Below, piece after piece: positions 1 to 64,000 of a stretch of DNA of 64,000 nucleotides. The notes under the pieces are model-generated. The model saw only the letters and a list, made by a program, of their open reading frames with translations, searched no databases and had not been told where the DNA came from. The position numbers and the translations under genes were made by a program. Source of the stretch: Pseudomonadota bacterium (lineage in GTDB: Bacteria; Pseudomonadota; Alphaproteobacteria; Sphingomonadales; SMXR01); NCBI GenBank assembly GCA_022566895.1, contig JADFIA010000010.1, forward strand, positions 1 through 64,000, given 5' to 3'. How positions within the stretch are numbered: position 1 is the stretch's first letter; each line of letters starts with the position of its first letter.

Positions 1-5
1 AGCTG

Positions 6-44
6 GTGTGCCAGGATTGGCCTGTTTTGTCACAGCTTGGCACA
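6..44. repeat. GTGTGCCA-type repeats, left of the protease gene
   Basis: GTGTGCCA lies at 6-13, and TTGGCACA, an inverted copy with one mismatch, lies at 37-44. More copies of the same octamer sit on the other side of the protease gene (998-1087). Short repeated motifs of this kind on both sides of an AT-rich gene beside a tRNA resemble arm-type integrase binding sites or replication iterons, but no integrase gene is in the window. The role is inferred. Confidence 0.4.
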
Positions 45-120
45 GTAATGGCATTGACTAAGAGTTTCTGCATACCTACCTATCTCTGCAGCCAACACCG
101 ATAATTACGGACTGCCGTTA

Positions 121-927
121 ATGTTCACCACTAAGCAGCTATTTGCGCAAGTATCAGATGGTGTGATCTGCATTTCGTTCCTTGACGCTAACAAGGCATT
201 GGTAGGCAAGGGAACAGGTTTCTTGTGTGCAGAGTATCTGATCACGAATAGCCATGTAGCTTCAATGGCAGCAAAGAACACTGTTGAGATGGTTTGGCTT
301 CGGCAGGACAGCCATTCAGTCAGGGACCTTAAGGAGGGACTATTAATTTCTGCCGCCTCGTTTCTGGCAGCAATCGCTACTGGCTCTGACCCAGACAAAC
401 ACGACTACTCTGTAATCAAGCTCCCCGTGATTGATTCTTGGAAGGGTCACAGGTTCGAGCTAAAAGAGCCTAAAGATATGCAGGTTGGAACAGCCGTAGC
501 ATTTATGGGTTACCCGTTGGAGCACATGAACTTGTGTTGTCACGGTGGCATGATCGCCTCTTTTTATACAACCGGGAATACAGAGGTTATCCAGTTGGAT
601 GCAAGCGTGAACCATGCGAACTCGGGAGGACCGCTGCTAGACTTAGCGGACGGGAAAGTTTGTGGGATAATTACGCGAAAAGCGACTGGTCTTTCCAAGA
701 TATTCGATGAACTGAAGACCGCCTTGAAACGAAACATCCAGGTAATTCAGCAGGCGCGCAGCGGAGCAAGTATGCGAATAGGGGGTGTTGATCCCATGGA
801 AGCAATCGAAGCATCCCAACACCAAATGCAAAATGTTCTCGGTGAACTAGAAAGATCATCTAACGTGGGAATAGGATACGCTTTTTCTTCAAGTCACATT
901 TTGAGAGACCCCTTATTTGAGGGGTAA
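121..927 (+). CDS. trypsin-like serine protease (S1/S46-like fold), orphan
   Basis: A 268-residue protein with a chymotrypsin-fold catalytic triad that can be read directly: His45 in TNSHVAS, Asp95 in KHDYS and Ser168 in HANSGGP. The first barrel strand pattern GTGFLC and the closing DLADGKVCGI fit trypsin_2-type peptidases. There is no signal peptide, so the enzyme is probably cytoplasmic. The C-terminal 70 residues are mostly helical and contain no known motif. Codon use (AGA, TTA, ATA, GGA) is more AT-rich than in the housekeeping genes that follow, and the gene stands alone between GTGTGCCA repeats next to tRNA-Asp, so horizontal acquisition is likely. Cytoplasmic trypsin-like proteins of this size often sit in defence or effector modules, but nothing here proves that role. 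Substrate unknown. Confidence 0.8.
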   Translation: MFTTKQLFAQVSDGVICISFLDANKALVGKGTGFLCAEYLITNSHVASMAAKNTVEMVWLRQDSHSVRDLKEGLLISAASFLAAIATGSDPDKHDYSVIKLPVIDSWKGHRFELKEPKDMQVGTAVAFMGYPLEHMNLCCHGGMIASFYTTGNTEVIQLDASVNHANSGGPLLDLADGKVCGIITRKATGLSKIFDELKTALKRNIQVIQQARSGASMRIGGVDPMEAIEASQHQMQNVLGELERSSNVGIGYAFSSSHILRDPLFEG

Positions 928-997
928 TTGCTCACCGGGCGGGAACAGAAGGTGAAAATAGGGGCTTAACGACTCGGCACGCTTTTGGGCCTCAAAG

Positions 998-1102
998 GTG
1001 TGCCAAAGGCAGCAAGTGTGCCAAGTGTGCCATCCGCGAGCGGAGTCACTCTGCCGGCGTCAAAACGTGCCATTTTTTATGGCACACCCCCTAAAAAGGG
1101 GG
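998..1102. repeat. GTGTGCCA repeat cluster and two hairpins beside tRNA-Asp
   Basis: GTGTGCCA occurs at 998-1005, 1016-1023 and 1025-1032, and inverted at 1080-1087. The last copy forms a perfect hairpin with GTGCCAT at 1067-1073 (arms GTGCCAT and ATGGCAC, loop of T). A second hairpin follows at once, with arms CCCCCT (1087-1092) and AGGGGG (1097-1102). The cluster ends about 30 bp before the 3' end of tRNA-Asp. It could be integrase arm sites of an element inserted at the tRNA 3' end; the hairpins could also terminate transcription of the protease gene. Confidence 0.5.
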
Positions 1103-1130
1103 CTAAGTGATTGATTTAATTAGATTGAGA

Positions 1131-1207
<77 letters not shown>

Positions 1208-1310
1208 GTATGCGAGGCGTCCATATCTTCGGCCTCCATATCCGAGGCCATGGTGGCCCCGTGATTATGCCATTTCACGCCTTCGGTCAAACACTTTCAG
1301 GGTCCTGAAA

Positions 1311-1386
1311 TGGTGGGCGGTGACAGGCTCGAACTGCCGACCCCCTCGGTGTAAACGAGGTGCTCTACCAACTGAGCTAACCGCCC
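1311..1386 (-). tRNA. tRNA-Val (TAC)
   Basis: A 76-nt cloverleaf on the minus strand, beginning GGGCGGTTAGCTCAG and ending CCACCA. The anticodon stem CCTCG/CGAGG holds the loop TTTACAC, so the anticodon is TAC. It lies between hupB and tRNA-Asp, the usual alphaproteobacterial order. Confidence 0.97.
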
Positions 1387-1483
1387 GGCGACGGGGGGTT
1401 TTTTAAGACCGCACGGCGGAATTGTCCAGCCGAAATCGGGCCGGCGAATTCCGTCTGGCCGGGATTGGCCAATAACCTTGGGT

Positions 1484-1519
1484 CAAAAAGCGAGCGCGCC
1501 GCGAAAATGCGACGCGCCC
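1484..1519 (-). terminator. rho-independent terminator of hupB
   Basis: On the minus strand, about 20 bp after the hupB stop, the arms GGCGCGTCGC and GCGGCGCGC pair across an ATTTTC loop with one G-T pair. They are followed after four bases by a T tract (1485-1489). Confidence 0.65.
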
Positions 1520-1540
1520 CACCGTTCGGAGTTATGAACT

Positions 1541-1825
1541 CTAGTACCGGTCCGGATTGACGGCGGCCTTGAGAGCCTTCCCGGCCTTGAACTTGGGTTG
1601 GTTGGAAGCCGGAATGTGGATCCTTTCCCCGGTCCGAGGATTGCGCCCCATGGTGGCGGCCCGCCTGACCACACTGAAGGTGCCAAACCCGACCAGACGA
1701 ACCGAGGTTCCGGTGGACAGGGCCGCGCGAACCGCGTCGAGCACGCCGTCAACCGCGCGTCCTGAATCTGCTTTGGAGAGCCCCGTGGAGCCGGCGACAG
1801 AAGCAATCAAATCATTCTTATTCAA
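1541..1825 (-). CDS. hupB: DNA-binding protein HU
   Basis: A 94-residue HU/IHF-family protein, close to the family's usual 90 residues. The N terminus MNKNDLIASVA and the beta-arm signature GFGTFSVVRRAATMGRNPRTGE, with the minor-groove Pro in RNPRTG, identify it. It bends and compacts DNA as a dimer in the nucleoid. It follows lon in the same direction with a 150-bp gap that holds a hairpin, so it probably has its own promoter, and it has a clear terminator. HU rather than IHF is favoured by the arm sequence and the neighbouring lon gene. Confidence 0.95.
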   Translation of the reverse strand: MNKNDLIASVAGSTGLSKADSGRAVDGVLDAVRAALSTGTSVRLVGFGTFSVVRRAATMGRNPRTGERIHIPASNQPKFKAGKALKAAVNPDRY

Positions 1826-1926
1826 TGGTCATCCCCCTTCGGATAGCTTGTGAAATTAAGGACTGAAAACCTAAACTGCGGGCAAGAGTGTAATGTCAAC
1901 GCTTTCGTGATGTCAAAGGGAAACCC

Positions 1927-1955
1927 CCAAAATCTGCGGTTTTCCACAGTTTTGG
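1927..1955. terminator. hairpin between lon and hupB
   Basis: CCAAAA (1927-1932) pairs with TTTTGG (1950-1955), and inside it CTGCGG pairs with CCACAG (one G-T pair) around TTTT. It lies just after the lon stop at 1977 on the minus strand. There is no long T tract, so it may be a weak terminator or an RNA-stabilising stem. Confidence 0.45.
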
Positions 1956-1976
1956 TAAAAATATATGACTTGACGC

Positions 1977-4403
1977 CTAGTGCGTGATCGGATTCGAATC
2001 CGCCTCGGACTCGGCGGATTTCGAAATCGCCGCGACGGTTTCTTCGTCCGGCGGCCAGTCCAACTTGACCAGCGGCTGGGTCAAGGCTTCGCCCAGTACT
2101 TCCATTGCCGTGGCCACCGATTTGATTTCTAGACCTTTTTTTAAGTTGGCTGGAATTTCTACCAAGTCCTTTTCGTTTTCGGCCGGGATCAGGACCGTGC
2201 GGATACCACCGCGCAGGGCGGCCAGAAGTTTCTCCTTCAAGCCGCCGATCGGCAAGACAAGGCCGCGCAGCGTGACTTCACCGGTCATCGCCAGATCACG
2301 CCTTACCGGGATGCCCGTGAGCACCGAAACGATACTCGTGACCATCGCGACTCCGGCGCTCGGGCCATCCTTTGGAGTCGCCCCTTCAGGAATATGGACG
2401 TGGAGATCGCGGTGGTCGAACTGCGTGGGTTTGATGCCAAACTCCAGACAGCGCGACTGGACATAGCTGAAAGCAGCCTGAATCGACTCGGTCATCACCT
2501 CGCCCAGCTTGCCGGTGCATTTGATGCGGCCCTTGCCCGGCACGGTGACCGCTTCGATGGTCAATAACTCGCCGCCGGCTTCGGTCCAGGCCAGACCGGT
2601 GGCCATACCCACCTGGTCCTCTTCCTCGACCACGCCGTAGCGGAATTTGCGCACGCCGGCGTAGTTGGCAAGATTGTTGCGCGAGATGGCCAGCGACGTG
2701 CGGCTGCCCTCAACGATTTGCTTGACCGCCTTGCGGATAAGATTAGCCAGGTTGCGTTCAAGATTGCGCACCCCGGCCTCACGCGTGTAGTAGCGAATCA
2801 GGTCTCTCAGCGCGGCTGGCGATATGCTCCACTCGTTCGACTTCAGGCCGTGTGCCTTGACCTGCTTGGGAATCAGGTGGCGCCGCCCAATTTCGACCTT
2901 TTCGTCCTCGGTATAACCCGGCAGGTGTATCACCTCCATGCGATCCAATAGGGCGCGCGGCAGGCGGGTCGTATTGGCGGTGGTCACGAACATGACGTTC
3001 GAGAGATCGTAGTCCACTTCCATATAATGGTCGTTAAAGCGGTTGTTCTGCTCGGGATCCAATACCTCGAGGAGCGCCGAAGCCGGATCGCCACGGAAGT
3101 CTTGCCCCATTTTGTCGATCTCGTCCAAGAGAAACAGCGGATTGACCGTGCCGGCTTTTTTCAGGGACTGCATGATTTTGCCAGGCATCGAGCCGATATA
3201 GGTTCGGCGGTGACCGCGAATCTCGGCTTCGTCGCGCACGCCTCCCAACGAGAAACGCACAAACTCGCGGCTGGTGGCGCGGGCAATCGAGCGCCCGAGC
3301 GAGGTCTTGCCGACTCCCGGCGGGCCGACGAGACAGAGGATCGGGCCTTTCATCTTTGTGGCCCGCTGCTGGACCGCCAGATATTCGATGATCCGCTCCT
3401 TGACCTTTTCGAGGCCGTAATGGTCGTCGTCGAGAATTTTTTCGGCCCGCTTGATGTCCTTGTTGATACGGCTCTTCTTGCCCCAAGGCACGCCGAGTAC
3501 CCAGTCGAGATAATTGCGCACCACCGTCGCCTCGGCCGACATCGGGCTCATGCCCCGCAGCTTTTTCACCTCGGCGTCGCACTTTTCACGGGCTTCCTTG
3601 GAAAGCTTGGTGGTCTTGATGCGATCGACCAGCTCGGTAATCTCGTCCTTGGCATCCTCGGCATCCCCGAGTTCCTTTTGGATCGCCTTCATCTGTTCGT
3701 TCAGATAATATTCACGCTGGGTTTTCTCCATCTGCCGCTTGACCCGGCCGCGAATTTTCTTCTCCGCCTGCATGACGCCGATTTCGCCTTCCATGAAGGC
3801 ATAGACACGTTCGAGGCGCGCCTCCACATCAAAAATCGCCAGAAGCTCCTGCTTGTCGGAAATTTTAAGGGCCAGATGCGAGGCCACCGTATCGGCCAAA
3901 TGGCTCGGCTCGTCGATCTGATTGACCGAAGTGATGACCTCCGGCGGCACTTTTCGGCTCAGCTTGACGTAATGCTCGAACTGCGAAATGACCGAACGGC
4001 TCAAGGCCTCCACCTCGCGCGCATCGTTGGTGGGCTCGTCGACGAGTTTCGCTTTGGCTTCAAGAAATTCCTCACGGTCAAGAAAGCGGGTGATTTTGGC
4101 GCGCTGCACACCCTCGACAAGAACCTTCACCGTGCCGTCCGGCAGCTTCAAGAGTTGTAAAACCGTAGCCACGGTCCCGACGTCATACACCGTCTCGGGG
4201 GTCGGTTCATCGATGCCAGGATCGGTCTGCGCCACCAGAAGAATCTGACCATCCTCACGCATCACATTCTCGAGTGCCTCGATGGATTTGTCCCGGCCGA
4301 CAAACAACGGCACGATCATATGAGGAAAGACCACGATGTCGCGCAGCGGCAGGATTGGGTATGTGGCTTCCATAACTTCAGTTTCCAAAATTTTTGCTAC
4401 CAT
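1977..4403 (-). CDS. lon: ATP-dependent protease La (Lon)
   Basis: Lon degrades misfolded and regulatory proteins in the cytoplasm as a hexamer. From the chosen ATG the protein has 808 residues: the N-terminal substrate domain starts at [16 protein letters not shown], the AAA+ domain has Walker [11 protein letters not shown] and Walker [10 protein letters not shown], and the C-terminal protease domain has the Ser-Lys dyad (about Ser682 in PKDGPSAG and Lys725 in GGLKEK). The reading frame is open further, to an ATG at 4478, but that codon lies at the expected start of the heat-shock transcript and lacks a Shine-Dalgarno. The ATG at 4403 follows GGGAAAAG. Upstream lies clpX, downstream hupB, all in one direction. 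Confidence 0.96.
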
Positions 4404-4482
4404 TATATCTTTTCCCAACTCATGGCCAGCCCCGATTTTGCGCCCCTCACCGGCCAATCCAGGATCGGCCGGCATCATAACT

Positions 4483-4510
4483 AAATGGGAGAGAATCTTG
4501 CAGGATCAAG
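4483..4510 (-). promoter_or_regulatory. sigma-32 (heat-shock) promoter of lon
   Basis: On the minus strand CTTGATC (4510-4504) and TCCCATTT (4490-4483) are separated by 13 bp. The RpoH consensus is CTTGAAA, 13 to 17 bp, then CCCCATNT, so both boxes match well. The predicted transcript start is near 4475, leaving a leader of about 70 nt before the lon ATG at 4403. Confidence 0.65.
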
Positions 4511-4543
4511 CGTCTTGAGGGCGCCGGATTTTCCGGTCCCGTG

Positions 4544-5812
4544 CTAGGCCGGTTTCTTCGCTTCTTCCTTGACCTCTGCATATATATAGAGCGGCTGGGC
4601 GCAGGCTTCGACGACCTCGCCGCTGATTACAACCTCCTCGACGCCATCGAGCGAGGGCAGCTCGAACATTGTCTCCAAAAGGATATCCTCCAGGATCGAG
4701 CGCAAGCCACGGGCCCCGGATTTGCGCAGGATCGCCTTCTTGGCGATCGCCACGAGGGATTCCGCCGTGAAGGTCAGTCTGACGTCCTCCATTTCGAAAA
4801 GCCGCTGATATTGTTTGACCAGCGCGTTCTTCGGTTTGCGGAGGATTTCGACCAGCGACTCCTCGTCGAGGTCCAACAGTGTCGAGATGACCGGCAGGCG
4901 GCCGACAAACTCGGGGATCAGCCCGAATTTCAACAGATCCTCCGGTTTCGCATTTTGTAAAATCTCGCCAGTTTTCCGCTCATCCGGGGCTTCGATCTTG
5001 GCACCAAAGCCGATCGATTTGCCTTGCTGGCGGTCGGAGATGATCTTCTCGAGACCGGAAAAGGCGCCGCCGCAGACAAACAGGATATTGGTCGTATCGA
5101 CCTGCAAAAATTCCTGCTGCGGGTGTTTGCGCCCACCCTGTGGCGGCACACTGGCAACCGTCCCTTCCATAATCTTCAAGAGTGCCTGCTGCACGCCCTC
5201 GCCGGACACGTCCCGGGTGATCGAGGGGTTATCGGACTTGCGGCTGATTTTATCGACTTCGTCGATATAGACGATGCCGCGTTGGGCCCGCTCGACATTA
5301 TAGTCGGCCGCCTGCAAAAGTTTGAGGATGATATTTTCGACGTCCTCGCCGACATAGCCTGCCTCGGTCAGGGTGGTAGCGTCGGCCATCGTAAAGGGCA
5401 CATCAAGAATGCGAGCCAGAGTTTGCGCCAGCAGCGTCTTGCCGCAGCCGGTCGGTCCTATCAACAGGATGTTTGACTTCGCCAGTTCGACATCCTGCGC
5501 CTTGCTGCTATGGGCCAGCCGCTTGTAGTGATTGTGGACGGCGACCGCCAGAACCTTCTTGGCCCGGTCCTGGCCGATCACATAATCGTCGAGAACCGCA
5601 AGAATTTCAGTCGGCGCCGGCACGCCTTCACCGGAGCGCGCCAGATTGGACTTGTGCTCCTCGCGAATGATGTCGGTGCACAGATCCACGCATTCGTCGC
5701 AAATAAAGACCGTCGGCCCGGCAATGAGCTTGCGGACCTCGTGCTGACTCTTGCCGCAAAAGGAGCAATAAAGCGTATTTTTGCTATCACCTTCTGTCGA
5801 GTTTCCGTCCAT
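4544..5812 (-). CDS. clpX: ATP-dependent Clp protease ATP-binding subunit ClpX
   Basis: The AAA+ unfoldase that feeds substrates to ClpP, 422 residues from the chosen start. The N-terminal C4 zinc domain is visible (CSFCGKS and CDECVDLC), followed by Walker [13 protein letters not shown], Walker [10 protein letters not shown] and the pore region with [10 protein letters not shown]. The frame is open to an ATG at 5899, but the ATG at 5812 is preceded by AGAGGACTGGAAA and yields the usual ClpX N terminus, so it is preferred. clpP lies upstream in the same direction across a 176-bp gap, suggesting that clpX also has its own promoter or is read from clpP. Confidence 0.97.
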
Positions 5813-5988
5813 TTTCCAGTCCTCTGGGTCGCTCGCGGCCATGCTAGCCCTTTGCGTGCGCCGCATACAATCAAAACTTTTAGACGCTCTGGAAGCCAAG
5901 CCAGCCGCTGCCAGCCTAGCTATACCATCCTAAACAAATGATTAATCCCCGGAGAAAGATTTGGCGCGACGCGGGCATCAAAAACCAT

Positions 5989-6633
5989 TTAATGGCTGTT
6001 TTCCGACTTGTTTTCTTCTTCTTCCGGGCGCTTTGTGACGATCTCGTCGATAATCCCAAATTCCTTGGCTTCCTCCGGGCTCATGAACTTATCACGATCG
6101 AGCGCTGCCTCGATCACTTTGAGTTTTTGGCCGGTATGCTTGGCGTAAATTTTGTTCAGGCGCTCGCGCAGGTTCAGGATCTCGCGGGCGTGAATTTCGA
6201 CATCCGTGGCCGACCCCTGCATGCCGCCCGAAGGTTGGTGAACCATAATTCTGGCATTCGGTAAGGCAAAGCGCATGCCCGGCTCGCCGGCCGCCAGCAG
6301 AAGCGAGCCCATCGAGGCCGCCTGACCGATGCACAAGGTGGTTATGGGTGGGCGGACATACTGAAGCGTATCATAAATGGCCAACCCCGATGTCACGATG
6401 CCACCCCCAGAATTGATATAGAACGAAATTTCCTTCTTTGGATTTTCGGCTTCCAGAAAAAGCAGCTGGGCCGTGATCAGGCTGGCCAGGTAATCGTCGA
6501 TCGGCCCGGTCAAAAAAACAATCCGCTCTTTCAACAGCCGCGAATAGATATCGTAGGCCCGTTCCCCGCGGTTGGTCTGCTCGACCACCATCGGCACCAG
6601 GGTATTGGCAACAGCAGGATCAAATTTGCTCAT
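5989..6633 (-). CDS. clpP: ATP-dependent Clp protease proteolytic subunit ClpP
   Basis: The 14-mer serine peptidase partner of ClpX, 214 residues. The catalytic Ser lies in [11 protein letters not shown] (about 107), His in MVHQPSGG (about 132), and Asp in [12 protein letters not shown] (about 181), as in E. coli ClpP. The tail is acidic and ends [12 protein letters not shown] directly before the ATG could also start the protein one residue earlier; a GAGG motif lies upstream of both. It lies between tig and clpX, the classic order. Confidence 0.97.
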
Positions 6634-6724
6634 CACTCGGACCTCGGATTGTTTCTTTCGTACGATCTTAGCATCAAATTATTTCAAAAGATGGCCCCCG
6701 GGGTGGCATTTGTCCAGCCACGCT

Positions 6725-8215
6725 TTATTTGCTACCCCGTTTTCGGGCTTTCTTGGCCGGAGCTTTGGTCCTGCCCTTGGACTTGCTCTTCGATGTGACG
6801 GCGCCTGACTTGGAGGTCTTGGCGCGCTTGGTTTTCTGGGCGGGTTTTTCCTCGGCCACCGTGGCGTCCATTTCTTCGAGCGCCTGCACGGCGGCCTCCA
6901 GTTCGGCCCACGAGACTGACTTTTCGGTGACCGTGGCAGCGTCAAGAATCAGGTCGCAGACTTTATCTTCGAAAATGGGTGCGCGAATGCTGGCCATCGC
7001 GTTCTCGTCGCTTTTGTAATAGTCGAAGACTTTCTTTTCCTCTCCGGGGAACCGCTGGGCCTCGGCCACCAAGCGCCGGCTGACTTCTTCGCTGGTGACC
7101 TTGACATCATTCTGTGTACCAACTTCAGAGAGCAAAAGCCCCAGACGCACGCGCCGTTCGGCAATGCTGCGGAACTCCGCTCGCTCCTTTTGGTCCTCCG
7201 GCTCTTCGAGATCCTTCATCGCCTCGGCATCGGCCTCGCCGCTGTTGATGATATCGAGCTTGATCTGCTGCCAGATCTGCTTGTATTCGATCTCGACCAT
7301 CCCCTGGGGGATTGCAAAATCGACATTTTCGGCCAGGGCATCGAGAAGCCGGCGCTTCAAGATCGCGCGGGACATGCTTTGGCTGTCCTGACTAACCTGT
7401 TTTTGCACCGTCTCCTTCAATGCGTTGAGGTCTGCAAGTCCGAGCTCTTGGGCCAGGGCATCATCGATCCCAGCCTTCACCGGAATTTTTACCGTCTTGA
7501 CGGTGACATCGAATTGGGCCGCCTTGCCGGCCAAATCGGCCGAATGATAGTTGGACGGAAACTCGACCCTGACAACCGTCTGGTCGCCGGCCTTAAGACC
7601 CAAAAGCTGCTCCTCGAACCCTGGGAGGAAAGCGCCCGAGCCCAGTTCGAGCTGATGGTCTTCAGAGCTCCCTCCTTCAAAGGTCTCGTTGTCGATCTTG
7701 CCTTGGAAATCGATGACGACGACCTGGCCATTGACGGCTTGGTGATCCGCTGGAGCGTCTTCAAAATGCTTGTGCTGCGCGGCCAGGCGCTCAAGCGCCT
7801 TTTCGACTTCATCATCGTCCGGCATGACGACCAGGCGTTCGAGCTTGATTTTCGTGAAATCCGGCGCCTGAACCTCGGGCAGAATTTCGACGTCGAGGCG
7901 AAACTCGAGGGGCGCGCCGTCATCAAATGACAAGATCTCGACATTGGGCCTCAGGGCCGGCCTGAGATCCTTCTCGGAAATGACCGCGTCGCTGCCCTCC
8001 TGGACCAGTTGATCGAGCACCTCGCCGAGAATCGCCTTGCCGTGCAGCTTTTTCAGCAGACCGAGCGGTGCCTTGCCGGGCCGGAAACCCGGCATACGAA
8101 TCTTCCGGCCGACTTCGCTTAGCCTTTCATTCACTTTGGCTTCGACTTCCTCGGCTGCGTAAATCACTTTGAATTCGCGTTTGAGGCCGTCCTCTTTTAG
8201 CTGGTCGATCTGCAT
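6725..8215 (-). CDS. tig: trigger factor (ribosome-associated chaperone and prolyl isomerase)
   Basis: A 496-residue trigger factor. The ribosome-docking loop MPGFRPGKAP is at residues 41-50. The FKBP-type isomerase domain covers about 150-245 (NGQVVVIDFQGKIDNE and LGSGAFLPGFEEQLLG), and the helical chaperone domain follows. It binds nascent chains at the tunnel exit. The last 40 or so residues form a Lys/Arg/Ala/Ser-rich tail (ending KKARKRGSK), longer and more basic than in enterobacterial homologues and reminiscent of a nucleic-acid-binding tail. The gene heads the tig-clpP-clpX-lon series. Confidence 0.96.
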   Translation of the reverse strand: MQIDQLKEDGLKREFKVIYAAEEVEAKVNERLSEVGRKIRMPGFRPGKAPLGLLKKLHGKAILGEVLDQLVQEGSDAVISEKDLRPALRPNVEILSFDDGAPLEFRLDVEILPEVQAPDFTKIKLERLVVMPDDDEVEKALERLAAQHKHFEDAPADHQAVNGQVVVIDFQGKIDNETFEGGSSEDHQLELGSGAFLPGFEEQLLGLKAGDQTVVRVEFPSNYHSADLAGKAAQFDVTVKTVKIPVKAGIDDALAQELGLADLNALKETVQKQVSQDSQSMSRAILKRRLLDALAENVDFAIPQGMVEIEYKQIWQQIKLDIINSGEADAEAMKDLEEPEDQKERAEFRSIAERRVRLGLLLSEVGTQNDVKVTSEEVSRRLVAEAQRFPGEEKKVFDYYKSDENAMASIRAPIFEDKVCDLILDAATVTEKSVSWAELEAAVQALEEMDATVAEEKPAQKTKRAKTSKSGAVTSKSKSKGRTKAPAKKARKRGSK

Positions 8216-8283
8216 GGCTCGTCTTTCCTGCTGCTGCTCACGATCTCTCGCAACCCCTGAGCACTTGCGTCCCCCTTGGGGTG

Positions 8284-8369
8284 TGGTGCGGGCGGAGGGA
8301 TTTGAACCCCCACGTCACAAGGACACTGGCACCTAAAGCCAGCGCGTCTACCAGTTCCGCCACGCCCGC
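8284..8369 (-). tRNA. tRNA-Leu (TAG)
   Basis: An 86-nt class II tRNA on the minus strand: GCGGGCGTGGCGGAACTGG at the start and an encoded CCA at the end. The anticodon stem CTGGC/GCCAG with loop TTTAGGT gives anticodon TAG, and a long variable arm (TGTCCTTGTGACG) is present. It sits between nnr and tig. Confidence 0.97.
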
Positions 8370-8517
8370 ACAGCCAGAAAATCCCGCCGTGGCCGGCGGT
8401 GATCTGGTCGGAGCCTGCCAGCCAAGCTCGGCGCTCCCTATAGCATGACTGTTTTCCGGAATGCCAGAACAAAGGCAGCAGTTCTTGGCAGCGGAACGGC
8501 AACGCCGGCCAGTGCCC

Positions 8518-9993
8518 CTAATCGAGCGTCGCAAGTACTGACGGGATCGCCTCGATCAGATCCTCCGAGATCATGCCGGCGGCCAAGAGATTAGCCGCCT
8601 CCGAATGGATCCAGGTACCAGCCGCGGCAGCGGCCAAAGGTTCCATGCCGGCGGCCATCAGCCCGGCGATGATGCCGGCCAACACATCCCCCGAGCCGGC
8701 GGTGGCCAGACTTGGTGGACCCAGCGAGCTGATAAGGACCCGACCATCCGGCGCCGCGATGATTGTATCGGGTCCCTTTAAGAGCAGCACGGCGCCGGCC
8801 TCTCTGGCCGCTAAGCGCGCCGCCTTGAGCCGGTCCGCACGCGGATCCAGCAGCGGCCACAGGCGTTTGAATTCACCCTCATGCGGGGTCAGCACCACAT
8901 GATCGTGCAGTCTGCCAAACAGGGTTTTCCGTTCATTTTCAAAAGTCGTCAGGGCGTCGGCGTCGACGACCATGGGATCACCGGTCGCCAACAGGCTTAG
9001 GCAGCGCCACGCTGTCTCTTCATTGACCCCGTTGCCCGGTCCAATCATAAAGCCGGAAAACTTGCCCGCTTCGAGGGTTGCTGCAAAGTCCTCGCGGTTT
9101 GCGTAGGGTCGGCTCATGACCGAGGTCTGGTGGGCGGCGTAAACCAACAAGGCATCCTCTGGAACGATCGTCGTGACAAGCCCGGCCCCAGCCCGCAAAC
9201 CAGCGCGTGCAGCGAGTCGCGCCGCGCCGCTCATGGCCGCCGGGCCACCGACCACACCGAGATGGCCGCGCTGATATTTGTGCCAGCCGCGCTCGGGCTG
9301 CGGCATCAGGCCGGCCCAGTGATCGGGATGATTTTCGAAGGTCTGGGGGCCGATCTGATCGAGAACCCGGTCCGGAATTCCGATATCGATCAGCTTGACG
9401 ACGCCGCAGCGCTCAAGCCCCGGCATCAAAAGGTGACCCTGCTTTTTTCTGAAAAATGTAACGCTGATATCGGCCTCGAAGGCCTGACCAAGCTCGGCGC
9501 CGTTGTCGCCGATAATGCCGCTTGGCACGTCGACCGCCGCCCTGAAGGCGCCTGAACGATTGGCGGCGCGCACGGCGACCGCTGCCGCCCCTTCCAACGG
9601 CCGCGACAATCCGGCCCCGAATAGCGCGTCGATGATGCAGCCGTAGGCTTCGAAATCCTGGACCGCCAGCGCTGCGGTAGGACCCTCCCAGGCCTCGGCG
9701 GCCCGGCGCGCATCGCCGTTCAGGCCGCTTATCTGGCCCAACAGGAAAACATCGACCTCGAATCCGGCCGCCTTGAGATGACGGGCGGCGATAAAACCGT
9801 CGCCGCCGTTGTTGCCGGGACCGGCAAGCACGGCTAGCCGGCAGGGATCGATCTCTTCAGCCACAGCCTCGGCAACTCCCTGGCCGGCGTTCTCCATCAA
9901 GGTATAGCTGTCGATACCGGCCACTTCGGCCAGGCAGTCGGCCCGATAGGCCTGCGCGTTGGCGAGCACAGCGTGTTTCGCATCGAGGTCCAT
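8518..9993 (-). CDS. nnr: bifunctional NAD(P)H-hydrate epimerase / ADP-dependent dehydratase
   Basis: Repairs hydrated NAD(P)H in the cytoplasm. The N-terminal half (to about residue 210) is the YjeF_N epimerase, with the nucleotide loop AGPGNNGGDGFIAAR. The C-terminal half is the ribokinase-like dehydratase, with VVDADAL, TPHEGEF and the signature ATAGSGDVLAGIIAGLMA. The total of 491 residues matches the fused E. coli Nnr (YjeF). It is flanked by tRNA-Leu and tRNA-His on the same strand, and glnB follows divergently; nnr next to glnB-glnA is common in alphaproteobacteria. Confidence 0.95.
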   Translation of the reverse strand: MDLDAKHAVLANAQAYRADCLAEVAGIDSYTLMENAGQGVAEAVAEEIDPCRLAVLAGPGNNGGDGFIAARHLKAAGFEVDVFLLGQISGLNGDARRAAEAWEGPTAALAVQDFEAYGCIIDALFGAGLSRPLEGAAAVAVRAANRSGAFRAAVDVPSGIIGDNGAELGQAFEADISVTFFRKKQGHLLMPGLERCGVVKLIDIGIPDRVLDQIGPQTFENHPDHWAGLMPQPERGWHKYQRGHLGVVGGPAAMSGAARLAARAGLRAGAGLVTTIVPEDALLVYAAHQTSVMSRPYANREDFAATLEAGKFSGFMIGPGNGVNEETAWRCLSLLATGDPMVVDADALTTFENERKTLFGRLHDHVVLTPHEGEFKRLWPLLDPRADRLKAARLAAREAGAVLLLKGPDTIIAAPDGRVLISSLGPPSLATAGSGDVLAGIIAGLMAAGMEPLAAAAAGTWIHSEAANLLAAGMISEDLIEAIPSVLATLD

Positions 9994-10045
9994 CTACAAC
10001 CGATCCTTTGCTCTAGAAGGCCACTCGCCGGCCGGAGAGAGGCAG

Positions 10046-10123
10046 TGGGGCGAGTGACGGGACTTGAACCCGCAACCCCTAGGATCACAACCTAGTGCTC
10101 TAACCGGTTGAGCTACACCCGCC
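10046..10123 (-). tRNA. tRNA-His (GTG)
   Basis: A 78-nt tRNA counting the extra 5' G (G-1), which pairs with C73 as is diagnostic for tRNA-His. The acceptor 5' strand GCGGGTG pairs with CACTCGC, with one G-T pair. The anticodon stem CTAGG/CCTAG with loop TTGTGAT gives GTG. The CCA end is encoded. Confidence 0.97.
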
Positions 10124-10329
10124 ACAGAGGGTGCCATGTTTAGCCCCCTCGCCGCGGCGCCGTCAAGCAGCGAAGCGGAGCATTCTTCCGACCACTGCAT
10201 AGATAATAGGCAGACCGCGATATTGCTGCCTATTTTTTCTCCATTGGCACATTTTTTTACCTAATATGAAGATCAAGAACAACTCCTATCCCATTGTTAT
10301 AACACGATTATCAAAGGAAGTGTGCAAAC

Positions 10330-10345
10330 TGGCACGGATTCTGCG
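10330..10345 (+). promoter_or_regulatory. sigma-54 promoter of glnB-glnA
   Basis: TGGCACG then GATT then CTGC has the invariant GG and GC doublets exactly ten bases apart, as in the -24/-12 consensus TGGCACG-N4-TTGC. It lies 47 bp before the glnB ATG. Sigma-54 and NtrC control of glnBA is established in several alphaproteobacteria. I did not find a convincing NtrC dyad (TGCACC-N5-GGTGCA) in the 120 bp upstream. Confidence 0.75.
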
Positions 10346-10364
10346 TTACCTCAGGTGAAAGTAA

Positions 10365-10730
<366 letters not shown>

Positions 10731-10764
10731 TCGCCATGCCAGCATTTCAAAAGGGGACTAGAAG

Positions 10765-12189
10765 ATGCCGCATTTCGAAGACCTGAAGCCATCAGACGTT
10801 ATGAAATTGAAGAAAACCGATGCGGTCAAATGGGTGGATCTGCGATTCACCGACCCGCGCGGCAAGTGGCAACATCTGACGATGGATATCGATGTCATGA
10901 CCGAGGAGGCTTTTGAAGAGGGTATCATGTTCGACGGCTCCTCGATCGCCGGCTGGCAGGCCATCAATGAATCCGACATGATTCTACGGCCCGATCTGAG
11001 CCGCACCGCTTTCGACCCCTTTTCATCCTATGCCTCGCTGATCGTCTTTTGCGACATCGACGATCCGGGGACCGGCCAGGCCTACCATCGCGATCCCCGT
11101 TCGACCGCCAAGCGGGCCGAGGAATATTTGCGTTTTTCAGGCATCGGCGATACCGCCTATTTCGGGCCGGAGCCCGAGTTTTTTGTATTCGATGACGTGC
11201 GTTTTGAGATTGGCTACGGGCGCGTCATGTACAGAATCGATGACGTCGAGGGTCCCTACAATTCGGCCACCGAATACGAGGAAGGCAACATCGGTCACCG
11301 GCCGCTGATAAAAGGCGGGTATTTCCCGGTCCCGCCGGTCGATTCGGCTTCGGATCTGCGCGGTGAGATGGTCACCACGATGAAAGATATGGGCTTGCCG
11401 ATGGACAAGCACCATCACGAGGTCGCTCCCAGCCAGCACGAGCTGGGCATGACCTATGGCACCCTTCTAGAGACCGCGGACCGGGTGCAAATCTTCAAAT
11501 ATGTGGTTCACCAGATCGCCAATATGTACGGCAAAACCGCCACCTTCATGCCCAAGCCGGTGGCCGCCGATAACGGCTCGGGCATGCATTGCCACCAATC
11601 CATCTGGAAAGACGGCAAGCCGTTGTTTGCCGGCAACGGTTATGCCGACCTTTCCGATTTGGCGCTGTTCTATATCGGCGGCATTATCCGCCATGCCAAA
11701 GCGCTCAACGCTTTTTCGAACCCTACCACGAACAGCTACAAGCGCCTGACGCCAGGCTTCGAGGCGCCGGTCCTCTTGGCATATTCGGGCCGCAACCGCT
11801 CCGCCTCGTGCCGTATTCCCTACGCCACCGGGCCCAACGGCAAGCGGGTCGAGGTGCGTTTTCCGGATGCCACGGCAAACCCCTATTATGCTTTCTCGGC
11901 CATGTTGATGGCCGGCCTCGACGGCATCGAAAACAAGATACACCCGGGCGACGCGATGGATAAGGACCTCTACGCCTTGCCGGCCGAGGAGACCAAGGAC
12001 ATCCCGACGGTCTGCAGTTCGCTCAACGAGGCGATCGCGGCCCTCGATGCCGACCGCGAGTTTTTGAAAAAAGGCGATGTCTTCAACGATGATCAGATCG
12101 ACGGTTATATAGCGCTCAAACAAGAAGAGATCGGAATATACGAACTGTGCCCGCATCCGGTCGAGTTTCAGTTGTATTACAGCTCTTAA
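10765..12189 (+). CDS. glnA: glutamine synthetase type I
   Basis: Makes glutamine from glutamate, ammonia and ATP as a cytoplasmic dodecamer. The 474 residues are a type I-beta length. Visible motifs are FDGSSIAGW (54-64), the metal-binding loop [12 protein letters not shown] (215-226), the ATP-binding [16 protein letters not shown] (264-279) and the adenylylation site Tyr403 in [10 protein letters not shown]. The Tyr means that the enzyme can be switched off by GlnE, whose gene is in this window at 25949. It is co-transcribed with glnB. Confidence 0.97.
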
Positions 12190-12210
12190 AGAGCAAACAG
12201 ATCGGAACGG

Positions 12211-14663
<2,453 letters not shown>

Positions 14664-14685
14664 TTTTTAAGCCGGCGGGCCATGG

Positions 14686-14724
14686 CTTGGCTGACGGCTT
14701 GGGGTCGCTTCTGGCTCAGCCAAG
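14686..14724. repeat. inverted repeat after parE
   Basis: CTTGGCTGA (14686-14694) and TCAGCCAAG (14716-14724) are perfect 9-bp arms with a 21-base loop, 22 bp after the parE stop and about 160 bp before the helicase gene. No T tract follows, so a simple intrinsic terminator is not clear. It could be a stem in the helicase leader. Confidence 0.4.
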
Positions 14725-14882
14725 GTCCGCAACGGGTCAGGGACACGAGCTCGGACTTGGATATCGCCGCCAAGAATTTGACCTCATGCTTTGTACATTG
14801 ACAAGCCAAGGCGAAACCCTATGCTGCCGCAGCAATTGAGGAACACCAGATCGCACTTCGAGCGGGCAGCACGGAATCTTAG

Positions 14883-16289
14883 ATGTCGTTTGAGTTTTTG
14901 GGGTTAAGCGAAGAGGTCATATCGGCGGTGACCGACGCCGGCTATGTCGAGCCCACACCGATCCAGCGCCAAGCCATTCCTTCGATCCTGATGGGCCGTG
15001 ACGTTCTGGGTATTGCCCAGACAGGGACCGGCAAGACGGCCGGCTTTACCCTGCCGATGATCGATATTCTGGCGGTCGGAAAATCCAAGGCGCGAATGCC
15101 GCGTTCGCTGATCCTCGAGCCGACTCGCGAACTGGCGGCCCAAGTTGCCGAGAGCTTCGAGAAATACGGCAAGAACAACAAGCTTAACATGGCCCTGCTG
15201 ATCGGCGGCGTGTCCTTTTCCGATCAGGTACGCAAACTCGACCGCGGGGTCGATGTACTGATCGCCACACCCGGCCGGCTGTTGGATCACTTCGAGCGCG
15301 GCAAGTTGATGCTGAACGGGGTTCAGATTCTGGTCGTGGATGAGGCCGACCGGATGCTTGATATGGGCTTTATCCCGGATGTCGAGCGGATCTGTAAACT
15401 GGTTACCCAGAAGCCCCAAACCCTCTTCTTCTCGGCCACCATGCCGCCGCCGATCAAAGCCCTGACCGATCGCTTTCTAGATGATCCAAAACTGATCCAG
15501 GTTGCGCCGCCGGCCACTGCCGCGGAAACCGTCCGCCAGAAAATCGTCACCGTCGGTCCGCGGGACAAATTAAAGGCGCTTAGGGCCTTCCTGAATCTGC
15601 CCGAGGTCACGAACTCCCTTATCTTCTGCAACCGCAAAGTCGACGTTTCGGCCGTCTATAGGGAACTGAAACGTGACGGCAGGAATGTGGCGCAGCTGCA
15701 CGGCGATATGGTCCAAAGCGATCGCACGGAGGTTCTCAAAAAATTCAAGGACAGCGAGATCAAGATCCTGGTGGCCAGCGACGTGGCGGCTCGCGGCCTC
15801 GACATCCTTGCGGTCAGCCATGTTTTCAATTTCGATGTGCCGTTTAATCCGGAGGATTATGTGCACCGCATCGGCCGCACTGGCCGAGCTGGCCGCGAAG
15901 GCACTTCGATCACCATCGCGACGCCAAAAGATAGTAAATCCGTGGCCGCCATTTGGGATCTGATCGGTCTCAAAGCCGAATCGATACCAGTGCCCGGCCT
16001 GCGAAGTGCACGCCCGGCGCCGGCCCAACCACCCCAGGCCAAAGCACCTGTGGCCAAGGAGGATCGATCGGGCAGACCCCGGCGGCGGCGCGGACGCGGG
16101 CGCTCGGATGGCCAGCCGGCACCGCGCAGCCAAGCCCAATCAGAGAAGAATATAGCCCCCAGAACCGACCAAAAGCGCGATCAAAGGCCGCAGCCGCAAA
16201 GGGCCAACCCCGAACGTCCACAATCCAAAAAAGTGGGTCTGGGAGATCACGTGCCGGCCTTTTTGCGATCCGACGGCGGCAAAAACTAA
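14883..16289 (+). CDS. rhlE: DEAD-box ATP-dependent RNA helicase (RhlE type)
   Basis: A 468-residue DEAD-box helicase. All core motifs are present: Q motif EPTPIQRQAIP, motif I AQTGTGKT, PTRELA, motif II VVDEADRM, motif III FFSATMP, and motif VI HRIGRTGRAG. After about residue 370 comes an Arg/Pro/Gln-rich disordered tail (GRPRRRRGRGRSDG), typical of RhlE and its RNA-binding extension. It probably remodels rRNA or mRNA structure in ribosome assembly or decay. The gene stands alone, with a 219-bp leader region before it, and is convergent with the TfoX-like gene. Confidence 0.93.
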   Translation: MSFEFLGLSEEVISAVTDAGYVEPTPIQRQAIPSILMGRDVLGIAQTGTGKTAGFTLPMIDILAVGKSKARMPRSLILEPTRELAAQVAESFEKYGKNNKLNMALLIGGVSFSDQVRKLDRGVDVLIATPGRLLDHFERGKLMLNGVQILVVDEADRMLDMGFIPDVERICKLVTQKPQTLFFSATMPPPIKALTDRFLDDPKLIQVAPPATAAETVRQKIVTVGPRDKLKALRAFLNLPEVTNSLIFCNRKVDVSAVYRELKRDGRNVAQLHGDMVQSDRTEVLKKFKDSEIKILVASDVAARGLDILAVSHVFNFDVPFNPEDYVHRIGRTGRAGREGTSITIATPKDSKSVAAIWDLIGLKAESIPVPGLRSARPAPAQPPQAKAPVAKEDRSGRPRRRRGRGRSDGQPAPRSQAQSEKNIAPRTDQKRDQRPQPQRANPERPQSKKVGLGDHVPAFLRSDGGKN

Positions 16290-16294
16290 TCTCG

Positions 16295-16636
16295 CTATTT
16301 TCGTTTCTTGGCCCTGAGGGCGGCATCGAGGGCCAGCGAAGTCCATTCCCGCAATAGATCCTCATCTTCGAAGACCTCCTCCGGGGCGGCGAAATATCGC
16401 ATTTTCTCAACCGTGCCATCCTTTTTTGTAAAGGTGAATTGGGTCAACCCCTCGGCCTCGAACAGGGGCTGGCTCTCGGTGTCGGCTTTGAGATAAAGCT
16501 GGCCGTCGTCAAGGATGGCAAAGAACACATCGTCGGCGTAAACGCCTGCCCCGCCGAACATGCGTCGAATGCGAATCTGGCCGATCGGCGCCAACGCCTC
16601 CTGGACAAATTCCATGAATTCCTTGCCCACCGCCAT
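16295..16636 (-). CDS. TfoX N-terminal domain protein
   Basis: A 113-residue protein consisting only of the TfoX/Sxy N-terminal domain: PIGQIRIRRMFGGAGVYADDVFFAILDDGQLYLKAD is diagnostic. Full-length Sxy is a competence coactivator of CRP in gammaproteobacteria, but short stand-alone versions in alphaproteobacteria have no established role. It follows the ferredoxin gene by 5 bp, so it is probably the last gene of the cysteine desulfurase transcript. Confidence 0.88.
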   Translation of the reverse strand: MAVGKEFMEFVQEALAPIGQIRIRRMFGGAGVYADDVFFAILDDGQLYLKADTESQPLFEAEGLTQFTFTKKDGTVEKMRYFAAPEEVFEDEDLLREWTSLALDAALRAKKRK

Positions 16637-16641
16637 CTGCT

Positions 16642-16974
16642 TTATTCCATCATGCTTCGGGTCTCGGCCGGCAAGCGCAGCACCAGGCCTTCAGCATTGT
16701 CGCCAAGCACCAGCTGGCAGCCGAGCCGCGAGGTTACGCTCACCCCGAGGGCCAACTCCAGCATTTCCGCCTCTTCTTCCGAAGGTGACGGAAAGCGGTG
16801 CATATCCTCGGGTTTGAGGATCACATGGCAGGTCGAACAGGCCATGCTGCCGCCGCAGGTGCCCTCCATGTTGATATTGTTCTCCTGCGCCACCTCGAGC
16901 ACCGTTTCGCCGTCGAGGAAGTCCACCACCAGGCGCTCGCCGCCCTCGAAGGACTCGAACGTAAGGCGGCCCAC
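16642..16974 (-). CDS. fdx: [2Fe-2S] ferredoxin, adrenodoxin/ISC type
   Basis: A 110-residue plant/vertebrate-type ferredoxin with cluster ligands Cys40, Cys46, Cys49 (GTCGGSMACSTCHV) and Cys86 (RLGCQLVL). The C-X5-C-X2-C spacing and the acidic PSPSEEEAEMLELA helix mark the adrenodoxin branch that supplies electrons to Fe-S assembly. It starts 2 bp after the upstream iscS stop, so translation is probably coupled. Context (two cysteine desulfurases) supports an Fe-S biogenesis job. Confidence 0.94.
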   Translation of the reverse strand: MGRLTFESFEGGERLVVDFLDGETVLEVAQENNINMEGTCGGSMACSTCHVILKPEDMHRFPSPSEEEAEMLELALGVSVTSRLGCQLVLGDNAEGLVLRLPAETRSMME

Positions 16975-16976
16975 GA

Positions 16977-18140
16977 TCAGGTTCCTGCCGGGCGCAATTT
17001 TGCCACAACTTCGATGATCCGGCCGGCCGCATATTCGAGCTCGTCGGCGGTCGTAAAGCGGCCGATGCCGATCCTGAGACTCGATTGGGCCAGCTCTTCG
17101 CTCAGGCCCAGGGCCTCCAGCACATAGGACGGGCCCTCGCTGGCCGAGGCGCAGGCCGCCCCGGACGACATTGAAAGATCCCTCAGCTCGGCCAGCAGCA
17201 GATCGCCATTGATGCCGGGGAAGGTCAGATTGAGATTGCCCAGATAGCGCTGCTCGAGACTGCCGTTAATCCCCAGATCGGGGATTGCGGCTTGCAGCGT
17301 TTGGCGGAAGACCCGGGACAATTGGCTGATCTGCCGCGTCTCGGCGTCCTGGGATTCCATGGCGATGCGCGCCGCCGTCCCGAAGCCGACCACGAGGGCC
17401 GGCGACAGGGTGCCGGATCGCAGACCGGCTTCCTGCCCGCCACCGTCCATCTGCGGCACCAGCCGAACCGGCGGGCGCTGTCGCACATAGAGCGCGCCGA
17501 CGCCTTTGGGACCGTAAATCTTGTGACCCGAGAGGCTCATCAAGTCGATATTCATGGCCTCGACATCCAGCGGCACTTTGCCAAAGGCCTGCGCCGCGTC
17601 ACTGTGAAACAATACGCCGCGCTGGCGGGTAATCCGGCCGATCTCGGCCAGCGGCTGCATAACGCCAATTTCGTTATTGACCGCCATCACCGAGACCAGG
17701 GCCGTGTCCTCACGGAGGGCATCAGCCAGCCGCTCGGGGTCCACCAGCCCATCCGGCTGGATTGGCAAGATGGTCAGCTCGAAACCCCAACGGGCGATCG
17801 CCTGGGCCGATTCGAGGACGCATTTGTGCTCGCTGACCACGCTAACCAGGTGACGCCGCTTGGAGCCGTACGCCTGCATGACGCCTTTTAGCGCCAGGTT
17901 GTTCGATTCGGTGGCGCCGCTTGTAAAAATGATTTCTTCCGGTCGGGCGCCGATCACCGCAGCCACCTGTTCGCGGGCCACAGAGACCGCCGCCTCGGCC
18001 TCCCAGCCGAACCGGTGGTCCACCGAATGAGGATTGCCGAACCTATCCTTGAGGTAGGGCTGCATGGCCTTTAGCGCCCGCGGGTCCAGGGGGGTAGTAG
18101 CCTGATAGTCCAGGTAAATCGGCGTTTTGACCTTGCTCAT
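16977..18140 (-). CDS. iscS: cysteine desulfurase (IscS/NifS family), copy 2
   Basis: A PLP enzyme that takes sulfur from cysteine for Fe-S clusters and thiolated tRNA. The 387 residues begin MSKVKTPIYLDYQATTPLDP, the PLP lysine lies in SLSGHKIYGPKG, and the persulfide Cys lies in SMSSGAACASASEGPSYV. The C terminus ends KLRPAGT, shorter than E. coli IscS. The frame is open to 18188, but the ATG at 18140 overlaps the preceding stop as ATGA and gives the family N terminus. The gene is translationally coupled to the upstream paralogue and followed by fdx. Confidence 0.93.
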   Translation of the reverse strand: MSKVKTPIYLDYQATTPLDPRALKAMQPYLKDRFGNPHSVDHRFGWEAEAAVSVAREQVAAVIGARPEEIIFTSGATESNNLALKGVMQAYGSKRRHLVSVVSEHKCVLESAQAIARWGFELTILPIQPDGLVDPERLADALREDTALVSVMAVNNEIGVMQPLAEIGRITRQRGVLFHSDAAQAFGKVPLDVEAMNIDLMSLSGHKIYGPKGVGALYVRQRPPVRLVPQMDGGGQEAGLRSGTLSPALVVGFGTAARIAMESQDAETRQISQLSRVFRQTLQAAIPDLGINGSLEQRYLGNLNLTFPGINGDLLLAELRDLSMSSGAACASASEGPSYVLEALGLSEELAQSSLRIGIGRFTTADELEYAAGRIIEVVAKLRPAGT

Positions 18141-19282
18141 TCCTGGCCCGCCGCCGCGGCTTGCCGCGAGGATTGCGTACGCTCCCACAAGCGCTGCCAG
18201 GCCGCCAACAGGCGGTCGATATCGGCCTTTTGAGTGGTCGGCCCGAGGCTGACCCGAATGGCCGCGCCGGCCACCTCCTCGGTGGCTCCCATGGCCATTT
18301 GCACACGCGGGCTTGCGACCTTGCCGGAGGCGCAGGCAGCCCCCGACGAAATGCCGATCCCCTCGAGATCAAAGGCCATCACCTGGGTCGAACCATCGAC
18401 CCCAGGCATGGTAAAATTCGCGGTGTTCGGAAGGCGGGCCACCGGCTGCGAAAAGAAGGTGCTGTGCGGGCTCATGCCGGCGACGCTCTTTTCAAGCGCG
18501 TCGCGCAGTGTTGCCAGACGCGCTCTGCCCTCGACATCATCCAGCGCCAGTTCTGCCGCCCGGCCGAAGCCGACAATGCCGGGAACATTTTCGGTCCCTG
18601 AGCGCCGCCGCAGCTCCTGCCCGCCGCCAACCATACGCGGCTGTAATTCGACACCTTCGCGGACGATAAGGGCGCCCACCCCCTGCGGCCCGCCGATCTT
18701 GTGGGCCGACAGGCTCAACATGTCGGCGCCGAGGGCGGCAAAATCGACCGGCACTTTGCCGGCTGCCTGGATGGCGTCGGTATGGAGAAGCCCGCCTTTT
18801 TGATGAACCTTTTCCGCGATCTGGGCAATCGGCTGCAGGACCCCGGTCTCATTATTGGCCAGCATCACCGAGACCAGGAAGGGTGGTTGGGTTTTGGCCA
18901 CAACCTCTTCCAGCGCTTCCATCTTGAGCAGACCAACTTCATCCACAGGCAGCAAGAGCCAAGGTGTGCCGCTCGCCTGGGCGGCCGCCAGGGTACTGTC
19001 ATGCTCGATCGCCGAGACCGCAATCGCGGTCACCTTGGCGCCCTTGAGGGCAAGATTGTTCGATTCGGTCCCGCAGGAGGTAAAAATCACTTCACCGGGC
19101 CGGCAGTTGACCAGTTTGGCGATCCTGGCGCGGGCCTCCTCAACCGCCCGGCGCGCTTGGCGACCACGGGCATGCACGGAGGAAGCGTTACCGCCGGCAA
19201 CCATAGCCGCGCCTACGGCCTCGATAACTTCAGGCTTGCTTGGGGCCGAAGCGTTAAAATCCAAATAGACACGTTCTTTCAT
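18137..19282 (-). CDS. cysteine desulfurase (NifS-like), copy 1
   Basis: A second class I cysteine desulfurase of 381 residues: VYLDFNASAPSKPEV at the start, PLP lysine in SLSAHKIGGPQG, and persulfide loop GISSGAACASGKVASPRVQMAMG. It is only a distant relative of the downstream copy. Tandem desulfurases of this kind precede ferredoxin in several alphaproteobacteria. Neither iscU, iscR, hscAB nor suf genes are adjacent, so the scaffold must be encoded elsewhere. The start ATG at 19282 is 200 bp from the divergent hydrolase gene, with an inverted repeat between them. Confidence 0.9.
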   Translation of the reverse strand: MKERVYLDFNASAPSKPEVIEAVGAAMVAGGNASSVHARGRQARRAVEEARARIAKLVNCRPGEVIFTSCGTESNNLALKGAKVTAIAVSAIEHDSTLAAAQASGTPWLLLPVDEVGLLKMEALEEVVAKTQPPFLVSVMLANNETGVLQPIAQIAEKVHQKGGLLHTDAIQAAGKVPVDFAALGADMLSLSAHKIGGPQGVGALIVREGVELQPRMVGGGQELRRRSGTENVPGIVGFGRAAELALDDVEGRARLATLRDALEKSVAGMSPHSTFFSQPVARLPNTANFTMPGVDGSTQVMAFDLEGIGISSGAACASGKVASPRVQMAMGATEEVAGAAIRVSLGPTTQKADIDRLLAAWQRLWERTQSSRQAAAAGQE

Positions 19283-19307
19283 GGCTCATGAGATAGTTTC
19301 TTCAAGC

Positions 19308-19353
19308 CAGCTTCGCAAATGCTTTCTCGGCTTCGGGCCGGTTTGCGAAGCTG
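19308..19353. promoter_or_regulatory. 12-bp perfect inverted repeat upstream of the cysteine desulfurase operon
   Basis: CAGCTTCGCAAA (19308-19319) and TTTGCGAAGCTG (19342-19353) are perfect arms separated by 22 bases, 26 bp before the desulfurase ATG in the minus direction. The site would be a long-loop hairpin in the leader, or a paired operator with centres about three helical turns apart. It lies where an Fe-S-sensing regulator would act, but it does not match known IscR sites. Confidence 0.5.
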
Positions 19354-19482
19354 TCCGGCAGCGAACCCTTGATTCTACAGCGGGCATCTCTTTATAAACA
19401 GCACAGCCCTGCGTCGACCTAATATCGCCCACGGCCAGATAATGGCCGCCGATCAATGTAAAGAACAAAACGACTGAGAATT

Positions 19483-20148
19483 ATGCCCGAAATTATTTTC
19501 AATGGCCCGGAAGGCCGTCTTCAGGGCCGCTACTTGCCCGGCTCAGCCACCAAATCACCGATGGCGCTGATTTTACATCCGCAGCCCCAGCACGGCGGCA
19601 CCATGAACAACAAGGTGGTCTATAACCTGTATCATATTTTTGGCCGGCGCGGCTTTTCGGTTCTGCGTTTCAATTTCAGGGGCGTCGGGCGCAGCGAAGG
19701 CAAGTTTGACGATGGCCTGGGGGAACTCTCGGACGCCGCTTCGGCGCTCGACTGGCTGCAGATTTTCAACCCGAACTCGCCGACCTGCTGGGTGGCCGGC
19801 TTTTCTTTCGGGGCCTGGATCGGCATGCAGCTGTTGATGCGGCGGCCTGAAATCCACGGCTTTATCTCGGTTGCACCGCCGGCCAATCTTTATGATTTCG
19901 GCTTTCTGGCGCCTTGCCCGGCCTCGGGCATCATCGTGCATGGGGAAAAGGACGAGATCGTTTCCACCACCTCGGTGGTCAAGCTGGCCGAAAAACTACG
20001 GACCCAGAAATCGATCACGGTCGACTACGAAGAAATCCCCGGTGCCAACCATTTCTTCGAAAATGAAATGCCCGAGCTGGTAGACCGGGTCGAGGCCTAT
20101 CTCGATACGCGCCTGGCTCCAGCGGAACAGCAAAAGACAGCCGAGTAG
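19483..20148 (+). CDS. alpha/beta hydrolase
   Basis: A 221-residue cytoplasmic alpha/beta hydrolase of the small family with N terminus EGRLQGRYL and LILHPQPQHGGTMNN. The nucleophile Ser lies in AGFSFGAWIG, the acid in VHGEKDEIVS (Asp) and the His in PGANHFFE. FNFRGVGRSEG is the family's conserved oxyanion segment. Substrate is unknown. It is divergent from the desulfurase operon and convergent with anmK (2 bp between the stops). This hydrolase next to tandem desulfurases recurs in alphaproteobacteria, so shared regulation is possible. Confidence 0.9.
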   Translation: MPEIIFNGPEGRLQGRYLPGSATKSPMALILHPQPQHGGTMNNKVVYNLYHIFGRRGFSVLRFNFRGVGRSEGKFDDGLGELSDAASALDWLQIFNPNSPTCWVAGFSFGAWIGMQLLMRRPEIHGFISVAPPANLYDFGFLAPCPASGIIVHGEKDEIVSTTSVVKLAEKLRTQKSITVDYEEIPGANHFFENEMPELVDRVEAYLDTRLAPAEQQKTAE

Positions 20149-20149
20149 A

Positions 20150-21286
20150 TCAGAGATTGCCTGGAACCCGGTGCAGCCGACCGCCGGTGCAGGGTAATTT
20201 GACCCCAGTGGTTTCGGGAAACGTGATCGGCAGCCCCCTAAGCGACCGCACAGCCAAAAAAGCCATTAGCTCGGCCTCCAGCGAGTCGCCTCGCAGTCCG
20301 ATCGCTTCTACCGGCTGGACCGGCAGCGACAGGGCTCCCTGCAAACCGGCCATGAGCACCGGGTTATGCCGGCCCCCACCGGCAACGAAACAGGTCTCGG
20401 GCGCTGCCGGCAGCAGGGCGCAGGCCCGCTTTACCGCTGCTGTGGTAAGAGCGGCAAGGGTCGCTGCGCCATCTTCAAGATTTAGCCCTTCGACTATCTC
20501 CAGGGAAAAAGCGTTGCGATCGAGCGATTTCGGGGCCGGCCGGTCGAAGTAGGCATCCTGCAAGGCCAATTCGATGCGCTGGTGATCGATGCGGCCGCGG
20601 CGCGCTACCTTGCCACCGGCATCAAACGCTCGCCCGGTCCTCCGGTACATCCAATCGTCGACAAGCGCATTGCCTGGGCCGGTATCGAAGGCCAGCATTT
20701 GCGGCTGATCGCCGGTGAAATCGATCCAGGTCAGATTGGCGACGCCGCCGATATTCAGAACAAGAATCCGTTTATGTGGGGTGCGGCCCCTGACGGCAGC
20801 CAGATGATAGACTGGCGCCAGTGGGGCGCCTTCGCCGCCGGCCGCCATGTCGTTGTTGCGAAAGTCATCCACCACGTCAATACCGGTGGTTCCAGCCAAC
20901 TGGGAGCCATCTCCCAATTGCCAAGTCAGGCCGGCCTGCGGCGCGTGGCAAAGGGTCTGGCCGTGAAAGCCGATGAGATCGATTTCGCCCGGCCCCATTC
21001 CTGCTTTGTCGAGCACGGCGCGGACAGCCCGGCCATGGGCTTCTGTCAAGTCAAGCTCCAGTTCAAGAGTGACTGGATCTTCCGCGCCATCACGCTGGCC
21101 GATCAGATCCGCCGCCCGGGCCACGGCTTTTTTTAGGCGAGATTTGAACTTAACGTCGTAAGGTATTGAAATTGCAGGGCCAAACTCGGTTACGGTTTCA
21201 CCATCTGTGACCAGGATTGCGGCATCGATCCCATCGAGCGAAGTGCCCGACATCAAGCCGATCGCGGTATAAAGTCCGTCGCGCAA
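20150..21286 (-). CDS. anmK: anhydro-N-acetylmuramic acid kinase
   Basis: Phosphorylates 1,6-anhydro-MurNAc from recycled peptidoglycan and opens the anhydro ring to give MurNAc-6-P. The ATPase-fold phosphate loop GLMSGTSLDGID sits near the N terminus, and LIGFHGQTLCHAP, LNIGGVANLTW and FDTGPGNALVDDWM follow. The frame is open to 21430, but a TTG at 21286 preceded by GGAGGGATCA gives a 378-residue protein, the AnmK length (about 370), so I take the TTG start. The upstream region is shared with the divergent tyrS. MurQ, the next pathway enzyme, is not in the window. Confidence 0.9.
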   Translation of the reverse strand: MRDGLYTAIGLMSGTSLDGIDAAILVTDGETVTEFGPAISIPYDVKFKSRLKKAVARAADLIGQRDGAEDPVTLELELDLTEAHGRAVRAVLDKAGMGPGEIDLIGFHGQTLCHAPQAGLTWQLGDGSQLAGTTGIDVVDDFRNNDMAAGGEGAPLAPVYHLAAVRGRTPHKRILVLNIGGVANLTWIDFTGDQPQMLAFDTGPGNALVDDWMYRRTGRAFDAGGKVARRGRIDHQRIELALQDAYFDRPAPKSLDRNAFSLEIVEGLNLEDGAATLAALTTAAVKRACALLPAAPETCFVAGGGRHNPVLMAGLQGALSLPVQPVEAIGLRGDSLEAELMAFLAVRSLRGLPITFPETTGVKLPCTGGRLHRVPGNL

Positions 21287-21422
21287 TGATCCCTCCGGAC
21301 AAAAAAAGCAGACGCCGCTTGTATTCGCCGCCCCTTTTGTTGTGATGCCGCAAAAAGATATGCTAAACCTGCGCTCGCTACCAGCAGCAGTTTGATCGTC
21401 GCCAAACCGGGGCAAGGTCCAT

Positions 21423-22682
21423 ATGGCCAACTATCGATCCGAATATCTGCACACCCTCGAGGAACGCGGATTTTTGCATCAGCTAACCGACGCCGAGGGC
21501 CTCGATGCGGCGCTCCGGAACCAGGCTCTTGTGGCCTATATCGGCTTTGATTGCACGGCCCCTTCGCTGCATGTGGGCAGCCTGCTGCAAATCATGCTTT
21601 TGCGGCATTTTCAAAAAGCCGGCCACAAGCCGATCGTCCTGATCGGCGGCGGTACGACGCTGATCGGGGATCCATCGGGACGCGATGAGAGCCGCAAATT
21701 GCTGACGCCGGAGGATATTTCCACCAATACGGCGGCAATTCGCAGTATTTTTGATGGATTTCTGGAATTCGGCGATGGCCCCTCGGACGCCGTGATGGTC
21801 AACAATTACGACTGGCTCGGCGATCTCGATTACATCGGTTTCCTGCGCGATGTCGGGCGGAATTTTACGGTCAACAAAATGCTTGGTTTTGAATCGGTCA
21901 GGCGCCGGCTCGAGCGTGAGCAGCCGCTGACCTTTCTCGAGTTTAATTACATGATCCTGCAAGCCTATGACTTCGTCGAGCTCTATCGCCGCCTCGGCTG
22001 CACTATGCAGATGGGCGGCTCGGACCAGTGGGGAAATATCGTAAACGGTATCGACTTGGGGCGCCGGCTCGAAGCGGCCGAACTGTTCGGCCTGACCAGC
22101 CCGCTGATTACCCTGGCCGATGGCGAAAAGATGGGCAAGACCGCCGCCGGCGCCGTGTGGCTCAACGAGGAGGCGCTTTCGAGTTACGATTACTGGCAAT
22201 ACTGGCGCAATGTCGACGACCGGGATGTGGGCCGGTTCTTGCGTCTCTTTACCGAACTGGATCTTGATGAGATCGCACGACTGGAGGCCCTCGAAGGCGA
22301 AGAAATCAACCAGGCAAAGAAAGTGCTGGCTGATGAGGCAACGCGCCTCTGCCGCGGTGGCGCGGCAGCCGCAACCGCCGCTGAGACGGCCCGGCAGACC
22401 TTCGAGAAAGGCGGTCTTGACGATAATCTGCCCAGCATCACGTTGCGCCGCGATGATCTGGCGGCCGGCAAGCCGTTGGTAGATCTGTACGTCGAGGCCG
22501 GCCTCGCATCCTCAAAGAAGGAGGCCCGGCGCCTGATCGAACAGGGTGGGGCCCGGATCGATGGGGCGCTTGTTGAGGCCGTGGATCAAGTCATCGTGGC
22601 CGATAATTTTGGCCTCGGTGATCGGCTCAAGCTCTCAGCCGGCAGGAAGCGCCACGCGCTGGTCAAACTCGCCAGATCCTGA
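21423..22682 (+). CDS. tyrS: tyrosyl-tRNA synthetase
   Basis: A 419-residue class I synthetase. The HIGH motif is HVGSLLQIM, the KMSKS loop is [10 protein letters not shown], and the tyrosine pocket includes [26 protein letters not shown]-terminal S4 domain ([26 protein letters not shown]) binds the tRNA. The KMGKT form is normal for this bacterial subgroup. It is divergent from anmK, the common pairing in alphaproteobacteria. Confidence 0.96.
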
Positions 22683-22700
22683 ATATGTAAGCTTTTAGAA

Positions 22701-25700
22701 CTAGTGCGGCGGCGGGCGGTTGGGGCTGCTCTCGGGCCGCGCCTGTTCGGCTTCCTCGCTCGGCAGCTCGGCTTTGGGGCCCTCGAACATCTTCCGCAGG
22801 ATGCCGGGGGCCAGTGCCGATAGCGGATTGATTGTGACTTGCGGATCATCCAGGTCGCCCTCGACCCTGTAGGTGAGCGCAAAGACCCCCTCGCCCGAGC
22901 CGCCGGTGAGGATGCCGCCGACAATCGGTACCTTGCCCAAAAGTGAATTCAGGGCATAGGCCGGAACCATTACGCCGTTGACGTGAATCACTTGGCGATG
23001 CCGATCCATCTGACCCTCGATCGTAAACCCGATTGCCGGGCCATTGGCCTTGCCGTTGGTGATCTCGATCACCCCTTTGCTGAGCGTAAAGGGCAGCACA
23101 ACACGCTTGAAGGTCAGCCCTCTTTCGCCGATCATCGCGTCGAGCCCGCGCGGCTTTTGCTCACTCAGGGCGGTCAGCAGAGCCGAGGATTTGACGACCC
23201 GCAAATCCCTAATGCGCAACCGCCCCTGCATGCCGTCGAGGCCTTTGTAGCCGGGGATCGTGGCATCGAGTTGCAGGCGGCCGCCGCTGCCGTTGGGAAA
23301 CACATCGAGCGCCAGGCCGGTGTGACCGGCGTTGTCCGAGCGGATGGCAAGGATGCGCCCGGTCTCGGAGGCACTCAGATCGACCATGAACGGTGTGCCA
23401 TCGGCGTGAAAACCGGTGATGCTGGCCACCAGCCAATCCCCTTCGGGTGCCAGGGCGCTTAACTTTAGGTCGGTGATGGTGATGCCGTTGAGCCCCGAGG
23501 CCTGTTTGGCGATTATGGTGATATCAAGCGGCGGTTTTTCCTTCTGTGACGAGTCGAACAATCGTTCCAAATAGAAACTGGCGTCGAAGCGCTCTGCCTC
23601 CATTTGCAGGACCGGCACCTCGAGGCCCTTCACCTGATAATTCAGCACCATTTTCGTGCCCGGCGTCTCGATGTGCGAAAAGCGCATGTAATTCAAAACG
23701 CCGGTAGCCCGATCCGAGGCAAGATTTCCGGAAGCCTGAAGGCCGGTGCTGTCGACGATTATATTTTGGACCTTTAATTCGGCCGGCCGCCAGGCCAGAT
23801 CAAATTCGACCGTGCCTTCGGTGTTGGCGTCCTTGTACCAGGCAAAGCGCGGCGCGCTAATTTTGGAGCCGAAAATATCAAGCTTGCCATGTCCCCTTAC
23901 CAAATCAACGCCGCGGCCTTCGACCAGAATGTGGACCCCCGCCGTGCCGCTCATGCGGTCGATTGCCGGGACCCCAAACCGTTCCAGATTTTTGGCCGTC
24001 AGCACACCTTCAAGCTCGAAGCTGCTCGGCAGGACGCCGGCCGGCAAAACACCGAAACGTTGCCGCCATATGAGATCAAAGGCCGTCTCTTTCAGGTGGA
24101 TACGGCCGTTCGCGGTCAATCCCTCATTGTTCACCCTGAGGTCAAGCAGACCGCCGGTCAGCCCGCCGTCACGGAATAGGGCCGGGATCTCGAACTCGGA
24201 CACGGTGGCCGAGACATCATACCTGATCTGCTGCATCGTGGTGCCCCGATCGAGCGGAAAGCGAAAGCGTAGCTCGGCCGAGACCACACCGTCCATGGCC
24301 GCTGGATCGATTTTGTTGCGGCTGGTAATCTGCAGCGGTTCATAATCGATCAGGCGGAGAATATCGCGCAACGGCGCCTGGGTCCGGGCGGTGACTTCAC
24401 CGTTGTGGCGTTGGCGATCGCCCAGGTTCCTGGCCCGAAATTTGATATCGAAAACCGGGATATTGTCGGTGCTGCCTTGGTCGATCGAGATATCGAGGTT
24501 GGGCCCGACAAAGACGCCGCTCCCTTTGGCGCCAACCAGTGGCGGCATCGGCCGCCGGTAATGGGCCTCGACATTGTCAAATGAGAAATCGAGTCTCAAG
24601 ACGTCGGCCGGCAGTGGCTTGCGGCCCCAGTCATCGGGCTCGAAGCGGGCTACCGCCTTGAGCGAGACCACATGACCCTTGGGCACGTTCAGATCAATCC
24701 AGCGCCGGCCCCCTGCGGCCAGCCGCTCGGGCCAGTAGTTCAGAGCCTGGCGAATGTCGGCATTTTCGAGAACCGCGTCGAGGCTCAGCGACGGCTTGCC
24801 GCCCTCCGGCCCCGGCAGGATCAGCAACATGTTCCCGTTGATTTCACCGCTGGTCAGCAGGAGATCGAAGGCCTCGATCCGCAAACTGCGTTCGCGGGCC
24901 ACGAACACCCCTTGCGCCGCCGCCAGTTTGATCAGGGGAGGCTGCGGAAACAAGGATGGCAGATGGATCCGGCCTTGGCCCAGGCTGATGTCGAACCGGA
25001 CTTCAGCGATCTTGGAATCGGCCAGCCGGATGGCCATGGTGCCGGCCAATGGTGCATGAGCAAAGCCGAGTTCTTTCCCCAAGCCCACGGCGACGGCCAA
25101 GGTTCCCATATCAAGTCCAGTGATTTCAAGCTCGAGCTGACCGGCGCCCGGACCGCGCGGTTCGAAGCGGACATCGATGGCCGCACGGGTTCCCGGTGCT
25201 TCAAGCTTCAGATTGATCTCGAGGGCCATCGCCTTGCCGCTGCGGCGGGCGGTCAGGGTTGTATCGGCAAACAGCCAAAGCGTACCGCTGGCGGTCTCCC
25301 GCAGCCAGATCTCGCCGCGCTCGATACGCACCGCGCTCAGCTCCGGCAAGCGGCCGGTCGCGCCTTCCCCGCCCAAGAGTTCTTGAACCAATTGCACAAC
25401 AGCCGGCCGCTGGCCCTTGACCAAGACCTGCGCCGCATCGGTGTGCCGCGCCACCGGCCCCGAAAGCCTGTTCCATAGCTCTTGGGCCGACCAATCAAGG
25501 CGTATCTGCGGTCCGAACAGATCGATGCGGGTGGGCCGAATTTTGCCGCTTAGAAAGGCCTCGATGCTGAGGGCGACCCCAAGCCGCGGCAGGTGGGCCA
25601 CGGTCGTACCGTCGGCCTTTTTGATCTCGATGTTAAGCAGCTGCAAATCGAGGGTATCGAGGCGGCGGTTCCAGAAAAGGGTCGACCTTTCGAAGGCCAG

Positions 25701-25865
25701 CTCGTAGCCCGGAAGAAGCCTCTCAGCCTGTTGGCGTACGTAAGAATCGGCAAAGCCGATGGCCAACGGACCGTGGGCCAGCCGAGCCGCAAACAAGGCG
25801 GCGCCGCCGAACACAAAAATCGCCACAGCCGAGGCGATCCAAAGACCCCGCTTGAACCGTTTCAA
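22701..25865 (-). CDS. large AsmA-like / YhdP-like envelope protein (DUF3971)
   Basis: From the TTG at 25865 this is a 1054-residue protein with one N-terminal membrane segment (GLWIASAVAIFVFGGAALFAA), then a long periplasmic body of repeated beta strands. The pattern FDLAWRPAELKVQNIIVDSTGLQASG and the C-terminal GPAIGFTIEGQMDRHRQVIHVNGVMVPAYALNSLLGKVPIVG are typical of AsmA_2/DUF3971 proteins such as YhdP, which bridge inner and outer membranes and are linked to phospholipid transport. AAGGGA lies six bases before this TTG. The frame extends to 25976, but that part overlaps the divergent glnE start. It is convergent with tyrS (18 bp). Confidence 0.88.
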   Translation of the reverse strand: MKRFKRGLWIASAVAIFVFGGAALFAARLAHGPLAIGFADSYVRQQAERLLPGYELAFERSTLFWNRRLDTLDLQLLNIEIKKADGTTVAHLPRLGVALSIEAFLSGKIRPTRIDLFGPQIRLDWSAQELWNRLSGPVARHTDAAQVLVKGQRPAVVQLVQELLGGEGATGRLPELSAVRIERGEIWLRETASGTLWLFADTTLTARRSGKAMALEINLKLEAPGTRAAIDVRFEPRGPGAGQLELEITGLDMGTLAVAVGLGKELGFAHAPLAGTMAIRLADSKIAEVRFDISLGQGRIHLPSLFPQPPLIKLAAAQGVFVARERSLRIEAFDLLLTSGEINGNMLLILPGPEGGKPSLSLDAVLENADIRQALNYWPERLAAGGRRWIDLNVPKGHVVSLKAVARFEPDDWGRKPLPADVLRLDFSFDNVEAHYRRPMPPLVGAKGSGVFVGPNLDISIDQGSTDNIPVFDIKFRARNLGDRQRHNGEVTARTQAPLRDILRLIDYEPLQITSRNKIDPAAMDGVVSAELRFRFPLDRGTTMQQIRYDVSATVSEFEIPALFRDGGLTGGLLDLRVNNEGLTANGRIHLKETAFDLIWRQRFGVLPAGVLPSSFELEGVLTAKNLERFGVPAIDRMSGTAGVHILVEGRGVDLVRGHGKLDIFGSKISAPRFAWYKDANTEGTVEFDLAWRPAELKVQNIIVDSTGLQASGNLASDRATGVLNYMRFSHIETPGTKMVLNYQVKGLEVPVLQMEAERFDASFYLERLFDSSQKEKPPLDITIIAKQASGLNGITITDLKLSALAPEGDWLVASITGFHADGTPFMVDLSASETGRILAIRSDNAGHTGLALDVFPNGSGGRLQLDATIPGYKGLDGMQGRLRIRDLRVVKSSALLTALSEQKPRGLDAMIGERGLTFKRVVLPFTLSKGVIEITNGKANGPAIGFTIEGQMDRHRQVIHVNGVMVPAYALNSLLGKVPIVGGILTGGSGEGVFALTYRVEGDLDDPQVTINPLSALAPGILRKMFEGPKAELPSEEAEQARPESSPNRPPPH

Positions 25866-25948
25866 TTTCAATCCCTTTTCATTGCTTGATCGCGCCTGCC
25901 AGCTTGTGCAGTCTGGGGTCGAAAATTGGCACCAATAAGGCATGGAAT

Positions 25949-28900
25949 ATGACCCTCTGGCAACCGCCTTCTGCACCGCGGCCGGCCAATCCCGAAAAGG
26001 CGCGGGAGGACCTGGAAGCCTTGACTACCTTTGCCTCGCAGACGAAACACCAATCTGCCGGGGGCCTTGAGAGCTCGAATGTGAGGGCACTTGTCGAGGG
26101 CATTTGCGGCAACAGCCCGTATTTGGCGCACATCATCCGCCGTCAGCCGGGCTTCACGCTCGATCTGTTGAGCGCCGGGCCGGATGCGACGCTGGAAGCG
26201 GTGATGAGCGATCTGGCGGCGCGGGCGCCCGGGCTGGGCGACCAGGCCGCCCTGTGCCTGCTCCTGCGCCAGGCAAAAGCGCGAATCGCGCTGACCACTG
26301 CGGCGGCCGATCTTTCGGGTCACTGGAAATTGGACGATGTAACCGCCGCCCTCAGCGATTTTGCTGATTTGTCGCTCAATCTTTCTTTGGCCCATCTGTT
26401 CTGTGAACTTATGAAAAGAGGCGTGCTCGAGTGGCCAAAGGGCAAGGAACAGCCGCCCGGCCTTGCGCTCTTGCCGGGCTGTGGCCTGGTGTTGCTGGCC
26501 ATGGGCAAACTCGGCGGCCGCGAGCTCAATTATTCGAGCGATATCGACCTGGTGGCCCTGTTCGACGAGTCGCGTATCCAATATCGCGGCAAGCGCAGTC
26601 CCGGCGAATGCTTCGTCAAAATCATTCAGGAACTGGTCGCGATCATGGCCCGGCGCACGGCCGAGGGTTATGTCTTCCGGACCGATTTCCGGTTACGTCC
26701 CGACCCCGGCTCGACACCGCTCGCGATCTCGGTCATTGCCGCCGAGACCTATTATCAAAGCGTCGGCAAGAACTGGGAGCGCTCGGCGATGATCAAGGTC
26801 CGCCCATGCGCCGGCGACCTCGAAGTCGGCGAAGTCTTTCTTGAACATGTGCGACCGTTTGTGTGGCGGCGCAATCTCGATTACGCGGCCATCGAAGACA
26901 TCCACGCCATCAAATCCCAGGTCCATGATTTTCACAGCCACGGCCGAATCGCAGCCCGCGGCCACGACATTAAAATCGGCCGCGGCGGCATCCGCGAGAT
27001 CGAGTTCTTTGCCCAGATCCACCAGCTCATTGCTGGTGGACGTGATCCCGCCTTGCGATCAAACCGGACGGTTGAGGCCCTGCAATCCATCGCCGACAGT
27101 GGAAAGATCAGGCAGAAAACAGCGCGCGAGCTGACCAGCGCCTATGTCTTTCTTCGCACGCTCGAAAACAGACTGCAGATGATCGACGATGAACAAACAC
27201 ACCGGATCCCGGACAGTGAGGACAATATCAATCGTTTAACCTGCCTTATGCGGTTTGATTCGAACCGCGGCTTCAAAGCCATGTTGATGCAGCATTTGCA
27301 GACCGTGAGCGGCCACTACGAGCAATTGCCGGGCGGCCGTGATAAGGATAGCGAACAGGCCGGATTTCAGATCACCGAAGAGGCCCTGCCCGATTATTTG
27401 GCAAGCCTTGGGTTTAAGGATACGACGTCAAGCGCCGGCATTGTCTCAAGCTGGCGCAGCGGCCGCTACCGGGCCCTGCGGGCCCAACGTTCGCGCCGAC
27501 TTCTTAAAAAGGTCCTCGGCGCGCTGCTCGAAGAACTGGCCGGGGCCTCGGACCCGGACCGTGCACTGGCCCGGTTCGATCGCTTTTTGGGGCAGCTGCC
27601 GGCCGGTGTGCAACTCTTCTCGTTGTTCCGCGCCAATCCTTGGCTGTTCCATCTCCTGGCCGGGATCATGAGTAGCGCCCCGCTGCTGGCCGATCACTTG
27701 GGGCGCCGGCCGCAGCTTCTGGATTCGGTATTGGATCCGGATTTTTTTGATCCCCTGCCCGATCGCCGGACCTTGGCCAAAGAATTGGATGCGGCGCTGG
27801 CCGAGGGCCGCGACTATCAGGATGCGCTCGATGTCTTTCGTTGCTGGCTCAACGACCGGCGATTTGGGGTTGGTGTGCAAATTCTGACCGGGGCCATCGA
27901 TATTGAAGCGGCCGGGCAGGCGCTGGCGGATTTGGCGGATGTCACGCTTGGGGCATTGTTACCGGTTGTGCAGCGCGATTTTGAAAAGCGCTACGGCGCC
28001 TTTCCCGGTCACGGCATGGCGCTTATTGCCATGGGTTCGTACGGCGGCCGGGAATTGTCTTACACCTCAGACCTTGATCTGATCCTGTTGTATCATGCGA
28101 ATGCGGACTGCCCGGTGTCGCGCGGCGGGCGCAAATTGGCACCCAGCCTCTACTTCAGCCGCCTGGGCCAGCACCTGGTGACCGCCCTGTCCGCACTGAG
28201 CGGCGAAGGCCGTCTTTACGAGATCGATCTGCGGCTCCGGCCCTCCGGCCGCAAGGGCCCTCTTGTGGTGACCCTTGCGACCTTCGAGGATTATCAGATC
28301 AACTCCGCCTGGACCTGGGAACATATGGCGCTGACCCGGGCCAGGATCGTGGTTGCGAACCCGGAGTTCGCCAAACAACTGGACACCAGCATTGCCCGAA
28401 CCCTGCACAAGAAACGCCACCCCGCCGCTTTAATGGAGCAGGTCGACAAGATGCGGCAAAGACTGGTCGGAGAGTTCGGCACCGACAATCGCTGGGCCGT
28501 AAAATACGTGCGCGGCGGTCTGGTCGATATCGAGTTTATTTGCCAGTATCTGCTTTTACGGGAGGGACATGCGCGGCCCGATCTGTTTGACGTTTCGCTG
28601 ACCAAGTCGTTAAAGAATCTTGTGGCGGCGAAGGTCCTGGATGCGCCAACCGGCCAGCAGCTGACCGCGGCCTACCGGCTGCAAATGGCGATTCAGGGGC
28701 TGATGCGTATTTGCTTTTTATCGGAGCCGCAGGACGAGGAATTGTCGGACGAGATCAAGGGCCGGATGACCGGCCTGACCGGACAGCCGAATTTTGATAC
28801 TCTGTGCTCCCAGCTTGAACAACTGCAGGCAATGGTTTACTCGCAATATCGTCGCCTGCTGGGCCGTGAGAGCGATCACGAGGAGGAAAAAATAATATGA
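25949..28900 (+). CDS. glnE: bifunctional glutamine synthetase adenylyltransferase / deadenylase
   Basis: Adds and removes AMP on GlnA in response to PII. The 983 residues hold two nucleotidyltransferase domains, each with a G-x2-GGREL-x-Y-x-SD-x-D motif: MGKLGGRELNYSSDIDL near residue 185 (deadenylase half) and MGSYGGRELSYTSDLDL in the C-terminal half (adenylylase). VRGGLVDIEFICQYLLL and IGRGGIREIEFF are the matching second motifs. The frame is open back to 25886, but MTLWQPPSAP at 25949 is the family-like start. It overlaps bcp by 4 bp. Its target GlnA (Tyr403) and signal GlnB are encoded 14 kb upstream. Confidence 0.95.
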   Translation: MTLWQPPSAPRPANPEKAREDLEALTTFASQTKHQSAGGLESSNVRALVEGICGNSPYLAHIIRRQPGFTLDLLSAGPDATLEAVMSDLAARAPGLGDQAALCLLLRQAKARIALTTAAADLSGHWKLDDVTAALSDFADLSLNLSLAHLFCELMKRGVLEWPKGKEQPPGLALLPGCGLVLLAMGKLGGRELNYSSDIDLVALFDESRIQYRGKRSPGECFVKIIQELVAIMARRTAEGYVFRTDFRLRPDPGSTPLAISVIAAETYYQSVGKNWERSAMIKVRPCAGDLEVGEVFLEHVRPFVWRRNLDYAAIEDIHAIKSQVHDFHSHGRIAARGHDIKIGRGGIREIEFFAQIHQLIAGGRDPALRSNRTVEALQSIADSGKIRQKTARELTSAYVFLRTLENRLQMIDDEQTHRIPDSEDNINRLTCLMRFDSNRGFKAMLMQHLQTVSGHYEQLPGGRDKDSEQAGFQITEEALPDYLASLGFKDTTSSAGIVSSWRSGRYRALRAQRSRRLLKKVLGALLEELAGASDPDRALARFDRFLGQLPAGVQLFSLFRANPWLFHLLAGIMSSAPLLADHLGRRPQLLDSVLDPDFFDPLPDRRTLAKELDAALAEGRDYQDALDVFRCWLNDRRFGVGVQILTGAIDIEAAGQALADLADVTLGALLPVVQRDFEKRYGAFPGHGMALIAMGSYGGRELSYTSDLDLILLYHANADCPVSRGGRKLAPSLYFSRLGQHLVTALSALSGEGRLYEIDLRLRPSGRKGPLVVTLATFEDYQINSAWTWEHMALTRARIVVANPEFAKQLDTSIARTLHKKRHPAALMEQVDKMRQRLVGEFGTDNRWAVKYVRGGLVDIEFICQYLLLREGHARPDLFDVSLTKSLKNLVAAKVLDAPTGQQLTAAYRLQMAIQGLMRICFLSEPQDEELSDEIKGRMTGLTGQPNFDTLCSQLEQLQAMVYSQYRRLLGRESDHEEEKII

Positions 28901-29361
28901 CCGTTGAAGTGGGACAAGCGGCGCCCGATTTTACCCTGCCCGGCGATGGCGAGCGCACAATCTCGCTGGCCGGCCTCCGGGGCAAGCGCGTGGTGCTGTT
29001 CTTTTACCCCAAGGATATGACGCCGGGCTGCACGATCGAAGCCCGCGCTTTTACGGCGCTGCACGATGACTTTGCGGCCGCCAACACGCGGGTTGTCGGC
29101 CTATCAAAAGACAGCGTGGCCAGACATGAAAAATTCAGGGCCAAGCACGATCTCAAAAGTGACCTGGCTTCGGATGAAACCGGTGAGGTCTTGGAGGCCT
29201 ACGGCGTTTGGACCGAAAAGTCGATGTTCGGGCGAAAATACATGGGCATTGTTCGCAGCACTTTTTTGATCGACGAGGCGGGCATAATCCGCCAGATTTG
29301 GCGTCGGGTAAAGGTCGGCCGCCACGCCGAAGAGGTACTTAAAGAGGCGCAGGGCCTTTAG
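28897..29361 (+). CDS. bcp: thiol peroxidase Bcp (peroxiredoxin, PrxQ/AhpC-TSA family)
   Basis: Reduces hydroperoxides with thioredoxin-like donors. The 154 residues begin VEVGQAAPDFTLPGDGE, and the peroxidatic Cys is in FYPKDMTPGCTIEARAF. In many Bcp proteins a second Cys sits five residues later (CT-x2-AC); here that position is Arg/Ala, so this is a one-Cys type. A full thioredoxin-fold end (STFLIDEAGIIRQIWRRVK) is present. The start overlaps the glnE stop as ATGA, so it is translationally coupled. glnE-bcp is a recurring alphaproteobacterial pair. Confidence 0.94.
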   Translation: MTVEVGQAAPDFTLPGDGERTISLAGLRGKRVVLFFYPKDMTPGCTIEARAFTALHDDFAAANTRVVGLSKDSVARHEKFRAKHDLKSDLASDETGEVLEAYGVWTEKSMFGRKYMGIVRSTFLIDEAGIIRQIWRRVKVGRHAEEVLKEAQGL

Positions 29362-29531
29362 GGCAAGGCTGCTTTCAGGCCCCGTCGACCCAGAGCCCGC
29401 AGGTATTGCGGGAATGGCTCGTATTTTAGCCAAAAAAGAGTTTCTTCGCCCGATCCGATAGGCTACAAGAGCACATTCTCCGGGCGGATAAGGCATTAAT
29501 AAGCAAGGCGGGGCCTTGCTAAGGCGGGGCT

Positions 29532-30794
29532 TTGGAAGTGATTAGGGCGGATATTCGGGTGTGGGGGGTTAAGCTGCGCAAGCAGCTTTCGGCCCGGCTT
29601 GTCGCTTACCTTCCAGGGCGGCAGATTTATCTGCGCTCGGATGGAAATACGCACTTCTTCGTTGTTTCAACACGCCTTCAGGTGGCCATCCTCGCCGGCG
29701 CCCTGTTGGCGGTCGGCTGGGTGACCGTCACCAGCGCCAATTTCCTGTTGCGCGATGCCATTCTGGAGAACAAAGACCACACGATTGAAGAAATGCAGGC
29801 CGCCTACAGCAAGGTCACGAATGACATGCGCGACCTGCAGCTCGAAGTCATCGAACGAACCAACGAACTCGAGGCGCGCCAGTCCTATCTTGAAAGTCTG
29901 GCCGAAACCGATCCGTTCGGGTCGCTGAGCGAGCCCAAGCCGACAAATTTCGGCCCCAGACCGTCAGAAGAACCCGAGGCCGAAGAGCCGGACGTGGAAG
30001 AGCAGTCATTTCCCTTTGTCAGCGCCACTAAGGACGAGACCGCTGCGGCCGCTCAGACGGCCCGCTTCAGGTCGGAAATTACGGCAAGATTTGAAGTCCT
30101 CGAGGCCGCGCAGACCCGGTTGGCCATGACCCTGACCGGCTTTGCGAGTGTGCAACTCGAATATCTGGAAAAGCAGCTCATGGGCACCGGGCTCGGGGTC
30201 GACGATCTGGTCCGCACCTGGGACGGCGACCGGCTGCAACTGGCGGCCGGCGGACCCTTCGTGCCGGCACCGCGGCCCGGCCTCCTGAGCAGAACTGGGT
30301 TAGAAATTGAACCGGCATTCATTGAATTGGCAAGCCGCTGGGAAGCGCTTCTAAAGAGCCACGAGAGCATGCGCAGCCTGCCGAGCGGCAATCCGGCTGC
30401 TGACTATTATGTGTCGAGCCGGTTCGGCCGCCGGCTTGATCCTATCAACAAGAGCTCGGCCATGCACTATGGACTCGATATGGCCGGCTGGCCGGGCACG
30501 GCGATATTGGCGGCCGGCGATGGCGTGGTTTCGAAGGCCGGACAATGGGGCCCGTACGGCAAGATGATCGAGATCGATCACGGCAACGGCTTCAAGACGC
30601 GGTATGGCCATTTGCGCCGGATCAAGGTAAGTATGGGGGAGAAACTGAAGCGTGGCCAAACGGTTGGCGAAATGGGATGTTCGGGCCGTTGCACGAGCAC
30701 ACACCTGCATTATGAAGTGTGGTTCGGCGGTAAGGTACGAAATCCCCTGCCCTACTTAAAGGTGGCTCAAAATGTTTACCAAAACCAAAGATGA
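29532..30794 (+). CDS. M23 family metallopeptidase (LytM domain) with membrane anchor and coiled coil
   Basis: A 420-residue protein. One membrane segment (VAILAGALLAVGWVTVTSA) follows a cytoplasmic basic stretch. A coiled coil (KDHTIEEMQAAYSKV to ELEARQSYLESLA) comes next, and a complete LytM domain closes the protein: SRFGRRLDP, HYGLD with zinc His and Asp, and HLHYEV. It should cut peptidoglycan cross-links in the periplasm. The start is either TTG 29532 or GTG 29538; no ATG fits. The 3' end overlaps the bactofilin start, and M23-bactofilin pairs (CcmA-Csd1 in Helicobacter, and homologues in Caulobacter and Myxococcus) control cell shape. Confidence 0.92.
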   Translation: MEVIRADIRVWGVKLRKQLSARLVAYLPGRQIYLRSDGNTHFFVVSTRLQVAILAGALLAVGWVTVTSANFLLRDAILENKDHTIEEMQAAYSKVTNDMRDLQLEVIERTNELEARQSYLESLAETDPFGSLSEPKPTNFGPRPSEEPEAEEPDVEEQSFPFVSATKDETAAAAQTARFRSEITARFEVLEAAQTRLAMTLTGFASVQLEYLEKQLMGTGLGVDDLVRTWDGDRLQLAAGGPFVPAPRPGLLSRTGLEIEPAFIELASRWEALLKSHESMRSLPSGNPAADYYVSSRFGRRLDPINKSSAMHYGLDMAGWPGTAILAAGDGVVSKAGQWGPYGKMIEIDHGNGFKTRYGHLRRIKVSMGEKLKRGQTVGEMGCSGRCTSTHLHYEVWFGGKVRNPLPYLKVAQNVYQNQR

Positions 30795-31293
30795 ATCAAA
30801 GAGAAATACGATGCAGCCTATAACAATGCAAAAACCAACCCGCTCTCAGAGCAATTCCGGGGCGCCCTCGATCATCGCTTCCGATGTCCGCATCAAAGGC
30901 AACATTGAAACCGTGGGCGAGATTCAGCTCGATGGGATTATCGAAGGCGATGTCATTTGCGGCACCTTGACGATGGGCGAACACGGCGCCGTGGCCGGTA
31001 CCATTTCCGCCGACACGCTGGTCATCCGCGGCAAGGTCGAAGGCGAAATCCGCGGCAAGACGGTGCGGCTTGAAAAGACCTGCAAGGTTATCGGCAACGT
31101 CTGGCACCAAACTCTGAGCATTGAGGCGGGGGCCTATATCAAGGGCAAGTTTGCCCATGCCGAAGACCCGCGTAAGGGCGCCAAGGGCGAAACCAGGGTT
31201 GCTGCGTCAGGTTCCGGAAGCGCCAGCCGCGGTGACGGCCTGCCGGCCAAAGATATCGTCAAGGGAGCCTCGCAGACTCAATCCGTAGCCTAA
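30772..31293 (+). CDS. bactofilin (polymer-forming cytoskeletal protein)
   Basis: A 173-residue bactofilin. The central beta-helix is clear from its periodic repeats (SDVRIKGNIETVGEIQLDGIIEGDVICGTLTMGE through VRLEKTCKVIGNVWHQTLSIEAGAYIKGKF), and short disordered tails flank it. It forms filaments that localise wall enzymes without nucleotide. The start at 30772 overlaps the M23 gene by 23 bp; an ATG at 30811 with AGAG upstream would give 160 residues. The stop codon TAA at 31291-31293 is inside the first unit of a 19-bp tandem repeat, so the C terminus (TQSVA) is set by the repeat. Confidence 0.93.
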   Translation: MFTKTKDESKRNTMQPITMQKPTRSQSNSGAPSIIASDVRIKGNIETVGEIQLDGIIEGDVICGTLTMGEHGAVAGTISADTLVIRGKVEGEIRGKTVRLEKTCKVIGNVWHQTLSIEAGAYIKGKFAHAEDPRKGAKGETRVAASGSGSASRGDGLPAKDIVKGASQTQSVA

Positions 31294-31377
31294 GCTCCTG
31301 GCCGTAGCCTAAGCTCCTGGCCGTAGCCTAAGCTCCTGGCCGTAGCCTAAGGTCCTGGCCGTAGCCTAAGGTCCTGG
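31283..31377. repeat. five tandem copies of a 19-bp repeat
   Basis: The unit CCGTAGCCTAAGCTCCTGG occurs three times (31283, 31302, 31321). It then occurs twice with a single C-to-G change, AAGGTCCTGG (31340, 31359), with no spacers. The first unit contains the bactofilin stop codon. A decayed sixth unit may follow (CCTATGGCCCAGCTCC). The repeat sits between the convergent bactofilin and prfB genes. It is a minisatellite-type array, not CRISPR (no spacers). Copy number is likely to vary between strains. Confidence 0.93.
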
Positions 31378-31428
31378 CCCTATGGCCCAGCTCCAAGCCC
31401 TAATGGAATGAAACCCGCCCGCTTCGCT

Positions 31429-32560
31429 TTAATCGGATTCAGTGCTTTTCTTAACCGCATGACCGGCCACTCTGGCCGCCAGGGCCGCTGTAATAAAATC
31501 GTCCAGGTCGCCATCGAGCACCACAAGCGGCTGGGAGGATTCGACGTTGGTCCGCAAATCCTTGACCATTTGGTAGGGCTGCAGGACGTAGGAGCGGATC
31601 TGGTGACCCCAACCTATCTCGGTCTTCTCGGCGCTGGCAGCTTGCGTTTCCTCCTCCCGGCGTTGCAGCTCGGCCTCGTACAATCGCGCCTTCAGCATCT
31701 TCATGGCCGTTGCCCGGTTCTTGTGCTGCGAACGCTCGCCTTGGCACTGTACGACGATGCCGCTCGGAAGGTGCTTGATTCGCACGGCACTATCGGTGGT
31801 GTTTACATGCTGGCCGCCGGCCCCGGAGGCACGATAAGTGTCAACCTTCAGATCCTTATCATTGAGCTCGATTTCGATCGTTTCGTCAATCACCGGATAG
31901 ACCCAGACACTGGCAAAACTCGTGTGGCGGCGCTTATTGGAATCGAACGGCGAAATGCGCACCAAGCGGTGGACGCCGCTTTCCGTCTTAGCCCAGCCAT
32001 AGGCAAAATCGCCGCTGATCTGAAGGGTTGCCGATTTGATCCCGGCCTCTTCGCCCGGCGTCAGCTGGACCAGCTGGCCTCGGAACCCCTTGCGCTCGAC
32101 CCAGCGCTGGTACATGCGCAAGAGCATCTCGGCCCAGTCCTGGCTTTCGGTGCCGCCGGCCCCGGCATGAATCTCCAGATAGGCATCGTTGATATCCGCC
32201 TCGCCTGACAGCAGGCTTCTGAATTCCAGTCCGGCGGCGCGGCGCTCGAGGGCCGCAAGGTCAGCTTCCGCCTCGGCAATCAGCTCCTGATCATCCTCGG
32301 CCTCGCCAAGCTCGATGATCTCGATGGTATCGGCCAGCTCCCTGGACATGGCGCGAGAGCCTTCAATGTCCGCTTCGAGATGGTTTCGCTCGCGCATCAG
32401 TTTTTTGGCTGCGGCGGGATCCTTCCACAGGGCCGGGTCTTCGCTTATGGCATTGAGTTCATTCAGGCGTTCGAGGGCCTTGTCCCAGTCAAAGAAACCT
32501 CCTCAGCAGTTCGATCGACTGCTTGATATGCTGGATCTGGGCTTGCGTTTCGGCGCGCAT
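31429..32560 (-). CDS. prfB: peptide chain release factor 2, programmed +1 frameshift
   Basis: RF2 recognises UGA and UAA stops. The start is ATG at 32560; 23 codons lead to an in-frame TGA at 32491-32489, and the rest is read in the +1 frame (GAC TGG GAC) from 32490, for a total of about 376 residues. Family motifs are SPF in [11 protein letters not shown] (stop recognition) and GGQ in [18 protein letters not shown] (peptide release). It follows mrcA in the same direction, the standard alphaproteobacterial order. Confidence 0.95.
32486..32505 (-). promoter_or_regulatory. prfB programmed frameshift site
   Basis: On the minus strand the sequence AGGAGGTTTCTTTGAC contains an internal Shine-Dalgarno (AGGAGG), three spacer bases, CTT, then the UGA stop followed by C. 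This matches the E. coli arrangement (AGGGGG-TAT-CTT-TGAC). The ribosome slips forward one base when RF2 is scarce, so the gene autoregulates. Confidence 0.92.
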
Positions 32561-32602
32561 GAGCTTTGTTCCCTCAGTGAATACTAAGCCACGGGACCGG
32601 GA

Positions 32603-35143
32603 CTAGTACTGACCGCCTGTGCCGTTCCGAACCCGCTTTCCGCTTCGCATAAAACCGCGCGAACCGTCAAGCACCAATCGCTCGCCGGTCGGTTCCGTAC
32701 CCGGCAGGAAGGCTTCAAAGATGACTTTCTTATCCCCCGGCGCTGCCGGCATGCCGGTCTCGGCATTGATCCGCACAAGCCTTATGCCCGGTGGGACACG
32801 GAAAGGGACATGGGCCTCCCTGGCCAGGGCCAAGGCCATAAAGTCGCGGAAGATCGGCACGGCGACGGCCGAGCCTTCCTCATTGACGCCCATGGTCTGC
32901 GGTTGATCGAAACCGACATAAACGCCGACCACGAGATCGGGCGAAAAGCCGAGGAACCAGGCGTCGTGCCAATCGTTCGTGGTGCCGGTCTTACCGGCCA
33001 GAGGCCAACCCAGAACCCTGACCTTGCGGCCGGTCCCGTTGCGGACAACCCCTTCCATCAAAGAGACAACCTGATAGGCCGTCCGCGCATCGATGACGCG
33101 CCGGCGGGTATCCGGAACCCGGGGTTCCTCTTGCTCCTCCCAGGCCTCAGCCCGGCAGCCGCGGCATTCCCTTTGGTCGGTCCGAAAGACCGTTTTTCCA
33201 AACCTGTCCTGAATGCGATCGATCAAGGTCGGCTCGACCCGGTACCCACCGTTAACCAAAATTGCATAGGCGGCGGTGAGGTCCAACAGGGTTACCTCAC
33301 CAGCCCCAAGGGCCATCGAGAGGGTCGGCAAAACGTTTTCACCGACTCCAAACCGGTCCGCATATTCGACGATTTTTTTCATGCCGATATATTGGGCCAA
33401 GCGTACGGTCATCAGGTTGCGGGATTTTTCCATGCCCAAACGCAACGTACTAGGGCCATAAAACCTGTTCGAGGAGTTGACCGGCTTCCATTTGGGTTGC
33501 CCCTCCCCCTGCTCCATCACGAAAGGGGCATCGAGAACCAGGGTGGCCGGCGTAAAACCGGAATCGAATGCCGCCGCGTAGACCACCGGCTTGAAGGCGG
33601 AGCCCGGCTGGCGCTCGGCTTGGGTGGCCCGGTTAAACTCGCTGCGGGCGTAATCGAATCCACCGACCATGGCCAGAACGCGACCGGTGTGCGGATCCAT
33701 GGCGATCAGCGCCCCTTCGATCGCCGGCACTTGCCGCAGCCCGTAAGCGGGCACCACACCAACCGCGTTGCCGTCACGGTCCAAAAAGCTGTCGATTGCG
33801 CGGTCTTTAGAGCGATCCTCAAGCCGCTCCAGCGCCACCACATCGCCAAGCGCCAAGACCTCGCTAACGTCTCTGACCCGTGGGCCGAGCTTTTGCTCCG
33901 GCCGCCAGGCTCGGGCCCAGGTCATCTCGTCGAACGGGATAAAGCCAAGACCCCCATCCCCAAAGCCCACCACGGCGCCGTCCTCGCGCAGCTCCAGAAC
34001 CAGACCGGGACGCCAGGCATCAATACCCAGTTGCAGTTTCAATTCGCCCACTGCCTGGGCCCAATCCTTCTCGATCGGCAGCTTGCTTAGGGCGCCGCGC
34101 CAGCCGTGACGCCGATCGTAGGCCACGAGGCCAGCTTTCAACGTGGCTTCGGCGAAGGCTTGCAGGCGTGGCTCAAGCGTCGTGCGCACAGAGAGACCGC
34201 CTTCATAAAGGGTCTTGCCGCCAAATCGATTGTAGATATCGCGCCTGATCTCCTCGACGAAATGGTCGGCCCGAAAGAGATCGGGCCCCTTGCTCGGCAC
34301 CGTTACCAGGGGTTCAGCCTGCGCCGCCTCGGTCTCTTCCCGGGTCAGAAAGCCAACCACCCGCATGCGTTCGAGCACCCAATTGCGGCGTCCGACCGCA
34401 CGGTCGTAATGGCGCCGCGGATGGTAATTGCTCGGTCCCTTATGGAGCGCCGCCAGATAAGCCGCTTCGGTGAGGCTCAGCTCGCTAAGCGCCTTATCGA
34501 AATAATTCAGGGTCGCTGCCGCCACACCGTAGGAACCCAGGCCGAGGTAGGTATCGTTCAGATAAAGCTCGAGAATCTGGTCTTTCGTGAAGGCCTTCTC
34601 AAGGCGGAAGGCGAGGATCGATTCGCGAATTTTGCGCTCGTAGCTCAAGGCGCTTCCGACCAAAAAATTCTTGGCAACCTGCTGGGTAATCGTCGAGCCG
34701 CCGACTGGACGGCGGCCGTTAAAGGCATTGCTGGCATTGGTAAGGGCGGCCCTCAATACCCCCAGGAAATCGACCCCGGCATGGGTATAGAAGTTCTTAT
34801 CCTCGGCGGCGATGATGGCCTCGATCATATTTTGCGGGATGACGCTGATCGGCACATAGAGCCGGTGCTGGCGGGCATATTCTCTCAGCAGCGTGCCGTC
34901 TCCGGCATGGATCCGGGTTGCGACCGGCGGCTGATAGTCCCGCAGCGCTTCGAAATCCGGTAAATCTTTTCCGTAATGGTAGAAAATCCAAAAAATTCCC
35001 GCCCCGCCTCCGATACTGCCAACCACAAATAGAACAAGGAGGGCCCATACGGATCGCCGAATCCACAAGCGCCGGCGGTCTGCCTCGGGCGTCGCTTCCG
35101 CCGCTTCAAGGATTTTGGTCTCTTCCGACACATTTGCCACCAT
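32603..35143 (-). CDS. mrcA: penicillin-binding protein 1A (glycosyltransferase/transpeptidase)
   Basis: A bifunctional class A PBP of 846 residues. It has a cytoplasmic N terminus, a signal anchor (SVWALLVLFVVGSIGGGAGIFWIFY, residues 31-55), a GT51 domain with the catalytic Glu in IAAEDKNFYTHAGVDFLG and RKIRESILAFRLEKAFTKDQILELYLN, and a transpeptidase domain with SxxK in RQPGSAFKP, SRN in KSRNLMT and KTGTTND. It polymerises and cross-links peptidoglycan. Between amiC and prfB in the usual order. The start codon sits within a 13-bp tandem duplication (see that entry). Confidence 0.96.
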   Translation of the reverse strand: MVANVSEETKILEAAEATPEADRRRLWIRRSVWALLVLFVVGSIGGGAGIFWIFYHYGKDLPDFEALRDYQPPVATRIHAGDGTLLREYARQHRLYVPISVIPQNMIEAIIAAEDKNFYTHAGVDFLGVLRAALTNASNAFNGRRPVGGSTITQQVAKNFLVGSALSYERKIRESILAFRLEKAFTKDQILELYLNDTYLGLGSYGVAAATLNYFDKALSELSLTEAAYLAALHKGPSNYHPRRHYDRAVGRRNWVLERMRVVGFLTREETEAAQAEPLVTVPSKGPDLFRADHFVEEIRRDIYNRFGGKTLYEGGLSVRTTLEPRLQAFAEATLKAGLVAYDRRHGWRGALSKLPIEKDWAQAVGELKLQLGIDAWRPGLVLELREDGAVVGFGDGGLGFIPFDEMTWARAWRPEQKLGPRVRDVSEVLALGDVVALERLEDRSKDRAIDSFLDRDGNAVGVVPAYGLRQVPAIEGALIAMDPHTGRVLAMVGGFDYARSEFNRATQAERQPGSAFKPVVYAAAFDSGFTPATLVLDAPFVMEQGEGQPKWKPVNSSNRFYGPSTLRLGMEKSRNLMTVRLAQYIGMKKIVEYADRFGVGENVLPTLSMALGAGEVTLLDLTAAYAILVNGGYRVEPTLIDRIQDRFGKTVFRTDQRECRGCRAEAWEEQEEPRVPDTRRRVIDARTAYQVVSLMEGVVRNGTGRKVRVLGWPLAGKTGTTNDWHDAWFLGFSPDLVVGVYVGFDQPQTMGVNEEGSAVAVPIFRDFMALALAREAHVPFRVPPGIRLVRINAETGMPAAPGDKKVIFEAFLPGTEPTGERLVLDGSRGFMRSGKRVRNGTGGQY

Positions 35144-35160
35144 CTGATGCCACCATCTGA
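35135..35160. repeat. 13-bp tandem duplication at the mrcA start
   Basis: TGCCACCATCTGA is repeated exactly at 35135-35147 and 35148-35160, so in the mrcA direction there are two copies of TCAGATGGTGGCA. The downstream copy supplies the ATG at 35143. The upstream copy supplies an out-of-frame ATG and, by chance, a GGTGG motif seven bases before the start that may act as a weak Shine-Dalgarno. Confidence 0.85.
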
Positions 35161-35249
35161 GGCCCCGACCGGCCGGCCAAACGGGCCAGCTTGCCTATTA
35201 CATAGGTGTTTAATGTGACCGAGTTAAGGCGTCAAAGCCGCGCCCGCAA

Positions 35250-36443
35250 TCAAAATCCCTCGGCCGCGACCGAAGTGAAATATTGCTCGATTGCGGCCGC
35301 CACCGCGACGGCAATGCTTTTCTGTCCCTGTTTCGAGTTCAAACGCCGCGCGTCCTCGCGATTGGACAGATAGCCGATCTCCATAAGCGTCGAGGGCACG
35401 TCCGGCGCCCTGAGCACCTTGAAGCCTGCATAGCGGTGACTGTTGCTGCGCATGGTCAAGTGCCTTTTAAGCTCGGGAACCAGAAAATTGGCAAAGCGGG
35501 CCGAATAATTCATAGTCTCGCGCTGGGCTAGATCGATGAGGATCGATGTGACCTGATCCGTTTCTCCATTGAGGTCCAGCCCGGCGATCAAATCCGAACG
35601 GTTTTCCTTGCGGGCCAGCGATGCCGCCTCTTTGTCCGAGGCTCTCTCTGACAGCGTATAGACAGTGGCACCGCTGACCCTGGGATTTTTGATTGAGTCC
35701 GCATGCACCGATATGAACAGGTCGGCCTCGGCCCGTCTGGCGAACTCCACCCGCTTTGGAAGCGACACGAAGATGTCCCGTTCGCGGGTCATTAACACCA
35801 AATACTTGCCGCTTTTCTGCAGTTCTCGCCGAATTTCCTTGGCCACCGACAGAGCGATCTTCTTTTCCGGCACGCCGATCACGCTCAGGGCCCCGGGATC
35901 AACGCCACCATGGCCCGGATCAACGATAATCACCCTCTTGGAGTTTGGGCGCCTGGTAATTGGGCTGGCCTGCAGTTCTTCCGGCACCGAGATCGCCCGC
36001 CGTTTTTTGCGTGATCGCTCAACCGCCTCCACGAAGCTGGCCCGGCTGGTCGTCACCAAATCGACGACCAGGCGATGGCCGTGTTTGCGGCCCGGTGGCA
36101 GATGGAAAATCTTCTTGATCTCGGCTGGGCCATTCAAATCGAGAACTAGCCGGGACACACCGGGCTTGAACAGGCCGTAGCGGTACTGGGCGATCATGCC
36201 TTTGCCGCTGCCGACGCCTTTCAAGCCGATTTCCCACTTGACCTCGGGCAGGTCGATGACGAACCGGTACGGATCCGCCAAGAGAAGAGACGAGAACGGA
36301 ACCTGGCGATCGAGGTCGATCACAAATCGGGTTGATTTTGCGTTGCCGCCAATTCGGATGCCGCTAACCGAAACCTCTGCGGCCTGAGGCGAGTGGGTGG
36401 CAAACAAAAGAATAACCAGCGCTGCGATGCTGCGCCCGACCAT
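35250..36443 (-). CDS. amiC: N-acetylmuramoyl-L-alanine amidase (AmiC type, AMIN domain)
   Basis: A periplasmic amidase of 397 residues from MVGRSIAALVILLFATHSPQAAE, a clear signal peptide. An AMIN domain (about 25-130) targets the septal wall. A catalytic Amidase_3 domain follows with VDPGHGGVDPGA (zinc His), the Glu/His segments in VHADSIKNPRVSG, and LMEIGYLSN. It cleaves the peptide stems from MurNAc. The frame is open to an ATG at 36485, but the start at 36443, with AAGG upstream, gives the better signal peptide. It lies upstream of mrcA (gap about 105 bp) and divergent from rne. Confidence 0.92.
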   Translation of the reverse strand: MVGRSIAALVILLFATHSPQAAEVSVSGIRIGGNAKSTRFVIDLDRQVPFSSLLLADPYRFVIDLPEVKWEIGLKGVGSGKGMIAQYRYGLFKPGVSRLVLDLNGPAEIKKIFHLPPGRKHGHRLVVDLVTTSRASFVEAVERSRKKRRAISVPEELQASPITRRPNSKRVIIVDPGHGGVDPGALSVIGVPEKKIALSVAKEIRRELQKSGKYLVLMTRERDIFVSLPKRVEFARRAEADLFISVHADSIKNPRVSGATVYTLSERASDKEAASLARKENRSDLIAGLDLNGETDQVTSILIDLAQRETMNYSARFANFLVPELKRHLTMRSNSHRYAGFKVLRAPDVPSTLMEIGYLSNREDARRLNSKQGQKSIAVAVAAAIEQYFTSVAAEGF

Positions 36444-36485
36444 ACTTTTGCGCCTTGCAGCGCCTGCCGACAGCCCTTGTCTCAT

Positions 36486-36997
36486 ATTGTCCGCACTCTT
36501 TTACAACAGCTAGGGTACTCTGAAATAGAGCCGTTCCCCCATATAGAACACTAAAATGTCAAAAAAATCAAAGGCCTGAAGTGTTTTATTCATTGTGTTT
36601 CACAATCAGGCAACCTAAATAGAGGCACGAGTTTTCGTCCGCAACGGAATTAACCGTGGCGGATTGGGCCGGACAGCCGGTGCCGGACCGACGCCTTGCA
36701 ATCATGCAATCAGCGAATTCCGCGCCCCCTGGTCCCGCCCCAAAGCGAAAAAGGGCCCCGTTGCGCCAGCAAATCAAGAAGTTGCTGACCGGTCGGGGAA
36801 GAGAAAGAAACAATCGTTGGAACGGGTTTTGTCTTCATTGAGAATGGACCGCAGCTTCGGCTTGCCCTCGGGTGGGCCGCAACCGGCTGCTTGTTCATTC
36901 CTACGCCCGCAATACGATACAGATATATTTGGTGGTTTGGAGACCGGACCCGCTTTTCCGGGGGTCGGGGCACGACCGCCAACAGGAGCTTTCATCA
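36486..36997 (+). promoter_or_regulatory. long leader region of rne
   Basis: About 510 bp between the amiC and rne genes without a convincing ORF. A possible promoter is TTGTGT (36593-36598) and TAAATA (36616-36621), 17 bp apart. It would make a leader of about 370 nt. A small stem (ATTGTG-TTT-CACAAT, 36592-36606) overlaps the -35 box. RNase E mRNA of gammaproteobacteria has a long leader through which RNase E cleaves its own message; a similar role here is an inference. GC-rich stems are seen between 36660 and 36780, but none is diagnostic. Confidence 0.4.
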
Positions 36998-39343
36998 ATG
37001 TCAAGAATGCTTATCGACGCGCGCCACTCGGAAGAGACGCGCGTGACTGTCGTGAAAGGGAACCGTGTCGAGGAGTTTGACCACGAATCCGCAAATAAAG
37101 TTCAACTAAAAGGCAATATCTACCTGGCAAAAGTAACGAGGGTCGAGCCCTCGCTCCAGGCAGCTTTTGTGGATTACGGTGGCAACCGGCACGGCTTTCT
37201 GGCCTTTAGCGAAATTCACCCCGACTACTATCAGATCCCGGTCGAGGACCGGGCCGCCCTTCTTAAGGAAGAGGCGGAAATTTACAAGGGCGCGGCGGCC
37301 GACAATATCGAGGGGGAAAACGGGCTTGATGCCGAGGCGGAGAGCAACCCGGAGTCGGATGATCTCGATGACGAGGAGATTCGCGATGCCATCCGCAATC
37401 GCCGGATCAGACTTTTAAAGCGGCGTTACAAGATCCAGGAAGTCATCAAGCCCAAGCAGATCCTGCTGGTGCAGATCGTAAAGGAAGAGCGCGGCAACAA
37501 GGGTGCCGCGGTGACCACCTATCTCTCACTGGCCGGGCGGTATACGGTGCTGATGCCCAATACTACGCACGGCGGTGGCATCAGTCGCAAGATCGCCGAC
37601 TTGAAGGACCGCAAGCGCCTAAAGACCGTACTGGGAAGCCTGCAAATGCCGGAAGGCATGGGCTGCATCATACGCACCGCAGGAATGGCGCGCACCAAGG
37701 CAGAAATCAAACGCGACGTCGATTATCTCCTTAAACTCTGGGACAGCGTCCGCGGGCTGACCTTGAAATCGGTCGCTCCCTGCGTCATCTACCAAGAGGG
37801 CAATCTGATCAAAAAGGCGATTCGCGATCTTTACGATCGCGATATCGAGGAAATTCTGGTCGAAGGCGAGGCCGGGTATCAGGCCGCCAAGGAGTTCATG
37901 AAGCTCCTGGTGCCGAGTCACGCCAAAAAGGTTCAGCCCTATACCGATCGTATTCCCCTGTTCCACCGTTATCAGATCGAGAGTCAATTGGAAGCGCTGT
38001 TCCTGCCCCGCGTGACCTTGAAGTCGGGCGGCTACATTGTCATCAACATGACCGAAGCTCTGATTGCGGTCGACGTCAATTCGGGTCGCGCGACCAAGGG
38101 TCATCACATCGAAGAAACGGCGCTGCGGACCAATCTTGAGGCGGCTGACGAGCTTGCTCGTCAGTTGCGGCTCAGGGATCTGTCGGGGCTCATTGTGGTT
38201 GACTTCATTGATATGGAGGAGCGCCGCAATAACCGGCAGGTCGAGGGCCAAATGCGCGAGGCCATAAAACACGACCGGGCCCGCATACAGGCCGGACGGA
38301 TCAGCTCGCTTGGGCTGATGGAATTGTCGCGCCAGAGATTGCGCCCGAATATCGTCGAAGCCAGCACCCAACCGTGCCCGCACTGCCAAGGCACCGGATA
38401 TATGCGGACGGTCGAATCATCGGCCCTGCAGGTCATTCGGGCGATCGAGGAAGAGGGAATCCGGGGGCGGAGCACGCACATGGCGGTCCGCGTACCGTCC
38501 GAGGTGGGCCTGTATATCCTTAATCAGAAGCGCAGCAATCTCACAGAGATCGAAGCGAGCTACAAATTGCGCGTCGAGATTCGAACGGACAATGATCTTT
38601 TAGCGCCGGCCTTTGAAATCCTGCGGCTGGCTGATACCGAGGTGCCCACAGGGGTAGTCATTCCGATTCGACCGGATGCTGAGCGCCCTGAACCGGTTGC
38701 CGAGGCCGCCGAGGAGGATGCTCGGACGACCGCGGATCGCCCGCCGCGCCGTCGCCGCGGCCGCCGCGGGGGCCGCCGCCGCAGCGGTGCCAGATACGCT
38801 CGGGAACGACGCGAAACGCCAAGCGGGACGACCGACGAAAAGCTGCCCAGCCAAGCCGGGTTGGTATCAGAGCCCGACAAAAAGGCGGCCCCGCCCAGCC
38901 GCCGGATAAAGAAATCCGATGCCGCGACGGCCAAAGCCCCGGCCACTGAGCAAGCGCCCGGCGGGTCGCCGAAAGAGACCAAGCCAAAGGCGAGATCGGC
39001 GACCAAGGCGGTCGAAAAAAAGACCGCGCCCGCAGCAACAAAGCCGGCAAAACCCAAAGCAGCATCAACGGCGGCAGCCAAAAAGACCAAGGCGGCCAAG
39101 CCGGCCGCAAAATCGGTCACCGGGGCCAGGAAACCCGCAACCAAGGCACCAGATGCCAAAGCCAAGAAGCCTGCGGTCAAGAAAGTTTCGGCAAAAAAGC
39201 CGGCGGCAACAAAAGCGTCGGCTAGCAAGGCAGCAGCAAAACCGGGCACGGTGAAGATGGCGGGCACCAAACAAGCCTCGAATAAAGCCCGGCCGAAACG
39301 TATGGGCTGGTGGCAGAAGACCTTCAGCCAGACTGGCAAATAA
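36998..39343 (+). CDS. rne: ribonuclease E (RNase E/G family)
   Basis: The main endonuclease of mRNA decay and rRNA processing, 781 residues. It starts MSRMLIDARHSEETRVTVVKGN after AGGAG at 9 bases. An S1 domain covers about 35-120 and is interrupted by an acidic insert (EGENGLDAEAESNPESDDLDDEEI), as in alphaproteobacterial enzymes. The catalytic core has VDVNSGR and VVDFIDMEE, and the zinc link is PCPHCQGTGYM. From about residue 560 the protein becomes a Lys/Ala/Pro/Thr-rich scaffold tail with an Arg-rich patch (RRRRGRRGGRRRSG) for RNA binding and degradosome assembly. The frame is open to 36872 but has no start signal there. RNase G would lack this tail. Confidence 0.95.
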   Translation: MSRMLIDARHSEETRVTVVKGNRVEEFDHESANKVQLKGNIYLAKVTRVEPSLQAAFVDYGGNRHGFLAFSEIHPDYYQIPVEDRAALLKEEAEIYKGAAADNIEGENGLDAEAESNPESDDLDDEEIRDAIRNRRIRLLKRRYKIQEVIKPKQILLVQIVKEERGNKGAAVTTYLSLAGRYTVLMPNTTHGGGISRKIADLKDRKRLKTVLGSLQMPEGMGCIIRTAGMARTKAEIKRDVDYLLKLWDSVRGLTLKSVAPCVIYQEGNLIKKAIRDLYDRDIEEILVEGEAGYQAAKEFMKLLVPSHAKKVQPYTDRIPLFHRYQIESQLEALFLPRVTLKSGGYIVINMTEALIAVDVNSGRATKGHHIEETALRTNLEAADELARQLRLRDLSGLIVVDFIDMEERRNNRQVEGQMREAIKHDRARIQAGRISSLGLMELSRQRLRPNIVEASTQPCPHCQGTGYMRTVESSALQVIRAIEEEGIRGRSTHMAVRVPSEVGLYILNQKRSNLTEIEASYKLRVEIRTDNDLLAPAFEILRLADTEVPTGVVIPIRPDAERPEPVAEAAEEDARTTADRPPRRRRGRRGGRRRSGARYARERRETPSGTTDEKLPSQAGLVSEPDKKAAPPSRRIKKSDAATAKAPATEQAPGGSPKETKPKARSATKAVEKKTAPAATKPAKPKAASTAAAKKTKAAKPAAKSVTGARKPATKAPDAKAKKPAVKKVSAKKPAATKASASKAAAKPGTVKMAGTKQASNKARPKRMGWWQKTFSQTGK

Positions 39344-39470
39344 CTGCTGGTCGCGAGGCGTTTGCCATCTTTAGGCCCCTTTTCTCAGTCAAAAGTGATG
39401 GCAAGGCTGACTTTGTTGATTGACGAAAAAGGGCCTGCTTCTTAGTTTGGCGGCCTGGAAGGAGATTGGC

Positions 39471-40874
39471 TTGCCGCGCACATCACGCCTTATCATGCTG
39501 TTTGCTGCCTTCCTCTGGACCTTCGTCGGCAGCGCTGTGCAGAATTCCGCCCTCGCCCAGAACATGCTGCGCGACGCGGAGGCGGAATGGTTCCTGCGCT
39601 ACCTCGGTACGCCTTTCGCCGAAGCCGCCGGACTGACGCCGCGGGCAGTGAATTATTTCATTATCGCCGACCCGTCCCTAAACGCGTTTGTGGCGGCCGG
39701 CCAGAATATATTTATCAACTCGGGCACCATCATGACGGCCGGTGATGTGCGGGAGCTCCAGGGCGTCCTGGCCCATGAAATGGGCCACATCTCGGGCGCC
39801 CACCAGGCCCGCATTATGAAGGAAGGCGGCGGTCCGGCAACGATGATCGCGCTCCTTAGCCTGTTATTGGGGGCCGCCGCAATCGCCGCCGGCTCGACTG
39901 ATGCCGGCGCCGGAATTTTGATCGGCGGCCAAACTATAGCGCAACGGACCTTTCTCCGTTACACGCGGGCCATGGAATCCTCGGCCGACCAAGCCGCGGT
40001 CAAGTTTCTTGAGGCGACCGGCGTATCCGGCCAGGGAATTTTGAAGTTCTTCGATCGCATCCGCGACCAGGATTTGGTCGGCGCCCGTTTTCAGGATCCT
40101 TACGCCCGCACGCACCCACTCACGCGCGACCGCGTGATGCGGCTGCGGGCTCAGCTCGAGCCGTCGCCATATTTCGCCGACGAACCGGATCCGGAGCGGC
40201 AATATTGGTTCCTGCGGATACAGGCCAAGCTGGCGGGCTACCTAAACCCGACCGAGATCACCTTGCGGCAGTATCCGGTCGAAAACAAAAGCGTCTTTGC
40301 GCGCTACGCCCGGGTCTATGCATACGACAAGGCAATTGAATGGGAAAAGGCGATCGCCGAAGCCCAAAGCCTGGTCGAAGATTTTCCCGAGGATCCTTAT
40401 TTTGAGGAGATACTGGGCCAGATCTATTTGGAGAACGGCCGGGTTCTTGAGGCCGTGCCGCATTACCGGAAGGCTAACCAGTTGGCGCCAAATATGCCTC
40501 TGATCATGGTTGGCCTGGGTCACGCGATTGTGGCCCTTGAAAACACCACGTTCGATGAGGAGGCGATTGATATCCTGAGCCGCGCGGTTATCATCGACCG
40601 CTTCAATGCCCTTGCTTGGCGCCAGTTGGGCGAATTGTATTACCGTAACGGCAAGGAAGCGGATTCCAACCTGGCGACGGCCGAATTATTTATGCTGACC
40701 CGCCAGTACCGCCAGGCCATGCGACAGGCCCAGAAAGCGGTGAAGGCGTTTCCCGAGGGTTCCCCAAAATGGTTGCGGGCTCAGGATATCCTGATGTTTG
40801 CGCGCACGGCGATTGGCCCTGAGGGCAAGAAACGCAGCCAAGGCAAGAAACGCAGAAAAATCGGCCAGCAGTAA
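39471..40874 (+). CDS. M48 family metallopeptidase with TPR-like tail (BepA/YfgC type)
   Basis: A periplasmic protein of 467 residues from a TTG at 39471 preceded by AAGGAG, which yields a proper signal peptide (RTSRLIMLFAAFLWTFVGSAVQNSALAQ). The zinc motif HEMGH is in VLAHEMGHISGAHQA, and the third ligand Glu is in MESSADQAAVKFL. A helical TPR-like region fills the C-terminal half (EWEKAIAEAQSLVEDFPEDPYFEEILGQIYLENG). Related BepA proteins check outer-membrane protein (LptD) assembly. The basic end KKRSQGKKRRKIGQQ is unusual. Earlier TTG starts exist (39420) without a good Shine-Dalgarno. It is followed by a DsbA-like gene 10 bp away. Confidence 0.92.
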   Translation: MPRTSRLIMLFAAFLWTFVGSAVQNSALAQNMLRDAEAEWFLRYLGTPFAEAAGLTPRAVNYFIIADPSLNAFVAAGQNIFINSGTIMTAGDVRELQGVLAHEMGHISGAHQARIMKEGGGPATMIALLSLLLGAAAIAAGSTDAGAGILIGGQTIAQRTFLRYTRAMESSADQAAVKFLEATGVSGQGILKFFDRIRDQDLVGARFQDPYARTHPLTRDRVMRLRAQLEPSPYFADEPDPERQYWFLRIQAKLAGYLNPTEITLRQYPVENKSVFARYARVYAYDKAIEWEKAIAEAQSLVEDFPEDPYFEEILGQIYLENGRVLEAVPHYRKANQLAPNMPLIMVGLGHAIVALENTTFDEEAIDILSRAVIIDRFNALAWRQLGELYYRNGKEADSNLATAELFMLTRQYRQAMRQAQKAVKAFPEGSPKWLRAQDILMFARTAIGPEGKKRSQGKKRRKIGQQ

Positions 40875-40884
40875 TGAGGGGCCA

Positions 40885-41697
40885 ATGAGGGCGGCTTTGA
40901 ACAAGAGAATTTTTGTGGCCTTAGCGCTGGCTTTGGGCGTCAACCTGGCAACCTACTCCTCACCCTCCGTTGCGGCCGAGCCGCCGAGGTTCACCGACCA
41001 GGAACGCATCGAAGTCGAAAAAATCATTCGTGAATACCTGCTTCAGCATCCGGAAATTATTCCGGAGGCGGTGGCGGAGCTTCAAAGACGCGAGACGATC
41101 GCCGCGGCGGCAAATGCAAAACGGGCTATCGCCGCCAACCAGGATCGGTTGATCAGCGATGGAATCTCGGTCGTGATTGGAAATCCCGATGGCGATGTGA
41201 CCCTGATCGAGTTTTACGACTATCAGTGCCCCTATTGCCGGCGCATGTACAAAGACGTGCTGCGGCTTGCCGACGAGGATGAAAATCTCCGCATTGTCAT
41301 GAAGCAATTACCGATCAAAGACACTCCGGGCGAGTTTCCGGCTTCATTGATGGCTGCGGTGATGGCAATGGCAGCGGACGAACAGGGGCATTTCGAAGTC
41401 TTCCACAAGAATGTCTTTGTGGCCGCCGGTCAAGGCGAGCTGAGCCGTGAACGCCTGTTCGAAATTGCCGCCAGTTCGGGACTGGATGTCCAGCAATTGC
41501 AAATCGACATGGAGGATGAGGCGATTATGGACTCGATCCGCGACAATCTGATGCTGGCCCGCGACATTGGCGTCAGCGGCACACCGTCCTACGTCGTTGG
41601 CCAAAAGATTATAGTCGGGGCCCGCGGTTACGATGTTCTCAAGTCGGCGATCGAAGCCGAACGCAATTTGATCAAGTCGGCGAAACCAGCCCAATAG
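40885..41697 (+). CDS. DsbA-family thiol:disulfide protein, secreted
   Basis: A 270-residue periplasmic thioredoxin-fold protein. It has a signal peptide (MRAALNKRIFVALALALGVNLATYSSPSVAAE), an N-terminal helical segment resembling the ScsC/Com1 stalk (EKIIREYLLQHPEIIPEAVAELQRRE), an active site CPYC in YDYQCPYCRRMYKDV, and a cis-Pro loop GVSGTPSYVVG. It could act as oxidase or isomerase; the stalk favours an isomerase-like or membrane-proximal role. The ATG at 40885 follows GAGGGG. It is probably co-transcribed with the M48 gene, another envelope-folding protein. Confidence 0.92.
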   Translation: MRAALNKRIFVALALALGVNLATYSSPSVAAEPPRFTDQERIEVEKIIREYLLQHPEIIPEAVAELQRRETIAAAANAKRAIAANQDRLISDGISVVIGNPDGDVTLIEFYDYQCPYCRRMYKDVLRLADEDENLRIVMKQLPIKDTPGEFPASLMAAVMAMAADEQGHFEVFHKNVFVAAGQGELSRERLFEIAASSGLDVQQLQIDMEDEAIMDSIRDNLMLARDIGVSGTPSYVVGQKIIVGARGYDVLKSAIEAERNLIKSAKPAQ

Positions 41698-41718
41698 ACA
41701 AATCCGGATTTTGTGCGG

Positions 41719-42702
41719 TCAGATCAGGCCGCCGAGCGGCGACGAGGGGTCGGCGTATTTTTTCGGTGCCATGCGGCCGGCCAGATAGGCCAGCCGTCCG
41801 GCCTCTACGGCGTGGCGCATGGCGCGGGCCATTTTGACCGGATCCTTGGCCTCGGCGATCGCCGTGTTCATGAGTACGCCATCACAGCCCAATTCCATGG
41901 CGACCGTAGCGTCAGACGCGGTTCCAACCCCGGCGTCCACCAGAACCGGAACACTTGCCGCCTCGACTATGAGGCGGATATTGATCCGGTTCTGAAGTCC
42001 CAATCCAGAGCCGATCGGGGCGCCCAGCGGCATGACGGCTACGCAGCCCATGTCTTCGAGCGTCTTGGCGGCGATCGGGTCGTCATTGACATAGACCATC
42101 ACCTTGAAGCCGTCCTTTATGAGCGCCGCGGCGGCGACGAAGGTCTCGGGCATATTCGGGTACAGCGTCTTTTGATCGCCCAACACTTCAAGCTTGACCA
42201 AGTCCCAGCCGCCGGCTTCGCGGGCCAACCGCAAGGTCCGAACCGCCTCTTCGGCGCTAAAGCAGCCGGCTGTATTCGGGAGATAAGTATATTTTTTGGG
42301 GTCAACAAAATCACTCAGCCGCGGTGCCCCGGGATCGGAAATGTTTACCCGCCGCACGGCCACGGTGACGATTTCGGCGCCTGAGGCCTCGATCGCTGCC
42401 GCGGTCTCCTTGAAATCCTTATACTTGCCGGTACCGACGATGAGACGAGAGTGGTAGGTCTTGCCGGCGACGACAAATCCGCCCAACCCGGCCGCATCGT
42501 TGCCGCCGCCAATAAAGTGTACCAATTCGAGCCGATCTCCGTCCTCGATAATGGTTTGTTCGAACTTGGAACGCGGCACGATCTCGAGATTGCGCTCGAG
42601 CGCCACTGAACCAACGTCATAATCGAGGCTGGACAGCAATGCCCCGACCGTCAGGCCGGTATCAAGCTGCCTTTTCTCTCCATTTAAGGTAATCTCGATC
42701 AC
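41719..42702 (-). CDS. thiG: thiazole synthase with fused sulfur carrier (ThiS-ThiG)
   Basis: A natural fusion of the two proteins that make the thiazole of thiamine. Residues 1-67 are ThiS ([13 protein letters not shown] and [13 protein letters not shown]), whose Gly-Gly must carry the sulfur. ThiG follows from about residue 70 ([18 protein letters not shown]), with the Schiff-base Lys in [11 protein letters not shown] and [14 protein letters not shown]. Total 327 residues from GTG 42702. An upstream in-frame ATG at 42774 would add 24 residues of no known domain, and no clear Shine-Dalgarno marks either. It is divergent from accB. Other thiamine genes are not in the window, and no TPP riboswitch motif is seen upstream. 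Confidence 0.9.
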
Positions 42703-42963
42703 TGGTCCGGTCTGCCCAATTGGCGATGTGATTGCGAATTGCGTTACCCATCTTTCACATACGTGCCATCGCATTTAAGTTCAACCTGTCTTTGCCACAT
42801 TAGGCCAAAAAATCCTTGTTTTGGGCCATTATCCCGCCTTCCTGCATGTTGCTCAGCCGGGCAAATGGTCCGCTTGGGGTTCATAAGCGATTGCAACCGT
42901 TGTCCAAAACGCGCTAAAACGGCCCGGTTGGCCGACAGGCAGCGGGGCAACAGAGGGAGTTAC

Positions 42964-43404
42964 ATGGCCAAGTCCAAAAAGAGCAGGGACCAGCTTATCC
43001 GAGAGTTGTCGGCTCTACTGGATGAGACTGGTTTGACCGAGATCGAAGTTGAGGACGACGAGCTGCGCGTCCGGGTCGTGCGCTCGGCCACAGTCGCCGC
43101 TTCCACGACGGTTGTTGCGGCGGCGGACCTACCGGCAGATGAACCGGCGGCGGCAGAGGCCGTGGCGCATCCGGGTTTGGTTGTCTCGCCGATGGTCGGC
43201 ACCGTCTATCTGGCTGCCGAGCCGGGGGCCGAACCTTTCGTCAAGGCGGGCGCCAAGGTCGAAGAGGGCCAGACTCTGATGATCATCGAGGCGATGAAGG
43301 TCATGAACCCAATCCCGGCCCCCCGCGGTGGTACGATCAAGGAAATTCTGGTCAGCGATTCGCAGCCGGTCGAGTTCGATGAACCCCTCGTGATCATCGA
43401 ATAA
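42964..43404 (+). CDS. accB: biotin carboxyl carrier protein of acetyl-CoA carboxylase
   Basis: A 146-residue BCCP. The N-terminal part ([19 protein letters not shown]) is helical, then comes a Pro/Ala linker, then the biotinyl domain with the lysine in [11 protein letters not shown]. It carries CO2 to acetyl-CoA in the first step of fatty acid synthesis. The ATG at 42964 has AGAGGGAG upstream; the longer open frame (from 42739) has no family similarity. In an operon with accC (gap 19 bp). Confidence 0.96.
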
Positions 43405-43423
43405 GCCGGAGACCCTTTCAGCA

Positions 43424-44770
43424 ATGTTTGACAAAGTTCTTATAGCCAATCGGGGCGAGATCGCGCTCCGTATCCACCGGGCCTGCAAGGAAATGGGCAT
43501 TGTCACGGTTGCCGTTCACTCGACCGCCGACGTCGATGCGATGCACGTGCGGCTGGCCGACGAAGCGGTGTGCATCGGACCGCCGTCGTCGATGGAAAGT
43601 TATCTCAATATCCCGGCGATCATCTCCGCCGCCGAGATTTCTGACGTCGACGCCATTCATCCCGGTTACGGTTTCTTGTCGGAGAATGCCCAGTTCGCGG
43701 AAATCGTTGGCGAGCACCAGATCACCTTTATCGGACCCAAACCGGAGCACATCCGGCTTATGGGCGACAAAATTGCGGCCAAGGAAGCGGTCAAAAAGTT
43801 GGGAATTCCGATAGTTCCCGGCTCAGTGGGTGCCATTGGTGATTCAGACGAGGCCAAAAAAATCGCCGGCGCCATAGGCTATCCGGTAATCGTCAAGGCG
43901 GCGGCCGGCGGCGGCGGCCGCGGCATGAAAGTGGTAGCTGGCCCGGATGACATGGACGACGCTTTCAAGGCGGCCCGTACCGAGGCCAAGGCTGCCTTCG
44001 GCAACGATACGCTCTACGTAGAAAAGTACCTGCCAAGCCCGCGGCATATCGAAGTTCAGGTCTTGGCGGATTCGTTCGGCAATGCGGTGCATCTGGGGGA
44101 ACGCGACTGTTCGCTCCAGAGGCGCCATCAGAAAATCCTCGAAGAGGCGCCCTCCCCTGTCTTGGACGACAAGGAACGAAAGCGCATCGGCAAGATCGTG
44201 GCCAAGGCGATCAGCGGCCTCGGCTACCTGGGCGCCGGCACGATCGAGTTTCTCTATCAGGACGGCGAGTTCTATTTCATCGAGATGAACACACGATTAC
44301 AGGTCGAGCATCCAGTGACCGAAATGATCACCGGGATTGATCTGGTGCGTGAACAAATCCGCATAGCGGCTGGCGAGCCGCTGAACTACAAGCAGCAAGA
44401 CATTACTTTTTCGGGCCACGCCATCGAATGCCGGATCAACGCCGAGGATCCGCTGACCTTCGCCCCGTCGCCGGGCCGGATCAGCGATTATCATGCGCCG
44501 GGTGGCCTTGATGTGCGGGTCGATTCGGCACTTTATGCCGGCTATACAGTGCCGCCTTATTACGACAGTCTGGTGGCCAAGCTGATTGTCCATGGCAAGA
44601 CTCGTAACGGCTGCTTGATGCGTCTGCGTCGGGCCCTTCAGGAATATGTCATTGGCGGCATCGTGACCACTATACCGCTGCATCAGGCGCTGATTGAGAA
44701 CCCCGACTTCATCGAGGGCAAATACGATATTCACTGGCTGGAGAAATATCTCGAAAGCCTCCGCGGCTGA
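43424..44770 (+). CDS. accC: biotin carboxylase of acetyl-CoA carboxylase
   Basis: The ATP-grasp enzyme that carboxylates BCCP, 448 residues, family length. It starts [25 protein letters not shown], has the glycine-rich lid [14 protein letters not shown] and the ATP/metal motif [16 protein letters not shown], and a full C-terminal domain. Second gene of the accB-accC operon; aat follows 21 bp later. Confidence 0.97.
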
Positions 44771-44791
44771 TCGCAGGGACCACCACCAGCG

Positions 44792-45442
44792 ATGACCAAC
44801 GTCACCCCGGATCATGTGCTTGCCGCCTATGCCAGCGGCGCCTTTCCGATGGCCGAGAGCCGCGACGCCGAGGCGTTGTTTTGGGTGGCCCCCGAACAAA
44901 GGGGTATCTTGCCGCTGGAGCGTTTTCATTTGCCGCGACGACTTGCCCGGACGCTTAAACGCACGCCCTATCAGATCACTGTCGACCGGGCCTTCGGGCG
45001 GATCATTCGAGCTTGCGCATCCGAGGAAGCGGGCCGCCAGACCACCTGGATCAACCAAGAGATCGTGGAACTCTATTCCGAGCTGCACCGGCGCGGCTTC
45101 GCCCACAGCATCGAATGCTGGGACAAGGGGGTTCTGGTCGGCGGGCTTTACGGGGTGGCGATCGGCGCCGCGTTTTTTGGTGAAAGCATGTTTCACTTTG
45201 AAGACGACGCCTCCAAACTGGCCTTGGTCTATCTGGTGGCCCGGTTGATTGCCGGCCAATATCAGCTGTTGGACATGCAGTGGTTGACCGACCATCTCGA
45301 GCGTTTCGGCGGAATTGAAATTCCGCGCCACGAATATCTGAAGTTATTGGATATAGCTTTAAGGTATGAAGGCGACTTTGCCGGCCTGCCCTACGACACA
45401 CCCTCTTCCGGGATTCTGCAGCTGATTACCCAGACGTCGTAG
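44792..45442 (+). CDS. aat: leucyl/phenylalanyl-tRNA--protein transferase
   Basis: The N-end-rule enzyme that adds Leu or Phe to N-terminal Lys/Arg, marking proteins for ClpAP. The 216 residues start with VTPDHVLAAYASGAFPMAESR and carry the catalytic region WINQEIVELYSELHRRGFAHSIECW and GVAIGAAFFGESMFH, then QWLTDHLERFGG. It follows accC closely, a usual alphaproteobacterial arrangement. Its 3' end overlaps the opposite DUF2155 gene by 52 bp. Confidence 0.95.
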   Translation: MTNVTPDHVLAAYASGAFPMAESRDAEALFWVAPEQRGILPLERFHLPRRLARTLKRTPYQITVDRAFGRIIRACASEEAGRQTTWINQEIVELYSELHRRGFAHSIECWDKGVLVGGLYGVAIGAAFFGESMFHFEDDASKLALVYLVARLIAGQYQLLDMQWLTDHLERFGGIEIPRHEYLKLLDIALRYEGDFAGLPYDTPSSGILQLITQTS

Positions 45443-45855
45443 ACCGGATGTTCCAAGGGGTTGAGGGCCGGGCTTGAGGCCAGCATCCAGCCACTGAAGA
45501 CACGGGTGGCGGCGCCGGATTTGTCGATATCGTCGATCTCCAGGAAGGCATAGGTCTCCGGCTTCTCTTCGGGCGGCTCGCTGCGGCAGGTTCGGGCCTG
45601 TATGCTCAATGATCCGAAGCGGATCGGCTCATTGTCCGGCGCCTCAAGTTCGCTGATTCTCGCCGTGATCTTGTCGAGAGCCCGCAGGATGGTAATGCTT
45701 TTTGCCGCTTGCGGTTCCTCCGCTGAAGCCTCTGGCGCCGGCACCGAGGCCTGCGCTGCGGGTTCCTGCGCCGAGGCTGGGGCCCCTGCCCCGATTGCCA
45801 ACAGCGCAGCAACTCCAAGGACGGCGAAGGTCTTACTCTTTTTTCCCATTGTCAT
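45391..45855 (-). CDS. DUF2155 domain protein, secreted
   Basis: A 154-residue protein with a signal peptide (KSKTFAVLGVAALLAIGAGAPASAQ), a Pro/Ala/Glu linker and then the DUF2155 domain: ILRALDKITARISELEAPDNEPIRFGSLSIQARTC and FSGWMLASSPALNPLEHPVYDVWVISC, with two conserved Cys. Its function is unknown, probably periplasmic and conserved in alphaproteobacteria. It overlaps mlaD at its start (23 bp) and aat convergently by 52 bp at its end. An ATG six bases later (45849) is an alternative start. Confidence 0.88.
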   Translation of the reverse strand: MTMGKKSKTFAVLGVAALLAIGAGAPASAQEPAAQASVPAPEASAEEPQAAKSITILRALDKITARISELEAPDNEPIRFGSLSIQARTCRSEPPEEKPETYAFLEIDDIDKSGAATRVFSGWMLASSPALNPLEHPVYDVWVISCRIPEEGVS

Positions 45856-46294
45856 CCGCTACACTGAAGATCGCCTGGCCAAGCAACCCGAACAGATCAA
45901 CCGAGCCCTGAGTAAATTCAATTTGTCCGCCGGGCTCCAGAAACTCGATATCGCCACCCGGCGTGAGGCTCAAATAGGCGCCGCCCAAGAGGCCCTCGGA
46001 GTTGATCGAAGCACTGGTGTCACTGGGCAGATGCAGATCGCTGCGCACGGAAAAATGGATGACTGCCTCGAAGGTTTCGAGATCGATCGATTCGCGAATC
46101 ACCGAGCCGATCCGGATGCCGCCCAAACGCACATCGCTGCCAACCAAAAGGCCATCGACGCGATCGAAGCGGGCGGTCAGCTCGTAGCCCTCGATTGTGC
46201 CGACATCGGTCCGCGAATAGGTAAACATGAAAAAACCGACGGCTAACGCCAGCACCAGCGCCCCGATCATGGCCTCGACCAGATTATGTTTCAT
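45833..46294 (-). CDS. mlaD: MlaD-family outer-membrane lipid asymmetry protein (MCE domain)
   Basis: A 153-residue substrate-binding subunit of the Mla phospholipid transporter. One N-terminal membrane helix (VEAMIGALVLALAVGFFMFTY) is followed by an MCE domain (YELTARFDRVDGLLVGSDVRLGGIRIGSV and SEGLLGGAYLSLTPGG). The ATG at 46294 has AAGGAG eight bases before it, better than the longer start at 46315. Other mla genes are absent here; in alphaproteobacteria this gene commonly sits alone with NDUFA12 and DUF2155. Confidence 0.9.
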   Translation of the reverse strand: MKHNLVEAMIGALVLALAVGFFMFTYSRTDVGTIEGYELTARFDRVDGLLVGSDVRLGGIRIGSVIRESIDLETFEAVIHFSVRSDLHLPSDTSASINSEGLLGGAYLSLTPGGDIEFLEPGGQIEFTQGSVDLFGLLGQAIFSVADDNGKKE

Positions 46295-46333
46295 GACACA
46301 CCGCTCCTTTTGCACAACACGGCGAGTTCGAAA

Positions 46334-46714
46334 TTACGGTCGCCACGGTTCGTAGTCACCCGTAGTTGGCGGCCGCTTGCCGCCTTTGGGTAGGCTGCCG
46401 GGCGGTAGATATCGCCCCGAGGTGCCGCTGAGATTGGCCCGATGAGACTTCTCCCAGGGCTGGGCCGGCAAGGGAACTTCGCTCGGTGGCTGATCACTAA
46501 GCCCGTGCAGCCAGGCGTGCCAGTCGGGGGGCACCCGCGAAGCCTCGATGTCACCTTTGTAAATGACCCAGCGGCGGTCATCCTTGCGATCGCGGTAATA
46601 ACGATTGCCCTGGTCGTCGGTGCCCAGCTTGATACCGCGCCTGAAGGTATAAAGGGCGGTGCCAATCGTGCAATCGTGCCACCAGGTGAAGACCTGTAAT
46701 AATGGATTTGCCAT
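46334..46714 (-). CDS. NADH:ubiquinone oxidoreductase accessory subunit NDUFA12
   Basis: A 126-residue homologue of the mitochondrial complex I subunit NDUFA12 (B17.2): FTWWHDCTIGTALYTFRRG, VGTDDQGNRYYRDRK-like motif (LGTDDQGNRYYRDRK), RRWVIYKGDIEASRVPPDWHAWLHG. In bacteria it is essentially confined to alphaproteobacteria, which supports the taxonomic call. First gene of the group with mlaD and DUF2155 on the minus strand. Confidence 0.95.
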   Translation of the reverse strand: MANPLLQVFTWWHDCTIGTALYTFRRGIKLGTDDQGNRYYRDRKDDRRWVIYKGDIEASRVPPDWHAWLHGLSDQPPSEVPLPAQPWEKSHRANLSGTSGRYLPPGSLPKGGKRPPTTGDYEPWRP

Positions 46715-47102
46715 GCCGAGTTTTCCGACCTCAAAAACGAATCACTATCCTGTTCATACTGCAACATACGGCTCGTGAATCCGCCGCGAATATGGCACTT
46801 CGCCGGGCGAAAATCCAGCCTTTCAAGAGCCTTGCTGAGCGCCCGCTTTGGAACCACGCTGCAATTGTGCCCCGGCTTTCCATTATCCACAAGATATGCT
46901 TGTCAGCGGGCGTACATAGGCTTAATGTTGTGATTCCGTTTGGTCAAATCACAAGATATGGGGTGGGCAAGCTTGACCGGGCGGGTCTCGAAATGCCCCT
47001 AATTCCGCCACCGAGTGCGCGAAATCGCGAGGGTGATCAGGTGTTGCGGCAGGTAAAAATCGGGATCGATTCGGGACAAGTCCAAAGACTCTAGGAACAA
47101 GT
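46715..47102 (+). promoter_or_regulatory. nrdJ upstream region with two candidate NrdR boxes
   Basis: A 388-bp stretch between NDUFA12 and nrdJ with no supported gene. CACAAGATATG occurs at 46888-46898 and 46950-46960 in direct repeat, 62 bp apart (about six helical turns). Extended to 16 bp, the second site matches the NrdR-box consensus ACACWATATATWGTGT at 12 positions and the first at 10. The start of nrdJ has AGGA eight bases upstream. A cobalamin riboswitch signature was not seen. Confidence 0.45.
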
Positions 47103-50100
47103 ATGCGCATAGAGAAAAAATTCACAAAGGGCGGCCGGTCGCCCTATCAGGAAATCGAATTTGAGGAACGCCGCAGCGAGATCCGGGGGCCCGACGGGCA
47201 GCTGGTTTTTTCCATGGAAAAGGTCGAAGTTCCGAGCGCCTGGAGTCAGGTCGCCACCGATGTCATAGCCCAGAAATATTTTCGCAAGGCTGGCCTGCCG
47301 ACGGTCCTAAAGGCGGTCGAGGAAGAGGATGTGCCGAGCTGGCTGTGGCGGCACGAAGCGGATCGGAGCGCCCTCGCCGCTTTACCGGCAGACCAGCGCC
47401 TGACCCATGAAACCTCATGCCGCCAGGTCTTCGATCGCTTGGCCGGAACCTGGGCCTACTGGGGCTGGAAGGGCGGTTATTTCGACCGCGAGTCGGATGC
47501 CCTGGCTTTTTATGATGAAATACGATTTATGCTGGCCAAGCAGATGGCGGCGCCCAATTCCCCGCAGTGGTTTAACACCGGCCTTTATTGGGCCTACGGT
47601 ATCGATGGGCCACCCCAGGGTCATTACTATGTCGATCACCAAACTGGAGAGCTGGTCGAATCAGAGAGTGCGTACGCGCACCCGCAGCCCCATGCCTGCT
47701 TTATCCAGAGCGTCGCCGACGACCTGGTCAATGAGGGCGGGATCATGGACCTGTGGGGCCGCGAAGCACGGCTTTTCAAATATGGCTCAGGGACCGGGAC
47801 CAATTTTTCGCACTTGCGGGGACGTGAAGAATCTCTCTCTGGCGGCGGTAAATCTTCCGGGTTGATGAGCTTTTTGAAGATTGGCGACACGGCTGCAGCG
47901 GCCATCAAATCCGGCGGTACGACCCGGCGGGCCGCCAAGATGGTGATCGTCGATATCGATCATCCGGACATCGAGGATTTTATCGGCTGGAAAGCGGTAG
48001 AGGAGCAAAAGGTAGCGGCCCTGGTTGCCGGCTCGAGGATTATCGAGAAATGCCTTAAGCGGATTATGGCCGCCTGTTGGAGCACTAAATGCGAGGCAGA
48101 GGACGCTTTTGATCCGGCAGCCAATCCGGTGCTCAAGTCGGCGATTGTCGCGGCCCGCGAATCAATGGTGCCGGAAGGCTATATAAAGAGGGTTATACAA
48201 TTCGCCCAACAAGGCCACCGCGAGATGGAGTTCGAGAGTTACAATACCGATTGGGATTCGGAAGCGTATCTGACCGTTTCCGGCCAAAATTCCAACAATT
48301 CGGTGCGCGTCGACGACCGATTCATGCGGGCTGTCGAAGGGGACGAGGACTGGGATCTGACCTATCGCACCGACGGCACTACAGCCCGCACCGTCAAGGC
48401 GCGCCATTTATGGGAACTGATTGGCAGCGCCGCCTGGGCTTGCGCCGATCCCGGACTGCAATACCATACGACAATCAACGATTGGCACACCTGCCCGGCC
48501 TCGGGCCCGATCCGGGCCTCAAACCCTTGCTCAGAATATATGTTTCTCGACGATACGGCCTGTAATCTGGCTTCGCTCAATCTTCTGGCCTTTCGAAAAA
48601 CCGATGGCGGTTTTGATATCCCGGCCTTCGAACACGCGGTTCGGCTATGGACCCTGACCCTTGAGATTTCGGTCCTGATGGCGCAGTTCCCGTCCCGGAA
48701 GATCGCTCAGTTATCGTACGACTTCCGGACGCTCGGCCTTGGTTATGCAAATATCGGCGGCCTCCTGATGGCCGCGGGCCTTTCCTACGACAGCGAAGAA
48801 GGCCGGGCCATCTGCGCCGCCATCACTGCGATTCTGACCGGCACCGCCTACGCCACCTCGGCCGAAATGGCGGGCGAGCTTGGCCCCTTCCCAAGGTTCA
48901 AAAAAAATCGCCGGGCAATGCTGCGAGTGATCCGCAATCATCGGCGGGCCGCGCATGGGCGGGGAAAAGGCTACGAAAAGCTTTCGGTAGCACCATTACC
49001 GCTCGATTTGGACGCCTGCCCCGACCCGGAATTGATTTCGGCGGCAGCCAGGGCCTGGGATACGGCGCTAGAGCTCGGGGACAGGTACGGCTTCAGGAAC
49101 GCCCAAGCCAGCGTCATTGCGCCCACCGGCACCATCGGCCTGGTAATGGATTGCGATACCACGGGCATCGAGCCGGATTTCGCATTGATCAAATACAAGA
49201 AGCTGGCCGGCGGCGGCTATTTCAAAATTATCAACCGGGTCGTGCCGCTGGCGCTCGACACTCTGGGTTATGGGAAGCGGGAGATCGCCGAGATTGAGAA
49301 GTATGCGGTTGGCAACGGCACCCTTAAGAACGCGCCCGGCGTGAATCATCACAGCCTTGGGAAAAAAGATTTCGGCGAAGATGCCCTGGCGATAATCGAG
49401 GAGTCGTTAAAGTCGGCCTTCGATATACGCTTTGTCTTCAATCGCTGGACGCTGGGTGATTTGTTCTGCATCGAAACATTGGGTTTGTCAGACGAGCAAT
49501 TGTCCGATGTCGGCTTTGACATGCTGGCGGCACTTGGCTTTTCGGCCGAGGAAATCGAGGCGGCGAATATTTACTGCTGCGGCGCCATGACCCTTGAAGG
49601 CGCACCAGGGCTTGACGATGACCATCTGGCCGTCTTCGACTGCGCCAATCCCTGCGGCAAGATCGGCCGGCGGGCCCTGAGCGTCAACAGCCATATCCTC
49701 ATGATGGCGGCCGCTCAGCCATTTGTTTCGGGCGCCATTTCCAAGACCATCAATATGCCGAACTCGGCTACCATCAAGGACTGCAAGGACGCCTACCGAC
49801 TGTCTTGGAAACTCGGATTAAAGGCAAACGCCTTGTACCGTGACGGCTCGAAACTAAGCCAGCCGTTAAGCGCTGCGCTGTTCGACGCCACAGATCTGGA
49901 GCCCCTCGAGGAAGCTGCCGACGGCGAACGGGCCCGCCTGGTTGCCGAAAGAATTGTCGAGCGGATTGTCGAAAAGGAAGCCCCGGCTCGTCGCCGCCTG
50001 CCCCAGCGCCGCAAGGGATATACACAAAAGGCGACGGTTGGCGGTCACAAGATTTACCTTCGGACCGGCGAATATGACGACGGCGGCCTCGGCGAGGTGT

Positions 50101-50756
50101 TTCTCGACATGCACAAGGAAGGGGCCTCGTTCCGCAGCCTGATGAACAATTTCGCGATCGCTATTTCAATCGGCCTTCAATACGGCGTACCGCTTGACGA
50201 GTTTGTTGACGCCTATACTTTCACGCGGTTCGAGCCGTCGGGCCGGGTCGACGGCAACGAAGCCATTAAGATGGCAACCTCGGTGCTTGATTATGTGTTC
50301 CGTGAACTCGCGATCTCCTATCTCGGGCGCAACGATCTGGCCCATGTTATACCGTCCGATCTGCTACCGGACACCATAGGCAGGGGAACGAGTGGCGAAA
50401 CGCCGGGCGACATTGAGGAACAGTCCGAGATCGACCTCAGAAGTGCCATCCGCCAGACCAGCACCGGTTATGTGCGCAATAATTTGCGTCTGGTCACCAA
50501 CCAGATGACGACAAAGAGGGTGGCCGCAGCCGGTCACGGCGGTCAGGAAATTCCTTCCGAGCCAGACCCTCACCAGGCCGGCCTAATTCTGGGCCGGACC
50601 AGTGAACTACCGGATTCGGGCGGCGTCCGGCGCCAGGAAGCCCGCCTGAAAGGCTACGTGGGCGATGCCTGCGGCGAATGTGGTAACTTTACCTTGGTGC
50701 GCAATGGAACCTGCTTGAAATGCGACACTTGTGGCGCCACCAGCGGCTGTTCATAA
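47103..50756 (+). CDS. nrdJ: vitamin B12-dependent ribonucleotide reductase (class II)
   Basis: Makes deoxyribonucleotides using adenosylcobalamin. The 1217 residues fit the long alphaproteobacterial class II enzyme. A substrate/specificity segment [19 protein letters not shown], a core [29 protein letters not shown] and an extended C-terminal region with four cysteines in [13 protein letters not shown] and [13 protein letters not shown] (redox or zinc) are seen. Class II works with or without oxygen. Its presence implies a need for B12. It is likely regulated by NrdR (see the upstream boxes). A GGDEF/EAL gene follows in the same direction after 30 bp. Confidence 0.95.
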
Positions 50757-50786
50757 TGCTGGGCGGCCAACGACGAAGGTAAGCCA

Positions 50787-52559
50787 GTGACCAAGCCGGC
50801 CAAGAATGTCAAACCCCGAGACCGTGCAAGCGGTGCGGGCGAGCCGGCGGCGGTAAAGGCGTTTGATGCAGACTGGGTGGTCGACAACTTTCCTTTTGCT
50901 ATTTTTGTTCTTGGCGGCACCGACCGGCAGCTGCGATTTGCCCATGCCAACGGGGCCTTTCTTGATCTGGTCGGGCTTTCTCTAGAAGCGCTGACCGCAT
51001 CACCGGTTAGCGAACTTGAAGATTTTTCTTTCACCCGGTCGGTATTGGAAAATTGCCGCAAGGTGGTTGAACAGGGTTCGTCGGTGGTCTTTGAATGGCG
51101 CCACGAAACCGGGCCGGACGACCGACATCTCTTGTGTCGTCTGACACCAATGGCCACCACAATCGGCAAAACCCAGCTTATGGGGACGATTACCGATCAC
51201 TCGGTCGAACGACAGTTCGAGCGCAATATGCTGCACAATGCGCTGCACGACAATCTGACCGGACTTGCCAATCGAATCCTGTTTCAGCAGCGGCTGGAGC
51301 GTGCCCTGAGTGGCCACGGCGCGGCCGCCGGCGCCAACTGTGCGGTACTGGTGGTCAATATTGACCGATTCCAGTTGATCAACGAATCGCTGGGCCATCT
51401 GGCCGGCGATGAGTTTTTAATGGCCTTTGCAGGCCGACTTGAGGAAGCCGTGGGCGCCCGCGAGATCTTGGCCCGGCTGAGCGGTGACGAATTCGCGATC
51501 TTGATCGGCAATCTCAAGTCCCTCGCGGATGTGGAGAAAATGGCGCAGCTTATCCACCAATCCCTGGACGCACCCTTTCGGCTCGGCAACTCGGAGTTTC
51601 AGGCTACGGTCGCAATCGGCGCTGCAACGACGCTCCTGAGCCCGGCTTATTCCGAGGAACTGATCGCCGACGCGGTCTTTGCCATGCACCGCGCCAAGGC
51701 GCTCGGCCGCAGCCGCACCGAGATCTTCCAGCGCGAGAAGCACCAGGCGGCGCGTCAGCAGTTCTTTTTGGAAATCGATTTGCGAAAGGCGGTGGCCGCC
51801 GGGCAGATCGAGCTCGACTACCAGCCGATCGTCGAGATCGCCAGCGGCAACATCTGTGCCTTTGAGGCCCTGGCCCGCTGGAATCATCCCGAACGGGGGC
51901 GTATTCCGCCCAACGATTTTATCCCGCTGGCCGAAGATACGGGCATCATCGTTGATATTGGACGCTGGGCCCTGTTCGAGGCGTTGCGGCAACTGGCCGC
52001 CTGGCGGCAAGAGATTCCCGCCGCCGCCGGGCTGGCGATGAGCGTCAATGTGGCCAAAGTGCAGCTGGAGACGGAGAGCATACGATCCGACCTCGAATCG
52101 GCTCTCAAGGCGGCCGGCCTCGAGGGTCGGGACGTGCGGCTTGAACTCACCGAAAGTGCTTTTTATTCGGACCCGCAGGCCACCATCTCCAAGCTTGAGA
52201 GTCTAAAGGAGACCGGTGTCCTGATTTCACTCGATGACTTCGGGACCGGCTATTCCTCGCTCGGATATCTGCAAAACTTTCCGCTCGATCTGATTAAGGT
52301 CGATCGATCGTTCGTGGCCGAGATTGATGAAAACAATAATAACGCCAAGCTGGTTGAGATTATTTCCTTGCTCAGCAAGGCGCTTGACATTCCGCTGGTT
52401 GCCGAGGGCGTCGAAGAGGAGTCACAACTTGCGTTTCTGAAGAACCTTGGCTGTGAAATGGGCCAGGGATACCTCTACTCACCTCCGGTGAGTGGCGCCC
52501 GCGCGGCCGAGTTGATAAAATCGGGATTGCCCAAGCGCCGTCATCAAACCTCCAAATAA
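50787..52559 (+). CDS. PAS-GGDEF-EAL protein (cyclic di-GMP phosphodiesterase)
   Basis: A 590-residue cytoplasmic signalling protein. An N-terminal PAS-like domain (VDNFPFAIFVLGGTDRQLRFAHAN, about 30-140) is followed by a GGDEF domain whose A-site reads SGDEF in ARLSGDEFAIL, a variant of GGDEF. The C-terminal EAL domain has the main phosphodiesterase residues: EALARW, LTESAF, SLDDFGTGYSSL, IKVDRSF and EGVEEE. It therefore probably degrades c-di-GMP; cyclase activity is doubtful but not excluded because some SGDEF proteins are active. No membrane segments. GTG start with AAGGTAAG upstream. Confidence 0.9.
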   Translation: MTKPAKNVKPRDRASGAGEPAAVKAFDADWVVDNFPFAIFVLGGTDRQLRFAHANGAFLDLVGLSLEALTASPVSELEDFSFTRSVLENCRKVVEQGSSVVFEWRHETGPDDRHLLCRLTPMATTIGKTQLMGTITDHSVERQFERNMLHNALHDNLTGLANRILFQQRLERALSGHGAAAGANCAVLVVNIDRFQLINESLGHLAGDEFLMAFAGRLEEAVGAREILARLSGDEFAILIGNLKSLADVEKMAQLIHQSLDAPFRLGNSEFQATVAIGAATTLLSPAYSEELIADAVFAMHRAKALGRSRTEIFQREKHQAARQQFFLEIDLRKAVAAGQIELDYQPIVEIASGNICAFEALARWNHPERGRIPPNDFIPLAEDTGIIVDIGRWALFEALRQLAAWRQEIPAAAGLAMSVNVAKVQLETESIRSDLESALKAAGLEGRDVRLELTESAFYSDPQATISKLESLKETGVLISLDDFGTGYSSLGYLQNFPLDLIKVDRSFVAEIDENNNNAKLVEIISLLSKALDIPLVAEGVEEESQLAFLKNLGCEMGQGYLYSPPVSGARAAELIKSGLPKRRHQTSK

Positions 52560-52648
52560 CCAAGACTAAAGTTCGCAATCGATCCGATGCGACTTGAAAA
52601 TGGCGATTTGAGACCAATCTATGGGCCGGATGGAAATTGGAGGCCGTA

Positions 52649-53068
52649 ATGGCGGAAAATGAAACAAATAAAAAGAAGGGCCGCGGTGGCGGCGCCAAAA
52701 AGACAGCGGTAGGCCGCACGAGCAGCCGCAAATCAAGCGCCGCGGCGGCTGTGAATGAGGCAACGATCGAGGAGGCCGAGGTGCTGAGTCAAGAGGGCGC
52801 AGGGGTCAGCGACGAGATTCTTGGCGACCGCTTTTGGCGCTTGATTGCGATGATTGTGTTTGCCCTACTGGCCTATTTTGCACTTCTGCCTTTTGTGGTG
52901 CTGGCGGCCATGCAGTTTGGCGTCGTGCTGATGACTGGCGAGAAAAACGCCGAAGTCCATCAGCTTCTGTCGCGGCTTGCAAAATACATCAAGGAATGCC
53001 TGGATTATATTGCCTACCGCACCGAGGAGATGCCGTTCCCGTTTGGATCCGTGCCGCCTGCTGACTGA
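52649..53068 (+). CDS. DUF4389 membrane protein
   Basis: A 139-residue protein. The N-terminal 60 residues are basic then acidic and probably disordered (ETNKKKGRGGGAKKTAVGRTSSRKSS). The C-terminal domain has DRFWRLIAMIVFALLAYFALLPFVVLAAMQFGVVLMTGEKN, one or two membrane helices, then RLAKYIKECLDYIAYRTEEMPFPFGSVP, the DUF4389 signature. Its function is unknown. The ATG at 52649 follows GGAGG by six bases. It is convergent with the DUF3168 gene. Confidence 0.85.
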   Translation: MAENETNKKKGRGGGAKKTAVGRTSSRKSSAAAAVNEATIEEAEVLSQEGAGVSDEILGDRFWRLIAMIVFALLAYFALLPFVVLAAMQFGVVLMTGEKNAEVHQLLSRLAKYIKECLDYIAYRTEEMPFPFGSVPPAD

Positions 53069-53109
53069 GTGTCCACTCAAAACGGTTTTCTTGCAGCCAG
53101 GGCGGCGGC

Positions 53110-53523
53110 CTAGTCGCTAACCGTCAAACCTTTGAAGGTCAGCGTGCAGTGATAGAGGCGCTGCGAGGCGATGTACCTTGTGGCCGACGATTCGAACTGC
53201 AAGTCGACCAGGGCGTGACCCTGGATCGGAAAATCCGCGTTATGCAGTTCGTCGATAAGCGCCGCGGCGGCTGCCTTTGAACCGCTGCACCCGCCTTCCC
53301 GGGTCCACAAATGTAACTCAAGTTCGTGTTCCTGGCCGTCAAAGGTGGCGCTGTGCCAGCTATTTGCCTTGCTGTTGCCGATCACCAAGAAGGGTGGCTC
53401 CTTCTTGGCATGCGACAGATCCGTGATTCTGGGCACCTGGCCCAATACTTCTTTTAGTCTTTGGCTATCCCCCAATCTTTTTACCAAAGAGACCTGAAGG
53501 GGCCACGTGGCGTCAGTTCCCAT
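53110..53523 (-). CDS. DUF3168 protein, orphan GTA/phage head-tail type
   Basis: A 137-residue protein resembling DUF3168, the family of GTA gp8 and phage head-tail adaptors. The pattern LQVSLVKRLGDSQRLKEVLGQ..VPRITDLSHAKKEPPFLVIGNS, then TFDGQEHELELHLWTREGGCSGSKAAAAALIDELH, and a terminal RLYHCTLTFKGLTV fits the family fold. In a full GTA cluster it lies between other head-tail genes; here none of them is present. The ATG at 53523 has AGGAGAG eight bases upstream. It follows a strong terminator and a palindrome on the same strand, so expression may be attenuated. A domesticated role is inferred. Confidence 0.8.
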   Translation of the reverse strand: MGTDATWPLQVSLVKRLGDSQRLKEVLGQVPRITDLSHAKKEPPFLVIGNSKANSWHSATFDGQEHELELHLWTREGGCSGSKAAAAALIDELHNADFPIQGHALVDLQFESSATRYIASQRLYHCTLTFKGLTVSD

Positions 53524-53562
53524 ATCTTAGCTCTCCTATCTTTCAAATTGATTTCGAACGGC

Positions 53563-53572
53563 CCCCATGGGG
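53563..53572. repeat. 10-bp palindrome CCCCATGGGG
   Basis: A perfect palindrome between the DUF3168 start and the terminator on its 5' side. It may be a small stem in the leader. Confidence 0.4.
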
Positions 53573-53577
53573 TCATA

Positions 53578-53606
53578 CAAAAAGGCCCGTCGCGAACGAG
53601 GGGCCT
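53578..53606 (-). terminator. strong intrinsic terminator with UUCG tetraloop
   Basis: On the minus strand the arms AGGCCC and GGGCCT enclose a C-C mismatch and an inner stem TCG/CGA with a TTCG loop, followed by TTTT. It lies 55 bp before the DUF3168 start and 55 bp after the frameshifted gene's stop, so it ends transcripts from the right, or attenuates a DUF3168 transcript. Confidence 0.8.
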
Positions 53607-53611
53607 GTACG

Positions 53612-53629
53612 GTGCAGAATATTCTGCAC
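53612..53629. promoter_or_regulatory. perfect 18-bp palindrome, candidate operator
   Basis: GTGCAGAATATTCTGCAC is identical to its own reverse complement. It lies directly upstream of the UUCG terminator. On the minus strand a perfect TTGACA -35 box (53665-53660) lies about 30 bp further upstream; with a 17 to 18 bp spacer the -10 would be poor (CCAAAT or CAAATA), and the start point would fall near the palindrome. It is unlike the two inverted repeats near the repressor. Confidence 0.55.
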
Positions 53630-53649
53630 TTTACCTATTTGGTACCTTT

Positions 53650-53686
53650 TAGCGCCCCCTGTCAAGTCTTTTTTTGCAGGGCGCTA
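53650..53686. repeat. hairpin at the 3' end of the frameshifted gene
   Basis: On the minus strand TAGCGCCCTG pairs with CAGGGGGCGCTA (two-base bulge) around a loop that contains the stop codon TGA of the gene. It overlaps the TTGACA box named above. Confidence 0.5.
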
Positions 53687-54137
53687 AATACCCTCAGGCC
53701 TTCATTCAACCGCACCCTGGCCCACCCACGCCGGCGGCGGTATTTTTGGTCAATCTGACCAAGTCCGTTCCCCATGATCACGTCCACTGTCACCCGAATC
53801 GCATCGCGGCCGTGGCTCTCTGCTTTTAGCCTGTCCACCCACCGGATCAGGGCGCCCGGCGCTGCTCGAGCAGGGCAACCAAACCCCTTTCCCCACCGGG
53901 ACCGATCCGCCGCCGATTGCTGGCCGAAAAACCCTCTTCATATCGCCGCGCCACCGGGCCATTGTTGGTGCTCAAAATACAACGCTCGAGTTCCAAGGCC
54001 GCATTCAGTTCCTCGACCCGAAGCACCCCACGCCGGGCCAGGCGAAGCACCGTGTCCCGGCGCCGCGAGGGGAAGCCCTGCAAGGCCCGGCACTGACCTG
54101 CCTTCTCCGACTGACGATGTTTTTGATTTACAACCAT
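53662..54137 (-). pseudogene. frameshifted phage-type gene (DUF6456-like C terminus)
   Basis: The start is ATG at 54137. 96 codons are open to TGA at 53847-53849 (RDTVLRLARRGVLRVEELNAALELERCI, then ERGLVALLEQRRAP). A second open frame, offset by -1 (or +2), then runs from about 53858 to TGA at 53662 and continues the sense: LIRWVDRLKAESHGRDAIRVTVDVIMG and QIDQKYRRRRGWARVRLNEGLRVFSAL. The helix-helix-strand pattern of the second part resembles the end of DUF6456-type alphaproteobacterial phage-like proteins. The joined product would be about 158 residues. A one-base loss near 53855, a sequencing error or real frameshifting could explain it. It is divergent from the repressor gene, with an operator in its promoter. 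Confidence 0.6.
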
Positions 54138-54148
54138 GGATTATTTGT

Positions 54149-54170
54149 ACTATAGGATTTTTCCTATAGT
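54149..54170. promoter_or_regulatory. operator 1, inverted repeat between the repressor and the frameshifted gene
   Basis: Perfect 9-bp arms ACTATAGGA (54149-54157) and TCCTATAGT (54162-54170) around TTTT. The minus strand offers TTGACT then about 18 bp then TACAAA, so the repeat lies in the promoter spacer of the divergent gene, only 12 bp from that gene's ATG. The S24-type repressor is encoded 64 bp to the right, so autoregulation is likely. Same design as operator 2. Confidence 0.75.
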
Positions 54171-54233
54171 CAATCGCAACCTCCACATTTATTGTTTTTG
54201 AGGTCAAACTGATAATCTGAGGGGAGAAGCCCC

Positions 54234-54920
54234 ATGTTGCCGCCAGCCATCGTCCGTGAGAATCTCGAACGTCTGATCAAGGCCAGTCCGAAGGACGGCT
54301 ACGCCTCGCTGTCTGCCCTCCTGGGGCGAAACCACGCCTATATTTATCAGTATCTCAAACAGGGTACGCCCGATCGCCTTAATGAATTCGACCGGCATGT
54401 CCTGGCCCGCTACTTTGGTGTCAACGATTGGGAACTTGGCGGCCCACTGGAGGTCCGGCCGAGGCCGTCCCGCGGTCTGGCCGAAGGTGGACCCCTGTTA
54501 TCCGAGATGATCATGGTCCCCTTTCTGGATGTTGTGGCCAGCGCCGGCCCTGGCTCTATGGTTGAGGAGGAGCTGACCACCGGTTTTTTGCCCGTTGACT
54601 ATCATTGGCTGCGGCGTAATCTTGGGGTCGCTCAAACTTCAAATCTGACCGCCATCACGATCGACGGCGATTCCATGTTTCCAACTCTCCACGCGGCCGA
54701 TCAGGTTCTTGTTGATTGCGGCCAACAGCAACCGGTCGACCGAGGCATTTTTGTCATCCGGCACGAGAATGCGCTGCACGTCAAGCGACTCCGCAAATCA
54801 AAGGGCGATCCCGGATGGACGGTTACCTGCGACAATCCGGAGTATCACGGGTGGAATATTAATGAAGCCACCGAATTCGAAATTCTCGGTCGTGTCATTT
54901 GGGTCTCCCGCCGCCTCTAG
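54234..54920 (+). CDS. S24-family phage-type repressor (LexA/CI-like)
   Basis: A 228-residue transcription regulator. The N-terminal part is a helix-turn-helix-like DNA-binding domain (ASLSALLGRNHAYIYQYLKQG, about 24-45). The C-terminal S24 peptidase-like domain has the Ala-Gly type cleavage region VVASAGPGSM, the catalytic Ser in TIDGDSMFPTL and the Lys in NALHVKRLRKS. So it can probably self-cleave in response to DNA damage (RecA), as CI and LexA do. The Shine-Dalgarno GAGGGGAG is strong. It is flanked by two inverted repeats of one design (54149 and 54951), its presumed operators. It is shorter and different from LexA itself. Confidence 0.9.
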   Translation: MLPPAIVRENLERLIKASPKDGYASLSALLGRNHAYIYQYLKQGTPDRLNEFDRHVLARYFGVNDWELGGPLEVRPRPSRGLAEGGPLLSEMIMVPFLDVVASAGPGSMVEEELTTGFLPVDYHWLRRNLGVAQTSNLTAITIDGDSMFPTLHAADQVLVDCGQQQPVDRGIFVIRHENALHVKRLRKSKGDPGWTVTCDNPEYHGWNINEATEFEILGRVIWVSRRL

Positions 54921-54950
54921 CCCAGCCAGCCGTCGGTTGCCGGACGGCCA

Positions 54951-54974
54951 GAGTATCGGATTTTTCCGATACTC
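54951..54974. promoter_or_regulatory. operator 2, inverted repeat downstream of the repressor gene
   Basis: Perfect 10-bp arms GAGTATCGGA (54951-54960) and TCCGATACTC (54965-54974) around TTTT. The core TATCGGATTTTTCCGATA matches operator 1 (TATAGGATTTTTCCTATA) except at one symmetric base pair, C/G versus A/T. It begins 30 bp after the repressor stop and lies about 270 bp before the thiolase start. The minus strand offers TTGCAT, 17 bp, GATACT as a possible promoter over it. 54921-55246 otherwise shows no gene. Confidence 0.7.
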
Positions 54975-55246
54975 ATGCAACCATACTATCGCGCATAAAT
55001 AGTAGCGCTCCCGGTCCTCAATCGGTCGGCACTTGACTGGTCATCGCCTTTCCCGGACGGCTGGGGTTGGAGGCTGCGCCGCATCTCCTGGAATTTTCTG
55101 GGTAACCTGCATCTATGTTATCGGCGCGGCCGAGGGCGGGCGAAAGTACTGTTTTGGTCTTGCCATTTGGCCCCGTTGATCCAATATCTGGCGGACGAGT
55201 CGGGATAGCCACCGAGGCCGATCGGGATTTGAGCGAGGAGACTTCA

Positions 55247-56434
55247 GTGACAGACGATCCAATCGTAATTGTCGGGTCCGCCCGTACGCCGATGGGCGGC
55301 TTCCAGGGGGACTTGGCGCCGCTCTCAAGCCCCGAATTGGGATCCGCGGCCATCAGCGCGGCCCTTAAAAGGGCAAGTATCGCCAGCGATCAGGTCGATG
55401 AAGTCCTTATGGGATGCGTACTTTCTGCCGGACTGGGTCAGGCCCCGGCCCGCCAAGCCTCGTTGGGCGCCGGCCTGCCGATGGATGTGCCCTGTACGAC
55501 CATCAATAAGATGTGCGGCTCGGGTATGAAAGCGATCATGATGGGCTACGATTCGATCCTTGCCGGCGCCGCCAAAATCTCGTTGGCCGGCGGCATGGAA
55601 AGCATGACCAACGCCCCCTACCTGCTGCCCAAAGCGCGGGCCGGCATGCGCCTCGGGCACGGCGAGGTCAAGGACCATATGTTCCTCGACGGTCTTGAAG
55701 ACGCTTACGACAAGGGCCGGCTGATGGGCAACTTCGCCGAGGATACGGCCCAGCATTATCAGTTCACCCGCGAGGACCAGGATGCCTACGCCATCGAGTC
55801 CACAAAGCGGGCCCAAAAAGCGATCGAGAATGGCAGCTTTGAACGCGAGGTCACGCCGGTCAGCTACTCGACCCGCAAGGGCGACGTGGTGGTGACGGTC
55901 GACGAACAGCCCGGCAAAGCCCGCCTCGATAAGATTCCAACCCTGAGACCCGCCTTTCGGCCCGACGGCACGGTGACCGCCGCCAATTCGTCGTCGATCT
56001 CGGATGGCGCCGCCGCCGTCGTCCTGATGCGCCGATCGCAGGCCGAACAGCAAGGCCTCGAGCCGCTGGCGATCATTCATGGCCACTCGATGCATGCCTG
56101 CGAGCCGGCTTGGTTCACCACGGCACCGATCGGCGCCGTCAAATCGCTGTTGGAGCGCGTCGGCTGGTCGAAAGACGAAGTGGATCTTTACGAGGTCAAC
56201 GAAGCCTTTGCGGTGGTCGCCATGGCGGCCATGCGCGATCTCGATTTACCAGCCGATAAAGTCAATGTGCACGGCGGCGCCTGTGCCTTGGGGCACCCGA
56301 TCGGCGCCTCCGGCGCCCGCATCACCGTGACCCTTTTGAACGCCCTTAAGACCCACGGCCTGAAGAAGGGTGTCGCCACCCTATGCATCGGCGGCGGCGA
56401 AGCGACGGCGTTGGCGCTCGAACTGGTCAATTAG
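55247..56434 (+). CDS. acetyl-CoA acetyltransferase (thiolase)
   Basis: A thiolase II-type enzyme, 395 residues. The nucleophilic Cys is in INKMCGSGMKA, the base His in GACALGHPIGASGAR and the second Cys in TLCIGGGEA. It condenses or cleaves acetoacetyl-CoA or longer 3-ketoacyl-CoA. The GTG at 55247 follows GAGGAG by seven bases and yields a family-like N terminus (VTDDPIVIVGSARTPMGGF); the longer frame from 55115 adds no domain. It is followed by an acyl-CoA dehydrogenase (gap about 30 bp), so a beta-oxidation-type role is likely. Confidence 0.94.
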   Translation: MTDDPIVIVGSARTPMGGFQGDLAPLSSPELGSAAISAALKRASIASDQVDEVLMGCVLSAGLGQAPARQASLGAGLPMDVPCTTINKMCGSGMKAIMMGYDSILAGAAKISLAGGMESMTNAPYLLPKARAGMRLGHGEVKDHMFLDGLEDAYDKGRLMGNFAEDTAQHYQFTREDQDAYAIESTKRAQKAIENGSFEREVTPVSYSTRKGDVVVTVDEQPGKARLDKIPTLRPAFRPDGTVTAANSSSISDGAAAVVLMRRSQAEQQGLEPLAIIHGHSMHACEPAWFTTAPIGAVKSLLERVGWSKDEVDLYEVNEAFAVVAMAAMRDLDLPADKVNVHGGACALGHPIGASGARITVTLLNALKTHGLKKGVATLCIGGGEATALALELVN

Positions 56435-56463
56435 GGCGTGCCAGCAAAATCCTGGGGGGATAA

Positions 56464-57606
56464 ATGAGCGCCAGTGACAGTCTGCTAAGCGAAGACCAAC
56501 GGATGATCCGCGATATGGCCCGCGCCTTTGCCCAAGAGCGCCTGGCGCCGAACGCCGCGGCCTGGGAAAAGGCCGGGGCCTACCCGCGGGAAATCATCGA
56601 TGAAATGGGCGCTTTGGGCCTCATGGGCATGAGTGTGCCCGAGGAATGGGACGGCGCCGGGACCGATCAGGTCTCCTATGCTCTGGCGCTGATCGAGATT
56701 GCGGCCGGCGACGGTGGCCTGTCGACGATCATGAGCGTTCATAATTCGCCGACCTGCAAATGCGTTTTAAGCTACGGCACCGACGAGCAGAAGGAAAAGT
56801 TCTTAAGGCCGATGGCGCGCGGCGAAATGATCGGCGCTTTCTGCCTCACCGAGCCGGGCGCCGGCTCGGACGCTTCAGCTCTCAAGACAAAGGCGGTCAA
56901 AGACGGCAACGGTTACCGGCTGACCGGCACCAAGCAGTTTATTACCAACGGCAAGAGCGGCCAAGTGGCGGTCATCTTCGCGGTCACCGATCCGCAAGCC
57001 GGCAAAAAGGGCATCTCGGCCTTTTTGGTGCCCACCGACACGCCTGGCTATGTGGTGGCCAAGGTCGAGGAGAAATTGGGCCAGAAGGCCTCCGATACCT
57101 GCCAGATCGTCTTTGACGATATGCGGATCGCCGGCGAGGCGCTTCTGGGCAACGAGGGTCAGGGTTACAAGATGGCGCTTGAAAACCTCGAGGCCGGCCG
57201 CCTCGGCATCGCCGCCCAAAGCGTCGGTATGGCCGGCGCCGCCTTGGATTTCGCCATCGCCTACGCCAAGGAGCGGCAGACCTTTGGCAAGCCGATCTTC
57301 GATCATCAGGCGGTCGGTTTCCGCCTCGCCGACATGGCCACCAAGCTCGAGGCGGCACGGCTGTTGACCATGAACGCAGCCCGGCTGAGAGATCAGGGCG
57401 TCGAGTGTCTCAAAGAAGCAGCGATGGCTAAGCTCTATGCCTCAGAAGTGGCCGAGGAGATCTGTTCGGCCGCCATCCAGACCCTCGGGGGGTACGGCTA
57501 TCTTTCGGAATATCCGATCGAGAAAATTTACCGAGACGTACGGGTCTGCCAAATTTATGAGGGCACTTCGGATATCCAAAAACTGATCATCAGGCGGCAG
57601 CTATGA
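56464..57606 (+). CDS. acyl-CoA dehydrogenase
   Basis: A FAD enzyme oxidising acyl-CoA to enoyl-CoA, 380 residues, family length. Signature [16 protein letters not shown], the flavin/substrate region [16 protein letters not shown], and the catalytic Glu in [18 protein letters not shown]. It overlaps the next gene (ATGA) and follows the thiolase; with electron-transfer flavoprotein it feeds the respiratory chain. Chain length cannot be read from the sequence; a branched or short-chain substrate is possible. Confidence 0.95.
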
Positions 57607-58151
57607 GGGCGGCGCTTGCGACCATCGGCATCATGGGTTCCGGGGATGAGCTTGCCAATCCGCACAAGGCGGAGGACGCTGGGCGGCGGGTTGCCGAGGC
57701 CGGGTTCCATTTGCTGACCGGTGGCGGTGGCGGTGTCATGGAGGCGGCCAGCCGCGGATTTGCCTCGTTCGAGAAGCGACAGGGCTTGGCCATCGGCGTC
57801 TTGCCGGCCCGTCATTTGGGCAGTCCGCAGACGCGCCAGGACTATCCCAATTCTTTTATCGATCTGGCGATCCGCACCCATCTCGAAGTAAGCCCGGATC
57901 CTGACAATCTGTCGTCCAGAAATCCGATCAATATCCTGACCGCCGACGGGCTGATTTTTCTGCCCGGCAGTGGCGGCACGGCGGCCGAACTGGCGCTGGC
58001 CAAAAAATTCTCCAAGCCTCGTATTCTGCTCTTGGATAAGGGTGAATCTATTGGCGAGTTGAGCGCCGAAGCCCTACGTCAGGCTGGGGAAAATGTGGCG
58101 GCCGGCCACACCGAACTGGATACCTTCCTGCGGGCCATCAAGCAGCTCTGA
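57603..58151 (+). CDS. SLOG-type Rossmann protein (TIGR00725/LOG-like)
   Basis: A 182-residue nucleotide-binding protein of the SLOG superfamily. GFHLLTGGGGGVMEAASRG is the first loop and FLPGSGGTAAELALAKK the second, a variant of the PGGxGTxxE motif of LOG phosphoribohydrolases (PGS in place of PGG). That change argues against plain cytokinin-type LOG activity and fits the TIGR00725 group, whose ligand is unknown. It is translationally coupled to the acyl-CoA dehydrogenase (ATGA). Its end overlaps the hutG-like gene by 14 bp convergently. Confidence 0.85.
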   Translation: MRAALATIGIMGSGDELANPHKAEDAGRRVAEAGFHLLTGGGGGVMEAASRGFASFEKRQGLAIGVLPARHLGSPQTRQDYPNSFIDLAIRTHLEVSPDPDNLSSRNPINILTADGLIFLPGSGGTAAELALAKKFSKPRILLLDKGESIGELSAEALRQAGENVAAGHTELDTFLRAIKQL

Positions 58152-58926
58152 AATCCCGTGCAAAGACGAGCAGGGTCTGCAGTGCCTTCCTGGTGGGTTC
58201 GGCCAGATTTTCGTTATAGGTATGTGGCGCTTCTTCGGCCATATAGTTTGGCCATGTAAGCTCCAGCTGCACGGCGTGAACCCGTGATCCCGGATCTCCA
58301 TAATGACGGGTGATGTAGCCGCCCCTGAAGCGCTGGTCGAGGACCGCCTCGAGGCCCAACTCGCCAGCCAGCCTCAAAAGCCCCTCACCGAGGGCCGGAT
58401 CGGCGGATTTTCCACCTCCGGTGCCGAAATTGTAAGCCGGCAGACGCCCTTCGAAAAACCGCGGCACGCGGCTACAAATCGAATGGGCATCCCACAAGAT
58501 TGCATGGCCGTATTCGGCGCCTATCCGATCGATCTCGCCCCGCAGCGCCAAGTGATAGGGTCGCCAATAATCCTCGAGCCGCGCCTCCTGCTCGCCCGGC
58601 TGTAACCCCTGGCCATCTTCATAAAGAGGCTGCCAATCAAAATTCGTTGTGGGGCATAATTCGGTCTCATCGGCGCCGGGATAAAGCGGCGCGCCGTCGG
58701 GCGCCCGGTTGAGATCGATCACATAGCGAGAGTGGGTTGCAACCAACAGGGACGCTCCGAGATCGCCCGCGAAATCGTAAAGACGATCGACGTGCCAGTC
58801 GGTATCGCTTAGCGTCTTTCCGACCGCACTCAGCCGCGACATGATTTCTTCCGGCACCTCGGTGCCGGCGTGTGGCACGCTGATCAGCAGGGGCGAGCGG
58901 CCACGGTACAGGCGGTAGGTTGCCAT
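58138..58926 (-). CDS. N-formylglutamate amidohydrolase (HutG-type)
   Basis: Releases glutamate and formate from N-formylglutamate, the last step of the five-step histidine route. The 262 residues show the family patterns LLISVPHAGTEVPEEI, DTDWHVDRLY, HSRYVIDLNRAPDG and LWDAHSICSRVPRF, with likely zinc ligands in the first and last. The ATG overlaps the hutH stop by one base (TAATG), so it is coupled. The formiminoglutamate deiminase (hutF) expected for this route is not in the window. Confidence 0.92.
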   Translation of the reverse strand: MATYRLYRGRSPLLISVPHAGTEVPEEIMSRLSAVGKTLSDTDWHVDRLYDFAGDLGASLLVATHSRYVIDLNRAPDGAPLYPGADETELCPTTNFDWQPLYEDGQGLQPGEQEARLEDYWRPYHLALRGEIDRIGAEYGHAILWDAHSICSRVPRFFEGRLPAYNFGTGGGKSADPALGEGLLRLAGELGLEAVLDQRFRGGYITRHYGDPGSRVHAVQLELTWPNYMAEEAPHTYNENLAEPTRKALQTLLVFARDFRAA

Positions 58927-60479
58927 TACTCTTTGGTATCGGCCCCGGCAAACAGATCGCCGGTGAAACCCTGAAAGACACCGCTTTCCACGAGCCGGGT
59001 GATTGCCGCGATATCCGGCGACAGCATGCGGTCCTCGTCGAGGCTGGGTACGACCTGACGAATAATGGCATGCGCCCTTTGAAGCGGATCCGAGGTTTTT
59101 TGCCCTTTATGGAACTCGATCCCCTGGGCCGCCTCCAACAGTTCGATGGCCACAATATTGGCCGCATTGTCGGCCATCGCCAGAAGCCGTCGGGCGCCGT
59201 GGGTGGCCATCGAGACGTGGTCCTCCTGGTTGGCCGAGGTGGGGATGCTATCGACGCTCGCCGGATGCGCCAGCTGCTTGTTTTCAGAAACCAGGGCGGC
59301 GGCCGCTACCTGGGCATTCATGAAGCCTGAATTGAGGCCCGGGTTGGTGACCAAAAAAGCCGGCAGGCCACTCATATGGGGATCGACCAGCAGGGCCGAG
59401 CGGCGTTCCGAAAGCGAGCCGATCTCGGCGATCACGATGGCCAGAATGTCAGCCACCAGCGCCACCGGCTCAGCGTGGAAGTTACCGCCGGACAGCACCT
59501 CTTCGGTATCCGGGAATATCAAGGGGTTGTCGCTGACCGCGCGGGCCTCCAGAAGCAGAACTCTGGCCACATGATTGAGGTTGTCGAGCACCGCCCCCAT
59601 CACTTGCGGCTGGCATCTGAGGCTATAAGGATCCTGGATTTTCTCGCACTCAAGATGACTTTTGCGAATACCGCTTCCTTTCAGCAGGGCGGCCAAAGTC
59701 CTGGCTACGGCGATCTGGCCGGGATGGCCCCGGATGGCGTGGATACGCGGGTCAAAGGGTATATCGCTGCCTTTGGCGGCGTCGACAGAAAGGGCTCCCG
59801 CCACCAAAGCCGATGAGAATATATTCTCGATCCGAAACATTGCCGCCAGTGCCAATGCGGTCGAAATCTGGGTGCCGTTCAAGAGCGCAAGTCCCTCTTT
59901 GGGACCCAATACAAGTGGCCTGAGACCGGCCTTTTCCAGGCCCTCGCCAGCGTCCATTATCCGGCCCTTCACCCGGACCTCGCCAAGCCCCATCAGCGCC
60001 CCGGCCAGGGCAGCCAGTGGCGCCAGATCACCGGAGGCACCGACCGATCCCTTTTCGGGAATGAGGGGGTAAACCTCGGCCGCCAAAAGCGCCATCAGGG
60101 CGTCGACGGTCTCCTGCCGTACGCCCGAATACCCTTGCACCAGGCTGGCGACCTTCAGGACCATAGCCAACCGGACGACGTTATCGGGCAGCGGCAGGCC
60201 GACCCCCGACATGTGCGACAGCACGAGCTTCCTTTGAAGTTTCGCCAAATCTTCGGAGGCCACAGGCCGGTCGGCCAGAATGCCGAAACCGGTCGTCACC
60301 CCGTAAACCGGACGGCCGCTGGCCAGGATGTTCTGTATGGCCTGGTGGCAGGCCCGGACGCGCTCCCTCTCGGCATTCGTTAGGGCCATAACGACCGGAT
60401 GTAAACAGGCTGCCCGCAGGTCGTCGAGAGAGAGTTTCTCTGGTCTTATGGTGACGGTTTTGGCTGGCTTCGTGGGCAT
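58926..60479 (-). CDS. hutH: histidine ammonia-lyase
   Basis: First enzyme of histidine breakdown: L-histidine to urocanate and ammonia. The 517 residues carry the MIO cofactor precursor ASG in [18 protein letters not shown], a [14 protein letters not shown] region near the N terminus and the C-terminal [15 protein letters not shown]. Between the transporter gene (9 bp) and the amidohydrolase (one-base overlap), so one transcript is likely. Confidence 0.96.
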
Positions 60480-60488
60480 GGCCTTCCG

Positions 60489-61856
60489 TTATGCGCTGAG
60501 TTGGACGTATAGGGCAATCGCAACCGCCGCCGGGGCAAAGATGCGGGCCAGCCACAGCCAGATGGTAAACAGCACCGGGTTCATATCCTTGAACTCGCTC
60601 TTGACCCAATCGGACTTGAAGCTCCAGCCGACAAAGACCGAGATCAAAATCCCACCGAACAGCATCATATAATTGGCCGTAATGAAATCGATCACACCCA
60701 TGACCGTTGAATCGGCAAAGGTCTCAAAGTATGAAAGCGGATAATAGCCCTTCCAGAGATTGAACGAGAGAACCGAGCCGATGCCGAGAAACCAAGCCAG
60801 GCCCCCGGCGGCAAGGGAGGCACCTTTAACACCGAATCCCCAGGATTCCTCCAGGTAACTGACGGCCGGTTGCAGGATCGCAATGGCCGAGCTCAAGGCG
60901 GCAAAGGTCAAAAGCAGGAAGAACACGCTGCCGACAATGGCCCCGAAGTTCATTTGGCTGAACACGATCGGCAGTATGCGGAAGATCAAATCCGGCCCCT
61001 CGCCCGGCTCAAGCCCGTAGGAAAATACCAGCGGGAAAATTATCAGACCGGCGATCAGGGCCACCCCCGCGTCGGCCAATGAAATGATAACCGCGGTTTT
61101 CGGAATCGAGATATCCTCGGTCAGATAGGAGCCGAAGGCGAGCATGTAGCCGAAACCGATGCCGATCGAGAAAAAGGCCTGGCCGATGGCACTTAGTACC
61201 ACCTTGGGCGTGACCTTGGAAAAATCGACAGTAAACATGTAATCCCAGCCGCGGCCGAAATCCGCGACCACCATCGAATAGAAAAACATTCCCATGAGCA
61301 TGACGAAAAAGGCCGGCATCAAGATCTTGGCGGCCTTTTCAATGCCGCCCTGAATGCCCCGCGAGACAATCGCAATGGTGATGGCCATGATCACCGTATG
61401 GCCGATCATCATGCGCCAGGGGCTGGCTTCGATGACATCGACCTGGGCTCGCGCTTCTGCCGGGCTCATACCAACGAAGGATCCGGTCCCGGTCTGGAAG
61501 AAATAGTCGATCACCTCGCCGGCGATAACGCTGTAGTAAGTCAGAACGAAAAACGCCGCGAGCATGCCCAGCCAGCCGATAATCCCCCAGTATTTTGTTT
61601 TTCCGGCCGCCACCGCGACGTTTCGAGTGCCGCTGACGATGTCCTTGTGGCCGCGTTTGCCAAGCTGCAACTCGGCGATCAGGATAGGGATGGCCACCAG
61701 GATCACGGCACCGATATAGATCATGACGAATGCGCCGCCGCCGTTCTCGCCGGTCATATAAGGAAATCTCCAGATATTTCCGAGCCCGACCGCGCCGCCG
61801 ATAGCCGCCATTAAAAAGCCCCACCGGGACGACCACTGTTCGTGTGCTGCTGCCAT
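60489..61856 (-). CDS. sodium-dependent transporter, SNF/NSS family
   Basis: A 455-residue neurotransmitter:sodium symporter homologue. About eleven to twelve hydrophobic helices are seen, beginning with WGFLMAAIGGAVGLGNIWRFPYMTGENGGGAFV, the family's unwound TM1 motif. It should bring an amino acid into the cell with Na+. Its position 9 bp upstream of hutH suggests histidine, or urocanate, as the substrate; that is context only. Confidence 0.92.
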   Translation of the reverse strand: MAAAHEQWSSRWGFLMAAIGGAVGLGNIWRFPYMTGENGGGAFVMIYIGAVILVAIPILIAELQLGKRGHKDIVSGTRNVAVAAGKTKYWGIIGWLGMLAAFFVLTYYSVIAGEVIDYFFQTGTGSFVGMSPAEARAQVDVIEASPWRMMIGHTVIMAITIAIVSRGIQGGIEKAAKILMPAFFVMLMGMFFYSMVVADFGRGWDYMFTVDFSKVTPKVVLSAIGQAFFSIGIGFGYMLAFGSYLTEDISIPKTAVIISLADAGVALIAGLIIFPLVFSYGLEPGEGPDLIFRILPIVFSQMNFGAIVGSVFFLLLTFAALSSAIAILQPAVSYLEESWGFGVKGASLAAGGLAWFLGIGSVLSFNLWKGYYPLSYFETFADSTVMGVIDFITANYMMLFGGILISVFVGWSFKSDWVKSEFKDMNPVLFTIWLWLARIFAPAAVAIALYVQLSA

Positions 61857-62066
61857 TTTTGCCCCCTCGTCATCGCTTTGAATTACAAAGATACTGCGGA
61901 TATGGCCTCACCGCTACACGGCTTTGGTCAAGGAATCAAGTTTGAGACGACGATCGTCAGCCTCCAAACTGTTGTCGCAATCACTCACAAGGAAGTAAGA
62001 CAGATTACCAAGCCAGATCGGGCTACGGCCACGCCATCGGCGGGCACCGGCGTGGAAAGGATTGTC

Positions 62067-62825
62067 ATGAGTAGGCCTTTGTTGTCAGTTTTGTTGTGCC
62101 TTTTTGTTTTGGCCGGAATGCTTGTCTCCGCTTGGCAAAAGACCGGCCTTGCAAGCCAAGAGGAGACCTCCGTCAAACTCTCCGGCGGGACCCGGATCCA
62201 ATATGCCGTAGTCTTGCCTGAAAACCTTGAGCCAGGACGCAAATATCCGGCAATTCTGGCCTTTCCGGGCGGTCGCCAGGGCATGGGTTTGGTGCGCGCG
62301 GATCTCCACAATATCTGGCGTGCTGAAGCCGAAAGGCGGGGCTATGTCGTCGTCAGCCCGTCCGCCGTCAGGCGAAGGCTCATGAGGCAAGGCGTCAGGC
62401 GATGGCTTTATTTTGATCGCGGAGCCAGATATTTTCCCGAATTTCTCGACCGCATGATCGAACTCTATCCGATCGACCCCGACCAGGTGCACATTGGCGG
62501 CGTTTCAAATGGCAGCATTTCCGCCTTTCATATCGCCAGCCTGATGCCCGGACGCTTTCGCACGGTCGTCACTTTGCCGGGCTTTGTGCGCCGGGGAAAT
62601 GCCAAAAAATACATGGCCCTCCTGCCGCTCTGTATTATCATGTTCGCGGGCGAAAACGACCGCAATTGGGTGCTGTCTCTAAACCGCGATCAAAAGATAT
62701 TCAAGGCACTGGGGAAAACGATATTTTCGGAAATCCTACCCGACGGCGGCCACCTGCCCCGTGCGCTGATGGGCCCAGGCAGCGCCCGTCTTTATGACCT
62801 GATCGAAAGCGGCGCCGGCTGCTAG
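62067..62825 (+). CDS. secreted alpha/beta hydrolase, PHB depolymerase/esterase-like
   Basis: A 252-residue exported hydrolase. The N-terminal signal peptide is [20 protein letters not shown]. The Ser nucleophile is in [16 protein letters not shown], and the acid/His end is in [15 protein letters not shown] and PDGGHLPRA. The ATG at 62067 has AAAGG upstream; the frame is open further to 61842 but that part overlaps the transporter's divergent start. Substrate unknown. It shares a 4-bp stop overlap with the opposite hutU, so it lies inside the hut region without obvious connection. Confidence 0.85.
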
Positions 62826-64000
62826 TCTCTTAGCATCGGCAGGTTCAGCCCATGTTCGCGGGCGCAGGCGATAGCCTCCTCGTAGCCCGCATCCGCGTGG
62901 CGCATGACCCCGGAAGCCGGGTCGTTCCACAGGACCCGCTTTATGCGCTCCGCGGCCTTCTCGGTTCCGTCGCAAAGGATGACCATGCCGGCATGCTGCG
63001 AATAGCCCATACCGACCCCACCCCCATGGTGCAGAGAGACCCAGGTGGCGCCGCTGGCGGTGTTCAAAAGCGCGTTGAGAAGCGGCCAGTCGGAGACCGC
63101 GTCCGAGCCGTCGCGCATCGCTTCGGTCTCACGGTTGGGACTGGCTACGGAGCCTGAATCCAGATGATCGCGGCCGATCACCACGGGCGCTTTCAATTCT
63201 CCCGAGGCCACCATTTCATTGAAAGCCAGACCGATCTTGTGGCGCTGGCCAAGGCCGATCCAGCAGATACGGGCCGGCAGGCCCTGAAAGCGGATATGCT
63301 GGCGAGCCAAATCGAGCCAGTTATGGAGACGCTTATCGTCGATCAGCTGCTTGACCTTTTCATCGGTCCGGTAGATGTCCTCCGGGTCGCCCGATAGCGC
63401 GACCCAGCGAAACGGCCCGATGCCACGGCAGAATAAGGGCCGCACATAGGCCGGCACGAAACCCGGGAAATCGAAGGCCCGCTCCAGCCCCTCGTCGAGA
63501 GCCATCTGGCGGATGTTGTTGCCATAATCGAAGGTCGGGATACCCATATCGTGAAAGGCCAGCATCGCTTCGACGTGCTTGGCCATCGAGGCGCGGGCCG
63601 CGGCCTCGACCGCCTGCGGATCCGATTGGGATTTTTCCTCCCATTCCTCGACGCTCCAGCCGGCCGGCAGATACCCATTCACAGGATCATGGGCCGAGGT
63701 TTGATCGGTCACCGCGTGCGGGCGGATGCCGCGGGCCACCATCTCGGGCAGGACTTCGGCCGCATTGCCGACGATACCGACAGAGACCGCCTGGCCGCGC
63801 GTCGCGGCCGCCGAGAGAAGTTCAAGCGCCGCCTCGAGGCTGTCCGCTTTGGCATCGAGGTATCCGCTCTCCAGGCGCCGCTCCAGGCGGCTGGCCCGGC
63901 ATTCGATCACCAGCATCGAGGCGCCGGCCATGGTCGCCGCCAGGGGCTGCGCGCCGCCCATGCCGCCAAGGCCCGCCGTCAGGATCCATTTGCCTGAAAG
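62822..64000 (-). CDS. hutU: urocanate hydratase, 5' end cut by window
   Basis: Second enzyme of histidine breakdown: urocanate to imidazolonepropionate with NAD+. 392 codons are visible, from [25 protein letters not shown] at the window edge to the stop TAG at 62822. The NAD-binding region and the Cys-containing segment ([21 protein letters not shown]) and a [18 protein letters not shown] motif identify it. The full protein is about 550 residues, so the first 150 or so lie beyond position 64000. Confidence 0.95.

Follow-up and report, generated by a model that had tools for sequence, protein, structure and literature searches.

A probable domesticated lambda-type repressor switch, with operators on both sides of the repressor gene, in the Sphingomonadales

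In the stretch of DNA analysed here (the window, 64,000 nucleotides from a member of the Sphingomonadales), a gene for an S24-type repressor is enclosed by two perfect inverted repeats, and we conclude that the locus is probably a domesticated lambda-type immunity switch, in which the repeat ahead of the gene (operator 1) is OR-like and the repeat behind it (operator 2) is an OL-like relic or a looping site. This reading is supported computationally by the association of the repressor with its operator motif, the placement of operators on both sides of the gene, and a parallel in prophages. A preliminary description made from the window alone had read both repeats as sites bound by the enclosed repressor; the motif–repressor association and the recurring position of operator 2 among relatives support that proposal, and, judged from sequence comparison, both palindromes are very probably the repressor's own binding sites. 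What was an isolated guess becomes a testable regulatory unit that many sphingomonads available in culture have in common, each genome having a single locus with one repressor and one motif. After Francisella, the sphingomonads would be a second group of bacteria that seems to have retained a phage S24 repressor as a self-contained switch; in the sphingomonad group the far operator of the phage also seems to have been kept, and the divergent operon with its tail-terminator-like gene is conserved even where no phage or gene transfer agent (GTA) capsid gene was found.

The repressor gene and its two flanking palindromes

The features of the locus, in window coordinates, are as follows.

53110–53523, minus strand: tail-terminator/completion-like gene (DUF3168; Pfam PF11367, 7.6e-20), second in the divergent operon
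53665–54137, minus strand: divergent HTH-like gene (open reading frame 53847–54137, then homology in another frame at 53665–53838)
54144–54173, minus strand: candidate promoter of the divergent operon, TTGACT-18-TACAAA, with operator 1 in the spacer (by eye and by comparison)
54149–54170, no strand: operator 1 (OR-like), ACTATAGGA-TTTT-TCCTATAGT, the top motif match in the window
54167–54195, plus strand: candidate repressor promoter, TAGTCA-17-TATTGT, with a -35 that overlaps operator 1 (by comparison with relatives)
54234–54920, plus strand: S24 repressor (CI/LexA-like), 228 aa, with an N-terminal HTH, an Ala-Gly site and a Ser147/Lys184 dyad
54951–54974, no strand: operator 2 (OL-like or auxiliary), GAGTATCGGA-TTTT-TCCGATACTC, the second-best motif match in the window

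The repressor gene product matches the Peptidase_S24 domain (E 1.6e-16) and, in PHROG, transcriptional repressors (1.8e-33), and its predicted fold matches those of the lambda-186 hybrid repressor, LexA and lambda CI; an HTH domain joined to an S24 autopeptidase with a CI/LexA fold is what a lambda-type switch calls for. The catalytic Ser is present in 109 of 111 repressor homologues, and in an alignment of 15 sequences Ser147 and Lys184 are invariant; the window's repressor also has an Ala-Gly site. RecA-assisted self-cleavage is the expectation for members of this family that have a Ser-Lys dyad and an Ala-Gly site. At position 38, in the recognition helix (window 54345–54347), the window's repressor carries a Tyr that is unique among the 111 homologues, 107 of which have Gln38.

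The coordinates of the repeats, their perfect arms, their TTTT centres and the gap of 780 bp between them were all found as first described: the arms measure 9 bp in operator 1 and 10 bp in operator 2, and the centres lie 803 bp apart with the S24 gene enclosed. The further claim that the two cores differ at one symmetric pair holds for the inner 18 bp (TATAGGA/TATCGGA-N4); with the outer arms included, the operators differ at two pairs (ACTATAGGA versus AGTATCGGA). Perfect inverted repeats with arms of at least 9 bp are not rare here (8 observed in the window versus 3.4 expected from simulated sequence), so that each operator alone proves little. A pattern covering both operators, with up to three mismatches allowed, is found at exactly these two places in the window (0.05 expected), and their shared core is not a matter of chance. 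When all 20-mers of the 64-kb window were scored with a weight matrix trained on relatives only, the top score went to operator 1 (22.7 bits) and the next to operator 2 (13.1 bits). At the level of sequence, it is comparison, and not the inverted-repeat form alone, that makes both repeats significant.

The motif is tied to the repressor across relatives

Of 61 genomes sampled around that of the window, 42 have a homologue of the repressor. With 80 further named loci, nearly all from Sphingomonadales, and with duplicates removed, the set came to 111 loci, in which TAGGA-N4-TCCTA was sought, one mismatch being tolerated, over the 300 bp upstream of the repressor, the 150 bp downstream of its stop codon, the gene itself and the flanks. 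The upstream regions hold 97 sites (2.97/kb), the regions downstream of the stop 9 (0.54/kb), the repressor genes 5 (0.068/kb) and the 898 kb of flanks 7 (0.008/kb); across these homologous loci, the density of the motif ahead of the repressor thus exceeds that in the flanks about 380-fold.

A whole-genome search found the exact form, TAGGAWWWWTCCTA, in 17 of the 61 genomes of the order, always upstream of the repressor except for one site in genome G008, which sits inside an acyl-CoA dehydrogenase reading frame, and a tandem pair on contig C79 in the genome to which the window belongs. Relatives with the exact core carry it in one copy per genome, upstream of the repressor gene. As to a wider regulon, exact sites away from the repressor in the 61 genomes amount to the G008 coding hit and the C79 pair, and the genome scan for the motif that had been suggested beforehand thus shows the exact form to be essentially confined to the repressor locus. 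From its density upstream and its near-exclusive genomic location, operator 1 is predicted to be the cognate operator, and we infer that it serves both the repressor gene and the divergent operon.

In 76 of the 107 loci that could be tested, the motif stands ahead of the repressor, mainly where the divergent partners have been kept: operator and partner genes occur together in 74 loci, the operator only in 2, the partner only in 16 and neither in 15 (Fisher P 4e-8, from counts without correction for relatedness). The preliminary description had staked its reading on the repeats not varying freely among relatives that keep the repressor, and free variation is not what is seen. Some sphingomonads have tandem or triple upstream operators about 20 bp apart (at -61, -42 and -22 in locus L129), and these sets of two or three resemble OR1-3. 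Repressor homologues with neither operator nor partner are found at the loci of family f8 and at an Emcibacter locus (L194); in the loci that lack both the operator and the divergent partner (L046, L049, L050, L066-L069, L056, L057 and L194), the motif or the function may have switched.

Operator 1 and the divergent operon

The DUF3168 gene product, which also matches tail terminators in PHROG (2.4e-7), is encoded by a conserved neighbour of the repressor, present at 66 of the 111 loci. A small divergent HTH-like gene is found at 79 of the 111, and its "Cro-like" label reflects size and position, no family match having been found; 8 loci, the window included, have a different divergent HTH-like gene. 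The window's copy aligns with intact homologues of 129-178 aa (E 1e-18) and appears to be frameshifted near 53850, a frameshift that may be real or an assembly error (the genome is in 81 contigs and 86% complete). As targets of the repressor, the divergent region that had been named stands, and the obvious target within it, the HTH/tail-terminator operon, had been missed.

A scan for consensus sigma-70 promoters near both operators gave none above threshold (0.7 expected by chance), and for this reason the promoter positions given above rest on comparison only. When the upstream regions were aligned and read by eye, TTGACA was seen to abut the operator in several relatives of family f1, and the repressor promoter has counterparts in relatives of the form TTGTCA-17-TAGAAT/TATGAT.

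Operator 2 recurs past the repressor stop codon

Operator 2 starts 30 bp past the S24 stop codon. Of the 10 loci in families f1, f2 and f7, 7 have a site no more than 60 bp past the stop codon of the repressor, and when these loci are collapsed to genera, 5 of 8 have a downstream site (P ~4e-9, at most 2 mismatches); a second operator just past the repressor stop thus recurs in five genera of three families. Where both sites are present, they lie 754-803 bp apart, centre to centre. The next gene past the downstream site varies (a thiolase or a membrane protein encoded in the same direction, or a convergent gene on the minus strand), and because it differs among relatives, the downstream site goes with the repressor and not with the neighbour. 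The site in the window has the rarer half-site TCGGA, a symmetric A-to-C change at a position occupied by A in 237 of the 252 family half-sites. In most sphingomonad relatives the operators stand in tandem upstream and a downstream one is lacking, so that the family does not depend on operator 2.

Its position so close to the stop codon and its off-consensus half-site, together with a strong predicted RNA fold (z -4.4), lend some weight to a different account, in which operator 1 is the true operator and operator 2 either is a relic without function or forms a 3'-end stem-loop in the repressor mRNA, concerned with processing or termination. Operator 1, however, which stands at the end of no gene, has a predicted fold about as unusual (z -4.0); no T-run follows operator 2 and no terminator was called there; as an RNA element it has no Rfam match; and in relatives the operator sequence is kept at the post-stop place although the stems are often imperfect. 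We regard this account as possible, though not likely.

Unlikely is the proposal that operator 2, rather than acting by looping, controls an antisense or downstream unit, namely a minus-strand promoter (TTGCAT-17-GATACT) or the thiolase 270 bp away, the two targets that the preliminary description could offer. Weak minus-strand hexamers do flank operator 2 at the correct spacing, but each matches at 4/6 positions and they fail the consensus scan, relatives show no evident antisense promoter of this kind at their downstream sites, and those relatives keep the post-stop site despite their different next genes.

In three sphingomonad loci (L055, L058 and L061), the motif is found inside the codons of the repressor's interdomain linker (QEKSY or KDKSY), replacing the downstream site, where it constitutes a putative internal auxiliary operator. 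The Tyr38 of the window's repressor may relate to the unusual sequence of operator 2.

Prophage parallels and a probable phage origin

Prophage-like sequence outside the order has the same motif on both sides of S24-type repressors (L222/L261, L285, L313 and L328), with three operators upstream and two downstream of the repressor in L222/L261, and two upstream and two downstream in L285. The downstream sites of L285, L313, L328 and L222 follow TTGAC/TTGAT-like -35 boxes that point outward from the repressor, as OL and pL are laid out in lambda, and an integrase and exonuclease VIII are encoded near the repressor in L328 and L285. In L215/L259, motif sites accompany the repressor and also precede the terminase region, in surroundings that include terminase, DUF4055, P22-coat-like and tail genes. 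In the L259 prophage (genome G271) the repressor is divergent from a DUF6362 gene, and the exact operator before the terminase region suggests direct repression of packaging genes.

In an unrooted tree, the chromosomal forms are set apart from most phage forms (97/97), with a long branch (1.77) leading to the window's repressor and an uncertain placement for two of the phage rows. The chromosomal clade is probably of phage origin, and operator 2 would be best explained by descent from a phage OL. Set against a lambda-type switch, the locus has cognate operators in the divergent promoter region, as indicated by comparison; a second operator cluster beyond the repressor gene is found in prophages and chromosomal loci, here as a single off-consensus site; and no early left operon driven from OL (pL) is seen at operator 2, where no downstream-facing -35 of the kind found in the prophages and at pL was detected. 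It follows from this last point that the locus would work like, and probably descends from, a lambda-type switch and is not a complete one.

We hypothesize that the CI-like S24 repressor binds, as a dimer, to palindromes of the TAGGA-N4-TCCTA type. Operator 1 would act as OR, lying in the spacer of the divergent promoter and over the -35 of the repressor promoter, so that repressor bound there would shut off the HTH/tail-terminator operon and tune its own synthesis. Operator 2 would be an inherited phage OL without a recognisable pL, probably strengthening repression by looping over about 800 bp, or else a decaying relic. Upon DNA damage the repressor would be released by RecA-stimulated self-cleavage, as the intact Ser-Lys dyad and Ala-Gly site imply; binding, looping and induction are all deduced. 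In the lineage of the window, Tyr38, the A-to-C change in operator 2, the frameshift and the long branch may indicate a switch that is decaying or shifting in specificity. A bolder version, which we consider doubtful, would have an ancient lambda-like bistable switch, complete with OR and a looping site derived from OL, fixed in Sphingomonadales and their relatives, with the tail terminator under its control and repurposed for a host function that is triggered by DNA damage and is neither phage nor GTA, and with the tandem sites on contig C79 as a second target.

Comparison with known repressor systems

Among the closest known systems are the CI repressors of the lambdoid phages (lambda, HK022 and phiKO2), which share with the window locus the CI/LexA fold and the palindromes in the divergent promoter region and past the 3' end of the repressor gene, and with its relatives the tandem or triple operators about 20 bp apart. 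The OL-OR spacing is also alike: OL and OR stand on either side of the repressor gene, approximately 700 bp apart in HK022 and 630 bp apart in phiKO2, and the phiKO2 sites have been shown to loop together, although looping by lambda CI with single operators is weak (PMC8053113). In contrast to these phages, the window locus is chromosomal and order-wide with no surrounding prophage seen, and it has a single operator on each side, no pL operon, and a divergent partner that is no obvious Cro.

FddR of Francisella is a co-opted phage S24 repressor that controls itself and a divergent gene of unknown function; like the window's repressor it has a Ser-Lys dyad and an Ala-Gly site, and its regulon is similarly very small (PMC13148647). 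It differs in its motif (GTG-N11-CAC) and its clade, and the portion of the published account drawn on here reports no downstream operator (PMC13148647). By sequence, the window locus appears to be of the same kind, being chromosomal and conserved in its clade, with a predicted regulon of itself and the divergent gene and with the Ser-Lys and Ala-Gly residues intact. FddR is the nearest described case, and co-opted phage repressors are already known.

RogA of Caulobacter is likewise a LexA-like S24-domain repressor of Alphaproteobacteria and binds paired GGAA-N4-TTCC repeats, but it represses gafYZ, elsewhere in the genome, its half-sites are 2 bp further apart, and it is reported to be without the cleavage residues (PMC9632790), which are intact here. 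That the window's repressor is the local RogA, silencing GTA production through gafYZ-like activators with the tail-terminator gene as an outlying GTA gene, is very unlikely: the adjoining DUF3168 gene and a weak full-length alignment of the HTH-like partner with DUF6456 (hhalign E 0.0017, probability 15%) speak for it, but neither a capsid gene nor a DUF6456 gene was found in the window's genome (86% complete), near-complete capsid-less genomes (G017, G032, G040 and G050) keep the module, and relatives lack the operator at almost every DUF6456 (presumed gafZ) locus. Operators at gafYZ promoters would be expected of a RogA, and a functional equivalence of the two repressors is not supported. 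An identity with RogA or a GTA role was not supported by the DUF6456, capsid and DUF3168 searches combined with the operator check at DUF6456 loci, and kinship of the HTH-like partner with DUF6456/GafZ was set aside, the profile similarity being only weak.

The operator pair on contig C79

The only other exact motif sites in the window's genome (G000) are two copies 18 bp apart on contig C79 (C79:890-923, also L088:890-923). They fall within the first 25 codons of an orphan open reading frame (854-1684) for a membrane-anchored product, with no homologue in 20 relatives and no Pfam match, which is possibly a second target of the repressor.
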